DNA of 39,661 nt from positions 1-39,661 of the forward strand of contig JAJEIP010000018.1 in NCBI GenBank assembly GCA_022827885.1. The letters run 5' to 3'. Numbering within the stretch: the first letter of the stretch is position 1; each line of letters starts with the position of its first letter. This stretch comes from Candidatus Poribacteria bacterium. Lineage in GTDB: Bacteria; Poribacteria; WGA-4E; WGA-3G. Made by a program: the position numbers and the translations under genes. The notes beneath the pieces were generated by a model, which worked only from the letters and a program-made list of their open reading frames with translations, searched no databases and was not told where the DNA came from. This document shows, piece after piece, positions 1-39,661 of the stretch.

Positions 1-46
1 AACTCATCAAGCAAAGAAAATACAAATGTGATATACTCTTTTGCGT

Positions 47-108
47 CAGGATAATACATTGGGTATGCCTTATATGGGTGATTTCATTAAAGCATACCCA
101 TTATCCTG
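47..108. repeat. Large imperfect hairpin upstream of the ABC transporter
   Basis: The arms are CAGGATAAT (47-55) plus GGGTATGC (61-68), pairing with GCATACCC (92-99) plus ATTATCCTG (100-108). This gives 17 pairs interrupted by a 5-nt bulge (56-60), with a 23-nt loop. No T-tract follows, so a terminator is unlikely. It lies about 70 bp before the permease start and could be a regulatory structure or a solitary palindromic element; the sequence does not say which. Confidence 0.6.
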
Positions 109-179
109 ATACTTCACAACTTTATTTATGCACCACCCTCATATAAATAGATATGAATCCAGGATAAGGAGATAGACAT

Positions 180-857
180 TTGCAGCAAAGAACACCAATT
201 GAAGAACAAATTGATCTCCCGTTTGTAGAATCTTTACGTATTAGTTTTCAGAGTTTGAAAATCCGTTTTGGGCGTTCAATCATTACGACGGCTGGTATCA
301 CACTCGGTATTGCATTTTTAGTCTCAGTTTGGACAAATAACGAAATCGGTCTCGCCCTACAGGAAAGCGGACGACAATCAGCAATTAATACCTTTGAAGA
401 GACAACGGAAAAAGGCATTTCCACAAAAGATATCTGGTTGATTATCATGTCGTTGATTGTCTGTGTGGTAGGTATTGCGAACTCAATGCTCATGGCGGTA
501 ACAGAGCGTTTTCGCGAGATCGGCACGATGAAATGTCTCGGTACGTTAGACGGGTTCGTGGTTAGACTGTTCCTCCTTGAATCAGGATTTCAAGGGTTTT
601 CGGGAGCACTCATCGGCGCGCTTATCGGAACACTGGGCGCAGTGCTTTTAGGGCTTAAAGACTACGGATTAGACTTGTTCTTTTATTTTCCACTGTTACC
701 TGCGCAGCCTGAAGACGGCACAATGCGGCTTGGTGTTATCGTCGTCATCTTACTCGGATGTATTCTGGGTATGATTTTGGCAGTGATCGGCTCCTCGTTT
801 CCTGCATGGCGTGCGGCAAAACTTCCGCCTGCTGAAGCAATGCGTACCGAGGTATAA
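180..857 (+). CDS. ABC transporter permease, short FtsX/MacB-like
   Basis: This is an inner-membrane permease of the MacB/LolC/FtsX type. One membrane segment lies near residues 32-50. The C-terminal half carries the FtsX-like domain with three hydrophobic segments (about 85-105, 130-158, 182-205) and ends in the family-typical SFPAWRAAKLPPAEAMRTEV. At 225 residues it is much shorter than the roughly 400 usual for MacB-type permeases: the large periplasmic domain between the first and second membrane segments is reduced to about 35 residues. The start is TTG with AAGGAG about 7 nt upstream; no better start exists. Fifteen bases separate it from the ATPase gene, so the two form one operon and one transporter. 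The substrate is unknown; export, lipoprotein release or a regulatory role are all possible. Confidence 0.85.
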   Translation: MQQRTPIEEQIDLPFVESLRISFQSLKIRFGRSIITTAGITLGIAFLVSVWTNNEIGLALQESGRQSAINTFEETTEKGISTKDIWLIIMSLIVCVVGIANSMLMAVTERFREIGTMKCLGTLDGFVVRLFLLESGFQGFSGALIGALIGTLGAVLLGLKDYGLDLFFYFPLLPAQPEDGTMRLGVIVVILLGCILGMILAVIGSSFPAWRAAKLPPAEAMRTEV

Positions 858-872
858 GCACGGAGGACAATT

Positions 873-1607
873 ATGGCTGATATCGTTGTGAAAACTGAAG
901 ATGTTGTCAAAGAATATCGCATGGGTTCAAACATTCTTCGTGCTTTGGACGGCATCAACATTGAAATTGAACGTGGAGAGTATATTTCACTAATGGGTCC
1001 CTCGGGTTCAGGCAAATCGACGCTTTTTAACATGATCGGTGCGCTCGATCGTCCTACGGAGGGTCAAGTTTACATCGACGGGCAAAATATGTCCCATCTT
1101 TCGCAAAGACAAATTGCGGCGTTTCGGTGTCATCGCGTGGGCTATATTTTTCAAAGTTACAATTTGCTGCACGTGCGAAGCGCGCATGGAAATGTAACGC
1201 TACCGATGATTTTCGCTGGCATACCTGAGAGACAACGCAATGAAAAAGCGGAACAGTTGCTGGATATGGTAGGATTGGGGGATCGGATGTACCACCTCCC
1301 TGACGAACTTTCAGGGGGTCAGCGTCAACGTGTCGCTATCGCCAGAGCACTCGCGAACGATCCGAGTATCATCCTCGCGGACGAACCGACAGCAAACCTC
1401 GACACGATTACAGGACGTGAGATTATCGACCTCGTCAAACGCTTGAATAAAGAACAAGGAGTTACTGTTATTTCAGCAACACACGACCTGAAGATGTTAG
1501 ATGTCTCTGACCGGATTGTGGACATCCGAGACGGACTGGTGGAACGCATCAGGAACCGGGACGAGATTGACATCGAAGTCGGCGAAGTCGGCGGTGAGGG
1601 GCACTAA
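873..1607 (+). CDS. ABC transporter ATP-binding protein, LolD/MacB type
   Basis: This is the cytoplasmic ATPase that powers the permease encoded just upstream. It is 244 residues long, normal for the LolD/MacB/FtsE class. Walker A GPSGSGKST is at residues 42-50, followed by the Q-loop (FQSYNLL), the signature LSGGQRQR, Walker B with the catalytic Glu (IILADEPT) and the switch His (ATHD). The segment after the Q-loop reads HVRSAHGNV where relatives usually have a TVLENV-like sequence, a mild deviation. ATG follows a clear GGAGG. The gene ends 7 bp before the convergent iolG stop. Function beyond ATP-driven transport cannot be read from the sequence. Confidence 0.93.
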   Translation: MADIVVKTEDVVKEYRMGSNILRALDGINIEIERGEYISLMGPSGSGKSTLFNMIGALDRPTEGQVYIDGQNMSHLSQRQIAAFRCHRVGYIFQSYNLLHVRSAHGNVTLPMIFAGIPERQRNEKAEQLLDMVGLGDRMYHLPDELSGGQRQRVAIARALANDPSIILADEPTANLDTITGREIIDLVKRLNKEQGVTVISATHDLKMLDVSDRIVDIRDGLVERIRNRDEIDIEVGEVGGEGH

Positions 1608-1614
1608 AAAACCT

Positions 1615-2634
1615 TTAGATCTCCGACAACAGGACAGGACGGTTTTCACGCAGCGACTTCAACGCTGCGAAACCGATCACGACAGGTGCCCGACCATCGT
1701 TCCCTGTAACCGGTGGTAGCGTGTTTTCCTGAATGCACGCAAAGAACGCTCGCAGCTCCGAAAGGAATGCCGGCTTGTAACGTTCGACAAAGAAATACGG
1801 AGGGGACGCAGCGCGTGTCCCTTCACTACCGCTAAAAGTAACGGTATTTATCGGCGGGTTCGCTGCCGTAACCATCCCTTTTGAACCGAAAACTTCAACA
1901 CGCTGGTCGTAACCGTAGACAGCCTCTCGGCTGTTATCAATAGTTGCGATAACCCCGTTTCGGAACCGTAAAGTGATAACGGCGGTGTCAATGTCACCCA
2001 CCTCACCGATTTTGGGATCAATGCGCACGCCCCCCACCGCATACACCTCAACAACTTCGTCCTCGATGAGATAGCGCGCCATATCGAAATCGTGGATGGT
2101 CATGTCAAGAAAGATGCCACCGGAGACCTTGACGTATTCGATCGGTGGTGGTGCGGGGTCTCGGCTCGTGATTCGCATGATGTGCGGCTCGCCAATCTCT
2201 CCAGAAGTAACGGCTTCGCGGACCCGCACGAAACTCGCATCAAATCGACGGTTGAAACCGACCTGAAACTTAACCCCTGCCCTTTCTACAATCGCCAAAG
2301 TTTCATCAATCTGTTCCAAATCCAAGGAGATCGGCTTCTCACAAAAAACGTGTTTCCCTGCCTGTGCCGCGGCTTGGCTCATTTCGACATGTGTATTGGT
2401 AGCAGATGCCACTAATACTGCTTCAATCTGGGGATCCGCCAAAAGTGCGGTATAATCGTCAGTTGTCTTTGGGATATTAAACTGCTTCGCGAGGGATTTA
2501 ACACCGGCGGTATCCAAACTGCAAACCGAGATGAGTTCGGCTTCCGGTATGTTCTGGGCAAGGTGTTCAATGTGGAGGGCACCGATACGTCCTGATCCGA
2601 TAACGCCAACACCAATTTTTGAGGATTTGTTCAT
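1615..2634 (-). CDS. iolG: Inositol 2-dehydrogenase-like oxidoreductase (Gfo/Idh/MocA)
   Basis: Predicted NAD-dependent oxidation of myo-inositol to 2-keto-myo-inositol, the first step of inositol catabolism, in the cytoplasm. The N-terminal Rossmann fold has GVIGSGRIG near residue 13. The family catalytic Lys lies in the EKP motif (about 98-100). The substrate domain has GFNRRFD and GGIFLDMTIHDFDMARYL with the expected Asp/His pair, all very close to IolG. The 339-residue length fits. It starts with ATG behind AGGAAAG and lies 32 bp after iolE, so the two are co-transcribed. The neighbouring iolE and the mmsA/iolA at 12.9 kb support an inositol role. A related sugar or scyllo-inositol dehydrogenase is the main alternative. 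Confidence 0.88.
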   Translation of the reverse strand: MNKSSKIGVGVIGSGRIGALHIEHLAQNIPEAELISVCSLDTAGVKSLAKQFNIPKTTDDYTALLADPQIEAVLVASATNTHVEMSQAAAQAGKHVFCEKPISLDLEQIDETLAIVERAGVKFQVGFNRRFDASFVRVREAVTSGEIGEPHIMRITSRDPAPPPIEYVKVSGGIFLDMTIHDFDMARYLIEDEVVEVYAVGGVRIDPKIGEVGDIDTAVITLRFRNGVIATIDNSREAVYGYDQRVEVFGSKGMVTAANPPINTVTFSGSEGTRAASPPYFFVERYKPAFLSELRAFFACIQENTLPPVTGNDGRAPVVIGFAALKSLRENRPVLLSEI

Positions 2635-2666
2635 TAAAGATCTTTCCTACATGGATTCTATTCGTG

Positions 2667-3560
2667 CTATACAATTGAATTCAGATACCGCAGATTCCGT
2701 TCTGCGCTCTCGTAAGGACTCCCCATCCCCGGCAAGACATCCTGCTCCACAACGATCCATCCCTCATAGTCCCGCTTTCGCAATTCCCCAAGGAACGCCG
2801 GGAAATCAACGTCTCCGTTGCCTAACTCACAAAAAACGCCGTTCCCAACGGATTCAAAATAATCCCACTCCTCCTCACGGGAACGGGTAGCGATATCGGG
2901 ATGGCAATCTTTGAAATGGACGTGCCAGATCCGATCGGCGTGGCGGACATACGCTTCAATTGGATCACCGCCCCCGAATCGGTAATGTCCTGTATCGAAA
3001 CACAATCCGATGAGGTTGGGATCGGTGCGTTCCATCAACGTGTCCACTTCCGCCGATGTCTCTACATATCCGGCACAGTGTGGATGGAAAACGGTGCGGA
3101 GTCCTGTCTCGTCTCGGACAGATTGGGCGATACGGTGCGCGCCCTGTATAAACGTATCCCATTGCGCGGGTGTCAATCCGTGTTCAGGGCGGATACGACC
3201 GGCGTAGCGGGTGCGTAATTCTGTGGTGGCGTTGTCGTCCGAAAGCACGATGAAGGGTGTTTTTCCACTGACATCTGCTAACAGACGGGCGTGCTGCAGT
3301 GCTGCTGCTTCGCCTGCTGCGTGTGTTTTTTCGTCAGCGAGTGCAACCGCTACGAATGCGCCTAACAGGGTTAACTTACGTTCCTTCAGTTCGGCATGGA
3401 GGCGTTTTGGATCCGTCGGCATGAACCCCCAATCGCCTAACTCGGTGCCGAGGTAACCGATTGCGTGCATCTCGTCTAAGACTTGTGCGTAGCCGGGTGC
3501 TTCACCGTCTAACTCAAACTCAAGCACACCCCATGAACATGGGGCATTTGCAATTTTCAT
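2667..3560 (-). CDS. iolE: 2-keto-myo-inositol dehydratase-like (IolE)
   Basis: This xylose-isomerase-like TIM-barrel protein (297 residues) is predicted to dehydrate 2-keto-myo-inositol after the IolG step. It begins with NAPCSWGV, a hallmark of IolE, and continues with GYLGTELGDWGFMP. Likely metal ligands occur in HPHCAGYVET, LCFDTGHYRFGG, WHVHFKDCH and the C-terminal VVEQD. Length and order match the family throughout. It is first in an operon with iolG 32 bp downstream. The start is ATG at 3560, with no competing in-frame start that keeps the NAPCSWGV motif at the N-terminus. The closest alternative is a general sugar phosphate isomerase/epimerase. Confidence 0.88.
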   Translation of the reverse strand: MKIANAPCSWGVLEFELDGEAPGYAQVLDEMHAIGYLGTELGDWGFMPTDPKRLHAELKERKLTLLGAFVAVALADEKTHAAGEAAALQHARLLADVSGKTPFIVLSDDNATTELRTRYAGRIRPEHGLTPAQWDTFIQGAHRIAQSVRDETGLRTVFHPHCAGYVETSAEVDTLMERTDPNLIGLCFDTGHYRFGGGDPIEAYVRHADRIWHVHFKDCHPDIATRSREEEWDYFESVGNGVFCELGNGDVDFPAFLGELRKRDYEGWIVVEQDVLPGMGSPYESAERNLRYLNSIV

Positions 3561-3688
3561 AGAATTATAGACTCTCTTTTGTTTGAAATCTTTTCCGATC
3601 TACTTACGGTTGCCTATTTTCCCATCGCGAGCCGTCTACCGTACCCGATTCATCAGTTCGTCCCGCGATGTGATGTTCCTGGATCTTT

Positions 3689-4060
3689 CTATAGATGTGC
3701 GGTTGTTTTTGCTGCTTCTGGCTCGGCTGTAGCCAGTGCGAGATTTGCATCTTCGTCGGCTATGGGCTGGATTGAAAGCCGATATCCGAGTGCGTTCAGC
3801 ACAACACCGAGTGCGTCAATCAGCGGTGTATCGGTATTAGATAGCGCGGTTTCTAAGGTTTGTGACGAAATATCAGTGTGTTGCGTGAGTTTGGAAATCC
3901 CGCCTTGTGCTTCGATAACTGTTTTTAGGGCTTCTTGAACGATAATCGCCTGCCCGAAATGGTAATAGTCATCAAGAATAGCTTGAAGATAATGAATCGC
4001 CTCCTCCCGGTCAGCGAGGTCTTCGATGAGACACTCTCGCCATGTCCTCATTTTTCTCAT
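3689..4060 (-). CDS. Orphan HI1420-type addiction-module antidote
   Basis: This small protein (about 123 residues) resembles the HI1420/TIGR02684 antidote family of type II toxin-antitoxin systems. It has an N-terminal segment (RECLIEDLADREEAIHYLQ) followed by a Cro/C1-like helix-turn-helix (GGISKLTQHTDISSQTLETALS, about residues 57-78) and the end IDALGVVLNALGYRLSIQP. Antidotes of this kind bind a RelE/HigB-like toxin and their own promoter. No toxin gene is visible next to it; the upstream neighbour is a restriction-enzyme-like gene. I start at ATG 4060; ATG 4051 is equally possible. The longer frame reaching 4204 would overlap the upstream gene with unlikely sequence. The last 20 residues are low-complexity and Ala-rich. 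Confidence 0.7.
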   Translation of the reverse strand: MRKMRTWRECLIEDLADREEAIHYLQAILDDYYHFGQAIIVQEALKTVIEAQGGISKLTQHTDISSQTLETALSNTDTPLIDALGVVLNALGYRLSIQPIADEDANLALATAEPEAAKTTAHL

Positions 4061-4130
4061 AGGTTTTCTCTTTTTGGTGAGCGATAGACCTGTATATTTC
4101 GTAGGCGTGAGGTATGCCTTGTTGGTAAAT

Positions 4131-4958
4131 CTAATGCTTTTCAAGTAACTGCTTAAGATCCTCAATGAAATGTTCAAAAAGCTTGACCTTGTCGCTCTCT
4201 TCAAGTGCTTCTGCTGTTAGCACATACATGCCATCAAGATCCGTCTCTATAATAGAGCAACCAATCTGTTGCGATAAATCTGAAGATTTTAGCGTTTCGT
4301 CTATGTCAGTCGTGACAAGATAGTATTTGATGGTAGCACTATCCTCGTCTGCCTGAAGTTTAAGTTTCCAATAAGCCATATCAAAGATCCGTTGTTTTTC
4401 TAAATTAACTTCGCAGACGATTACGGCAATAATGTGAGCATTTCCGGGAGTGTAAATAACAAGATTAACATGGGGGAGATACGCGTTGAATTCCCCGTAA
4501 TCAATCGCCAAATGTCGTTTAACACGTTCCAGTTCTCCGGAGAGAATACTGTCCTTCACTAACTCATAGCGGGTAACCACTTTCATTCCTAACTTTTCAA
4601 TTGGGTCGGTGATAACATGTCGGATCCGATCTTGAAAAGTATCCCCATCAGAAGCACGCCAACTTCGACCCAATTCTCCCGTTAGAGAAAGTTCTAATCC
4701 CTCCAAGACAACACGTTCCTCAAGGCTATTATCCCATAAAATAGATTCTCCATAACGCTCTTTGAGTTGGTATTTAATATCACTTGTGTAGTCAACAATA
4801 CTGAAATCAATGACATTGCTTTCTATGAATGTATCCACCAATGTATCATCATAACCCATCTCATAAAGCGCATCCGTAAGGATGTTTTTCATCCCATCCA
4901 GACTTGTTCCGCCACGCGCTGTTGGGGCTGCTTTGACGGGTTCAATTGTGTTCTTCAC
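4131..4958 (-). CDS. BsaWI-like restriction endonuclease homologue, catalytic residues altered
   Basis: This third gene of the R-M-like operon encodes 275 residues. It starts with GTG only 3 bp after the HNH gene stop, behind a GAGG; ATG 4892 is an alternative. The fold markers recall BsaWI-type PD-(D/E)XK enzymes: SWRASDGDTFQDRI (99-112), VNLVIY (164-169) and VCEVNLEKQ (181-189) followed by AYWKLKL. From memory of the family, these places usually carry Glu, Asp and Lys; here they read Gln, Asn and Glu. If the alignment is right the protein may not cut DNA itself. It could act as a recognition partner of the HNH protein, or be a decaying enzyme. The family call is moderate and rests partly on the operon context. 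Confidence 0.6.
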   Translation of the reverse strand: MKNTIEPVKAAPTARGGTSLDGMKNILTDALYEMGYDDTLVDTFIESNVIDFSIVDYTSDIKYQLKERYGESILWDNSLEERVVLEGLELSLTGELGRSWRASDGDTFQDRIRHVITDPIEKLGMKVVTRYELVKDSILSGELERVKRHLAIDYGEFNAYLPHVNLVIYTPGNAHIIAVIVCEVNLEKQRIFDMAYWKLKLQADEDSATIKYYLVTTDIDETLKSSDLSQQIGCSIIETDLDGMYVLTAEALEESDKVKLFEHFIEDLKQLLEKH

Positions 4959-4961
4959 CGG

Positions 4962-5549
4962 TCAATCCTCTGTGTCGGGACGCTCAATATGGCCGTTAAC
5001 ACCATGCGTATCATACACATCAAAAACAGCTTCACAGAAAACCCTCATCTTTTCATCCTGGTTCTTCAATGCTGTTTCATACATTCTGATGAAATATCTT
5101 TTCCCTGCTTCGGTCTGCGAATAGTTACTTTTGCGCAAATTATGTTCATAACAGAGGGTCTGGCCGTTATCAATGGTATTCGTGCCACCCTTATCTTTCG
5201 GCTTGATATGGTCGGCGGCGATCGTAACGCCATCTGCCTCTCCACGTCCACAAACAACACAGCGGCGACTATCGCGTTCAAAAATGGCTTCCCTGTCCCG
5301 CGGGGAAAACTCGAATAGCACAACTTCGTGGACATAATCGGGGTCGTACTTGTAAACACCCATCCGCACTTTGATTAGTGTTCCTTCTTGATGAAGCTGC
5401 CTAATAGTTCGCCACGGATCTCTCGGAGGGCTGCCACGCTCCTGAGCATACTGTTCTGTTACCCAATCAACCACGGGACCGTGCGAAAGTTCTTCGTTCG
5501 GACGATTTACAAAATACTCCAACACAAGTTCACGAATTGTTCTCGCCAT
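4962..5549 (-). CDS. Winged-helix HNH endonuclease of R-M-like operon
   Basis: This is a 195-residue predicted DNA endonuclease. Residues 1-70 look like a winged-helix DNA-binding region (IRELVLEYFVNRP, then WRTIRQLHQEGTLIKV). Residues 90-142 form a complete HNH/beta-beta-alpha-metal site: zinc-type pair C97 and C100, catalytic DH at 113-114, Asn 128, and a final H136-N137. The start ATG at 5549 lies behind GGAGAGGAAG and overlaps the methyltransferase gene by 20 bp, so the two are translationally coupled. In this position it is the best candidate for the restriction nuclease of the operon. A homing or repair HNH enzyme is possible but does not explain the tight coupling. Confidence 0.85.
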   Translation of the reverse strand: MARTIRELVLEYFVNRPNEELSHGPVVDWVTEQYAQERGSPPRDPWRTIRQLHQEGTLIKVRMGVYKYDPDYVHEVVLFEFSPRDREAIFERDSRRCVVCGRGEADGVTIAADHIKPKDKGGTNTIDNGQTLCYEHNLRKSNYSQTEAGKRYFIRMYETALKNQDEKMRVFCEAVFDVYDTHGVNGHIERPDTED

Positions 5550-6333
5550 TTAATTCTTCCTCTCCTTCAAATAGATGTAATTGACTCGCAGCCTCATTTA
5601 CTCTTTCTTTTGCGAGTTTACAGTAACTCTCATCAACCTCAATTCCAATACCACGCCGTTTGTTTAAGTGAGCGGCGACGAGAGTCGTCCCGCTCCCCAT
5701 AAACGGATCAAGGATAGTGTCACCCACGTAACTAAAAAGTTTGATACAGCGACGCGGGAGTTCTATAGGAAAAGGAGCAGGGTGTCCAATGCGTTTTTTA
5801 CTCTCACCAGGAAAAGTCCAGAGCCCATTTGTCCACTCCATGAATTCCTCCCGGTTTATATCCGATTGTCCGCTGCCGCTTATTTTTTTCCACTGCTCTT
5901 TGTAGAGAACAACAATTAACTCAACAGGAGCAATGACGTAGGGCGCGGATGCTCTCATCCATGACCCCCAAGCAGTTCGTCTGGAGATATTGCCCTCGTT
6001 CCATACAATGGTAGAGTGGTACTGAAATCCGACAGCAGTTGCGAGTTTGGTGAGATCCGCACCGACGTGTTGTTGCCCGCCTTTATTTTTGTCTAAGGGA
6101 ATATTAAGACAGAAACGTCCATCGGACTTAAGCCATCGAAAACAACGCGTGAACCATTTCTTGGAAAAGGTAAGATAGTCGGCATAAGAAAGGGCATCGT
6201 CATTCGAGTTATATTCTATATCAACGTTGTAAGGTGGTGATGTAACGATGAGGTCAATGCTGTCTTTTTTTATGGAGCGTGTAGTCAGGACATTTCCGTT
6301 GATTATTCTGAATTGATCATTACCAAAATACAC
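5530..6333 (-). CDS. DNA methyltransferase, beta class (N4-cytosine or N6-adenine)
   Basis: This is a 267-residue S-adenosylmethionine-dependent DNA methyltransferase of the N6_N4_Mtase family. Catalytic motif IV is TSPPY (31-35) and the SAM-binding motif I is DPFMGSGTT (209-217). The order IV, target recognition region, I defines the beta class. SPPY is common in m4C enzymes but does not exclude m6A. The start is GTG with AGGAG 7 nt upstream. It is the first gene of an operon with the HNH nuclease and the BsaWI-like gene, which implies a role in protecting host DNA from a partner nuclease. A promoter-like sequence lies at 6410-6439. Confidence 0.92.
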   Translation of the reverse strand: MYFGNDQFRIINGNVLTTRSIKKDSIDLIVTSPPYNVDIEYNSNDDALSYADYLTFSKKWFTRCFRWLKSDGRFCLNIPLDKNKGGQQHVGADLTKLATAVGFQYHSTIVWNEGNISRRTAWGSWMRASAPYVIAPVELIVVLYKEQWKKISGSGQSDINREEFMEWTNGLWTFPGESKKRIGHPAPFPIELPRRCIKLFSYVGDTILDPFMGSGTTLVAAHLNKRRGIGIEVDESYCKLAKERVNEAASQLHLFEGEEELNGENNS

Positions 6334-6409
6334 ATCTGTCTCCTATTTCCTAAGGTGAGTATTGAGAAATTGCTATGTGTAAAATCATGTTCATGCGTCC
6401 TATTGAATT

Positions 6410-6439
6410 AATATACCACAACAATGTGAAGTAAATCAA
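6410..6439 (-). promoter_or_regulatory. Probable promoter of the R-M-like operon
   Basis: Read on the minus strand: -35 TTGATT (6439-6434), 18-nt spacer, -10 TATATT (6415-6410), about 75 nt before the GTG at 6333. The -10 is followed by AATTCAATA, a stretch also found after the probable promoter of the second PIN cassette (11913-11942). Confidence 0.55.
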
Positions 6440-6484
6440 GAAAAATGGTGGGTTTGGGACCAATATATCCAAATTTTGGTTTCA

Positions 6485-8356
6485 CTACGGCTGGAACATC
6501 GCAGCGATGTCTTCTGGTAACTGAACACCATTTTTCTGCTCAAAGTCTGCAACGCTTTCGTAATCGTTATGAAACGAAGCGATAATATCCATCCCACTGT
6601 CCTTTGCAAAAGTTAAGTCTGCTCTGGCTTTTTCCCACTCTTTTAGGTGTAACCATGCCTCGCCACGGTTGCAATATGCCTCAGCATAATCGGATTTTAG
6701 TTCAATTGCAGAACTATAGTCTTGTATTGCCCTGCTATAGTCCTTCTTAGTACCGTAGGAAATCCCTCGATTAAAGTACATATTAGCATGATTTTGATCT
6801 AGGGTGATCGCTGTAGTATAATCTTCTATTGCCTTATCATCGTCACCTCTCAAAGCGTAAATAATTCCGCGATTGCCAAAAGCCATGGCAAAGTCAGGTT
6901 TTAGTTCGATTGCTGCAGTATAGTTTTGGAATTCTTGGTCACGGTCGTCCATTTCTCTATAGACTATACCCAGGGCGTAATATGCGTCGGCGAAGTCCGG
7001 TTTTAGTCCGATTGCTTTGTTATGGTTTTCAATAGCCTTGTCATATTCGCCTTTTTTCTCATAAGTAACACCCAGATTATAATACACCACTACATAGTCC
7101 GTTTCTAGGGATAAAGCCGTTTTAAAGTCCGCGATAGCCTTGTCGAATTCCCTCTTTTGAGCGAAAGCCGCGCCGCGATTTCCATACCCCTCCGCATAAT
7201 AAGGTGCTAGTGCTATCACCCTGTTAAAGTCTTTTATGGCGTTCTCAATTTCCCCATTTTCGTGATAGGCTAAACCGCGATTGTTATAAGCAAAGGTAGA
7301 ATCAGGATCCAGTTCTATCACTGTGTTATAGTGCTGAATGGCCCGCTCATACTCGCCTCGTTTCCTGTAAGCGATACCGAGATTATTATATGCCGAGGCA
7401 TAATCTGGTTTCAATTGTATCGCCTTGTGGTAATCTCGGATGGCTCTATCAAAATCACCTTTGCTATAGTAAGCAATACCACGGTTATTATAGGCTGAAG
7501 CATAATCTGGTTTGAGTTTCATTGCCGTGTTATGGTCTCGGATGGCTCTGTCAAAATCACCTGCATCGGCGTAAACAGAACCGCGATTGTTATAGCCTTC
7601 GGGAAAATCAGGCTTCAGTTCCAGGGCTTCGGTATAATGGACAATGGCCCGTTCATACCACTTCAGTTTTTCGTTCCAGTTCTGCACGGAGTCTGCTCTC
7701 TTCCGACAGGTTTTCCCTCTATGAAATTGTGTGTAGGCACTCTTATGCATGTTCCAGTTTCTAATGAAGCCGTGGAGGTCATTGTGGATGATTTCTGCGG
7801 AGATGCCATGGGACTTTCGAAGATGTGCCAGCATGGGCAATTTGAGGTCGGCCGGGATAGTAATTACCTCATCTGGACTGATAAAGCCCTTCGGCGGTTG
7901 AACGAATACTATTTTCTGAGCAATAATACGCTGCTTCGGCTCATGTGGTTGCTTAAGATAACCTGCTACTGAGTCTCTCTTTTCTAAAATAACCCTGCCA
8001 TCCTCACTAGGTGCCCCATCACAAGCAAAAAAAAGCGCGATGTGGGAATCCGTTGTAAATTCAATGAGATTGGTTATGCCACCGTGGTAGTGGAGTTCAA
8101 CCAAGATTTCAAGTTCATCCGTTTTCTCGGTATATTTCCTTGCTTCGTCCAGAATTTCTTTTTGGACGAATTCTATGTCAAAATCGTCTGCTTCAATATC
8201 GTACTCATACTGGCGGTAGAGACTCGACACGACTTTCCCATAGGACCTGCTTTCCCCTCGGAAGATGTAATCTCCATCGGCAGATTTTTCAGCTATTTCG
8301 CAGATTTTTTGTAGGACGCTACTGAGTTCATTTTGGAGGTCAGATTGAGCGTTCAT
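6485..8356 (-). CDS. FRG-domain TPR protein
   Basis: This is a 623-residue cytoplasmic protein without a signal peptide. The N-terminus has an FRG domain: IFRGES at 31-36, then ELHYHGGITNLIEFTTDSHIALFFACDG at roughly 87-114. FRG is a domain of unknown biochemical function often found in defence neighbourhoods. From about residue 225 to 600 there are about ten TPR units (AYNNRGIAY..., AIRDYHKAI... pattern), a protein-binding scaffold. The last 60 residues (EAWLHLKEWEKARADL..., then ADFEQKNGVQLPEDIAAM) recur in the TPR protein at 10349-11215. ATG 8356 has GGAG upstream. Position beside an R-M-like operon and toxin-like genes suggests an anti-phage or stress role, but that is inference. Confidence 0.82.
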   Translation of the reverse strand: MNAQSDLQNELSSVLQKICEIAEKSADGDYIFRGESRSYGKVVSSLYRQYEYDIEADDFDIEFVQKEILDEARKYTEKTDELEILVELHYHGGITNLIEFTTDSHIALFFACDGAPSEDGRVILEKRDSVAGYLKQPHEPKQRIIAQKIVFVQPPKGFISPDEVITIPADLKLPMLAHLRKSHGISAEIIHNDLHGFIRNWNMHKSAYTQFHRGKTCRKRADSVQNWNEKLKWYERAIVHYTEALELKPDFPEGYNNRGSVYADAGDFDRAIRDHNTAMKLKPDYASAYNNRGIAYYSKGDFDRAIRDYHKAIQLKPDYASAYNNLGIAYRKRGEYERAIQHYNTVIELDPDSTFAYNNRGLAYHENGEIENAIKDFNRVIALAPYYAEGYGNRGAAFAQKREFDKAIADFKTALSLETDYVVVYYNLGVTYEKKGEYDKAIENHNKAIGLKPDFADAYYALGIVYREMDDRDQEFQNYTAAIELKPDFAMAFGNRGIIYALRGDDDKAIEDYTTAITLDQNHANMYFNRGISYGTKKDYSRAIQDYSSAIELKSDYAEAYCNRGEAWLHLKEWEKARADLTFAKDSGMDIIASFHNDYESVADFEQKNGVQLPEDIAAMFQP

Positions 8357-8438
8357 TCATTTTTCTCCATACGGGTACTAGTGTTCAGTGTTAAGATAAT
8401 ACTCTACTCACCAAAGAATATCAATGGAACTTTAGGCG

Positions 8439-9047
8439 TTATGCATCTTCTCGACTCAGAACTTCTCTATCTTCAGATGACGGTGGTTTCGGATCCCACT
8501 GGATACCTGTGCGTTCAGCAACAATCTTTTCCGCTTCGGCTTTAGCACTACCGTCTATTACCTTAGACTTAGACAGATATTTTTGAAAATTGGCAATAAC
8601 TTCCTGTTGATTATCAAGCTCAATAGCACAAAATCTCCTGTTTCTCCACGGGACATGGGTTTTATACGCGAAATAGAAATCCCATCTTCTGCCATTAGTT
8701 GCAACGCCGATATCTACACCCTCTTGAAAGATATAACGGGCTATCTGGTCTTGAGGCTCCTCCATTTCAATATTGGCACTCCATCGCTTACATTCAACCA
8801 AAACCAGCGGTTTCCCTTCATTCTGTAAAGCATAGTCAACTTTGTTCCCATTTCCAACTCGGAATTCTGGAAAAACCTCCAATGTGTCTATATTTGCATA
8901 GTCCCACCCTAAGGCGGTGAGAATAGGCAATACCACAAACTGCTTGGTCGCGGCTTCGTCAAAGTCCAGGTCTCCAATCTTTCCCGTAAAGTTTACAATA
9001 TCGGAAATAGTTTGTGTTAACTGCTCGGCGTTGTCTTGTTCCGGCAT
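8439..9047 (-). CDS. HsdR_N-like PD-(D/E)XK nuclease domain protein
   Basis: This is a stand-alone copy of the nuclease domain found at the N-terminus of type I restriction subunits (HSDR_N family). With the start at ATG 9047 (GGGA upstream) it has about 202 residues; a longer TTG start at 9068 lacks support. The active-site pattern is intact: VDYAL (D71) and LVLVECK (E85, K87), preceded by FDEAATKQFVVLPILTALGWD, typical of this family. The ATPase/helicase part of HsdR is absent and no hsdM or hsdS is nearby. It may be a defence nuclease acting with a neighbour, or a housekeeping member of this widespread family. It lies between the FRG-TPR gene and the first PIN cassette. Confidence 0.78.
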   Translation of the reverse strand: MPEQDNAEQLTQTISDIVNFTGKIGDLDFDEAATKQFVVLPILTALGWDYANIDTLEVFPEFRVGNGNKVDYALQNEGKPLVLVECKRWSANIEMEEPQDQIARYIFQEGVDIGVATNGRRWDFYFAYKTHVPWRNRRFCAIELDNQQEVIANFQKYLSKSKVIDGSAKAEAEKIVAERTGIQWDPKPPSSEDREVLSREDA

Positions 9048-9117
9048 ATTTTCCCTTTGTTGCCACAAGTGCGATATCGTTCAATATAATAAATACGTCC
9101 ACTGCAAGGATATCAAT

Positions 9118-9591
9118 TTAATCCAACGGATCGGTTTCTTGTATTTGTTGATTTGGTTTTACGTTGGTATCGCTGTTCAGCAAGGACTGCTGTAGTAGGT
9201 CAATAGGTTGATCGTCCCTGAGATGTTTGAAATGCTGCTGGACAAACCCTATATATCCGTACACATGTAGTTTATCCACAAGGATTTTAACCGCAAGTTC
9301 ATACATTTCAATATCGGTGAGTTCCAATATCCCCTTGCGCCATGCAGCAACCCTTTCAACTTTGATACGTTCTTCCTCTTTTCGTTCCGCTTCTCTCTTT
9401 TGGATTCGCTTCACAATCGTGTCAATATCAGGTTGATCTGCTAACAATTTATGCCGCTCAACAGAATAATCATACTCGTTGGGTTTACACCGTCGGAGAA
9501 ACCGCTCAGTATATACCGGACCAATTTGTTCTATAAGTTCCTTAATACCAAGTTCATAGATTTCAAGATCGGTCATCTCTAAAATGTCCAC
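9118..9591 (-). CDS. MTD-repeat protein paired with PIN gene (copy 1)
   Basis: This is a 157-residue acidic protein with two copies of one module: EMTDLEIYELGIKELIEQIG (5-24) and ELTDIEMYELAVKILVDKL (about 90-108). A region after the first copy, YSVERHKLLADQPDIDTIVK, is almost identical in the paralogue at 10349-11215. I do not recognise a named family. The start is GTG 9591 behind GAGGAGG (ATG 9576 is an alternative); the SD site lies inside the end of the PIN gene and the genes overlap by 29 bp. Coupling to a PIN toxin-like gene makes it a candidate antitoxin, which the sequence alone does not prove. The C-terminus is Gln-rich and lacks the TPR part of copy 2. Confidence 0.7.
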   Translation of the reverse strand: MDILEMTDLEIYELGIKELIEQIGPVYTERFLRRCKPNEYDYSVERHKLLADQPDIDTIVKRIQKREAERKEEERIKVERVAAWRKGILELTDIEMYELAVKILVDKLHVYGYIGFVQQHFKHLRDDQPIDLLQQSLLNSDTNVKPNQQIQETDPLD

Positions 9592-10066
9592 TTTCTGTTA
9601 CCTCCTCTAACCATGTAACCGGGTTTTCAACCCGAATATAAAGCCGTGTCTGATAGCGTTGTGCTCTCCTGAGGAGCCTATCATCGGTTGTTAGAAAGAT
9701 ATCTGCCTTACTACTTTCAGCACAAGCGATGTGCAAAGCATCTTGCTCCTTAAAACCCAACGATTCAAGTTGTCGTCCCCTTGCTATTTCTTTCGCCCCA
9801 ACAATAACAATTTGGTGTGCGAGATTTAGCCAAGTTTCGACCTGAATCCGTTTTCCTAAATCTGGGGTTTGCTCAACTTCATCAACTACAATTTTGCTGG
9901 ATATCCAGTACCAGTGCGACCTTAAAAAATGAATTAGAATTCGCCTAATAACTTGGGCCTCTTCAATAAGTCGGACCTGTGTTGGCGGATCAAGAAGCCG
10001 ACTCAAGCAACATGTATCAAGATAAATTTTCCAAAATTGCAAATTGGGCTGCACACGTCCATCCAA
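9563..10066 (-). CDS. PIN-domain nuclease, toxin-like (copy 1)
   Basis: This is a 167-residue PIN-fold protein, predicted Mg-dependent RNase, as in VapC toxins. The acidic residues are present: IYLDTCCLSR (D17), VVDEVE (D62/E63), EQDALHIACAES (D109) and IFLTTDDRLL (D128/D129). Its closest relative here is the PIN gene at 11190. The start is unclear: TTG 10066 has no SD site, and homology to copy 2 continues upstream to an in-frame TAG, so copy 1 may have lost its original start. It overlaps the downstream MTD-repeat gene. The VapC-like role is inferred from family and gene pairing. Confidence 0.8.
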   Translation of the reverse strand: MDGRVQPNLQFWKIYLDTCCLSRLLDPPTQVRLIEEAQVIRRILIHFLRSHWYWISSKIVVDEVEQTPDLGKRIQVETWLNLAHQIVIVGAKEIARGRQLESLGFKEQDALHIACAESSKADIFLTTDDRLLRRAQRYQTRLYIRVENPVTWLEEVTESGHFRDDRS

Positions 10067-10091
10067 ACTTCGCTTGGTAATTTTCTATCAC

Positions 10092-10250
10092 AACCCAAGT
10101 TGCGACTTACAAGATTTTAGGAAACCTGTAGACAGCGTTTCTTACCGAAATGAGTTCATGATTCACGGGTCTTCCGTAGCGTAGACTGTCAGTCTGCCCC
10201 ATCATCAGCACAACCTAACAGGTTATGCTACAAACTGGCAACTTAGGTTA
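10092..10250. mobile_element. MITE-like element 1
   Basis: A stretch of about 159 bp is bounded by inverted repeats: left AACCCAAGTTGCGAC (10092-10106) and right, read on the minus strand, TAACCTAAGTTGCCA (10250-10236). It has no coding capacity. Inside are two palindromes: AGACTGTCAGTCT near 10187 and AACCTAACAGGTT near 10211. It lies directly upstream of PIN copy 1, like element 2 before PIN copy 2. Elements 2 and 3 share the terminal sequence but not the same core. Confidence 0.6.
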
Positions 10251-10348
10251 CTACAGGTTAACAGAATACAACGCAAGACCTTTTACTGAATTAGCACATC
10301 ACAATAAAGGACCAGATGCCCCGGTAGATTTAGATTTTAGGCCGACTG

Positions 10349-11215
10349 TTAAGTTAACATCGCCCTAATGTCTTCCGGCAATTGAACACCATTCTTCAAC
10401 TCAAAGTCCGCAACGTTTTCATAATCCTTACGAAACGACGCAACGATGTTGAAATCTTTACTCCTTGCAAAAGTTAGGTCTGCTCTGGCTCTTTCCCATT
10501 CCTTTAGGTGTAACCACGCCTCGCCACGAGCACTATAGGCTTCAGCATAATCGGGTTCGCGTTTTATGACTTCGTTATAATCCTTTATGGCTTTGTCATA
10601 CTCGCGTTTTTTGCAGTAAGCGACACCGCGATGGTAATAGGCTTTGGCGTAATGAGGTTTCAGCTTTATCGCCTCGTCATAATCGGCGATGGCTTTGTCA
10701 TGCTCGCCAATGTAACCGTAGGCATTGCCACGCTTAATGTAGGCTTCAACTATTTTCGGATTGAAGGTCAAGCTTGCAGTGTAAAGTTTAATGTATTCTT
10801 TAGCTTCCTCCCGATTCTTAATCAGACCCCGAGGGGGCCCGCCGTTAAGTTCTTGGCAGATCTGGATAAACCCTATTGATCCAGCAGCACCAAGTTTATT
10901 GATAAGGACTTGATTCCCGATTTCACAAATCTCAATATCTGTCATTTTTCGGATTTCGCTTTGGGGCATAGCAAATTTTTTGGCACGCGCGCGTTCCTCT
11001 GCTTCCCATGCTGAACGCCCGTCTTGGATCTGTTTAACAATCGTGTCAATGTCGGGCTGATCCGCTAATAATTTATGCCGATCAACAGAGTAATTACCTT
11101 TACCGGGTTGGCACTGCTGAATAAATCGCGGCACTTCAGAGGCACCAAGTTTATTGGTAAGGACTTTAAGCCCCATTTCATAAAGTTCATTATCTGTCAT
11201 TTCGAGTGCGCTCAT
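10349..11215 (-). CDS. MTD-repeat TPR protein paired with PIN gene (copy 2)
   Basis: This is a 288-residue protein. The first half holds two copies of the module seen at 9118-9591 (EMTDNELYEMGLKVLTNKLG at 5-24; KMTDIEICEIGNQVLINKLG at about 90-109) and the same YSVDRHKLLADQPDIDTIVK region. The second half has about three TPR units (IKRGNAYGYIGEHDKAIADY and two more), then a C-terminal tail shared with the FRG-TPR protein (EAWLHLKEWERARADL, ADFELKNGVQLPEDIRAM). ATG 11215 has AGGAG upstream, inside the PIN gene; the genes overlap by 26 bp. It is the likely partner of the PIN protein, with TPRs as an added interaction part. No named function can be assigned. Confidence 0.72.
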   Translation of the reverse strand: MSALEMTDNELYEMGLKVLTNKLGASEVPRFIQQCQPGKGNYSVDRHKLLADQPDIDTIVKQIQDGRSAWEAEERARAKKFAMPQSEIRKMTDIEICEIGNQVLINKLGAAGSIGFIQICQELNGGPPRGLIKNREEAKEYIKLYTASLTFNPKIVEAYIKRGNAYGYIGEHDKAIADYDEAIKLKPHYAKAYYHRGVAYCKKREYDKAIKDYNEVIKREPDYAEAYSARGEAWLHLKEWERARADLTFARSKDFNIVASFRKDYENVADFELKNGVQLPEDIRAMLT

Positions 11216-11720
11216 TTTCTGTCATCTCCTGGAACCATGTATACGGATTTTCAACCCTAACGCGAAGTTGCACATTATAACGACTTCCGCTTCTGAGGAG
11301 TCTGTCATCTGTTGTCAGGAAAACATCCGCAGTGCCGCTCTCAGCGCATGCAAGATGCAAAGCATCCAATCCGCCAAACCCCAACGCCTCCAGTCGCTTC
11401 CGTCTTGATATTTCACTCGCGCCAATGGAAACAGTCTGATGAGCGTCAGTTAGCCAACCTTTGATCCGGAGACGTTGGTCTAAGTCTTGAATTCGCCCTA
11501 CCTCATCTATTAAAGCATCACTAGAGATCCAATCCCAATGCTCTGTACGAAGCTGAGAAATGATCAATCTGATAACTTCGGTTTCTTGCCGGATTCGAGT
11601 CTGTGCTTGATCATCAAAAAAACGACTCAAACAGCACGTATCAAGATAAATTCTCAAGGGTTGCCCATAGGTATGCACGCGTATATCCAGACGCTGTTCG
11701 GTGATTTTTTTAGTCGTCAA
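11190..11720 (-). CDS. PIN-domain nuclease, toxin-like (copy 2)
   Basis: This is a 176-residue PIN-fold protein, probable RNase. It has the same acidic framework as copy 1: IYLDTCCLSRFF, ALIDEVG, GLDALHLACAES and VFLTTDDRLLR. The start TTG 11720 lacks an SD site, and the first 20 residues before the PIN core are uncertain; an internal GTG is possible. The gene is followed, with 26-bp overlap, by the MTD-repeat TPR gene, and preceded by MITE-like element 2 and a promoter-like sequence at 11913-11942. The arrangement copies the 9118-10066 pair, so a duplication created both. Toxin function is inferred from the PIN family and pairing. Confidence 0.82.
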   Translation of the reverse strand: MTTKKITEQRLDIRVHTYGQPLRIYLDTCCLSRFFDDQAQTRIRQETEVIRLIISQLRTEHWDWISSDALIDEVGRIQDLDQRLRIKGWLTDAHQTVSIGASEISRRKRLEALGFGGLDALHLACAESGTADVFLTTDDRLLRSGSRYNVQLRVRVENPYTWFQEMTENERTRNDR

Positions 11721-11726
11721 TTAACA

Positions 11727-11880
11727 TAACGCAAGTTGCCACCTATTCGACATAGCACTCCTACGGAGTGCGGTGGGTCTGAGTATACTGTTTTCTATAG
11801 ACATATCACCCCTACGGGGTGAAAAAAGTCTGGAAAACCCCATTAAAGCGTCTGAAATCTGTTAGTAGCAACTTGGGTTA
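11727..11880. mobile_element. MITE-like element 2
   Basis: The 154-bp element has terminal inverted repeats TAACGCAAGTTGCCAC (11727-11742) and, on the other strand, TAACCCAAGTTGCTAC (11880-11865): 14 of 16 match. The core has two short palindromes, GCACTCCTACGGAGTGC and TCACCCCTACGGGGTGA, the second preceded by TTTTCTATAGACATA as in element 3. It has no ORF. It lies between the promoter-like site at 11913-11942 and the PIN gene, so it would form the mRNA leader. Confidence 0.7.
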
Positions 11881-11912
11881 ACATAATACAAATTGGTCTG
11901 CTTTATTGAATT

Positions 11913-11942
11913 AGCATACCATAATACGGAGCCGGAGGTCAA
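11913..11942 (-). promoter_or_regulatory. Probable promoter of PIN cassette 2
   Basis: Minus strand: -35 TTGACC (11942-11937), 18-nt spacer, -10 TATGCT (11918-11913), followed by AATTCAATAAAG. The matching region of cassette 1 (about 10280-10315) is recognisable, but the spacer is about 8 nt shorter and the -10 reads TGTGCT, so that copy may be weak or dead. Confidence 0.5.
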
Positions 11943-12246
11943 GGAAAACCTAATCCTGATCAGAGCCATTCAGCCTTCAGTTTTCTGCTGTCTTCAAGCA
12001 GGAAGTTGGGATTCGGGGTGTTTTTGCAATGTAACACAAGGGATGGAAGTCATTGACGATTCCTCTTAAAAGGGTCTCTTGTTTTGGTGCGGTTCGGAAA
12101 CCGCACCTACCAAGGGAATTGCGTAAGTCCTAAATAAAAAACGAACCTTTTCTGAACGGATCTGACTAAATAACCAAAAGCAAGATGTAAATGTCTTTCC
12201 TCAAAAGATAATTGGGCATTCACAAAATTATAAAGGAGACAAAAAA
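11943..12246. other. Intergenic region before the Spy-like gene
   Basis: No gene is visible. The region holds the GGTGCGGTT hairpin repeat (12086-12107) and, at its end, the SD sequence AAAGGAG (12231-12237) of the gene at 12247. I could not place a convincing promoter for that gene. Confidence 0.6.
12086..12112. repeat. Palindromic repeat family B, intergenic copy
   Basis: GGTGCGGTT and AACCGCACC form a 9-bp stem with loop CGGA, followed by TACCA. The same stem, flank and a one-base loop change (AGGA) occur inside the UxaA-like gene at 36463-36488. Confidence 0.8.
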
Positions 12247-12750
12247 ATGAAAAGGAAATGGTTCGTACTTAGCACAATCGCAGCAATCGCAATGGTCGGA
12301 ATGTTCGTTTTTGAAAATACGGCAGCAGCACATCGAGAGGTCCACAACAAACGAGAATATCGCAAAGACAATGCCCGTGCAACCCGGGATAGGATCGCCA
12401 GGCTAAATCCGGTGGCGACTCTCAATCAGTCGTGGATAGATTTGACTTTCGGTGTGGAACTTGACACAGAGACGTTGGCGAAGGTGCATCCGATCTATCA
12501 GAAAACCCGTGAGACGCTCCAGACACAGATTAAAGAGGCACGTGAATCCGATGAGAAGCGGGAGGCAGTGAAGAAACTCCGTGAGAGCATCAAGGAAACG
12601 CAGACACAATTCTACGCGAGCCTCAAAGAGGTCTTAACAGAAGAACAGATGACGAAACTGACGGAATTAACGAAGAAACGGCGCACAGAAGCACGGAAAC
12701 GCGTCAATGAACTCCGTCGTAGCCAGCGAGAGTCTCGTAGGCATCGTTAA
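12247..12750 (+). CDS. Exported Spy/CpxP-like helical protein
   Basis: This is a 167-residue protein. A Sec signal peptide covers roughly residues 1-28 (KRKWFVLS, hydrophobic core, ending NTAAAH). The mature part is highly charged and helical, with paired helices around RETLQTQIKEARES and a motif LTEEQMTKL near residue 139 that resembles the LTxxQ motif of Spy/CpxP envelope chaperones. The Arg/Lys-rich tail ends RESRRHR. It is a single gene with ATG behind AAAGGAG. Role by analogy: periplasmic stress, folding or metal response; the similarity is weak, so the family call is tentative. Confidence 0.65.
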   Translation: MKRKWFVLSTIAAIAMVGMFVFENTAAAHREVHNKREYRKDNARATRDRIARLNPVATLNQSWIDLTFGVELDTETLAKVHPIYQKTRETLQTQIKEARESDEKREAVKKLRESIKETQTQFYASLKEVLTEEQMTKLTELTKKRRTEARKRVNELRRSQRESRRHR

Positions 12751-12784
12751 AGTCCACCGGCAGACCGGAAAATTCTTGGTTGGA

Positions 12785-12848
12785 AGCCTGCAAGGGTGGA
12801 AGGTTGGGGGACCATCCTTCCATCCCGCTCTTCCATCCTTCCATTCCA
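12785..12848. repeat. Purine/pyrimidine repeat between convergent genes
   Basis: GGGTGGAAGG (from about 12795) faces CCTTCCATCCC (12822-12832), forming a potential hairpin, and CTTCCATCC-like words repeat up to 12848. It lies between the ends of the Spy-like gene and mmsA. A similar CACCCTTCCATG word occurs at 39496-39507. There is no U-tract, so I do not call a terminator. Confidence 0.5.
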
Positions 12849-12857
12849 GTATCCACA

Positions 12858-14345
12858 CTATGCCCAACGTTCAACGACGACTTTCTTCTGGGTGAAGAAA
12901 TCTACGGCATCCCAACTCTGACCGTGGAGGTCCCCGAAGAAGCTATCCTTCCAGCCGCTGAAGGGGAAGAATGCCATCGGCGCAGCGACACCAATGTTAA
13001 TGCCGACATTCCCGATCTCTGCTTCATAACGGAATTTACGGGCAGCGGCGCCACTACTTGTAAAGAGACACGCCATGTTGCCGTAACGCCCGCTATTGAT
13101 GAGTCGGATTGCGTCGTCGATCGTCTCAACATGGATAAGTCCTAAAACCGGTCCGAAGATTTCGGTTCTGGCAATATCACCCTGTGGATTCAGGTCATTG
13201 AGGATTGTTGGACGAATAAAATTGCCGTTTTCACCGCCGTTGATGCTCGGATACCTGCCATCAACGAGAAGTTGCGCCCCCTCATCAGCCCCGGCTTGAA
13301 TAAGTCCTTCAATTCGGCTTTTGCTCTCCGAAGTGATGACGGGACCCATTTCGACCCCCTCTTCCAGTCCATTTCCGACCACTCGATCCGTAGCGGTGTC
13401 GGCGATGGCTTCTGTGAACCAAGAACGCGCCTCACCCACAGTGAACGTAAGGGAAGCGGCAAGACACCGTTGCCCGGCACATCCGAAGGCACTCTCAGCT
13501 GCCGCATTGACAGTAAACTGCGGATCCGCATCAGGCAGGACAATCAGCGGATTTTTCGCGCCCCCTTGACACTGAACCCGTTTGCCGTTTGCAGCAGCCT
13601 TCGCATAGATTTCTTTAGCAGTCGCAGTCGCCCCGACAAAACTGATGCCTCGGATGTCTGGATGCGTCAAGATTGCATCCACAGTCTCGCGTCCACCATT
13701 CACAAGATTGACAACGCCTTTCGGCAGTCCTGTCTGTTCCAGTAACTGAAACACCTTTTGCATGGTGATCGGCACTTTTTCGGAAGGTTTCACGATGTAA
13801 GTGTTGCCACAAGCAATGGCATACGGTAGAAACCAGAAAGTAATCATCCCCGGAAAGTTGAAAGGTGCGATTGCAGCACACACACCAACAGGTTGACGAA
13901 TCATAAACTCGTCGATACCGGTCGCAATATCCTCCAAGTTTGTGCCTTGCATGAGTGTCGGAATCCCACAGGCGACTTCAACATTCTCGATCGCGCGCCG
14001 CATTTCACCCTTCGCCTCGTCAAGCGTCTTACCGCATTCAAGTGTAATCGTTCTGGCGATGTCCTCCAGGTTCTCCTCCAAAAGGGTTTTCAAGGCGAAA
14101 AGGTATTGCACCCGTTCAACGGGGGGTGTCCGCCGCCATTCGTGGAGGGCATCAGCGGCGGCTGTAGCGGCTTGATGGACCTCTTCCGCGGGCGAAAGCG
14201 GCACCTGCGTGAGAACTTCTCCAGTCGCTGGGTTTGTGACATCGATCAGCTCAGCCGCCTCGGATTTTTGCCATGTGTTATTAACGTAGTTCGGTAGCGG
14301 TGTTTGTAGGTTTCCGCTTTTAAGAAGACTCACATCGGTTTCCAT
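12858..14345 (-). CDS. mmsA: CoA-acylating methylmalonate-semialdehyde dehydrogenase
   Basis: This aldehyde dehydrogenase (495 residues) converts (methyl)malonate semialdehyde plus CoA and NAD to propionyl- or acetyl-CoA, the last step of valine or inositol breakdown (also called iolA). The catalytic Cys is C294 in GQRCLA. The general-base Glu of hydrolytic ALDHs is replaced in the QGGAKN segment, as expected for the CoA-dependent MMSDH class. The C-terminal [15 protein letters not shown] and FTQKK motifs are diagnostic. ATG follows AGGAGG; the gene lies 12 bp after ctpA. iolG and iolE at 1.6-3.6 kb suggest use in inositol catabolism. Confidence 0.93.
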
Positions 14346-14357
14346 CGTATACCCTCC

Positions 14358-15797
14358 TTAGTTCTCTTTCGCGAAAAGTTCAAGTACTTTCAATTGTTCC
14401 ATAGCGGCGACGATTTGCGGATCATGCTCCAGTTCGTCCCGAGAATTTTCTGTAATCTGGGCAAGTGCGTATTTAATGCCGATATCGCTGAGGATAATCT
14501 GTTCTTCGGTGAGAGCGTCGCTCAAACGTTGATAATTTCGCAGCAGTTTTGCCGCCTGTCGGTCATCACGAGAGGCGTGAGAAGCGGCTGCGAGTTGTGC
14601 TAACACATCATCGCCATTCTCTTCCATAAAGGTTTTAAGTTTCTCATGATCACGGAGTTTCAACTGCATCTGGCGTTCAGAACGGCTAAACCATGCGGAC
14701 TCAACATCAGGGATAATACCGACCTTGTCAATATTGACCCCGTTCGGTGTAAAGTAACTCGCGACGGTTAATTTCACAGCAGCTTTTGAATTGCTCAGCG
14801 GAAACACACGTTGAACGGATGCTTTCCCGAAGGTCTTATTGCCCATGACAAGTCCGCGCCCGTGGTCTTTAATGGCGCCAGCGACGATCTCAGAAGCACT
14901 CGCGCTCCCACCATCAACGAGTACAATCAGCGGAAAGTACTCCCTTTTTACCCCTTTCGCCTTGAAGTCCTCGCGCGTCTCAATGCCTTTACTGTAAACA
15001 ACAAGTTGGCCGGGGGTGAGGAAGTCGCTCGCGATATCAACGGCAGAAGTGAGGAGTCCGCCAGGATTTAAACGGAGATCAAGAATGACACCCCGGACAT
15101 TCTGTGCCTTGAAGTCCACAAAAGCGTTATCTACGTCGTTTGCTGTCGTATCAAGAAATTGATTGATTTTGATATAGCCAATATTATCTCCGATGATATC
15201 CTGTTCAACGCTCGGAATCCGAATGACTTCACGCGTGACAGTAACCTCAACCGGACGGTTATCGTTCTGACGCACGACCGTAATGGAAACAGGAGTTCCC
15301 GGTTCACCCCGCAGCTGATCAACTGCCTCGTTCAAGGTCATAACAGCTGTCGATTCGCCTTCAATATGGCTAATAACATCTCCGCTTTGCAAACCCGCCA
15401 ATGAAGCAGGACTCCCCTTAAACGGCGTCACCACAGTCAGCATATCTTCCCGAATTCCGATAAGCATCCCAAGACCGCCGTATTTGCCACGGTTCTGCGT
15501 TCGGAACTCAGCGATGTCCGGAATGAATTGACTGTATGGGTCCAATTTGCGAAGCATGCCATTGATGGCACCCTCTATCAGCTCTTTGGAATCCGGTGTT
15601 TCGAGATGTGCCTGTTTAATATAAGCAAGGACCTCTGAGAAAAGCGCGAGATTCTCTACCAATATATCATCGGAGGTTTCTTCTGAACTCCAACTGAACG
15701 GTAGAAACGCGCAGATAAGAAACACTGATAACAAGATTCGCAAACAGGTTCCAGGCGAAATTCGTGAGTTTCCGAAACTTATCGTTAAAAATTTCAC
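14358..15797 (-). CDS. ctpA: Carboxy-terminal processing protease (S41 family)
   Basis: This is an exported S41 serine protease of 479 residues. Signal peptide or anchor: about residues 17-37 (ILLSVFLICAFLPF). A PDZ domain covers about 105-190 (GLGMLIGI, GLQSGDVISHIEGE), followed by the S41 core with GVILDLRLNPGG, the Ser nucleophile in GGSASASEI (about S300) and the Lys in KTFGKASVQ (about K325). The C-terminal 100 residues are helical. The start is GTG behind GGAGGG. It lies 32 bp after a small membrane-protein gene and 12 bp before mmsA. Expected role: processing or quality control of envelope proteins. Confidence 0.93.
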   Translation of the reverse strand: MKFLTISFGNSRISPGTCLRILLSVFLICAFLPFSWSSEETSDDILVENLALFSEVLAYIKQAHLETPDSKELIEGAINGMLRKLDPYSQFIPDIAEFRTQNRGKYGGLGMLIGIREDMLTVVTPFKGSPASLAGLQSGDVISHIEGESTAVMTLNEAVDQLRGEPGTPVSITVVRQNDNRPVEVTVTREVIRIPSVEQDIIGDNIGYIKINQFLDTTANDVDNAFVDFKAQNVRGVILDLRLNPGGLLTSAVDIASDFLTPGQLVVYSKGIETREDFKAKGVKREYFPLIVLVDGGSASASEIVAGAIKDHGRGLVMGNKTFGKASVQRVFPLSNSKAAVKLTVASYFTPNGVNIDKVGIIPDVESAWFSRSERQMQLKLRDHEKLKTFMEENGDDVLAQLAAASHASRDDRQAAKLLRNYQRLSDALTEEQIILSDIGIKYALAQITENSRDELEHDPQIVAAMEQLKVLELFAKEN

Positions 15798-15829
15798 TTT
15801 TTATTCCCTCCTGCCGACACTATAGTTTT

Positions 15830-16309
15830 TTAATAAAAGTAGTTTCGTAGCCTTTGGATACTCGGAATCCGAAAAGCGATAAAGGCTGCGGCAGCACAGT
15901 AGAGCAGATCAATACGACTCATCCGGGCTTGCATCAGCTCCCAAACGGACTGTCCCTTAAACACAACCGTCGCGGTCGGCATGGCTTGCTCTATGGATAT
16001 ATTATGCTCTTGGCTCAGTTGCTCCGCGATTTCGGCAACCGCATTCCACTGGACATCCAGATATTTTCCGATAAAAATACCGAGTATCGCGAAAATCGCA
16101 GCGGCAGCACAGACAACACGCCACATCGTTCTTGCATCACGTTCGAGACTTCGGCTGCTCGTGAGGAGTATTCCCACGCCAGTCAATATACCGATACCGA
16201 TAGCAACGAAGCCAGCAGTCCGTCCTGTCCACTGGATATATTTTGCCCAAAGGACCCCGCCTATCGCCGCGCCAAGGAGTCCGCCGAACGGTGCTGTCAA
16301 GGTGTTCAT
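15830..16309 (-). CDS. Small integral membrane protein, unknown
   Basis: This is a 159-residue protein with four likely membrane segments: Gly/Ala-rich residues about 8-24, 31-50, 65-83 and 133-147. A soluble stretch lies between the third and fourth (NAVAEIAEQLSQEHNISIEQ). I recognise no family. Its start codon overlaps the gatA stop codon (TAATG), so it is translationally coupled to gatA; ctpA follows after 32 bp. The coupling to a tRNA amidotransferase gene is probably organisational rather than functional. Confidence 0.72.
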   Translation of the reverse strand: MNTLTAPFGGLLGAAIGGVLWAKYIQWTGRTAGFVAIGIGILTGVGILLTSSRSLERDARTMWRVVCAAAAIFAILGIFIGKYLDVQWNAVAEIAEQLSQEHNISIEQAMPTATVVFKGQSVWELMQARMSRIDLLYCAAAAFIAFRIPSIQRLRNYFY

Positions 16310-17790
16310 TATGAAACACCTCCATCGGTCACAATTGGTGGTTTCTGTCGATGGTGATCCGTATTCTGCTCAAAGGTATAAGCAACCCGCAGGACTTTTT
16401 CCTCTGCAAAAGGTGCGCCGAGCAATTGCAACCCAACGGGCAGCCCACTTTCCACAAAACCGCAGGGGACAGATATACCCGGCAACCCCGCATGACTTGC
16501 AGGCGTCGTCATCACATCGGAAAGATACATTTGCAACGGATCCGCAGTCCGTTCACCTATTTTGAATGCCGGTGTCGGCGAAGTAGGCGTTGCAATAACG
16601 TCAACTTTCTCAAACGCTGCGTCAAAATCAGATTTGATGAGCGTCCGTGCTTTTTGTGCCTTCCGATAATATGCGTCTTGGTAGCCAGCACTCAGCGCGA
16701 AGGTACCGATCATAATCCGGCGCTTTACCTCCTCACCGAACGCTTCACTCCGTGTCCGTTTATACATATCAATCAGATCCTCTGGGCTTTCGTTCCGGTA
16801 ACCGTAGCGGACCCCGTCGTATCTTGCGAGATTGGCACTCGCCTCAGCGGGAGCGATGATGTAATACGTCGCAATGGCATATTCGGTGTGTGGCAAAGAA
16901 ATTTCCTCAACCGTGGCACCGACGGATTCAAGCACAGCGATGGCAGTGTGCACGCGATCGGCAATTTCTGCGTCTAACGCCTCCGTGAAATACTCCTTCG
17001 GGATCCCGATCTTCAAGCCTTTCACGTCGTTAATGAGACTCTGTGTGAAATCCGGCACATGGACATCAACGGAGGTTGCATCCATCGCATCGCTCCCACA
17101 GATGGCGTTGAGTATCAAGGCGCAATCGGTGACATCTTTGGTAAACGGACCGATCTGATCGAGCGAGGAGGCGAATGCGACTAAACCGTAACGCGAAACC
17201 CGCCCATACGTTGGCTTCATTCCAACAACACCACAGAGCGCGGCGGGTTGGCGGATCGACCCCCCCGTATCCGAACCCAGTGAACAGATAGCAGTATCCG
17301 CAGACACAACCGCAGCAGAACCACCACTGGAACCCCCGGGAATAGCGTCCAAATCCCACGGATTGTGCGTAATCTGATATGCCGAGTTTTCAGTAGAGGA
17401 CCCCATGGCAAATTCATCCATGTTCGTCTTACCGAGCATCACAATGCCCTGTTCATGGAGTTTCGTCATGACCGTCGCGTCGTAGGGTGGCACGAAGGTT
17501 TCAAGGATCTTAGAGGCACAGGTCGTGCGGACACCCTGCGTGCATATCACATCTTTAATGGCAATCGGGATGCCAGCGAGGGCAGGCATATCGTCCCCGT
17601 TCTGAAATCCTGTATCGGCACGATTCGCTTGCTCTAAGGCAAGCTCCTTTGTGAGGGTCAAGTATCCCTTGACGTGAGGCTCCACCTCAACGATACGTGC
17701 ATAAACAGATTCGGTGAGTTCCACGGCAGTGATCTCACGCGCTTTGAGTTTCTCATGTAGGACGTGTGCCGTTAATTCACAAAGCGACAT
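16309..17790 (-). CDS. gatA: Glutamyl-tRNA(Gln) amidotransferase subunit A
   Basis: This is the amidase subunit of GatCAB, which frees ammonia from glutamine to convert Glu-tRNA(Gln), and often Asp-tRNA(Asn), to the amidated form. It has 493 residues, full length. The Ser-cisSer-Lys triad is at the canonical positions: K79 (GIPIAIKD), S154 (GGSSGGS) and S178 ([12 protein letters not shown]). The ATG is at 17790. gatC lies upstream with 309 bp between them occupied by MITE-like element 3; gatB is not in this window. The stop overlaps the start of the next gene (TAATG). Confidence 0.97.
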
Positions 17791-18099
17791 TTAGTCTTCC
17801 TTACTTCTAATGCAAGTTGCCACTCATCCATAGACATAGCACTCCGGAATCAACGGTATGAATGCCGTATGGCATTCCCCGGGAGTGCAAGGGTTTGAAT
17901 ACGCCATTTTCTATAGACATATCACCCCTCTGGGGTGAGGAAATATACTGAAAAGGGTTTTTCAAACACGTAGAATTCATTAGTAGCAAGCTGGGCTATT
18001 TCTAACTTCTAAATTATAGAACAATTGCGAGTTAACAGTTACCAGTGAAAAAAGGCTTCTGTTAAACGAAAACCTCTTAACCGATAACTGAAAACTATT
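17791..18099. other. gatC-gatA intergenic region
   Basis: This 309-bp gap inside an otherwise tight operon holds MITE-like element 3 (17808-17998) and about 100 bp of AT-rich sequence with no gene. I see no strong SD site right before gatA (weak GGAAG-like at about 17797-17801 on the minus strand). Confidence 0.7.
17808..17998. mobile_element. MITE-like element 3, inside the gatC-gatA gap
   Basis: The left end is TAATGCAAGTTGCCAC (17808-17823); the right end on the minus strand is TAGCCCAGCTTGCTAC (17998-17983), a weaker match. It shares ATAGACATAGCACTCC with element 2 (there with CGACATAG) and TTTTCTATAGACATATCACCCCT almost exactly. The first hairpin GCACTCC/GGAGTGC (17839-17888) has a large loop that itself contains the palindrome GAATGCC-GTAT-GGCATTC. 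It has no ORF. Confidence 0.65.
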
Positions 18100-18432
18100 T
18101 CAGTGGCTGCGGTCAACCACCCTGGGAACGCCGAAGTATCCCTCTTCAGCTTCAGGGGCATTCGCGAGCACCTTTTCACGTGGGTATGAGGGTTTGACAA
18201 CATCCGGCTTAGCGACATGAGATGCCTCAGCCTCCGAACCCATAATAAAAACTTGATGCGGATGGATGTGTGATGTCGGCGGCACATCGTCCGTCTCAAG
18301 CTCATTCAATTTCCCGATGTAGTCCAAAATGCGGGCGAGCTGCTCAGTGAAGTGTTCCGTCTCTTCTTCGTTAAACTCAAGGCGCGCCAAATTTGCGACA
18401 TGGCGGATGCCTTCAACGGTAATTGTTGCCAT
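18100..18432 (-). CDS. gatC: Glutamyl-tRNA(Gln) amidotransferase subunit C
   Basis: This is the small GatC subunit (110 residues) that stabilises GatA and joins it to GatB. It starts with ITVEGIRHVANLARLEFNEEE, the family hallmark, has the helix QLARILDYIGKLNELETDDVPP, and ends FGVPRVVDRSH (family FxVPkvi). It lies 20 bp after pcrA and is separated from gatA by a MITE-like element. Confidence 0.95.
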   Translation of the reverse strand: MATITVEGIRHVANLARLEFNEEETEHFTEQLARILDYIGKLNELETDDVPPTSHIHPHQVFIMGSEAEASHVAKPDVVKPSYPREKVLANAPEAEEGYFGVPRVVDRSH

Positions 18433-18452
18433 TTTTCGTATTTTATCCCTCC

Positions 18453-20651
18453 CTAATAGTCAGATATTGTCAAGGGTGTAAGCGATGGGTCAAGTCGTCT
18501 TGTCGTACCCCCACGACTAAATCGAACGGTGACATAAACGCCATGCCCCGATCTACTGATTTTCGTTATTTTTCCCCTTCCGAATTGCGGATGGAGAACA
18601 ATCTGGTCAACCTGATAATCCACCACATCTTCAGAAACGACCTCATACAGACTTCCTGATTGGCGGAAAGGAGATCGGTATCGATCAACATGCTTGATGA
18701 GATGTTCTGGAATTTCAGAGATAAAACGAGATTGCACGCGATACTCCGTCTCTCGAAATGTCCTCCGCGAACTGGCATGCAAGAGGTATAACTGCTCCAT
18801 CGCGCGCGTGATGCCAACGTAACAGAGTCGCCGTTCCTCCTCTAACTCCTTCTGCGTATCAAGAGAACGTCCATGCGGGAGATACCCCTCTTCCATACCG
18901 ACGATGAAAACGAATGGAAACTCCAAACCTTTCGCACTGTGCAAGGTCATCAACGTCACCATATCGGTGGTGTCGGTCTCCATAGCATCTATATCCGCCG
19001 TGAGCGCTACGTTCTCCAAGTAATCTGAAAGGGTCGGTTCAGGCGTGTTCTGTTCATATTCGATAACGGCGTTAATTAATTCTTCAATGTTTTCAACGCG
19101 GTTCTGTGCTTCAATCGTCTGCTGCGCCTCTAAATTTTTAAGGTAGCCCGTTACTTTCAGCACATAGTCAAGGGCATCGGCGGGTAGCATAGCAGCGTCG
19201 AAATCATCAAAAATTTTGGTGAAGCGTTGCACTTTCGTCTGAAGGCCGCGGTTAATCGCGGTGATTTCATCGACGCGCTGGATCGCCGCAAAGAGCGAAA
19301 TTCCTTGGCGTGCGGCAAAATTCATGAGCCGATCAAGCGTTGTCGCACCGATGCCGCGACTCGGCACGTTGATGATACGGCGAACACTCATAGAGTCGTT
19401 GGGATTGCAGACCACACGGAGATAGGCAAGGAGATCCTTGATCTCCATCCGATCATAGAAACCGACGCCCCCGACAATCTGATAAGGAATGTTTGCAGCG
19501 CGGAACGCCTCCTCAAAGATCCTGGACTGGGCATTGGTTCGGTAAAAGACAGCAAAATCTTTGTAATCCACACCTTCAGCGTGCCAATCCTCAATCTGCG
19601 TGCCGACGTAACCCGCCTCGTCGTTTTCGTCCATCGCCTCGTAGCAGGTAACGAGTTCCCCCATGTCATTATCTGTCCAGAGCTTCTTTGCTTTTCGTGC
19701 TTTATTGTTGTGGACAACACCCCATGCGGCATCTAAAATATTTTGCGTGGAACGGTAGTTTTGCTCCAAGCGGAGGACACGTGTGTTTGGATAATCCTTC
19801 TCAAAATCGAGGATATTCCGGATGTCCGCACCCCGGAAGGCATAGATAGATTGGTCATCGTCTCCGACGACACAGATATTCTGTTTAGTGCCAGTCAATA
19901 AGTTCACCAGCTCATACTGACATCGATTCGTATCCTGATACTCATCAACGAGTATATACTCAAATTTGTTCTGATAAAATTGACAGACTTCGGGATTTTC
20001 ATTCAGGAGTCTCACCGTGAAAAGTAACAGGTCATCGAAATCAAGCGAGTTGTTCAGACGCAGGGCATCTTGATAGAGCACATAGACCTCCGCAACGATT
20101 CGCTCGAAATAGCCATCTGCGATCTGCCGATACGCTTCCGGTGATATAGACTCATTTTTCACACGACTGATGTGGCTGAGGATCGCGCGCGGGTTGTACT
20201 GCTTGTCACTATAATTCAGCTGTCGGAGTACATCTTTGACGAGTGTGGCTTGCTCTCCTGTATCGAAGATGGTAAAATCGCGGGTGTAGGCGTGATTTTT
20301 GGATCCAAGCACGCTTTCAGTTCCCACATTCCTGCCCAATTTCTCAATATCTCGGCGGAGGATACGCGCACAAGTGGCATGGAAGGTTGCTACCCAGAGG
20401 TCTCGACTAACACTGCCTTTCACGAGTACATCCAGCCGCTCTTTCATCTCTTTTGCTGCCTTGTTCGTAAAAGTTACAGCGAGGATACGGTACGGAGAGA
20501 CGGCGTGATGTTCGAGTAGATAGGCGATGCGGTGTGTGATGACGCGCGTTTTTCCGCTGCCCGCACCGGATAAGATGAGGAGTGGTCCTTCGGTGTGTTG
20601 GACGGCTTCGCGCTGGACTTCATTTAAGGAACTTAATAGGTTATCGGTCAA
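18453..20651 (-). CDS. pcrA: UvrD/PcrA/Rep-type DNA helicase
   Basis: This is a superfamily 1A 3'-5' DNA helicase (732 residues) for repair and replication restart. Motifs in order: Q motif and Walker A SGAGSGKTRVITHR (about residues 28-41), TFTNKAAKEMKER, DEYQDTN, VGDDDQSIYAFRGAD, QNYRST, and VTLMTLHSAKGLEFPFVFIVG, then VGITRAME. The C-terminal ~50 residues (DQIVLHPQFGRGKI...) form the Tudor-like tail typical of PcrA/UvrD that contacts RNA polymerase. The start is TTG behind AAGGGG. gatC follows after 20 bp. uvrA lies nearby, separated by the hicAB remnant. Confidence 0.95.
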   Translation of the reverse strand: MTDNLLSSLNEVQREAVQHTEGPLLILSGAGSGKTRVITHRIAYLLEHHAVSPYRILAVTFTNKAAKEMKERLDVLVKGSVSRDLWVATFHATCARILRRDIEKLGRNVGTESVLGSKNHAYTRDFTIFDTGEQATLVKDVLRQLNYSDKQYNPRAILSHISRVKNESISPEAYRQIADGYFERIVAEVYVLYQDALRLNNSLDFDDLLLFTVRLLNENPEVCQFYQNKFEYILVDEYQDTNRCQYELVNLLTGTKQNICVVGDDDQSIYAFRGADIRNILDFEKDYPNTRVLRLEQNYRSTQNILDAAWGVVHNNKARKAKKLWTDNDMGELVTCYEAMDENDEAGYVGTQIEDWHAEGVDYKDFAVFYRTNAQSRIFEEAFRAANIPYQIVGGVGFYDRMEIKDLLAYLRVVCNPNDSMSVRRIINVPSRGIGATTLDRLMNFAARQGISLFAAIQRVDEITAINRGLQTKVQRFTKIFDDFDAAMLPADALDYVLKVTGYLKNLEAQQTIEAQNRVENIEELINAVIEYEQNTPEPTLSDYLENVALTADIDAMETDTTDMVTLMTLHSAKGLEFPFVFIVGMEEGYLPHGRSLDTQKELEEERRLCYVGITRAMEQLYLLHASSRRTFRETEYRVQSRFISEIPEHLIKHVDRYRSPFRQSGSLYEVVSEDVVDYQVDQIVLHPQFGRGKITKISRSGHGVYVTVRFSRGGTTRRLDPSLTPLTISDY

Positions 20652-20811
20652 TGGTTACCCCTTGCCTCGTCGTATTAGGGGAAAGCGCATCTTGTAAGCA
20701 CTGGCAAATGATGCGCCATCGTCTCCCAACTTCATTCTATAAAGTATACACAATTTGGGATTAATTTTGCAAGGGGAAATTTCAACGGTATGCCCACTAT
20801 GAACACCTCTT

Positions 20812-21174
20812 TTAGCCATCCACACCTTTCTGAACGACGGGTACTGTGGATTTCAACTTCTGCGCTACAAGCGTGTAAAGACTCACTCCTGCTTTTGCTG
20901 CTTCGTCCGTTAGGTCATGATAAAGTTGGGCTTCAATGATAACTTTGAAGGGAGCTTCATCCTCCGACCGAGTAGGTGCTTTTGGAACAGGTTCATGATG
21001 CCTTTGATAACTCTCTTTAACGCCTTTCCAAGCGAGCGCGAGCTCCTTTAACGCCCCTTCTGGTGTATCTGAAAACGCTGATACATTAGGCATCTCAACA
21101 AAATGGGCTAGGTAATCACCATCCTCATCAAGAAATACGTTCACGTTAAATCCGTCAAATACGTCCTGATTCAT
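20812..21174 (-). CDS. hicB: HicB-family antitoxin
   Basis: This is a 120-residue HicB protein. The N-terminal part has the degenerate RNase-H-like fold (FNVNVFLDEDGDYLAHFVEMPNVSAFSDTPEGALKEL, residues about 8-46). The C-terminal 40 residues (FKVIIEAQLYHDLTDEAAKAGVSLYTLVAQKLK) look like the DNA-binding ribbon-helix-helix tail. HicB neutralises the HicA mRNA interferase and represses its operon. Its ATG overlaps the stop of a truncated hicA (CCATGA). With the toxin broken, this may be an orphan antitoxin or repressor. It lies about 160 bp before pcrA on the same strand. Confidence 0.85.
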   Translation of the reverse strand: MNQDVFDGFNVNVFLDEDGDYLAHFVEMPNVSAFSDTPEGALKELALAWKGVKESYQRHHEPVPKAPTRSEDEAPFKVIIEAQLYHDLTDEAAKAGVSLYTLVAQKLKSTVPVVQKGVDG

Positions 21175-21314
21175 GGCGAGTACCAGATGCGGTGGCTCCC
21201 TGTCTGATGGTCAAAGACCCATCCACAACGAGCAAGTAAGGATTCAAATTCACGAAAACTCAAACCGTAAGAATCGGGGTTACAAACCCCTCCCACAAGA
21301 AGGTTTTGTGACAA
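21171..21314 (-). pseudogene. hicA: Truncated hicA toxin with palindromic insert
   Basis: This short frame (47 codons) is visible just before hicB. It reads LSFREFESLLARCGWVFDHQ, then TGSHRIWYSP and stops, clearly the N-terminal half of HicA including the catalytic GSH motif. The second half (PVH...GTLRSILKQAGL in relatives) is absent; the stop TGA overlaps the hicB ATG. Upstream in frame it encodes VGGVCNPD from a family A palindrome, the same peptide found inside the UxaA-like protein at 35296-35319. A TTG start at 21314 with AGAGG upstream is possible but uncertain. Confidence 0.7.
21276..21296. repeat. Palindromic repeat family A, copy in hicA remnant
   Basis: GGGGTTACAAACCCC (21276-21290; 6-bp stem, 3-nt loop) is followed by TCCCAC. 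The same unit occurs at 35296-35316 (opposite orientation) and three times at 37102-37230. Confidence 0.85.
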
Positions 21315-21331
21315 TTGAATGCCTCTGACTT

Positions 21332-24202
21332 TCAGATGAGGTATTCCTTCAAAAATTGACCTGTATAAGAGGCTTTAACTTTCGCAATATCTTCAGGGGT
21401 GCCGTGTGCCAAGACCTCCCCACCTTTATGTCCGCCCTCTGGACCGAGATCGATGACATAATCAGCGGTTTTGATAACATCAAGGTGATGCTCAATCACC
21501 AGCACGGTATGTCCGCTATCAACGAGACGGTTGAGACTGTCCAAGAGTTTCTGCACATCCGCGATGTGGAGTCCTGTGGTCGGTTCATCTAAAATATACA
21601 GATTATGCTTGCCGCGCTTGAGTTTGCCAAGCTCGCTTGCCAACTTTATCCGTTGTGCTTCTCCACCAGAGAGGATCGTAGCAGGGTGCCCAATTTGGAG
21701 ATACCCCATACCGAGTTGGTAAAGGACATTCAATTTATGATGAATTAACCGCTGATCGGCGAAAAACGCAACGCCTTCCTCAATTGACATATTGAGGATC
21801 TCAGAGATATTCTTTCCGTTATAGGTAACATCAAGCGTATCCTCATTATAGCGTGCCCCTTTACAGGTTGGACAAACGACCTCAACATCCGGCATAAAGT
21901 GAAGTTTGGTGGTAATCGTGCCTTCGCCGTGGCACTCCTCACAGCGTCCGCCTTTGACATTGAAACTGAACCGAGATGCGGTATAACCTCTATCAAGTGA
22001 GAGTGGCGTACTGGCGAAAAGTTTACGAATATTATCGTAAAATCCGATATAGGTAGCAGGATTTGAACGCGGCGAACGTCCAATGGGGGACTGATCGATG
22101 CTGATAACATCACTCAGATGCTGGTGTCCCTCCAATTCTTCATGTGCGCCATAGAGGGTGCGACTGTCATGGTAAAGGGAATGCAGCCTTTTGTAGAGAA
22201 TTTCGTTAACGAGCGTGCTTTTGCCCGAACCAGAAGCCCCCGTGATGCAGATCAGTACACCGATCGGAATATCAACGTCAATGTTCCTAAGATTGTTTTC
22301 ACTGGCACCCGTGATGCTCAAGAATGTCCCATTCAAGTTACGACGTTTTTCGGGGAGTCGAATCTCACGTTGGCCACTCATATAAAGCCCCGTCAGAGAT
22401 TCAGGGCAATCAACAATGGTTTCAAGTTCACCTTGAACGACGACCTGTCCACCGTGGATACCCGGTCCGGGTCCGAGTTCAATAATATGATCCGCGGCGC
22501 GAATCGTGCTTTCATCGTGTTCAACAACGATAACGGTGTTGCCGATGTCCCGCAACTTTCGGAGGGTCTCTATCATCTTGGCATTGTCTTTTGGGTGTAA
22601 CCCGATGCTCGGTTCGTCGAGGACATAGAGCATGCCCATCAACCCAGATCCGATCTGTGTAGAGAGGCGGATGCGCTGCGATTCACCCCCAGAGAGCGTC
22701 GCAGAACGGCGATTGAGGTTTAGGTAATCAAGACCGATGCCGAGTAGGAGATTAATCCGAACGACGAGTTCTTTGATAACGCGGCTGCCTGCCTCTCGCT
22801 GCTTCTCTGGCATATCCGTGATCGTTAGCAAGAAATCCCGCAATTCTTCAAAGTGCAACTCGCCGATCTCATGAATTGTTTGCCCCTCAATCGTAACGAG
22901 CAGCCGCTGTCGTTTGAGTTTCGCGCCATGGCAATCAGGACAGGTACGTTCTACCATTACTTTCCGGAGATACTCCTCCATACCCGAGTGTGCTTCGCCT
23001 TGTTTTCGGTAACGTCGATAGTGCCTATCAATCCGGGTAATGATCCCATCAAAACGGATTTTCCGACCGAGATGGCGTCTTTCAACAGGTCGTGCGCCTT
23101 CCGGTTGCAGGATCGGAAATTCTTCGCCGTGCGTGCCGTGATAGAGGATATCCACCACCTTCTCAGGAAGGTCTAAAAAAGGAACATTCAGGTCGAACCC
23201 GTAGTGTCCAGCGAGACTGTACATCGTTCTCCCATCCCACCTATCGGGATCATAGTTAAACGCTTGGTGGACGAACGCGCCGTCGGTAATACTTCGACTC
23301 TTGTCAGGAACGAGTAGGTTCGGATGCACCTGCAAATAGGTACCGAGTCCGGAACAGGTTACACATGCCCCCGTGGGTTCATTAAAGGTAAAGTGATGCG
23401 GTCCCAACTCAGCCATCAGGACACCATGCTTAGGACATCCGAAATCCTCTAATAACGCTATTGCATCAGTTTCGTCATCCTCCGGCACCTGCACATCAAA
23501 ACGCATGAATCCTTCGCCGACGAGCATGGCGTGTTCAAGGGCAGCGAGCACCTGTTTGTCAATATCTTTTTTGATAAAGAATTTGTCAACGATAACTTGG
23601 ATGTCATATTCCTGATCTGGATCGAGTTCAATTTCTTCGCTGATGTCGTGTTCAATACCGTCAATCCTGACGTGTCTACACCCTTTCGTCCGGATGTCGT
23701 CGAAGAGATAGTCATAATCTTCGCCGTAGATTTTGAAGACCGGGGCGTGAATTTCGACCTCGGTGCCTTCTGGCATCGCGAGCATACGTTCTAAGATCTG
23801 ATGATGCGAACGGATCGGGATTTCACCTTCACAATACGGACAGTGTGCGACCCCGATAGTTGCGAAGAGCATACGGAGGTAGTCTTGCAAATCGGTCATT
23901 GTGCCGACAGTAGAGCGCGGATTCATCGTGATCGTTTTCTGTTCAATAGAAACGACTGGGGACAACCCATCAATAAAATCGACATCGGGTTTTTTGAGTT
24001 GTGTGATAAAACGTTTGGCGTAAGTGGACATCGACTCCAAGAATCGACGTTGTCCCTCGGCATAGACGGTATCAAACGCCAACGAGGATTTACCGGAACC
24101 GCTGATCCCCGTGACAACGACGAGTTTGTCTCGTGGAATATCAACTTCGATGTTTTGTAGATTATTTTCTCGGGCGCCTTTAACGGCAACAGTCTGTCTC
24201 AT
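21332..24202 (-). CDS. uvrA: Excinuclease ABC subunit A
   Basis: This is the damage-recognition ATPase of nucleotide excision repair; 956 residues, full length. Two ABC modules: Walker [10 protein letters not shown] near residue 33 and [10 protein letters not shown] in the second half; signatures [11 protein letters not shown] and [11 protein letters not shown]; Walker [12 protein letters not shown] and [11 protein letters not shown]. Zinc-binding cysteines are seen in [33 protein letters not shown] and [12 protein letters not shown] follows AGGAG. I looked for a LexA-type operator upstream and saw no convincing one. A hairpin lies at 24239-24263. Confidence 0.98.
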
Positions 24203-24238
24203 GGATATCTCCTATTTTTTTACTACTGAATTTCTGTT

Positions 24239-24263
24239 CTGATTGGTCTTACGGTCCAATCAG
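24239..24263. promoter_or_regulatory. Dyad upstream of uvrA
   Basis: CTGATTGG and CCAATCAG form a perfect 8-bp stem around a 9-nt loop, 37 bp before the uvrA ATG. It could be an operator or leader hairpin; there is no U-tract for a terminator of the gene at 24390, which reads toward it. Confidence 0.45.
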
Positions 24264-24389
24264 GTTTCTGCAAAGAAATTATTTATTTTTACGGACTTGT
24301 ACGGGAAAAGTTACCAATCGTCTTGGGAACCAGCGAAAACGTGATTGCAACGAAGGCGCGATCGGTAAAAACTTAATAGTTAGGAATAC

Positions 24390-26330
24390 CTATAGAAATG
24401 GATTATTTGCATCGAAATAGTATGCGGGTTCTTCTACGGAAGTTTGGCTGTCCTTTGTCAAACGGATGGGTGCTGAGAACTGCTCAATAACCTCTTTCTG
24501 CGCGAGCCATTCACACGCCAATTCAAAGGCGAGTTGACGGCTACCGAAATGGGTATAGATGTCGGTTATCGTGCGCTCCTCACCCGATTCCTCTAAGAAA
24601 TCGAGCAACGGCTTGAACAGTGTTTGCAGATTATCCTCTAAATACGCGTCAATCCGTTCAAGGGCATCGCGAAGCATTGTCTCGTCTTTCGGTTTATCTA
24701 TCAGATCCGTAAAAACGGCGTTGAAAAAGGATGGGTTGTGCGCAAGTGCCTGATAGATAACCTTGCGTCTCGGGGTTTCGCTGTGCAGCAGGACTTCAAT
24801 GCGAGCCAATTCCCTGACCGCATACGTCAGATAAAGAAATGTGTAATCGATATCGTGCTTGAGGTGGAGCCATTTTTCGGCTTTTGCGAGGATAGCTGCC
24901 ATGTTGGCGCCGGCATTGAGAAGTTGAGAGTGTTTATCCCGTTCACCGACCTGCAAACAGGAAGGATCCCCCACACTGTAAGGGCGAGGTAACCTCGCCC
25001 CTACGGAAAAGAGACTGTCCTTAGAAAAAAGGACGCGGCTTTCGGCGAGAATCGAATGGAGTGCGCTTCCTTGTAGCGTCCCCTCCAACAACTTTCTATA
25101 GTCGCTGCGGGTGTGGAGTTGAACCCGGAAGGGAATCCCATCTTCGATCAACTGATATTCCTTCTGCTTGAATTTTGTTCCATCTCTTAGGATGAGCGTG
25201 AGGTGGGGTGTGGTTTTCTCCCAGACGTTGTCTTCGGCGAGATTACTGGTGAGAACTGCGGCGAGAATGTACATGTCCCCTCTGAGCGTGTCCGTTAAAC
25301 TGTCCAATGCCTGGTGAATCTGTGCGTGGATGTTCGCTTTTAGATGTCCCTGAGAAGCGTCGCTTGCGCCGACAGTTCCATCGTAATAGTAAGCAGGTTC
25401 TTCCATAGAAACCTGGCTTTTCACTGTGAGTTTGATGGGCATCGCGACTTGTCTGATAATCCCCTTCCAAGCCAACCATTGACAGACGAAATCGAACGAC
25501 TCGTCATCAAATTCGGACGCCTCATCATTTTTGCCATGGGCACTGCGTCCTAAGTCTGCGTTCAATTCGGTATTCGTGCGCGGTGTTTTCTGTGCAATGA
25601 GATACTCAAGAATCGGTTGGAAGATAAACTGCCGCGCATCAAGATAGGCGTTGATTGCATTTAGTGTGTCCTGAATAACCGCTTCCGTCTTTTCACAGTT
25701 GATTAAATCCGTATAGACCCGATTAAAGAAATCTGGATTGTAACGGAGTGCGGGTTGAATCACCTCGCGTGCGGGGACTTCATTGTTCAAAAGCACTTCC
25801 AACCGTGCCAATCCTTGGACGACATTCAAAAGCGACAGGAAACAGGTAAGGCAATCTTTGTTGACGTAAAACTGCTTTTCAGCATAGACGAGGCTCGGCA
25901 ATATGCTGGCGATGACGTTGAGCAGTTGGAACTGTTTATCGCGTTCACCGATGTTGGTGCGGCTGGCGTTTTTATCATACCACTCTTGGATGGAGGCATC
26001 GTGCGAAAAGAGGAGCGTGCTATGCGAGAAATAGGAGTGCATGAAGGAGCCCTGCTGTGCACTCTCTATTGCTCGTTTAAAAGCGTTACGTGGGGTTACA
26101 TTTGCGTGGATATTGACCCCGTTTTCAACGAGCGAAAAGAAAGATTGCGTAGGACGAATCGCGTCTCTGCCGATGAGTTCCACATCGAGGTCAGATTTTT
26201 CCCAGACTTGGGCGTAAGAGAAACTGCCTGCAACAATAGCAGCGAGGATATAGGGATCCTTCTGAACCTTTTCGACAAGCAGATCCACGGCTTCGCGATA
26301 CTGTTCTTCGATAACGTCTTGGGAGTGCAT
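24390..26330 (-). CDS. Tandem nucleotidyltransferase-like protein, second half degenerate
   Basis: This is a 646-residue protein made of two homologous halves (about 1-320 and 330-646). Half 1 has a nucleotidyltransferase motif, IVAGSFSYAQVWEKSDLDVELI (GS at 35-36, D47 and D49). Half 2 lacks it (VLTSNLAEDNVWEKTTPHLTLIL). Each half continues with a helical region (ERDKQFQLLN / ERDKHSQLLN) and ends with a winged-helix-like stretch and the same motif PAYYYD / PAYYFD. A palindromic repeat is inserted in frame in half 2. ATG follows AGGAG. I do not recognise a named function; an aminoglycoside-nucleotidyltransferase-like or MNT-like fold is the best guess. Confidence 0.65.
   Translation of the reverse strand: MHSQDVIEEQYREAVDLLVEKVQKDPYILAAIVAGSFSYAQVWEKSDLDVELIGRDAIRPTQSFFSLVENGVNIHANVTPRNAFKRAIESAQQGSFMHSYFSHSTLLFSHDASIQEWYDKNASRTNIGERDKQFQLLNVIASILPSLVYAEKQFYVNKDCLTCFLSLLNVVQGLARLEVLLNNEVPAREVIQPALRYNPDFFNRVYTDLINCEKTEAVIQDTLNAINAYLDARQFIFQPILEYLIAQKTPRTNTELNADLGRSAHGKNDEASEFDDESFDFVCQWLAWKGIIRQVAMPIKLTVKSQVSMEEPAYYYDGTVGASDASQGHLKANIHAQIHQALDSLTDTLRGDMYILAAVLTSNLAEDNVWEKTTPHLTLILRDGTKFKQKEYQLIEDGIPFRVQLHTRSDYRKLLEGTLQGSALHSILAESRVLFSKDSLFSVGARLPRPYSVGDPSCLQVGERDKHSQLLNAGANMAAILAKAEKWLHLKHDIDYTFLYLTYAVRELARIEVLLHSETPRRKVIYQALAHNPSFFNAVFTDLIDKPKDETMLRDALERIDAYLEDNLQTLFKPLLDFLEESGEERTITDIYTHFGSRQLAFELACEWLAQKEVIEQFSAPIRLTKDSQTSVEEPAYYFDANNPFL
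24978..25004. repeat. Palindromic repeat family C within a gene
   Basis: GGGCGAGG-TAA-CCTCGCCC, flanked by GTA and TAC arms, lies inside the nucleotidyltransferase-like gene. It reads through in frame as GARLPRPYSVG on the coding strand, in a place where the homologous first half of the protein has unrelated residues. Confidence 0.8.
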
Positions 26331-26639
26331 GGGGTTCTCCTATTTCGGCACAATTGGAAGTCGAATTTCGGTCTAAAAATAGGAATTTTTCTACTATTAA
26401 TTATACTACAAACTTGTTAAGAATGCAAATAAATTTGACCAAAAAAACATAGAAAACAAGATAGAGAGAATTTCCAAATAATCGCGTTTTTTTGAGGATA
26501 AATTCAGTCCAACTAAAGCCGAATTCCCATTTAATTTAGACAATCACCCCCGACACTTTCCATTAAAATCGTTGAATTTCCACACCAAACGTGATATTAT
26601 TTTACCGTGATTTCGTTATATATTAAGGATTTAACCCTA
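26331..26639. other. Divergent intergenic region
   Basis: This AT-rich, 309-bp region lies between the divergent nucleotidyltransferase-like and lipoprotein genes. It contains SD AGGAG for the minus-strand gene near 26335-26341 and the promoter-like site at 26572-26600. I see no small gene, RNA or repeat in the rest. Confidence 0.6.
26572..26600 (+). promoter_or_regulatory. Probable promoter of the UGA-containing lipoprotein gene
   Basis: -35 TTGAAT (26572-26577), 17-nt spacer, -10 TATTAT (26595-26600), about 40 nt before the ATG; SD AAGGA lies at 26625-26629. Confidence 0.55.
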
Positions 26640-27290
26640 ATGACAAAATTGTTCAGAACCCTCGCTTTATTGCTGGCAGGCTTATTGTCCTTTTCGCTGA
26701 TAGTCGGCTGTGGTGGTGATACCGAAGAAGAAATCGAAGCTGCACCAGCGAACTTCATCAGTGCCATCCCGTCGGGCGGTGAGATCGCTGTGAATGGGAC
26801 GATTACGGTTACCTTTGACAACCCGCCCGTTAATGTCATAGTCAGTACCGGGACCGTCAAAGTCGCAGGCAAAACAGCGACGATCACGGGGCCTTTTATC
26901 CCTGGTCCGCTCGCATTGACGATCACTTGGGCTGATGGAACCCAAGCACTCAACTATATCGCTACCGGTCCTGACTGATGTGGAGCTATAGTTATTGGTG
27001 GGTCCATCAAAGACGGTGACAAGGATATCGATCCCGAAGCTATCAACAGCGACGGAATTATCGAGATTGAGTTCAGTAAGGATGTCTCTGGTAACATTGT
27101 CCTCCAAACCGAAGGTGGCGATGATGTCGGTTGGATTGGTAAAGTCGAAGGGTACAAGGCGACGCTTGAACTTGTCAAAGGTAGAGAACTCAAGAGCGAA
27201 ACCACCTACGTTATTAGAGGTAAAGTTTCAGATGCTGCTGGCGACACTTTTGAGGTCAGTGTAACCTTTGTAACCAAGGCTAAAGCGTAA
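26640..27290 (+). CDS. Lipoprotein with Ig-like domains; in-frame UGA (selenoprotein or nonsense)
   Basis: ATG 26640 begins a lipoprotein: lipobox LIVGC with C24 after a hydrophobic signal. The frame reads to ATGPD, then TGA TGT (codons 113-114), and continues in the same frame for another 103 codons to TAA at 27288-27290. The continuation (CGAIVIGGSIKDGDKDIDPE..., VGWIGKVEGYKATLELVKG, TTYVIRGKVSDAAGDTFEVS) is a well-formed beta-rich Ig-like domain, as expected after the N-terminal beta domain (AVNGTITVTFDNPP). So the gene is either read through at UGA, possibly as selenocysteine next to Cys, or carries one nonsense mutation. A potential hairpin starts at the UGA (stem GAU..GGA with UCCAUC). 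Function: surface protein, unknown. Confidence 0.7.
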
Positions 27291-27304
27291 ATTTAAGGTG
27301 GACT

Positions 27305-29317
27305 ATGCAGAAATTGGAGATTGAAGGTCAAACGTATACAAATTCAATAGGGATGCGGTTTGTTAGAATTGAACCGGGGACCTTCACGATGGGTTCAAAG
27401 AACGCTGCGCTCTCAGACGAACTGACAGATGGAAAAGCATACCTCCGCGATGGGGATTGGGACGAACACCCCGTGCATCAGGTAACGCTCACTACGCCTT
27501 TCCACATCGGGATTTGTCAAGTGACGAACGCCCAGTATGAGGCTTATGATCCGGCACACCGTGAATTGAAGAGTCTTCAGAACACGGGTTTCTCGAAAGA
27601 AGACGATGAAGCGGTTGTATTTGTGGATTGGCACGATGCGACGCGGTTCTGCGAATGGCTCTCCGAGAAGGAGGGACTTCCCTATCGACTGCCGACCGAA
27701 GCGGAGTGGGAATACGTGTGCCGTGCGGGCACAACAACCCATTTCCATACCGGCGATACACTGCCGCCTGAATTCCACAAAAACGTTGGAGAGAGTTGGT
27801 ACCCTGATGGAGGACGGGGACGCGGGGCAGAAGAAATTGTGCCTTTGCATGTTGGGCAGACATCACCGAACGCGTGGGGTGTATACGACATGCACGGCAA
27901 CGTAGAGGAATGGTGCCAAGATTGGTATGGAACCTATGAACCCGATCTACAAATTGATCCAGTGGGTAGGGAAACAGGGTTGTATCGCGTTACACGGGGT
28001 GGGAGTCACTCGACGTTACTCTGTTATCTACGCTCAGCCAATCGGATGGGAGCAGTACCAGAAGATAAGCACTGGTACATCGGATTCCGTGTCGTCTGTG
28101 GTGAGATGCCACAGACCGCGCCGATCCCTGCACCGAAGGTGGCATTATGGGGACGTAACGTTAAACAGGAAAACAGAAATGCCAACGCGCCAGAATCGCC
28201 GTATTTTGCGGAGCCATTGACGTTCGTTAAAATTCCTGAAGGTTCAAACGGACCGCTTTTTTCGGCGCATAACCACGTCCCGGCGATCGTGGAATGCCCG
28301 AACGGCGATATGTTCGCGGCGTGGTATTCATGTGTGACAGAACGTGGACGCGAATTGACGGTCGCTGCGAGTCGATTGCGCTTTGGTGAAACCGAGTGGG
28401 ACCCAGCCGAACCCTTTTGGGGTCCGCCCGATCGGAACAATCACGCTACATCCCTCTGGCGAAACGAGAATGGACGGATTTACCATTTCAACGGACTCTC
28501 GGCAGCCGCAACGTGGGGTCCCTTAGCGTTGGTCCTACGCCACTCCGATGATAACGGTGCGACGTGGTCGAAACCGCGCTTTATATCACCCGAACACCGC
28601 CTCCGACACATGCCGATTGCCTCTGTCTTCCGAAGACAGGACGGTTCTATCCTCCTCGCTTGCGATGCAGTGAGTGGTGGAGACGGTGGCACTGCAATAT
28701 GGCTCAGTGACGACGACGGCGACACATGGTCCGATCCCGGTGCAGGACAACCCATTCCTGAATTTGCCGACGGCAAACAGGGCGGATGGATCGCTGGTAT
28801 TCATGCTGCTGTGGTTGAACTCACAGATGGCAGGTTGATGGCTTACGGCAGAGGCGACACCATCAACGGACGGATGCCGAAGAGCCTCTCCGCAGATAGC
28901 GGTAGGACGTGGCATTACAGTGCGAGTCAGTTCCCGGTCGTTTCCGGCGGACAACGGTGCGTGCTGCTACGCCTTCAAGAGGGACCGATTTTTCTCGCCA
29001 CGTTCACAGGAGAACGGAAGACACCGACACCGATGTCGATTGTTGATGCTGCGGGCAATGAACGCCTCGTTACTGGACTCTTCGGGGCGTTATCTTATGA
29101 CGACGGCGAAACGTGGGAGTGTATGCGTTTGATTTCAGATGATGGAGAAGACCGAGAGATCGAGACGATGGATGGACGTCCCTTTACAATGGGGTTAAAG
29201 GATGCAGAACTCGGGGGTTACCTCGCGGTTTGCCAAGGACAGAACGGGATTATCCATTTGATTAGCAGCCGTCAACACTATCGATTTAATTACGCGTGGT
29301 TGAAGGAAAAGGTGTGA
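27305..29317 (+). CDS. Formylglycine-enzyme-like / sialidase-type BNR fusion protein
   Basis: A 670-residue fusion. Residues 10-265 are an FGE-sulfatase (SUMF1/EgtB-like) domain: SIGMRFVRIEPGTFTMGS, CQVTNAQYEAY, WHDATRFCEWLSEKEGLPYRLPTEAEWEYVCR, GNVEEWCQDWYG, then RVTRGGS and GFRVV. Residues about 310-670 are a sialidase-like beta-propeller with four Asp-boxes: SDDNGATW, SDDDGDTW, SADSGRTW and SYDDGETW. No signal peptide is visible. It starts 14 bp after the lipoprotein stop, with AAGGTGG as SD site. The C-terminal part may hydrolyse or bind glycans; the N-terminal part may be non-catalytic. Either activity is inferred. Confidence 0.85.
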   Translation: MQKLEIEGQTYTNSIGMRFVRIEPGTFTMGSKNAALSDELTDGKAYLRDGDWDEHPVHQVTLTTPFHIGICQVTNAQYEAYDPAHRELKSLQNTGFSKEDDEAVVFVDWHDATRFCEWLSEKEGLPYRLPTEAEWEYVCRAGTTTHFHTGDTLPPEFHKNVGESWYPDGGRGRGAEEIVPLHVGQTSPNAWGVYDMHGNVEEWCQDWYGTYEPDLQIDPVGRETGLYRVTRGGSHSTLLCYLRSANRMGAVPEDKHWYIGFRVVCGEMPQTAPIPAPKVALWGRNVKQENRNANAPESPYFAEPLTFVKIPEGSNGPLFSAHNHVPAIVECPNGDMFAAWYSCVTERGRELTVAASRLRFGETEWDPAEPFWGPPDRNNHATSLWRNENGRIYHFNGLSAAATWGPLALVLRHSDDNGATWSKPRFISPEHRLRHMPIASVFRRQDGSILLACDAVSGGDGGTAIWLSDDDGDTWSDPGAGQPIPEFADGKQGGWIAGIHAAVVELTDGRLMAYGRGDTINGRMPKSLSADSGRTWHYSASQFPVVSGGQRCVLLRLQEGPIFLATFTGERKTPTPMSIVDAAGNERLVTGLFGALSYDDGETWECMRLISDDGEDREIETMDGRPFTMGLKDAELGGYLAVCQGQNGIIHLISSRQHYRFNYAWLKEKV

Positions 29318-29352
29318 AGTGCCTAAAATGCCTAAAGTTGCTAAGTTGGTTG

Positions 29353-29429
29353 CTGGCACAAACTAACAGTTTATGCTACAGCACACTCCGAGACTTTCTT
29401 ACTGGCACAAACTAACAGTTTATGCTACA
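29353..29429. repeat. Palindromic repeat family D, two direct copies
   Basis: Two identical 28-bp copies (29353-29380 and 29402-29429) contain the hairpin AAACTAACAGTTT followed by ATGCTACA. A third copy at 10208-10229 has AACCTAACAGGTT, a paired change that keeps the stem. Apparent translation across these copies belongs to no gene; they sit before the dioxygenase SD. Confidence 0.85.
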
Positions 29430-29462
29430 AATATGTGCCGATCAGAGGACTATAGGAAAAAA

Positions 29463-30353
29463 ATGAAACTCCCTTTTTTACATCAGGAAGTAGACATCAG
29501 TACCGATTTGCGAGAAAGCAACGACATCCTTGACAACCCCGATGCTTTGCAGGCGCGGATAGCAGCGGACGGGTATCTCCTGATCCGTGGATTACACGAT
29601 AAGGACGCGATCCTCACGGCGCGTCGGCAGATTCTGGAGAAACTCGCCGACAAAGAGATGCTCGCACCGGATACAGAATTGATGGACGGGATCTTTAACC
29701 CCGATTACCCTGAACCGGCATCAACCGGCTCAATGGGCAATAAAGCGTTGACGCAGATACCCGCATTTAAAGCCGTTGTTGAAGGTGAACCCATCATGAA
29801 CTTTTTCAAACGATTTCTTGGTGGCGATGCCCGTACGTTCGATTTTAAATGGCTTCGCACGGCGGGACCCGGATCAGGTTCACCGATTCATTACGATATC
29901 GTCTTTATGGGCAGAGGCACACAAGACCTCTACTCCTGCTGGACGCCCTTTGGCGATGTGTCTCTGGACATGGGTCCGATTGTGTTCTGTCTCGGATCCA
30001 ATCAATTTGAAAAGATTCGAGCGACTTATGGACAGTCAGATGTGGATCGGGATATGATTGAGGGACACTTCAGCGATAAACCGCTTGAGATCGTCGAGAA
30101 ATTTGGGGGACGCTGGGCAACGACAACATTTTCAGCGGGAGACGTTATCATTTTCAGTATGTTCCTGATGCATGCTTCACTCGTTAACACGTCTGATAAA
30201 ATTCGGATAACAGCAGATACCCGTTATCAGCTGGCTGCTGAACCGATTGATGAACGCTGGGTTGGTGAAAAACCGAAAGGGCATTACGCCTGGAAGCAAG
30301 AGGGCGCGAAGATCGAATCCTTAGAAAAATCACGGCAGAGATGGGGCGTTTAG
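29463..30353 (+). CDS. Phytanoyl-CoA dioxygenase (PhyH) family protein
   Basis: This is an Fe(II)/2-oxoglutarate-dependent dioxygenase of the PhyH family, 296 residues. The iron-binding facial triad is visible: HxD in PIHYDIVF, and the distal His in FLMHASLVN, followed by the 2-oxoglutarate-binding Arg in KIRITADTRYQ. Start chosen at ATG 29463 with AGGA upstream; a longer frame from 29373 runs through the family D repeats and is not coding. The substrate is unknown. The PLD-like gene begins right after its stop. Confidence 0.88.
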   Translation: MKLPFLHQEVDISTDLRESNDILDNPDALQARIAADGYLLIRGLHDKDAILTARRQILEKLADKEMLAPDTELMDGIFNPDYPEPASTGSMGNKALTQIPAFKAVVEGEPIMNFFKRFLGGDARTFDFKWLRTAGPGSGSPIHYDIVFMGRGTQDLYSCWTPFGDVSLDMGPIVFCLGSNQFEKIRATYGQSDVDRDMIEGHFSDKPLEIVEKFGGRWATTTFSAGDVIIFSMFLMHASLVNTSDKIRITADTRYQLAAEPIDERWVGEKPKGHYAWKQEGAKIESLEKSRQRWGV

Positions 30354-31442
30354 ATGGATGCAATGAACAGAGATTCGGGTGCGTCCGAAGCGAACACAGC
30401 CCCTAAGCAAGGGAATTCTAAATTTATCCCCCTCCTCCTTATTCTGCTTTGTGGTGTTGTCATTGGCTTCGGCATCAGATACTACAATCGCGCGCCGCAA
30501 ACGATAACTGAGGGAACCTGGGAGGTCTACTTCAGTGAAGTCGATACCGGAGCCAGCCACTATTCCCTTGAAAAACGCCTCGTTGAGAAGCTGACCACTG
30601 CCGCATCGCGGGTTGATGCCGCGCTCTATCACTTGGACTCTACCCGGGTAGCCGATGGCTTAATCAAAGCACACCGCCGCGGGGTACAGGTGCAAGTCGT
30701 CACTGAAACCGACAACAGTGATGAAGACGCAATTGCGCAATTGCAGGAAGCCGGCATCACTGTTGCTGAGGACGGAGACCCCGACAGTTACATGCACCAC
30801 AAATTCATTGTGATCGATGAGAAATACGTCTGGACAGGTTCCTATAACACGACCTATAACGGTGCATATAAAAACAAGAACAATGTAATATTCATTGATT
30901 CCGCCCCGTTGGCGTCCAACTTCACACAGGAGTTCCGAGAACTGTTCCAGCAAATCGGGACTGAGAAATCTACCGGCGCGTCAGTTGTGCATCCGAAAGT
31001 GATACTCAGCGACGGGACACAAATATTCACCTATTTTTCACCAGACAACGACATTATCTCCGAGCTTGTGAAGGAGATCGGAACTGCTAAGACGTCGATT
31101 CATTTTATGGCGTTTTCGTTCACGGAAGATACACTCGGCAGTGCGATGCGGGATCGTTTTGAGTCGGGAATTGACATACAGGGTGTATTCGAAAAGCGAC
31201 AAATTAGTCAATACTCTGAATATGAACAAATGAAGGCAGCAGGTATGTCAGTGATTCAGGATACAAATAAGGGGACTATGCATCACAAGGTAATTGTTAT
31301 TGACGAGGAGACTGTGATTACGGGTTCATACAATTTCTCCAGAAACGCGGAAGAGCGCAATAGCGAGAATCTATTGATTATCAAAGGAAATCCTGATATT
31401 GCCCAAGCATACCTCGCTGAATTTGATCGGATCGTGCGCTAA
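30354..31442 (+). CDS. Phospholipase D-like protein with two HKD motifs
   Basis: This is a 362-residue phospholipase D superfamily protein. An N-terminal membrane anchor lies at about residues 22-44 (FIPLLLILLCGVVIGFG). The two catalytic motifs are HHKFIVIDEKYVWTGSYN and HHKVIVIDEETVITGSYNF, each with the full HxKxxxxD and following G-S-x-N. The single chain with two HKD units is typical of bacterial nuclease/phosphodiesterase members. Its ATG follows the dioxygenase stop directly. It may act outside the membrane on phospholipids or nucleic acids; the substrate cannot be read. Its end overlaps the convergent HtrA-like gene by 4 bp. Confidence 0.88.
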   Translation: MDAMNRDSGASEANTAPKQGNSKFIPLLLILLCGVVIGFGIRYYNRAPQTITEGTWEVYFSEVDTGASHYSLEKRLVEKLTTAASRVDAALYHLDSTRVADGLIKAHRRGVQVQVVTETDNSDEDAIAQLQEAGITVAEDGDPDSYMHHKFIVIDEKYVWTGSYNTTYNGAYKNKNNVIFIDSAPLASNFTQEFRELFQQIGTEKSTGASVVHPKVILSDGTQIFTYFSPDNDIISELVKEIGTAKTSIHFMAFSFTEDTLGSAMRDRFESGIDIQGVFEKRQISQYSEYEQMKAAGMSVIQDTNKGTMHHKVIVIDEETVITGSYNFSRNAEERNSENLLIIKGNPDIAQAYLAEFDRIVR

Positions 31443-32593
31443 GGCGTTTCACCTAATATCACTGTAGAATAGTGTTCGGTTCCATTCCTACCGATTTTAA
31501 GGTGGACCTTCGTATTCGGTCGTTGACTCACAACGCATTTTAGCAACTCGTCGTAAGAGTGGACAGGGACTTCGTTAAATTCCAAGATAAGATCCTGAGG
31601 TAAAAGCCCGCCTTTGTGCGCCGGACTGTTTTCAATCACACCCGTAACGAGGACCCCTAAATCGCCAATATCCACCTCAACACCGAGCCAACCCCGGGCA
31701 ACCTTCCCGTGTTCTATAATTTCTTTGGCAACGGCGCGAACCGTCTCTATCGGCATAGCAAAAGTAATTTCCTGATTCCGAGCCGCCAGCGGGGATCGAG
31801 CCAGAAATTGTGTAATGTCTACATCGTCCTGCTTCTCGAAAAGCGTGTCAAACGGAGAATGCGTAGCCGTTGGTTCCGTTAGGACTGCAAGTATCATTCC
31901 AACGACCTCTCCTGACGTGTTTAGGACTGCCCCGCCGCTGTTGCCGGGTGTAACCGCCGCGTTGATTTTAATTAATTCGCGACACAATTGATTCGGCAAG
32001 GTATCCCAACCTCCCACAATACCGAAAGAGACAATGGGACTCTGGCCATAACTGCCCCCGATTGTTACAACCCAGGAACCTGTATCAATTTTTGAAGAAT
32101 CGCCCCACTTACGCGGCAAGGTGAATTCGATCCATTCCTCAGGGACCGCTGGAGACCTGATCGCATCCGTTGATGGCGTGGATTTGCGCAGTGGACCTGT
32201 AGCCCGAAGCACAGCAATATCAGTGAATACATCAGTGCCGATGAGTTTCGCTGAAGACACCCTTTTATTGTTAAAGATAACCTCAATCTTACTCGGAGGC
32301 CCCATTTCGAAAGTGGTCGTCACAATGTGTCCAGTGGTGTCAATGACAATACCAGAACTGATGTTTTGGCGTGTTAGTGCTAACTCCTTAGTGTTCCACG
32401 AAAGTGGGACCGGTACGCCTTGTGTTGCGACAACCTTCACAACAGTAGGGCGGGCATCCGTGACGATCCTCTGAAAATCTTTTTCAAGCCGCTGCAGTAC
32501 ACTCTCATTGGCGAAACCGGAAACGGCAACAGAGAGGAGGAGACTCAGCGATTCGATCATCAGTAGTTGGCGTTTTAATTTTCGTGTGTACAT
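31439..32593 (-). CDS. HtrA/Deg-like protein lacking the catalytic His
   Basis: This exported HtrA-like protein has 384 residues from ATG 32593 (AAGGA upstream; a longer frame to 32650 is less likely). Signal/anchor: about residues 8-28. Trypsin-like domain: Asp in DVFTDIAVLR (D125) and Ser in TPGNSGGAVL (S219) are intact, but the His site reads HIVTTTFEMG (about 89-98) where relatives have TNxHV. One PDZ domain follows (GWLGVEVD, GLLPQDLILEFNE). It is probably a non-proteolytic or altered member. It lies 101 bp after the anti-sigma gene, as in sigmaE/MucD loci. Confidence 0.85.
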   Translation of the reverse strand: MYTRKLKRQLLMIESLSLLLSVAVSGFANESVLQRLEKDFQRIVTDARPTVVKVVATQGVPVPLSWNTKELALTRQNISSGIVIDTTGHIVTTTFEMGPPSKIEVIFNNKRVSSAKLIGTDVFTDIAVLRATGPLRKSTPSTDAIRSPAVPEEWIEFTLPRKWGDSSKIDTGSWVVTIGGSYGQSPIVSFGIVGGWDTLPNQLCRELIKINAAVTPGNSGGAVLNTSGEVVGMILAVLTEPTATHSPFDTLFEKQDDVDITQFLARSPLAARNQEITFAMPIETVRAVAKEIIEHGKVARGWLGVEVDIGDLGVLVTGVIENSPAHKGGLLPQDLILEFNEVPVHSYDELLKCVVSQRPNTKVHLKIGRNGTEHYSTVILGETP

Positions 32594-32694
32594 GCTTACT
32601 TCCTTGATGGAAAGTGTGCTAAAGTTGTGGTGGGGCTTGGACTTGTCCACTAACTTTCTGACTTTAGATGCCCTTTAGAACACTTGCCAACTTT

Positions 32695-33273
32695 CTAAAG
32701 TCCACCCCGTGTGGACGCGTTGGTATAACTCACCTGTTTTAAGATGTAATGTTGCTGGAGTGGACGCACTGACGGTCGGGTAACACCACTCGGTAGGCGC
32801 TGACTGCCGTTTCCCACAGCACGCCGCGTCACCACCGGTGAGGTCGCAACTTGCACTTTTTGCGATTCAGGTGTTACCACAGTTGAACCGGCGTCTCGAT
32901 CGAACAGGAACCCGTCTTGGTAGAGATAGGTGCCAGTTAAGGCGAGAATTAACGCCAGAATACCACTGACTGCCCAGACTGGACGGCGAAATACATCCAG
33001 CAGTTGTTTCCAACCTATTGTCGTGGTTGCTTTAACGCCGTTAATTTCGTCCCGCTCCTCGGCGATCCGTTGCAGCACCGTCGGCATAAAGTAGGGTGAC
33101 GGTTCAATCTGTGGCAATTGCTGGACGGCCTTAACAGATTCCTGAAATCTATCATATTCCTGCTGACACGCCTCACACGTTGCAAGGTGTTCTTCAAAGC
33201 CCCGCAACGTCTGATAATCAAGTGTGTCCTCAAAATGGGCAGAGAAATGTTCCTCAGCCTGTTGGCAGTTCAT
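32695..33273 (-). CDS. Anti-sigma factor with zinc finger and membrane segment
   Basis: This 192-residue protein has an N-terminal zf-HC2 domain: MNCQQAEEHFSAHFE, then HLATCEACQQEYDRF with the HxxxCxxC pattern at about residues 29-36. One membrane segment lies at about 98-117 (PVWAVSGILALILALTGTYL), followed by a short exported tail. It is 21 bp after the ECF sigma gene and is predicted to hold that sigma factor at the membrane until an envelope signal releases it. The tail lacks a recognisable sensor domain. Confidence 0.9.
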   Translation of the reverse strand: MNCQQAEEHFSAHFEDTLDYQTLRGFEEHLATCEACQQEYDRFQESVKAVQQLPQIEPSPYFMPTVLQRIAEERDEINGVKATTTIGWKQLLDVFRRPVWAVSGILALILALTGTYLYQDGFLFDRDAGSTVVTPESQKVQVATSPVVTRRAVGNGSQRLPSGVTRPSVRPLQQHYILKQVSYTNASTRGGL

Positions 33274-33294
33274 AATAAACGACTCCTATGAACA

Positions 33295-33894
33295 TTAGAT
33301 AAACGGTTTTAACTTATCTTTCAGCATGAGCCGGGCACGATTGATGCGAGATTTCGTTGTCCCGCTCCGGAGTTCCAATACCTCACTGATTTCGTCGTAA
33401 CTCAGTCCCTGCAGGTCGCGTAAGACGAGAGGGAGCCTATACTGTTCTGGTAATTCTGCGATCGCTTTTTGGAGTGCGTTGCGTAATTCTTTACGTTCAA
33501 GTTCCACTTCCGGTTGGAAAGCAGGATTCGCGGGTGCATTTGCAATCAAATCAATCTCTTCTGTGTCGTTATGACCTTCACTTCCGCCATTCACAACGTT
33601 ATCAACTCTATATTTATCCCGCCGTTCTCGATTTCGGATTTCATTTTTGCAAAGGTTCTTAGCGATGTGATACATCCATGTCTTAAAATGTGCCCGTCCG
33701 GGTTTATAGCGATGCGCTGCTTTAAACATACGAATAAACGTCTCTTGCGCTAAATCCTCAGCGTTATCCCTATCATTGATGAACCGAGCAATGAAATTAA
33801 TGAGTGGCTGCTGATGTCGACGCACGAGAAGCGTAAACGCGCCTTCATCGCCTTTTTGGTAACGTTCCATTAATTCATCATCTAAGTCAAGCAT
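33295..33894 (-). CDS. ECF sigma factor (RpoE-like)
   Basis: This is an extracytoplasmic-function sigma factor, about 199 residues. Region 2: ALLVRRHQ-like TLLVRRHQQPLINFIARFI, DAEDLAQETF-like DNAEDLAQETFIRMF and FKTWMYHIAKN. Region 4: LPEQYRLPLVLRDLQGLSY, EISEVLELRSGTTKSRINRAR. ATG 33894 is chosen because GGAGG lies 7 nt upstream; GTG 33930 and ATG 33921 are weaker. The SD sits within the palindrome CCTCCGGAGG, which could hide it in a hairpin. The anti-sigma gene follows after 21 bp. Confidence 0.93.
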   Translation of the reverse strand: MLDLDDELMERYQKGDEGAFTLLVRRHQQPLINFIARFINDRDNAEDLAQETFIRMFKAAHRYKPGRAHFKTWMYHIAKNLCKNEIRNRERRDKYRVDNVVNGGSEGHNDTEEIDLIANAPANPAFQPEVELERKELRNALQKAIAELPEQYRLPLVLRDLQGLSYDEISEVLELRSGTTKSRINRARLMLKDKLKPFI

Positions 33895-34007
33895 CAGGTG
33901 CCTCCGGAGGTGCTTATCCATAATATACACCGAATTTCAGATTTGGTTGCAAATTTTTTGGTACCTGAAAATGGAGACCGGAAATCAGATAGATTATGTT
34001 ACGTGTC

Positions 34008-34037
34008 TTGACCTGAAAACGGGTTTTCGTGTATGAT
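34008..34037 (+). promoter_or_regulatory. Probable promoter of the O-methyltransferase gene
   Basis: -35 TTGACC (34008-34013), 18-nt spacer, -10 TATGAT (34032-34037). The spacer holds the dyad GAAAACGGGTTTTC, a possible operator. Confidence 0.55.
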
Positions 34038-34137
34038 TATTTTCATAAAGCACTACACACGCCTACAAAAATTTAGCATATTTATATAGCAGATGTCAAA
34101 TTCAGAACGGAACAGTTGCTTTCAGATGGAGGTTTAC

Positions 34138-34707
34138 ATGTTTGATCAAGTCTTAGAAGAAGTTGAGGCACAGTGTAAAGCAGAGAGAATCCCGATGTTG
34201 GGGGAAGAAAAGGCGAAATTTCTCGCTGCCTGCGTTGAAAAGGCGAAACCATCCCTCATTGTCGAATGTGGAACGGCTATCGGTTATTCCGGACTCTGGA
34301 TATTGCGCGTGTTGAAAACCGCTGGGACCGGACGCTTGATAACGATTGAAATAGATGCTAACCGTGCTGCGCAAGCGCGATCGAATTTCGAGCGCGCCGG
34401 AATGGCTGACCTCGTCGACTCACGTATCGGTGATGCCCAAGAGGTCCTTAAAAGCATTCAAGACCCGGTTGACTTTCTGCTTCTCGATAATAATTTCGAC
34501 AATTACTTCCCCTGTTTTCAGGCGATTGAACCGCAGTTGACAAATCCAGCGACCGTCGTGGCTGACAACGTCGGTATCGGTGCCGAGACAATGGCGGATT
34601 ATCTGGAACACGTCCGAAAGCACTATGCATCCGAAACACACTGGTTTGACATCGACCTCCCGTGGGTGAAACAGGACGCCATCGAAGTAAGCATCTACCG
34701 CTCGTAA
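34138..34707 (+). CDS. SAM-dependent O-methyltransferase-like protein
   Basis: This is a class I methyltransferase of about 189 residues, closest in pattern to the O-methyltransferase family 3/catechol type. SAM-binding motif I is IVECGTAIGYSGLWILR (about residues 41-57), then the acidic residue in GRLITIEID, and VDFLLLDNNFDNYF with the metal/catechol-type Asp. ATG 34138 with GGAGG is chosen over the ATG at 34093. The substrate is unknown. It is followed after 72 bp by the UxaA-like gene and may be in one transcript. Confidence 0.82.
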   Translation: MFDQVLEEVEAQCKAERIPMLGEEKAKFLAACVEKAKPSLIVECGTAIGYSGLWILRVLKTAGTGRLITIEIDANRAAQARSNFERAGMADLVDSRIGDAQEVLKSIQDPVDFLLLDNNFDNYFPCFQAIEPQLTNPATVVADNVGIGAETMADYLEHVRKHYASETHWFDIDLPWVKQDAIEVSIYRS

Positions 34708-34779
34708 CCTACAGCAGGTTTTTATTAATTTCAGACCGGTATTAACGAAGAAAACACCACCCAGGAGCACACGCTAAAA

Positions 34780-37578
34780 ATGGATTACGATTTTACCGCT
34801 GTCGCACGACTGCCTTTGCCGAACGATAACGTCGCTATCGCAACACAAACCTTAGAGGGCGGCACACGCATTCATCACAACGGAGAACAGTTTCAACTAT
34901 CGCACACCCTCTTGGAGGGACATCGGTTCGCCGTCCAACCAATTTCGGAAACCGAGCCACTTTTGTCGTGGGGTCTACCGTTCGGTTTTGCAACACGTTC
35001 TATCTCACCCGGTGATTACGTGTGCAATCAGAAGATGATTGATTCGTTATCAATCAGAAACTTACCCTTTGAATTGCCAGAGACACCTAACTTTAGCGAT
35101 AAAATGGCACCTTATCAATTAGACGAAGCAGAATTCCGTTCAGGACAACAAGTGCCGCGTCATGCAAACGAACGTCCGTTTCTCGGTTACCAGCGTCCGG
35201 GTAATCGCGGCGTTGGCACGCGCAACTATATCGTCGTTATGGGGACAACCGCACGCACCTCTGGGTTTGCGCGAAGACTTGCTGATATGTGTTCAGTGGG
35301 AGGGGTTTGTAACCCCGATACATTTCCGAACATAGACGGTATTGTTGCCGTAACTCACACGGAAGGCGGCGAAAGCAAAACTCCCAATAATATTGATATG
35401 CTGCTCCGAACGCTCGCAGGTTTCACCGTCCACCCGAACATCGGCGCGATACTACTTGTTGACTACGGCACCGAGGCAGTCACCAACGAAACGCTTAAAA
35501 CGTATATGCGACGCGAGGGATACGCGCTGGATGATGTCGTTCACGGTTTCCATCGCCTCCACGGTAGTTTCGACACCGATTTAGCCGGTGGTGCTGAAAT
35601 TATTGATGGCTGGTTAGATGACGTGAACAGCGTTCCACGGACCGAACAGTCCCTGGAACATCTCAAAATCGCCTTACAGTGTGGTGGGTCTGATGCGTTC
35701 TCTGGGGTATCCGGCAATCCGCTCGCCGCTTACGTTGCGAAAGAGGTTATCCGTTATGGCGGGTGCGCTAACCTCGCAGAGACCGATGAACTGATCGGTT
35801 CCGAAGCGTATGTGTTACAGAACGCTCGCGATCTGCCGACAGCGCGTAAATTCCTCAATACAATCGAACGTTTCAAGACGCGCGCCGCGTGGCATGGACA
35901 CTCCACAGAGGCGAACCCATCTGGGGGCAATAACTTCCGCGGACTCTATAATATCGCCATTAAATCAATCGGTGCAGCGATGAAACGGCATCCCGATGTC
36001 TGCCTCGATTACGTCATCGATTACAGTCAACTGATGGAGCATCCGGGTTACTACTTCATGGACAGCCCCGGCAACGATCTGGAGAGCATCGCAGGACAGG
36101 TGGCATCCGGGTCCAACATGATTTTCTTTGTCACTGGGAACGGTTCGATTACGAATTTCCCGTTCGTGCCAACAATTAAGATCGTTACGACGACGGGACG
36201 CTATGAAATGCTTGAAAAGGACATGGACGTGAACGCCGGTGCGTATCTTGATGGCACACCGATGGAAGAACTCGGTGAGTCTATGCTTGACCTGACGGTG
36301 GATGTCGCATCGGGTGAACGTTCCGTGGGTGAAAAAGCCGGACACTCTCAAGTCTCACTATGGCGTGACTGGAAGCAGACGGGTCCGGTGGATTTAGATC
36401 CGTTGTTGACGGATTCCGAGTTGAAATCTGGTGAGCCGATACCGATTGAAACTTTGGGAGGAGGTGCGGTTAGGAAACCGCACCTACCAGGTCTGGAGGT
36501 TTTCCGTGCCCTACAAACAGAAAACGGGTATCGTACGGATCAAGTGGGACTGATTCTGCCTACCAGCCTCTGTTCGGGTCAAATTGCACAGATGATTGCG
36601 CACCGTTGCAACGAACAGGAAATTGGCAAGGCGCAAAGTATATCACGTTTTGTCGCGCTTCCCCATACAGAAGGCTGCGGTGTCTCCAGTGGACGCTCTG
36701 AGGAGATTTACACCCGCACGATGATTGGACACCTCACGCATCCGACGGTTGCTCTCGGTTTACTCCTCGAACACGGTTGTGAAAAGACGCACAACGACCA
36801 CGTCCGACATGAGATTCAGCAGTTAGGCATATCGCCGGAACGCTACGGTTGGGCGAGTGTGCAATTGGATGGCGGGATTGATGCCGTCATTGAGAAAGTG
36901 CAAGACTGGTTTTCGGAGGAACTTGCAGATAAACCGACTGTCCCCATTGTCGATGCGGGATTAGAACACCTCTGCATCGCCGTGACATCGACTGGAAGTG
37001 TAACTGAAGAGGTCTCGGCGTCTCTGATGCAACTGACGCACAGCGTCGCCGCTGCGGGTGGAACGGTCATCGTGCCTGCGAATGCGACTTTTTTACGCAT
37101 GTTCGGGGTTACAAACCCCTCCCACAGGGTGCATACCACTTCGTTCGGGGTTACAAACCCCTCCCACAGGGTGCATACCACTTCGGCGTTCGGGGTTACA
37201 AACCCCTCCCACAGGGTGCATACCACTTTGGCGTATGGACAGCGGGTTGAGAAGGCAGGTTTCCATATCATGGAGACTCCCACCGATCAACCGACGGAAA
37301 CGTTGACGGGGTTAGGTGCGACGGGTGTGGATCTGGCACTTGCGCATATCGTCGGGGCACCTTTGCAATCGCATGTGATGGTGCCGCTGCTTCAGGTTTC
37401 TACGGATGCGACAACGCAAACCACCTACGGTGCGGATTTGGATTCAGGGTCTGCCGATGTTGACAATTTATTGGCGTTAATTGTAGAGGTGGCTTCGCGG
37501 CAGTATACGCCTAAGTTGCACGGCAAAGGGAATACGGATTTTCAGTTGACCCGGGGCTTGTTGGGAATTTCAATGTAA
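34780..37578 (+). CDS. UxaA/GarD-type dehydratase with extra half and repeat insertions
   Basis: This large (932 residues) member of the altronate/galactarate dehydratase family catalyses sugar-acid dehydration in relatives. The N-terminus (about 1-110) resembles the SAF domain. The next part (GYQRPGNRGVGTRNYIVV) corresponds to UxaA domain 1 but lacks its usual Cys (THTEGGES for THxxGCG). CGGSDAFSGVSGNPLAAYVA to ITNFPFVPTIKIVTTT is the C-terminal domain. A second domain-1-like half follows (LPHTEGCGVSSGRS, LLEHGCEKTHNDH), with the Cys present. Palindromic repeats add VGGVCNPD, GGAVRKPHLPG and a triple FGVTNPSHRVHTTS segment. Usual length is about 490-520. Confidence 0.82.
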   Translation: MDYDFTAVARLPLPNDNVAIATQTLEGGTRIHHNGEQFQLSHTLLEGHRFAVQPISETEPLLSWGLPFGFATRSISPGDYVCNQKMIDSLSIRNLPFELPETPNFSDKMAPYQLDEAEFRSGQQVPRHANERPFLGYQRPGNRGVGTRNYIVVMGTTARTSGFARRLADMCSVGGVCNPDTFPNIDGIVAVTHTEGGESKTPNNIDMLLRTLAGFTVHPNIGAILLVDYGTEAVTNETLKTYMRREGYALDDVVHGFHRLHGSFDTDLAGGAEIIDGWLDDVNSVPRTEQSLEHLKIALQCGGSDAFSGVSGNPLAAYVAKEVIRYGGCANLAETDELIGSEAYVLQNARDLPTARKFLNTIERFKTRAAWHGHSTEANPSGGNNFRGLYNIAIKSIGAAMKRHPDVCLDYVIDYSQLMEHPGYYFMDSPGNDLESIAGQVASGSNMIFFVTGNGSITNFPFVPTIKIVTTTGRYEMLEKDMDVNAGAYLDGTPMEELGESMLDLTVDVASGERSVGEKAGHSQVSLWRDWKQTGPVDLDPLLTDSELKSGEPIPIETLGGGAVRKPHLPGLEVFRALQTENGYRTDQVGLILPTSLCSGQIAQMIAHRCNEQEIGKAQSISRFVALPHTEGCGVSSGRSEEIYTRTMIGHLTHPTVALGLLLEHGCEKTHNDHVRHEIQQLGISPERYGWASVQLDGGIDAVIEKVQDWFSEELADKPTVPIVDAGLEHLCIAVTSTGSVTEEVSASLMQLTHSVAAAGGTVIVPANATFLRMFGVTNPSHRVHTTSFGVTNPSHRVHTTSAFGVTNPSHRVHTTLAYGQRVEKAGFHIMETPTDQPTETLTGLGATGVDLALAHIVGAPLQSHVMVPLLQVSTDATTQTTYGADLDSGSADVDNLLALIVEVASRQYTPKLHGKGNTDFQLTRGLLGISM
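35296..35319. repeat. Palindromic repeat family A in the UxaA-like gene
   Basis: GTGGGA-GGGGTTTGTAACCCC (35296-35316) is inverted relative to the triple copy at 37102; in frame it encodes VGGVCNPD within a variable segment after the first conserved domain. Confidence 0.85.
36463..36488. repeat. Palindromic repeat family B in the UxaA-like gene
   Basis: GGTGCGGTT-AGGA-AACCGCACC followed by TACCA is in frame within the coding sequence (GGAVRKPHLPG). It matches the intergenic copy at 12086-12112. Confidence 0.85.
37102..37230. repeat. Triple tandem family A repeat inside the UxaA-like gene
   Basis: Three units of 42-45 bp (37102-37143, 37144-37188, 37189-37230) each contain GGGGTTACAAACCCC and TCCCACAGGGTGCATACC. 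All are multiples of three and read in frame as FGVTNPSHRVHTTS. Unit 2 has one extra codon (GCG). They are back to back, without spacers, so this is not a CRISPR array. Confidence 0.95.
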
Positions 37579-37597
37579 TCAAATAAGGCACTTTTTC

Positions 37598-37627
37598 TTG
37601 ACACAGGGTCTTAACCCGCCTTATAAT
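37598..37627 (+). promoter_or_regulatory. Strong promoter of hicAB with dyad spacer
   Basis: -35 TTGACA (37598-37603), 18-nt spacer, -10 TATAAT (37622-37627): both hexamers perfect. The spacer contains GGGTCTTAACCC, a likely operator for HicB autoregulation. The hicA ATG lies about 43 nt downstream. Confidence 0.75.
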
Positions 37628-37669
37628 TTCATTAACTTGCTATAGAAAAGCAAACCAAGTTGTTAGCGT

Positions 37670-37960
37670 ATGGCAATTTCAAGTCGTGAAGTGATTAAAA
37701 GGCTGAAGAAAGAAGGTTGGGTGTTAGTTCATAGTGTTGGTAGCCATCATCACTACAAACACCCGAACAAACCTGGCAGAGTAACTGTTCCTCATCCCAA
37801 GAAAGACTTGAGAAGACAAACATTGTCGAGTATCTGTAGACAAGCAGGCTGGAATGGGTGGAACCCGGATTGGAAAAAAAATAGAAAAACGCGAGGAATC
37901 CTATGCAGAGGCATTACCCGATTGTTATTCATAAGGATCCAGATAGTGATTACTGTGTAA
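37670..37960 (+). CDS. hicA: HicA mRNA interferase toxin, C-terminally extended
   Basis: This HicA toxin cleaves mRNA. The first 61 residues are a standard HicA dsRBD-like fold: REVIKRLKKEGWVLVHSVGS, catalytic His in GSHHHYKHP, GRVTVPHPKKDL, LSSICRQAGW. After this, where most relatives stop, the frame runs on for 35 more residues (WNPDWKKNRKTRG...) and overlaps hicB by 58 bp. A run of eight A at about 37873-37880 lies in the extension, so a slip or sequencing error is possible. No good SD; a strong promoter lies at 37598-37627. Contrast with the broken copy at 21171. Confidence 0.88.
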   Translation: MAISSREVIKRLKKEGWVLVHSVGSHHHYKHPNKPGRVTVPHPKKDLRRQTLSSICRQAGWNGWNPDWKKNRKTRGILCRGITRLLFIRIQIVITV

Positions 37961-38250
37961 TTGTGCCAGATCTACCCGGTTGCATAACTGCTGGAGATAC
38001 ACTTGATGATGCCCAAAATCAGGCATTAGAAGCTATTCAGTGCCATATTGAAGGCATGCTGCTCGACGGTGAACTCATCCCTGAAGCAAAAGACATTGCA
38101 TTTCATCAAAACAATCCAGAGTATGCCGATGGCACATGGAAATCTGTATCAATCAGTCTACCCGATATTTCCGAAATCCAGGTTGACCAGCCGGGACGAA
38201 TACAGAGATTTTTCCGATGGTTCAACCGAACGGCTCAAACTATCCGATGA
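37903..38250 (+). CDS. hicB: HicB antitoxin, 115 residues
   Basis: This is the antitoxin partner of the upstream HicA. The N-terminal fold is YPIVIHKDPDSDYCVIVPDLPGCITAGDTLDDAQNQALEAIQ (residues 5-46), a textbook HicB domain. The rest (IPEAKDIAFHQNNPEYADGTWKSVSISLPD) includes a strand typical of the partner surface, but the C-terminus ends FRWFNRTAQTIR, without an obvious DNA-binding domain. ATG behind GAGG (GCGAGGAATCCT), inside hicA. The likely job is toxin neutralisation and perhaps autoregulation. Confidence 0.88.
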   Translation: MQRHYPIVIHKDPDSDYCVIVPDLPGCITAGDTLDDAQNQALEAIQCHIEGMLLDGELIPEAKDIAFHQNNPEYADGTWKSVSISLPDISEIQVDQPGRIQRFFRWFNRTAQTIR

Positions 38251-38264
38251 CCTTGGTGTTTTGA

Positions 38265-39443
38265 TTAGAACGAGACTCGCAGCAATTCCACAGGAAAATC
38301 GGCCATGACAGTCGGCTTGCGGAGTGCCATGAAACCGAGGGTCAACCATTTATCAATTGAAGGCAAGGAAACGGCGAATTTTTCTGATTTAGGTATGAGA
38401 TCGTTTCTCGTAAAAGGGGTTTTCTCACCCCACTCGCGTGTCGCACGATGTGCCAACCACATCCCAGCGGCTGATCCGAGGATACCGGCTACAACATAAG
38501 GTTTATGGCTCTCCGCCTCAGTCAAAAGAACGGCCCCATTGCCGAATAGGGCACCCGCATACGCGCCAATTTGTATCAATGCTGCCCGACCCGCTGTGTA
38601 TTCACCTTCAGTAGTAAACTGATAACCAAGATAAGCTGCCACTGGTAAACCGACCATGGCGGCAAATACGTAGGGTCGTGGTGATTCTATGTCCATTAAG
38701 GAGACGATCCCAGTTGCATAGGCACTCCCGACCAATCCGCCAAAGGAGATGAGATGTGAGCGTCCCTCACTCATCGGTTTATCATAAATCAACTTTGTTG
38801 TGGTCCACGCACCAGTCGGAACACCAATCATTGCGGACATAACATAGATTTTGGCTTGTGTCCACCCTTCAAGATCTTCAATATTCACGAGATATGGGAT
38901 TGCAAGCCCGTACAATCCACCCACAAATCCGCCATTGGTCATCAAATAGGATTCACCCTTTTTAAACCATCTGTGATCCGTAAGCCTATGGGCAATCAGT
39001 CCGCCTATTGGCGTAGCGAGCATCGCAGCAGCAAAATAAGCCTTTTCGCTCTCTGATTCAAATAACACTGGCAGCCCGAATCCATAGAGGGTCCCGGCGA
39101 CACTGCCCGATAGGATTAGATTGGATCGTCCGACACCGAGCCGATGATTTCTTGTCGTTGCAAGCGCGCCGACAAAAGATCCGCCGCCAATCAACAGTTC
39201 CAATCCAGCGATTTGGCTCCCTGATTCGAGGTCAAGGAGGATCGCTGTCCCCGGTCCGTAGAGGGAAAGCCCATAGAGTGTTGAGGCAGCGACCAACAAT
39301 GTCCTACCCTCCTGCTGCTCTTTTAAGGAAATGCTCTGTTCGGTTTGCGTTTGGGAATAGCCTTCAGGCGCGAAATGTAGAAAAATAAAAGCCCCAAAGC
39401 AAAAAAGAACAACGGTTTTGTAAGACATACAACGAATTCCCAT
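38265..39443 (-). CDS. Exported membrane protein with five Gly-rich repeats
   Basis: This is a 392-residue protein. A signal peptide ends near residue 30 (FGAFIFLHFAPEGYS). The mature part has about five repeats of some 58 residues, each like GRSxLI..GG..G.LYG.G.P.L.. / ES.K.Y..AAM.G.P.G....H, e.g. GESYLMTNGGFVGGLYGLAI and GRSHLISFGGLVGSAYATGI. Each repeat gives one or two Gly/Ala-rich membrane helices. The last 55 residues lack repeats. ATG with AAGGAGG. I know no named family; a membrane protein of unknown role. Confidence 0.75.
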   Translation of the reverse strand: MGIRCMSYKTVVLFCFGAFIFLHFAPEGYSQTQTEQSISLKEQQEGRTLLVAASTLYGLSLYGPGTAILLDLESGSQIAGLELLIGGGSFVGALATTRNHRLGVGRSNLILSGSVAGTLYGFGLPVLFESESEKAYFAAAMLATPIGGLIAHRLTDHRWFKKGESYLMTNGGFVGGLYGLAIPYLVNIEDLEGWTQAKIYVMSAMIGVPTGAWTTTKLIYDKPMSEGRSHLISFGGLVGSAYATGIVSLMDIESPRPYVFAAMVGLPVAAYLGYQFTTEGEYTAGRAALIQIGAYAGALFGNGAVLLTEAESHKPYVVAGILGSAAGMWLAHRATREWGEKTPFTRNDLIPKSEKFAVSLPSIDKWLTLGFMALRKPTVMADFPVELLRVSF

Positions 39444-39531
39444 TTTTCCCTCCTTCTATAGATCGGATCATTGGGTGGAAGCGTATTATCTCCCACCCTT
39501 CCATGCCTTTCAATCTTCTACTACTTATAGT

Positions 39532-39590
39532 TTGTATCAAATGACCCCATGAGTTATACTCATAGTATGAGTTCATCTAACAGGTAGATG
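39532..39590 (+). promoter_or_regulatory. Promoter with two operator-like dyads
   Basis: -35 TTGTAT (39532-39537), 17-nt spacer, -10 TATACT (39555-39560). Overlapping is ACTCATA-G-TATGAGT (39558-39572), and next is CATCTA-ACAGG-TAGATG (39574-39590). The dyads sit on the -10 and transcript start, a typical place for a repressor, and face the gene at 39628. Confidence 0.55.
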
Positions 39591-39627
39591 TATTTACATC
39601 ACCGAGACTCACTTCATGGAGGTCGAT

Positions 39628-39661
39628 ATGAACCGTAAGAAGGACACCGCCTATGGTGTCA
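39628..39661 (+). CDS. Start of a new gene, cut by the window end
   Basis: ATG 39628 has GGAGG five nt upstream and a promoter-like region at 39532-39590. Only MNRKKDTAYGV is visible, too short to identify. Confidence 0.5.
   Translation, partial: MNRKKDTAYGV

Follow-up and report, generated by a model that had tools for sequence, protein, structure and literature searches.

Bacterial selenoproteins in general combine an in-frame UGA with SelA, SelB, tRNA-Sec and SelD, with Cys homologues at the site and with UGA homologues in other genomes, and in all of these respects the gene described here is alike. The accompanying mRNA element (bSECIS) follows rules that ask for a loop of 3-9 nt with a G in its first two positions, a distance of 16-37 nt from the UGA, a stem of 4-16 bp and a minimum free energy (MFE) of -7.5 or lower, and adjacent Sec and Cys residues are known as well, e.g. 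the CU of SaoL, SaoC and the KCU-star proteins (PMC13188914). In a sponge microbiome, SelA and SelB co-occur in most symbiont bins (PMC5649159). The gene in question lies in a window of 39,661 nt (the whole stretch of DNA that was analysed, contig JAJEIP010000018.1 of assembly GCA_022827885.1), which belongs to a 5.13 Mb draft genome of Candidatus Poribacteria (hereafter G000). A reading of the sequence alone had proposed it as a selenoprotein candidate, and this proposal now finds support in the Sec machinery of the genome and in the recurrence of UGA or Cys at one codon. Decoding of the UGA at 26976 as Sec is considered highly probable, and the product of the gene in these sponge-associated Poribacteria is very probably a complete exported lipoprotein with selenocysteine at the UGA; a whole selenoprotein is preferred over a split gene because relatives have UGA or Cys at the same spot and because the Sec machinery is complete. 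Together with its UGA relatives, the window gene very probably constitutes a selenoprotein family.

The frame had been described as running from its ATG through an in-frame TGA, followed directly by TGT, and then through 103 sense codons to a TAA, all of which proved exact (Table 1). A random open frame of 103 codons has a chance of about 0.5% at this GC, and by itself the open frame is weak evidence; the downstream half is taken as real because of homology, the whole frame being 45-77% identical, over nearly the full length, to dozens of uninterrupted Poribacteria proteins. That this half is a coherent Ig-like sequence is borne out by Pfam, be it through a marginal match to Big_5 (24.0 bits against a curated cut-off of 23.6, E=6.7e-5), and the proposed lipoprotein nature agrees with the signal LLSFSLIVGC (residues 15-24), in which the lipobox ends in the Cys of a conserved G23-C24 and from which lipidation is predicted. 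All of the homologous loci found among GTDB genomes (22/22) are from Candidatus Poribacteria, with several paralogues per genome.

Table 1. Features of the candidate selenoprotein gene and its surroundings (window coordinates)
Feature	Position	Strand	Basis
Complete gene for a 216-aa two-Ig-domain lipoprotein with predicted Sec113-Cys114; TAA stop at 27288-27290	26640..27290	+	Frame translation and full-length homologues
Signal peptide; lipobox LIVGC, of which Cys24 (codon 26709-26711) is predicted to be lipidated	26640..26711	+	Translation inspected; G23-C24 conserved in alignments A1/A2
N-terminal Ig-like beta-sandwich, ~residues 39-109	26754..26966	+	AlphaFold2 model: strands within residues 39-109, pLDDT by block 92-97
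UGA codon 113, predicted selenocysteine, in the inter-domain linker (~residues 110-117)	26976..26978	+	Homologue codons at the site; linker position from AlphaFold2 model
TGT, Cys114, partner of Sec113 (U-C pair)	26979..26981	+	Translation; U-C also in L079 and L081, C-C in others
Minimum-energy hairpin (that of the sequence-only reading), loop AGUUAUUG starting 11 nt past the UGA; weak candidate	26980..27007	+	-10.2 kcal/mol
C-terminal Ig-like domain (Big_5), ~residues 118-216	26991..27287	+	Pfam PF13205 at 136-212; dN/dS 0.20-0.27 versus homologues
Alternative SECIS-like hairpin UUGGUG-GGUC-CAUCAA, loop 22 nt past the UGA, G in the first two loop positions; weak candidate	26995..27010	+	
Next gene, FGE-sulfatase domain and BNR repeats, possible operon partner	27305..29317	+	Begins 14 nt past the TAA

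An AlphaFold2 model built with 17 homologues (mean pLDDT 85.6, pTM 0.52) consists of two beta-sandwich domains, between which residues 110-117, and thus also Sec113-Cys114, are placed as a linker; the mutual placement of the domains is unreliable because the pTM is only 0.52. A thioredoxin-like domain with UxxC or CxxU was found neither by Pfam, which gives Big_5 only, nor in the model, and a sequence search returned no homologue of solved structure. A fold search with the model gave only generic Ig tandems with a low TM-score, and therefore no function can be taken from the structure.

In the model the N-terminal Ig domain is finished before the UGA, which allows the codon to double as a regulated terminator: a stop would give a one-domain lipoprotein, whereas selenium-dependent readthrough would give the two-domain form. 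Sec insertion is generally inefficient, which counts in the same direction, and such a role is compatible with Sec decoding, as it concerns the purpose of the UGA. The Cys-Cys orthologues, however, yield the two-domain form only, and a terminator function is considered quite unlikely. Since the UGA lies in the domain linker, the selenium supply could set both the second Ig domain and the Sec-Cys pair. A joint reading on this basis, with a selenium-dependent switch between the one- and two-domain lipoprotein and with a pair that seemingly arose more than once from a Cys-less linker, after which Cys-Cys, Sec-Cys and lone Sec were exchanged, is regarded as unlikely.

With regard to Sec decoding as such, it had been argued that continuous relatives with either UGA or Cys at the corresponding codon would favour it, and both are found. 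TGA is present at this codon in eight homologues from eight other genomes (L014, L053, L059, L060, L061, L079, L081 and L082). The U-C of the window gene (PD-U-C-G) recurs in two of them (FD-U-C-G in L079, PD-U-C-G in L081), while a lone U is present in six, either as PD-U-P-D-D (L014, L053, L061, L082) or as PD-U-T-D (L059, L060). Cys-Cys occupies the site in 16 homologues (L008, L009, L027, L049, L052, L092-L098 and L099-L102), one of which (L027) is a paralogue from the same genome as the window gene. Some Cys-Cys rows are offset by one residue from the UGA codon (P-CC versus PD-UC), and L096 (PD-CC) could be aligned to the window gene gap-free. The commonest paralogues have a PDTDPP-like linker without Cys or Sec. 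Because six of the nine UGA members are without a neighbouring Cys, the Sec-Cys pair is no general requirement, and because ordinary PDTDPP paralogues are closest to the window gene by distance, the fold can do without the redox pair.

The family tree (51 rows, site columns excluded, with a bootstrap that is not fully settled) places the window gene with a Cys/Sec set at a support of 88/93. L079 falls into a second set of Cys-Cys genes, and L081, which is incomplete and sits on a long branch, joins PDTTAP paralogues. The well-supported branches require the UGA state to have changed five times or more, and the Cys-Cys gene L049 comes out as sister to the UGA gene L053 (97/86). The main points were also recovered in an earlier tree from which the partial rows had been left out. 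In L053, the linker cassette (DUPDD plus the conserved hairpin stretch) matches that of L014, while the remainder of the gene is closest to L049, which suggests gene conversion or cassette exchange.

The sister clade has a conserved locus with an FAA-hydrolase family gene, the lipoprotein, a secreted protein of no assigned family and a LarA-like nickel-dependent epimerase (NF052594, E=1.5e-175), as well as an argC-like gene (semialdehyde dehydrogenase family, Pfam) on the opposite strand. This neighbourhood is found, whole or in part, around UGA genes (L080, L085-L088) as well as around Cys-Cys genes (L008, L009, L027, L049, L084, L092-L095 and L097). Depending on the genome, one syntenic locus carries either UGA or Cys-Cys, and the two are therefore exchanged at orthologous places. 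A gene that lies downstream of the sister lipoproteins (L087:5357-6655 and syntenic loci) encodes a nickel-dependent enzyme of the LarA type, putatively a hexonate epimerase. As a guide to function the neighbourhood was set aside: the FGE/BNR neighbour of the window gene is not shared by the other family loci examined, and the FAA-hydrolase/LarA surroundings conserved in the sister clade give no pointer to a redox role.

Past the UGA, dN/dS is 0.09-0.45 in every pair tested and in most pairs below the upstream value, from which the downstream sequence is judged to be under purifying selection. Over codons 117-123, where a SECIS hairpin is to be expected, five UGA genes (L053, L014, L061, L059 and L060) have no synonymous differences at all (0/66). 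Elsewhere in these genes the fraction is 0.26 on the upstream side and 0.29 further downstream, and over the same codons it is 0.42 in Cys-Cys genes and 0.23 in PDTDPP genes. In a column permutation, 0.5% of the random draws of equal size were without synonymous differences (p=0.005), with the reservation that the pair counts come from related genes and are not independent. Leaving aside the windows that overlap this stretch, only a single further one of 7 codons, located C-terminally, is equally clean. The synonymous constraint could in part be owed to gene conversion among the copies, but such conversion would have to end at the element.

A nonsense mutation, leaving either a pseudogene or a shortened gene with a dead second half, would be tolerable in so far as several paralogues can make up for the loss of one copy (G000 has nine family matches). 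There is, moreover, one stop in the family that has a random look: the Cys-Cys member L052 (contig C71 of G075) has an in-frame TGA at the otherwise invariant Trp97, the only other internal stop in the aligned family core, which looks like a nonsense change or a sequencing error rather than Sec. What speaks against a nonsense mutation at codon 113 is that eight further genomes, spread over several branches of the tree, have TGA at this very codon, that dN/dS past the UGA is low between UGA-bearing genes themselves (0.19-0.35), and that the orthologues have Cys-Cys, while neither TAA nor TAG is found at the site among the fetched homologues. On these grounds nonsense mutation and assembly error, both of which the sequence-only reading had kept as alternatives, are hard to hold, and the former is regarded as very improbable. 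A partial family copy elsewhere (L089, G029 C1:2182186-2182569) is interrupted in frame by a TAG close to the C-terminus and is likely decayed.

Sec decoding also depends on the presence of the sel genes, and selA, selB, selC and selD are all found in G000: SelA, SelB and SelD are matched with E=1.7e-157, 1.9e-104 and 1.5e-107, respectively, and a tRNA-Sec with a UCA anticodon lies ~60 nt past the end of the selB match. As a positive control, the same genome encodes an exported Ig-Ig-thioredoxin with U-P-F-C (L029/L107). Of 85 Poribacteria genomes, 81 have a SelA match above the cut-off of the family, mostly at full length, a count which takes in some weak partial matches that are perhaps other enzymes. 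The SelD of G000 (L119, contig C144:60983-61906) has an in-frame UGA of its own (CAG-U-ASK), UGA-containing SelD being a known selenoprotein arrangement.

An assembly or sequencing error at 26976 has a practically negligible probability, for although the window gene is known from one draft genome of 148 contigs, independent genomes, including the single-contig G082, have TGA at the same aligned codon. Equally slight is the chance that UGA stands for another amino acid (e.g. Trp) through code reassignment or leakiness: of the stops used by the main genes of the window, TGA is the least frequent (4 of 24), but it still terminates genes there, homologues have Cys and never Trp at the site, and the genome has a complete Sec system.

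The hairpin that had been folded by eye after the UGA does exist as the MFE fold, but it is no stabler than dinucleotide shuffles (z = -0.65) and its loop is closer to the UGA than the 16-37 nt of the rules. The alternative hairpin with the GGUC loop fits the rules for loop, stem and spacing but is weak, its local energy being -6.2, with 12% of synonymous recodings of the window gene matching or beating it. The stretch conserved among these five UGA genes folds as GUGUCA-CGGG-UGGCAC at 16 or 19 nt from the UGA; the best hairpin of the G000 SelD has the loop CGGGU at 16 nt, and those of the Sec-thioredoxins have AGUU at 23 nt. Median hairpin energies are -4.9 for UGA genes, -3.6 for Cys-Cys genes and -3.15 for PDTDPP genes, and synonymous recodings do equally well in 9-39% of cases. 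No single SECIS fold was clearly better than shuffles or synonymous recodings, including those of the positive controls SelD and Sec-thioredoxin. Because these controls fare no better, the energy test has low power, and with UGA genes only slightly ahead, hairpin energy was dropped as uninformative for proving a SECIS. From the sequence, a SECIS in the window gene is plausible.

Taken together, the UGA at 26976 would be decoded by the SelA, SelB, tRNA-Sec and SelD of G000, steered by an mRNA element directly downstream, and the product would be exported and lipidated at Cys24. In the linker between the two Ig-like domains, the adjacent Sec-Cys would be the selenium version of the Cys-Cys of relatives. 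Whether the role of the protein is redox is put at about even chances. If it is, the pair would most likely act as an extracytoplasmic redox centre that can alternate between selenol/thiol and a vicinal selenenylsulfide, and its re-reduction may be achieved by the exported Sec-thioredoxin of G000, which is fused to the same two-Ig module and, being in the same compartment, is a natural candidate reductant; its gene and the window gene are unlinked. Lone-Sec members would need another resolving thiol or another role, e.g. metal binding.

To our knowledge, Poribacteria are known from uncultured organisms only, and the Sec trait is kept almost throughout the phylum. In this family Sec is placed in the linker between the two Ig-like domains of a lipoprotein and not in a classical oxidoreductase fold, and the alternation of UGA and Cys-Cys at one locus offers a natural set for asking when selenium pays outside the cytoplasm. 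Standard gene callers will cut these UGA genes short, and the UGA genes of the Ig-thioredoxin type are probably called truncated as well. The latter fusion occurs at 13 or more loci (L018, L019, L021, L022, L104-L106, L108-L111, L114 and L115 in addition to L029/L107); L029/L107 itself (contig C37 of G000) comprises a signal peptide, dockerin-like repeats, several Ig repeats, a final Ig pair and, at the C-terminus, a thioredoxin domain whose UGA is in U-P-F-C.

As regards what has been catalogued, neither an Ig-like/Big_5 lipoprotein family nor Poribacteria turned up in text searches of a 2026 review of 119 selenoprotein families and subfamilies (PMC13188914), the deep-Sep paper (PMC12013277) has no such family, no NCBIfam model matches the window protein, and a literature search found no paper on Poribacteria selenoproteins; it therefore looks like an uncatalogued selenoprotein family. 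The nearest relation within the genome, the Sec-thioredoxin L029/L107 (UxxC), shares with the window protein the Ig-like module, export and a UGA, but there the Sec is at the thioredoxin active site (UPFC) rather than in the linker, which reads PDTEAP and is without Sec or Cys. SaoL, SaoC and the KCU-star proteins likewise have Sec beside Cys, whereas the window protein has the order U-C in a tandem Ig-like lipoprotein fold, and its family has C-C as exchange partner and some members with a lone U. Compared with Big_5 proteins (PF13205), its C-terminal domain is a borderline member, just above the Pfam cut-off, and we are aware of neither Sec nor vicinal Cys pairs in the linkers of Big_5 proteins. 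The recoding system is a standard one; what is unusual is that an Ig-like lipoprotein has Sec in its linker, and that Sec and Cys-Cys have been exchanged repeatedly while other linkers of the family are without Cys.
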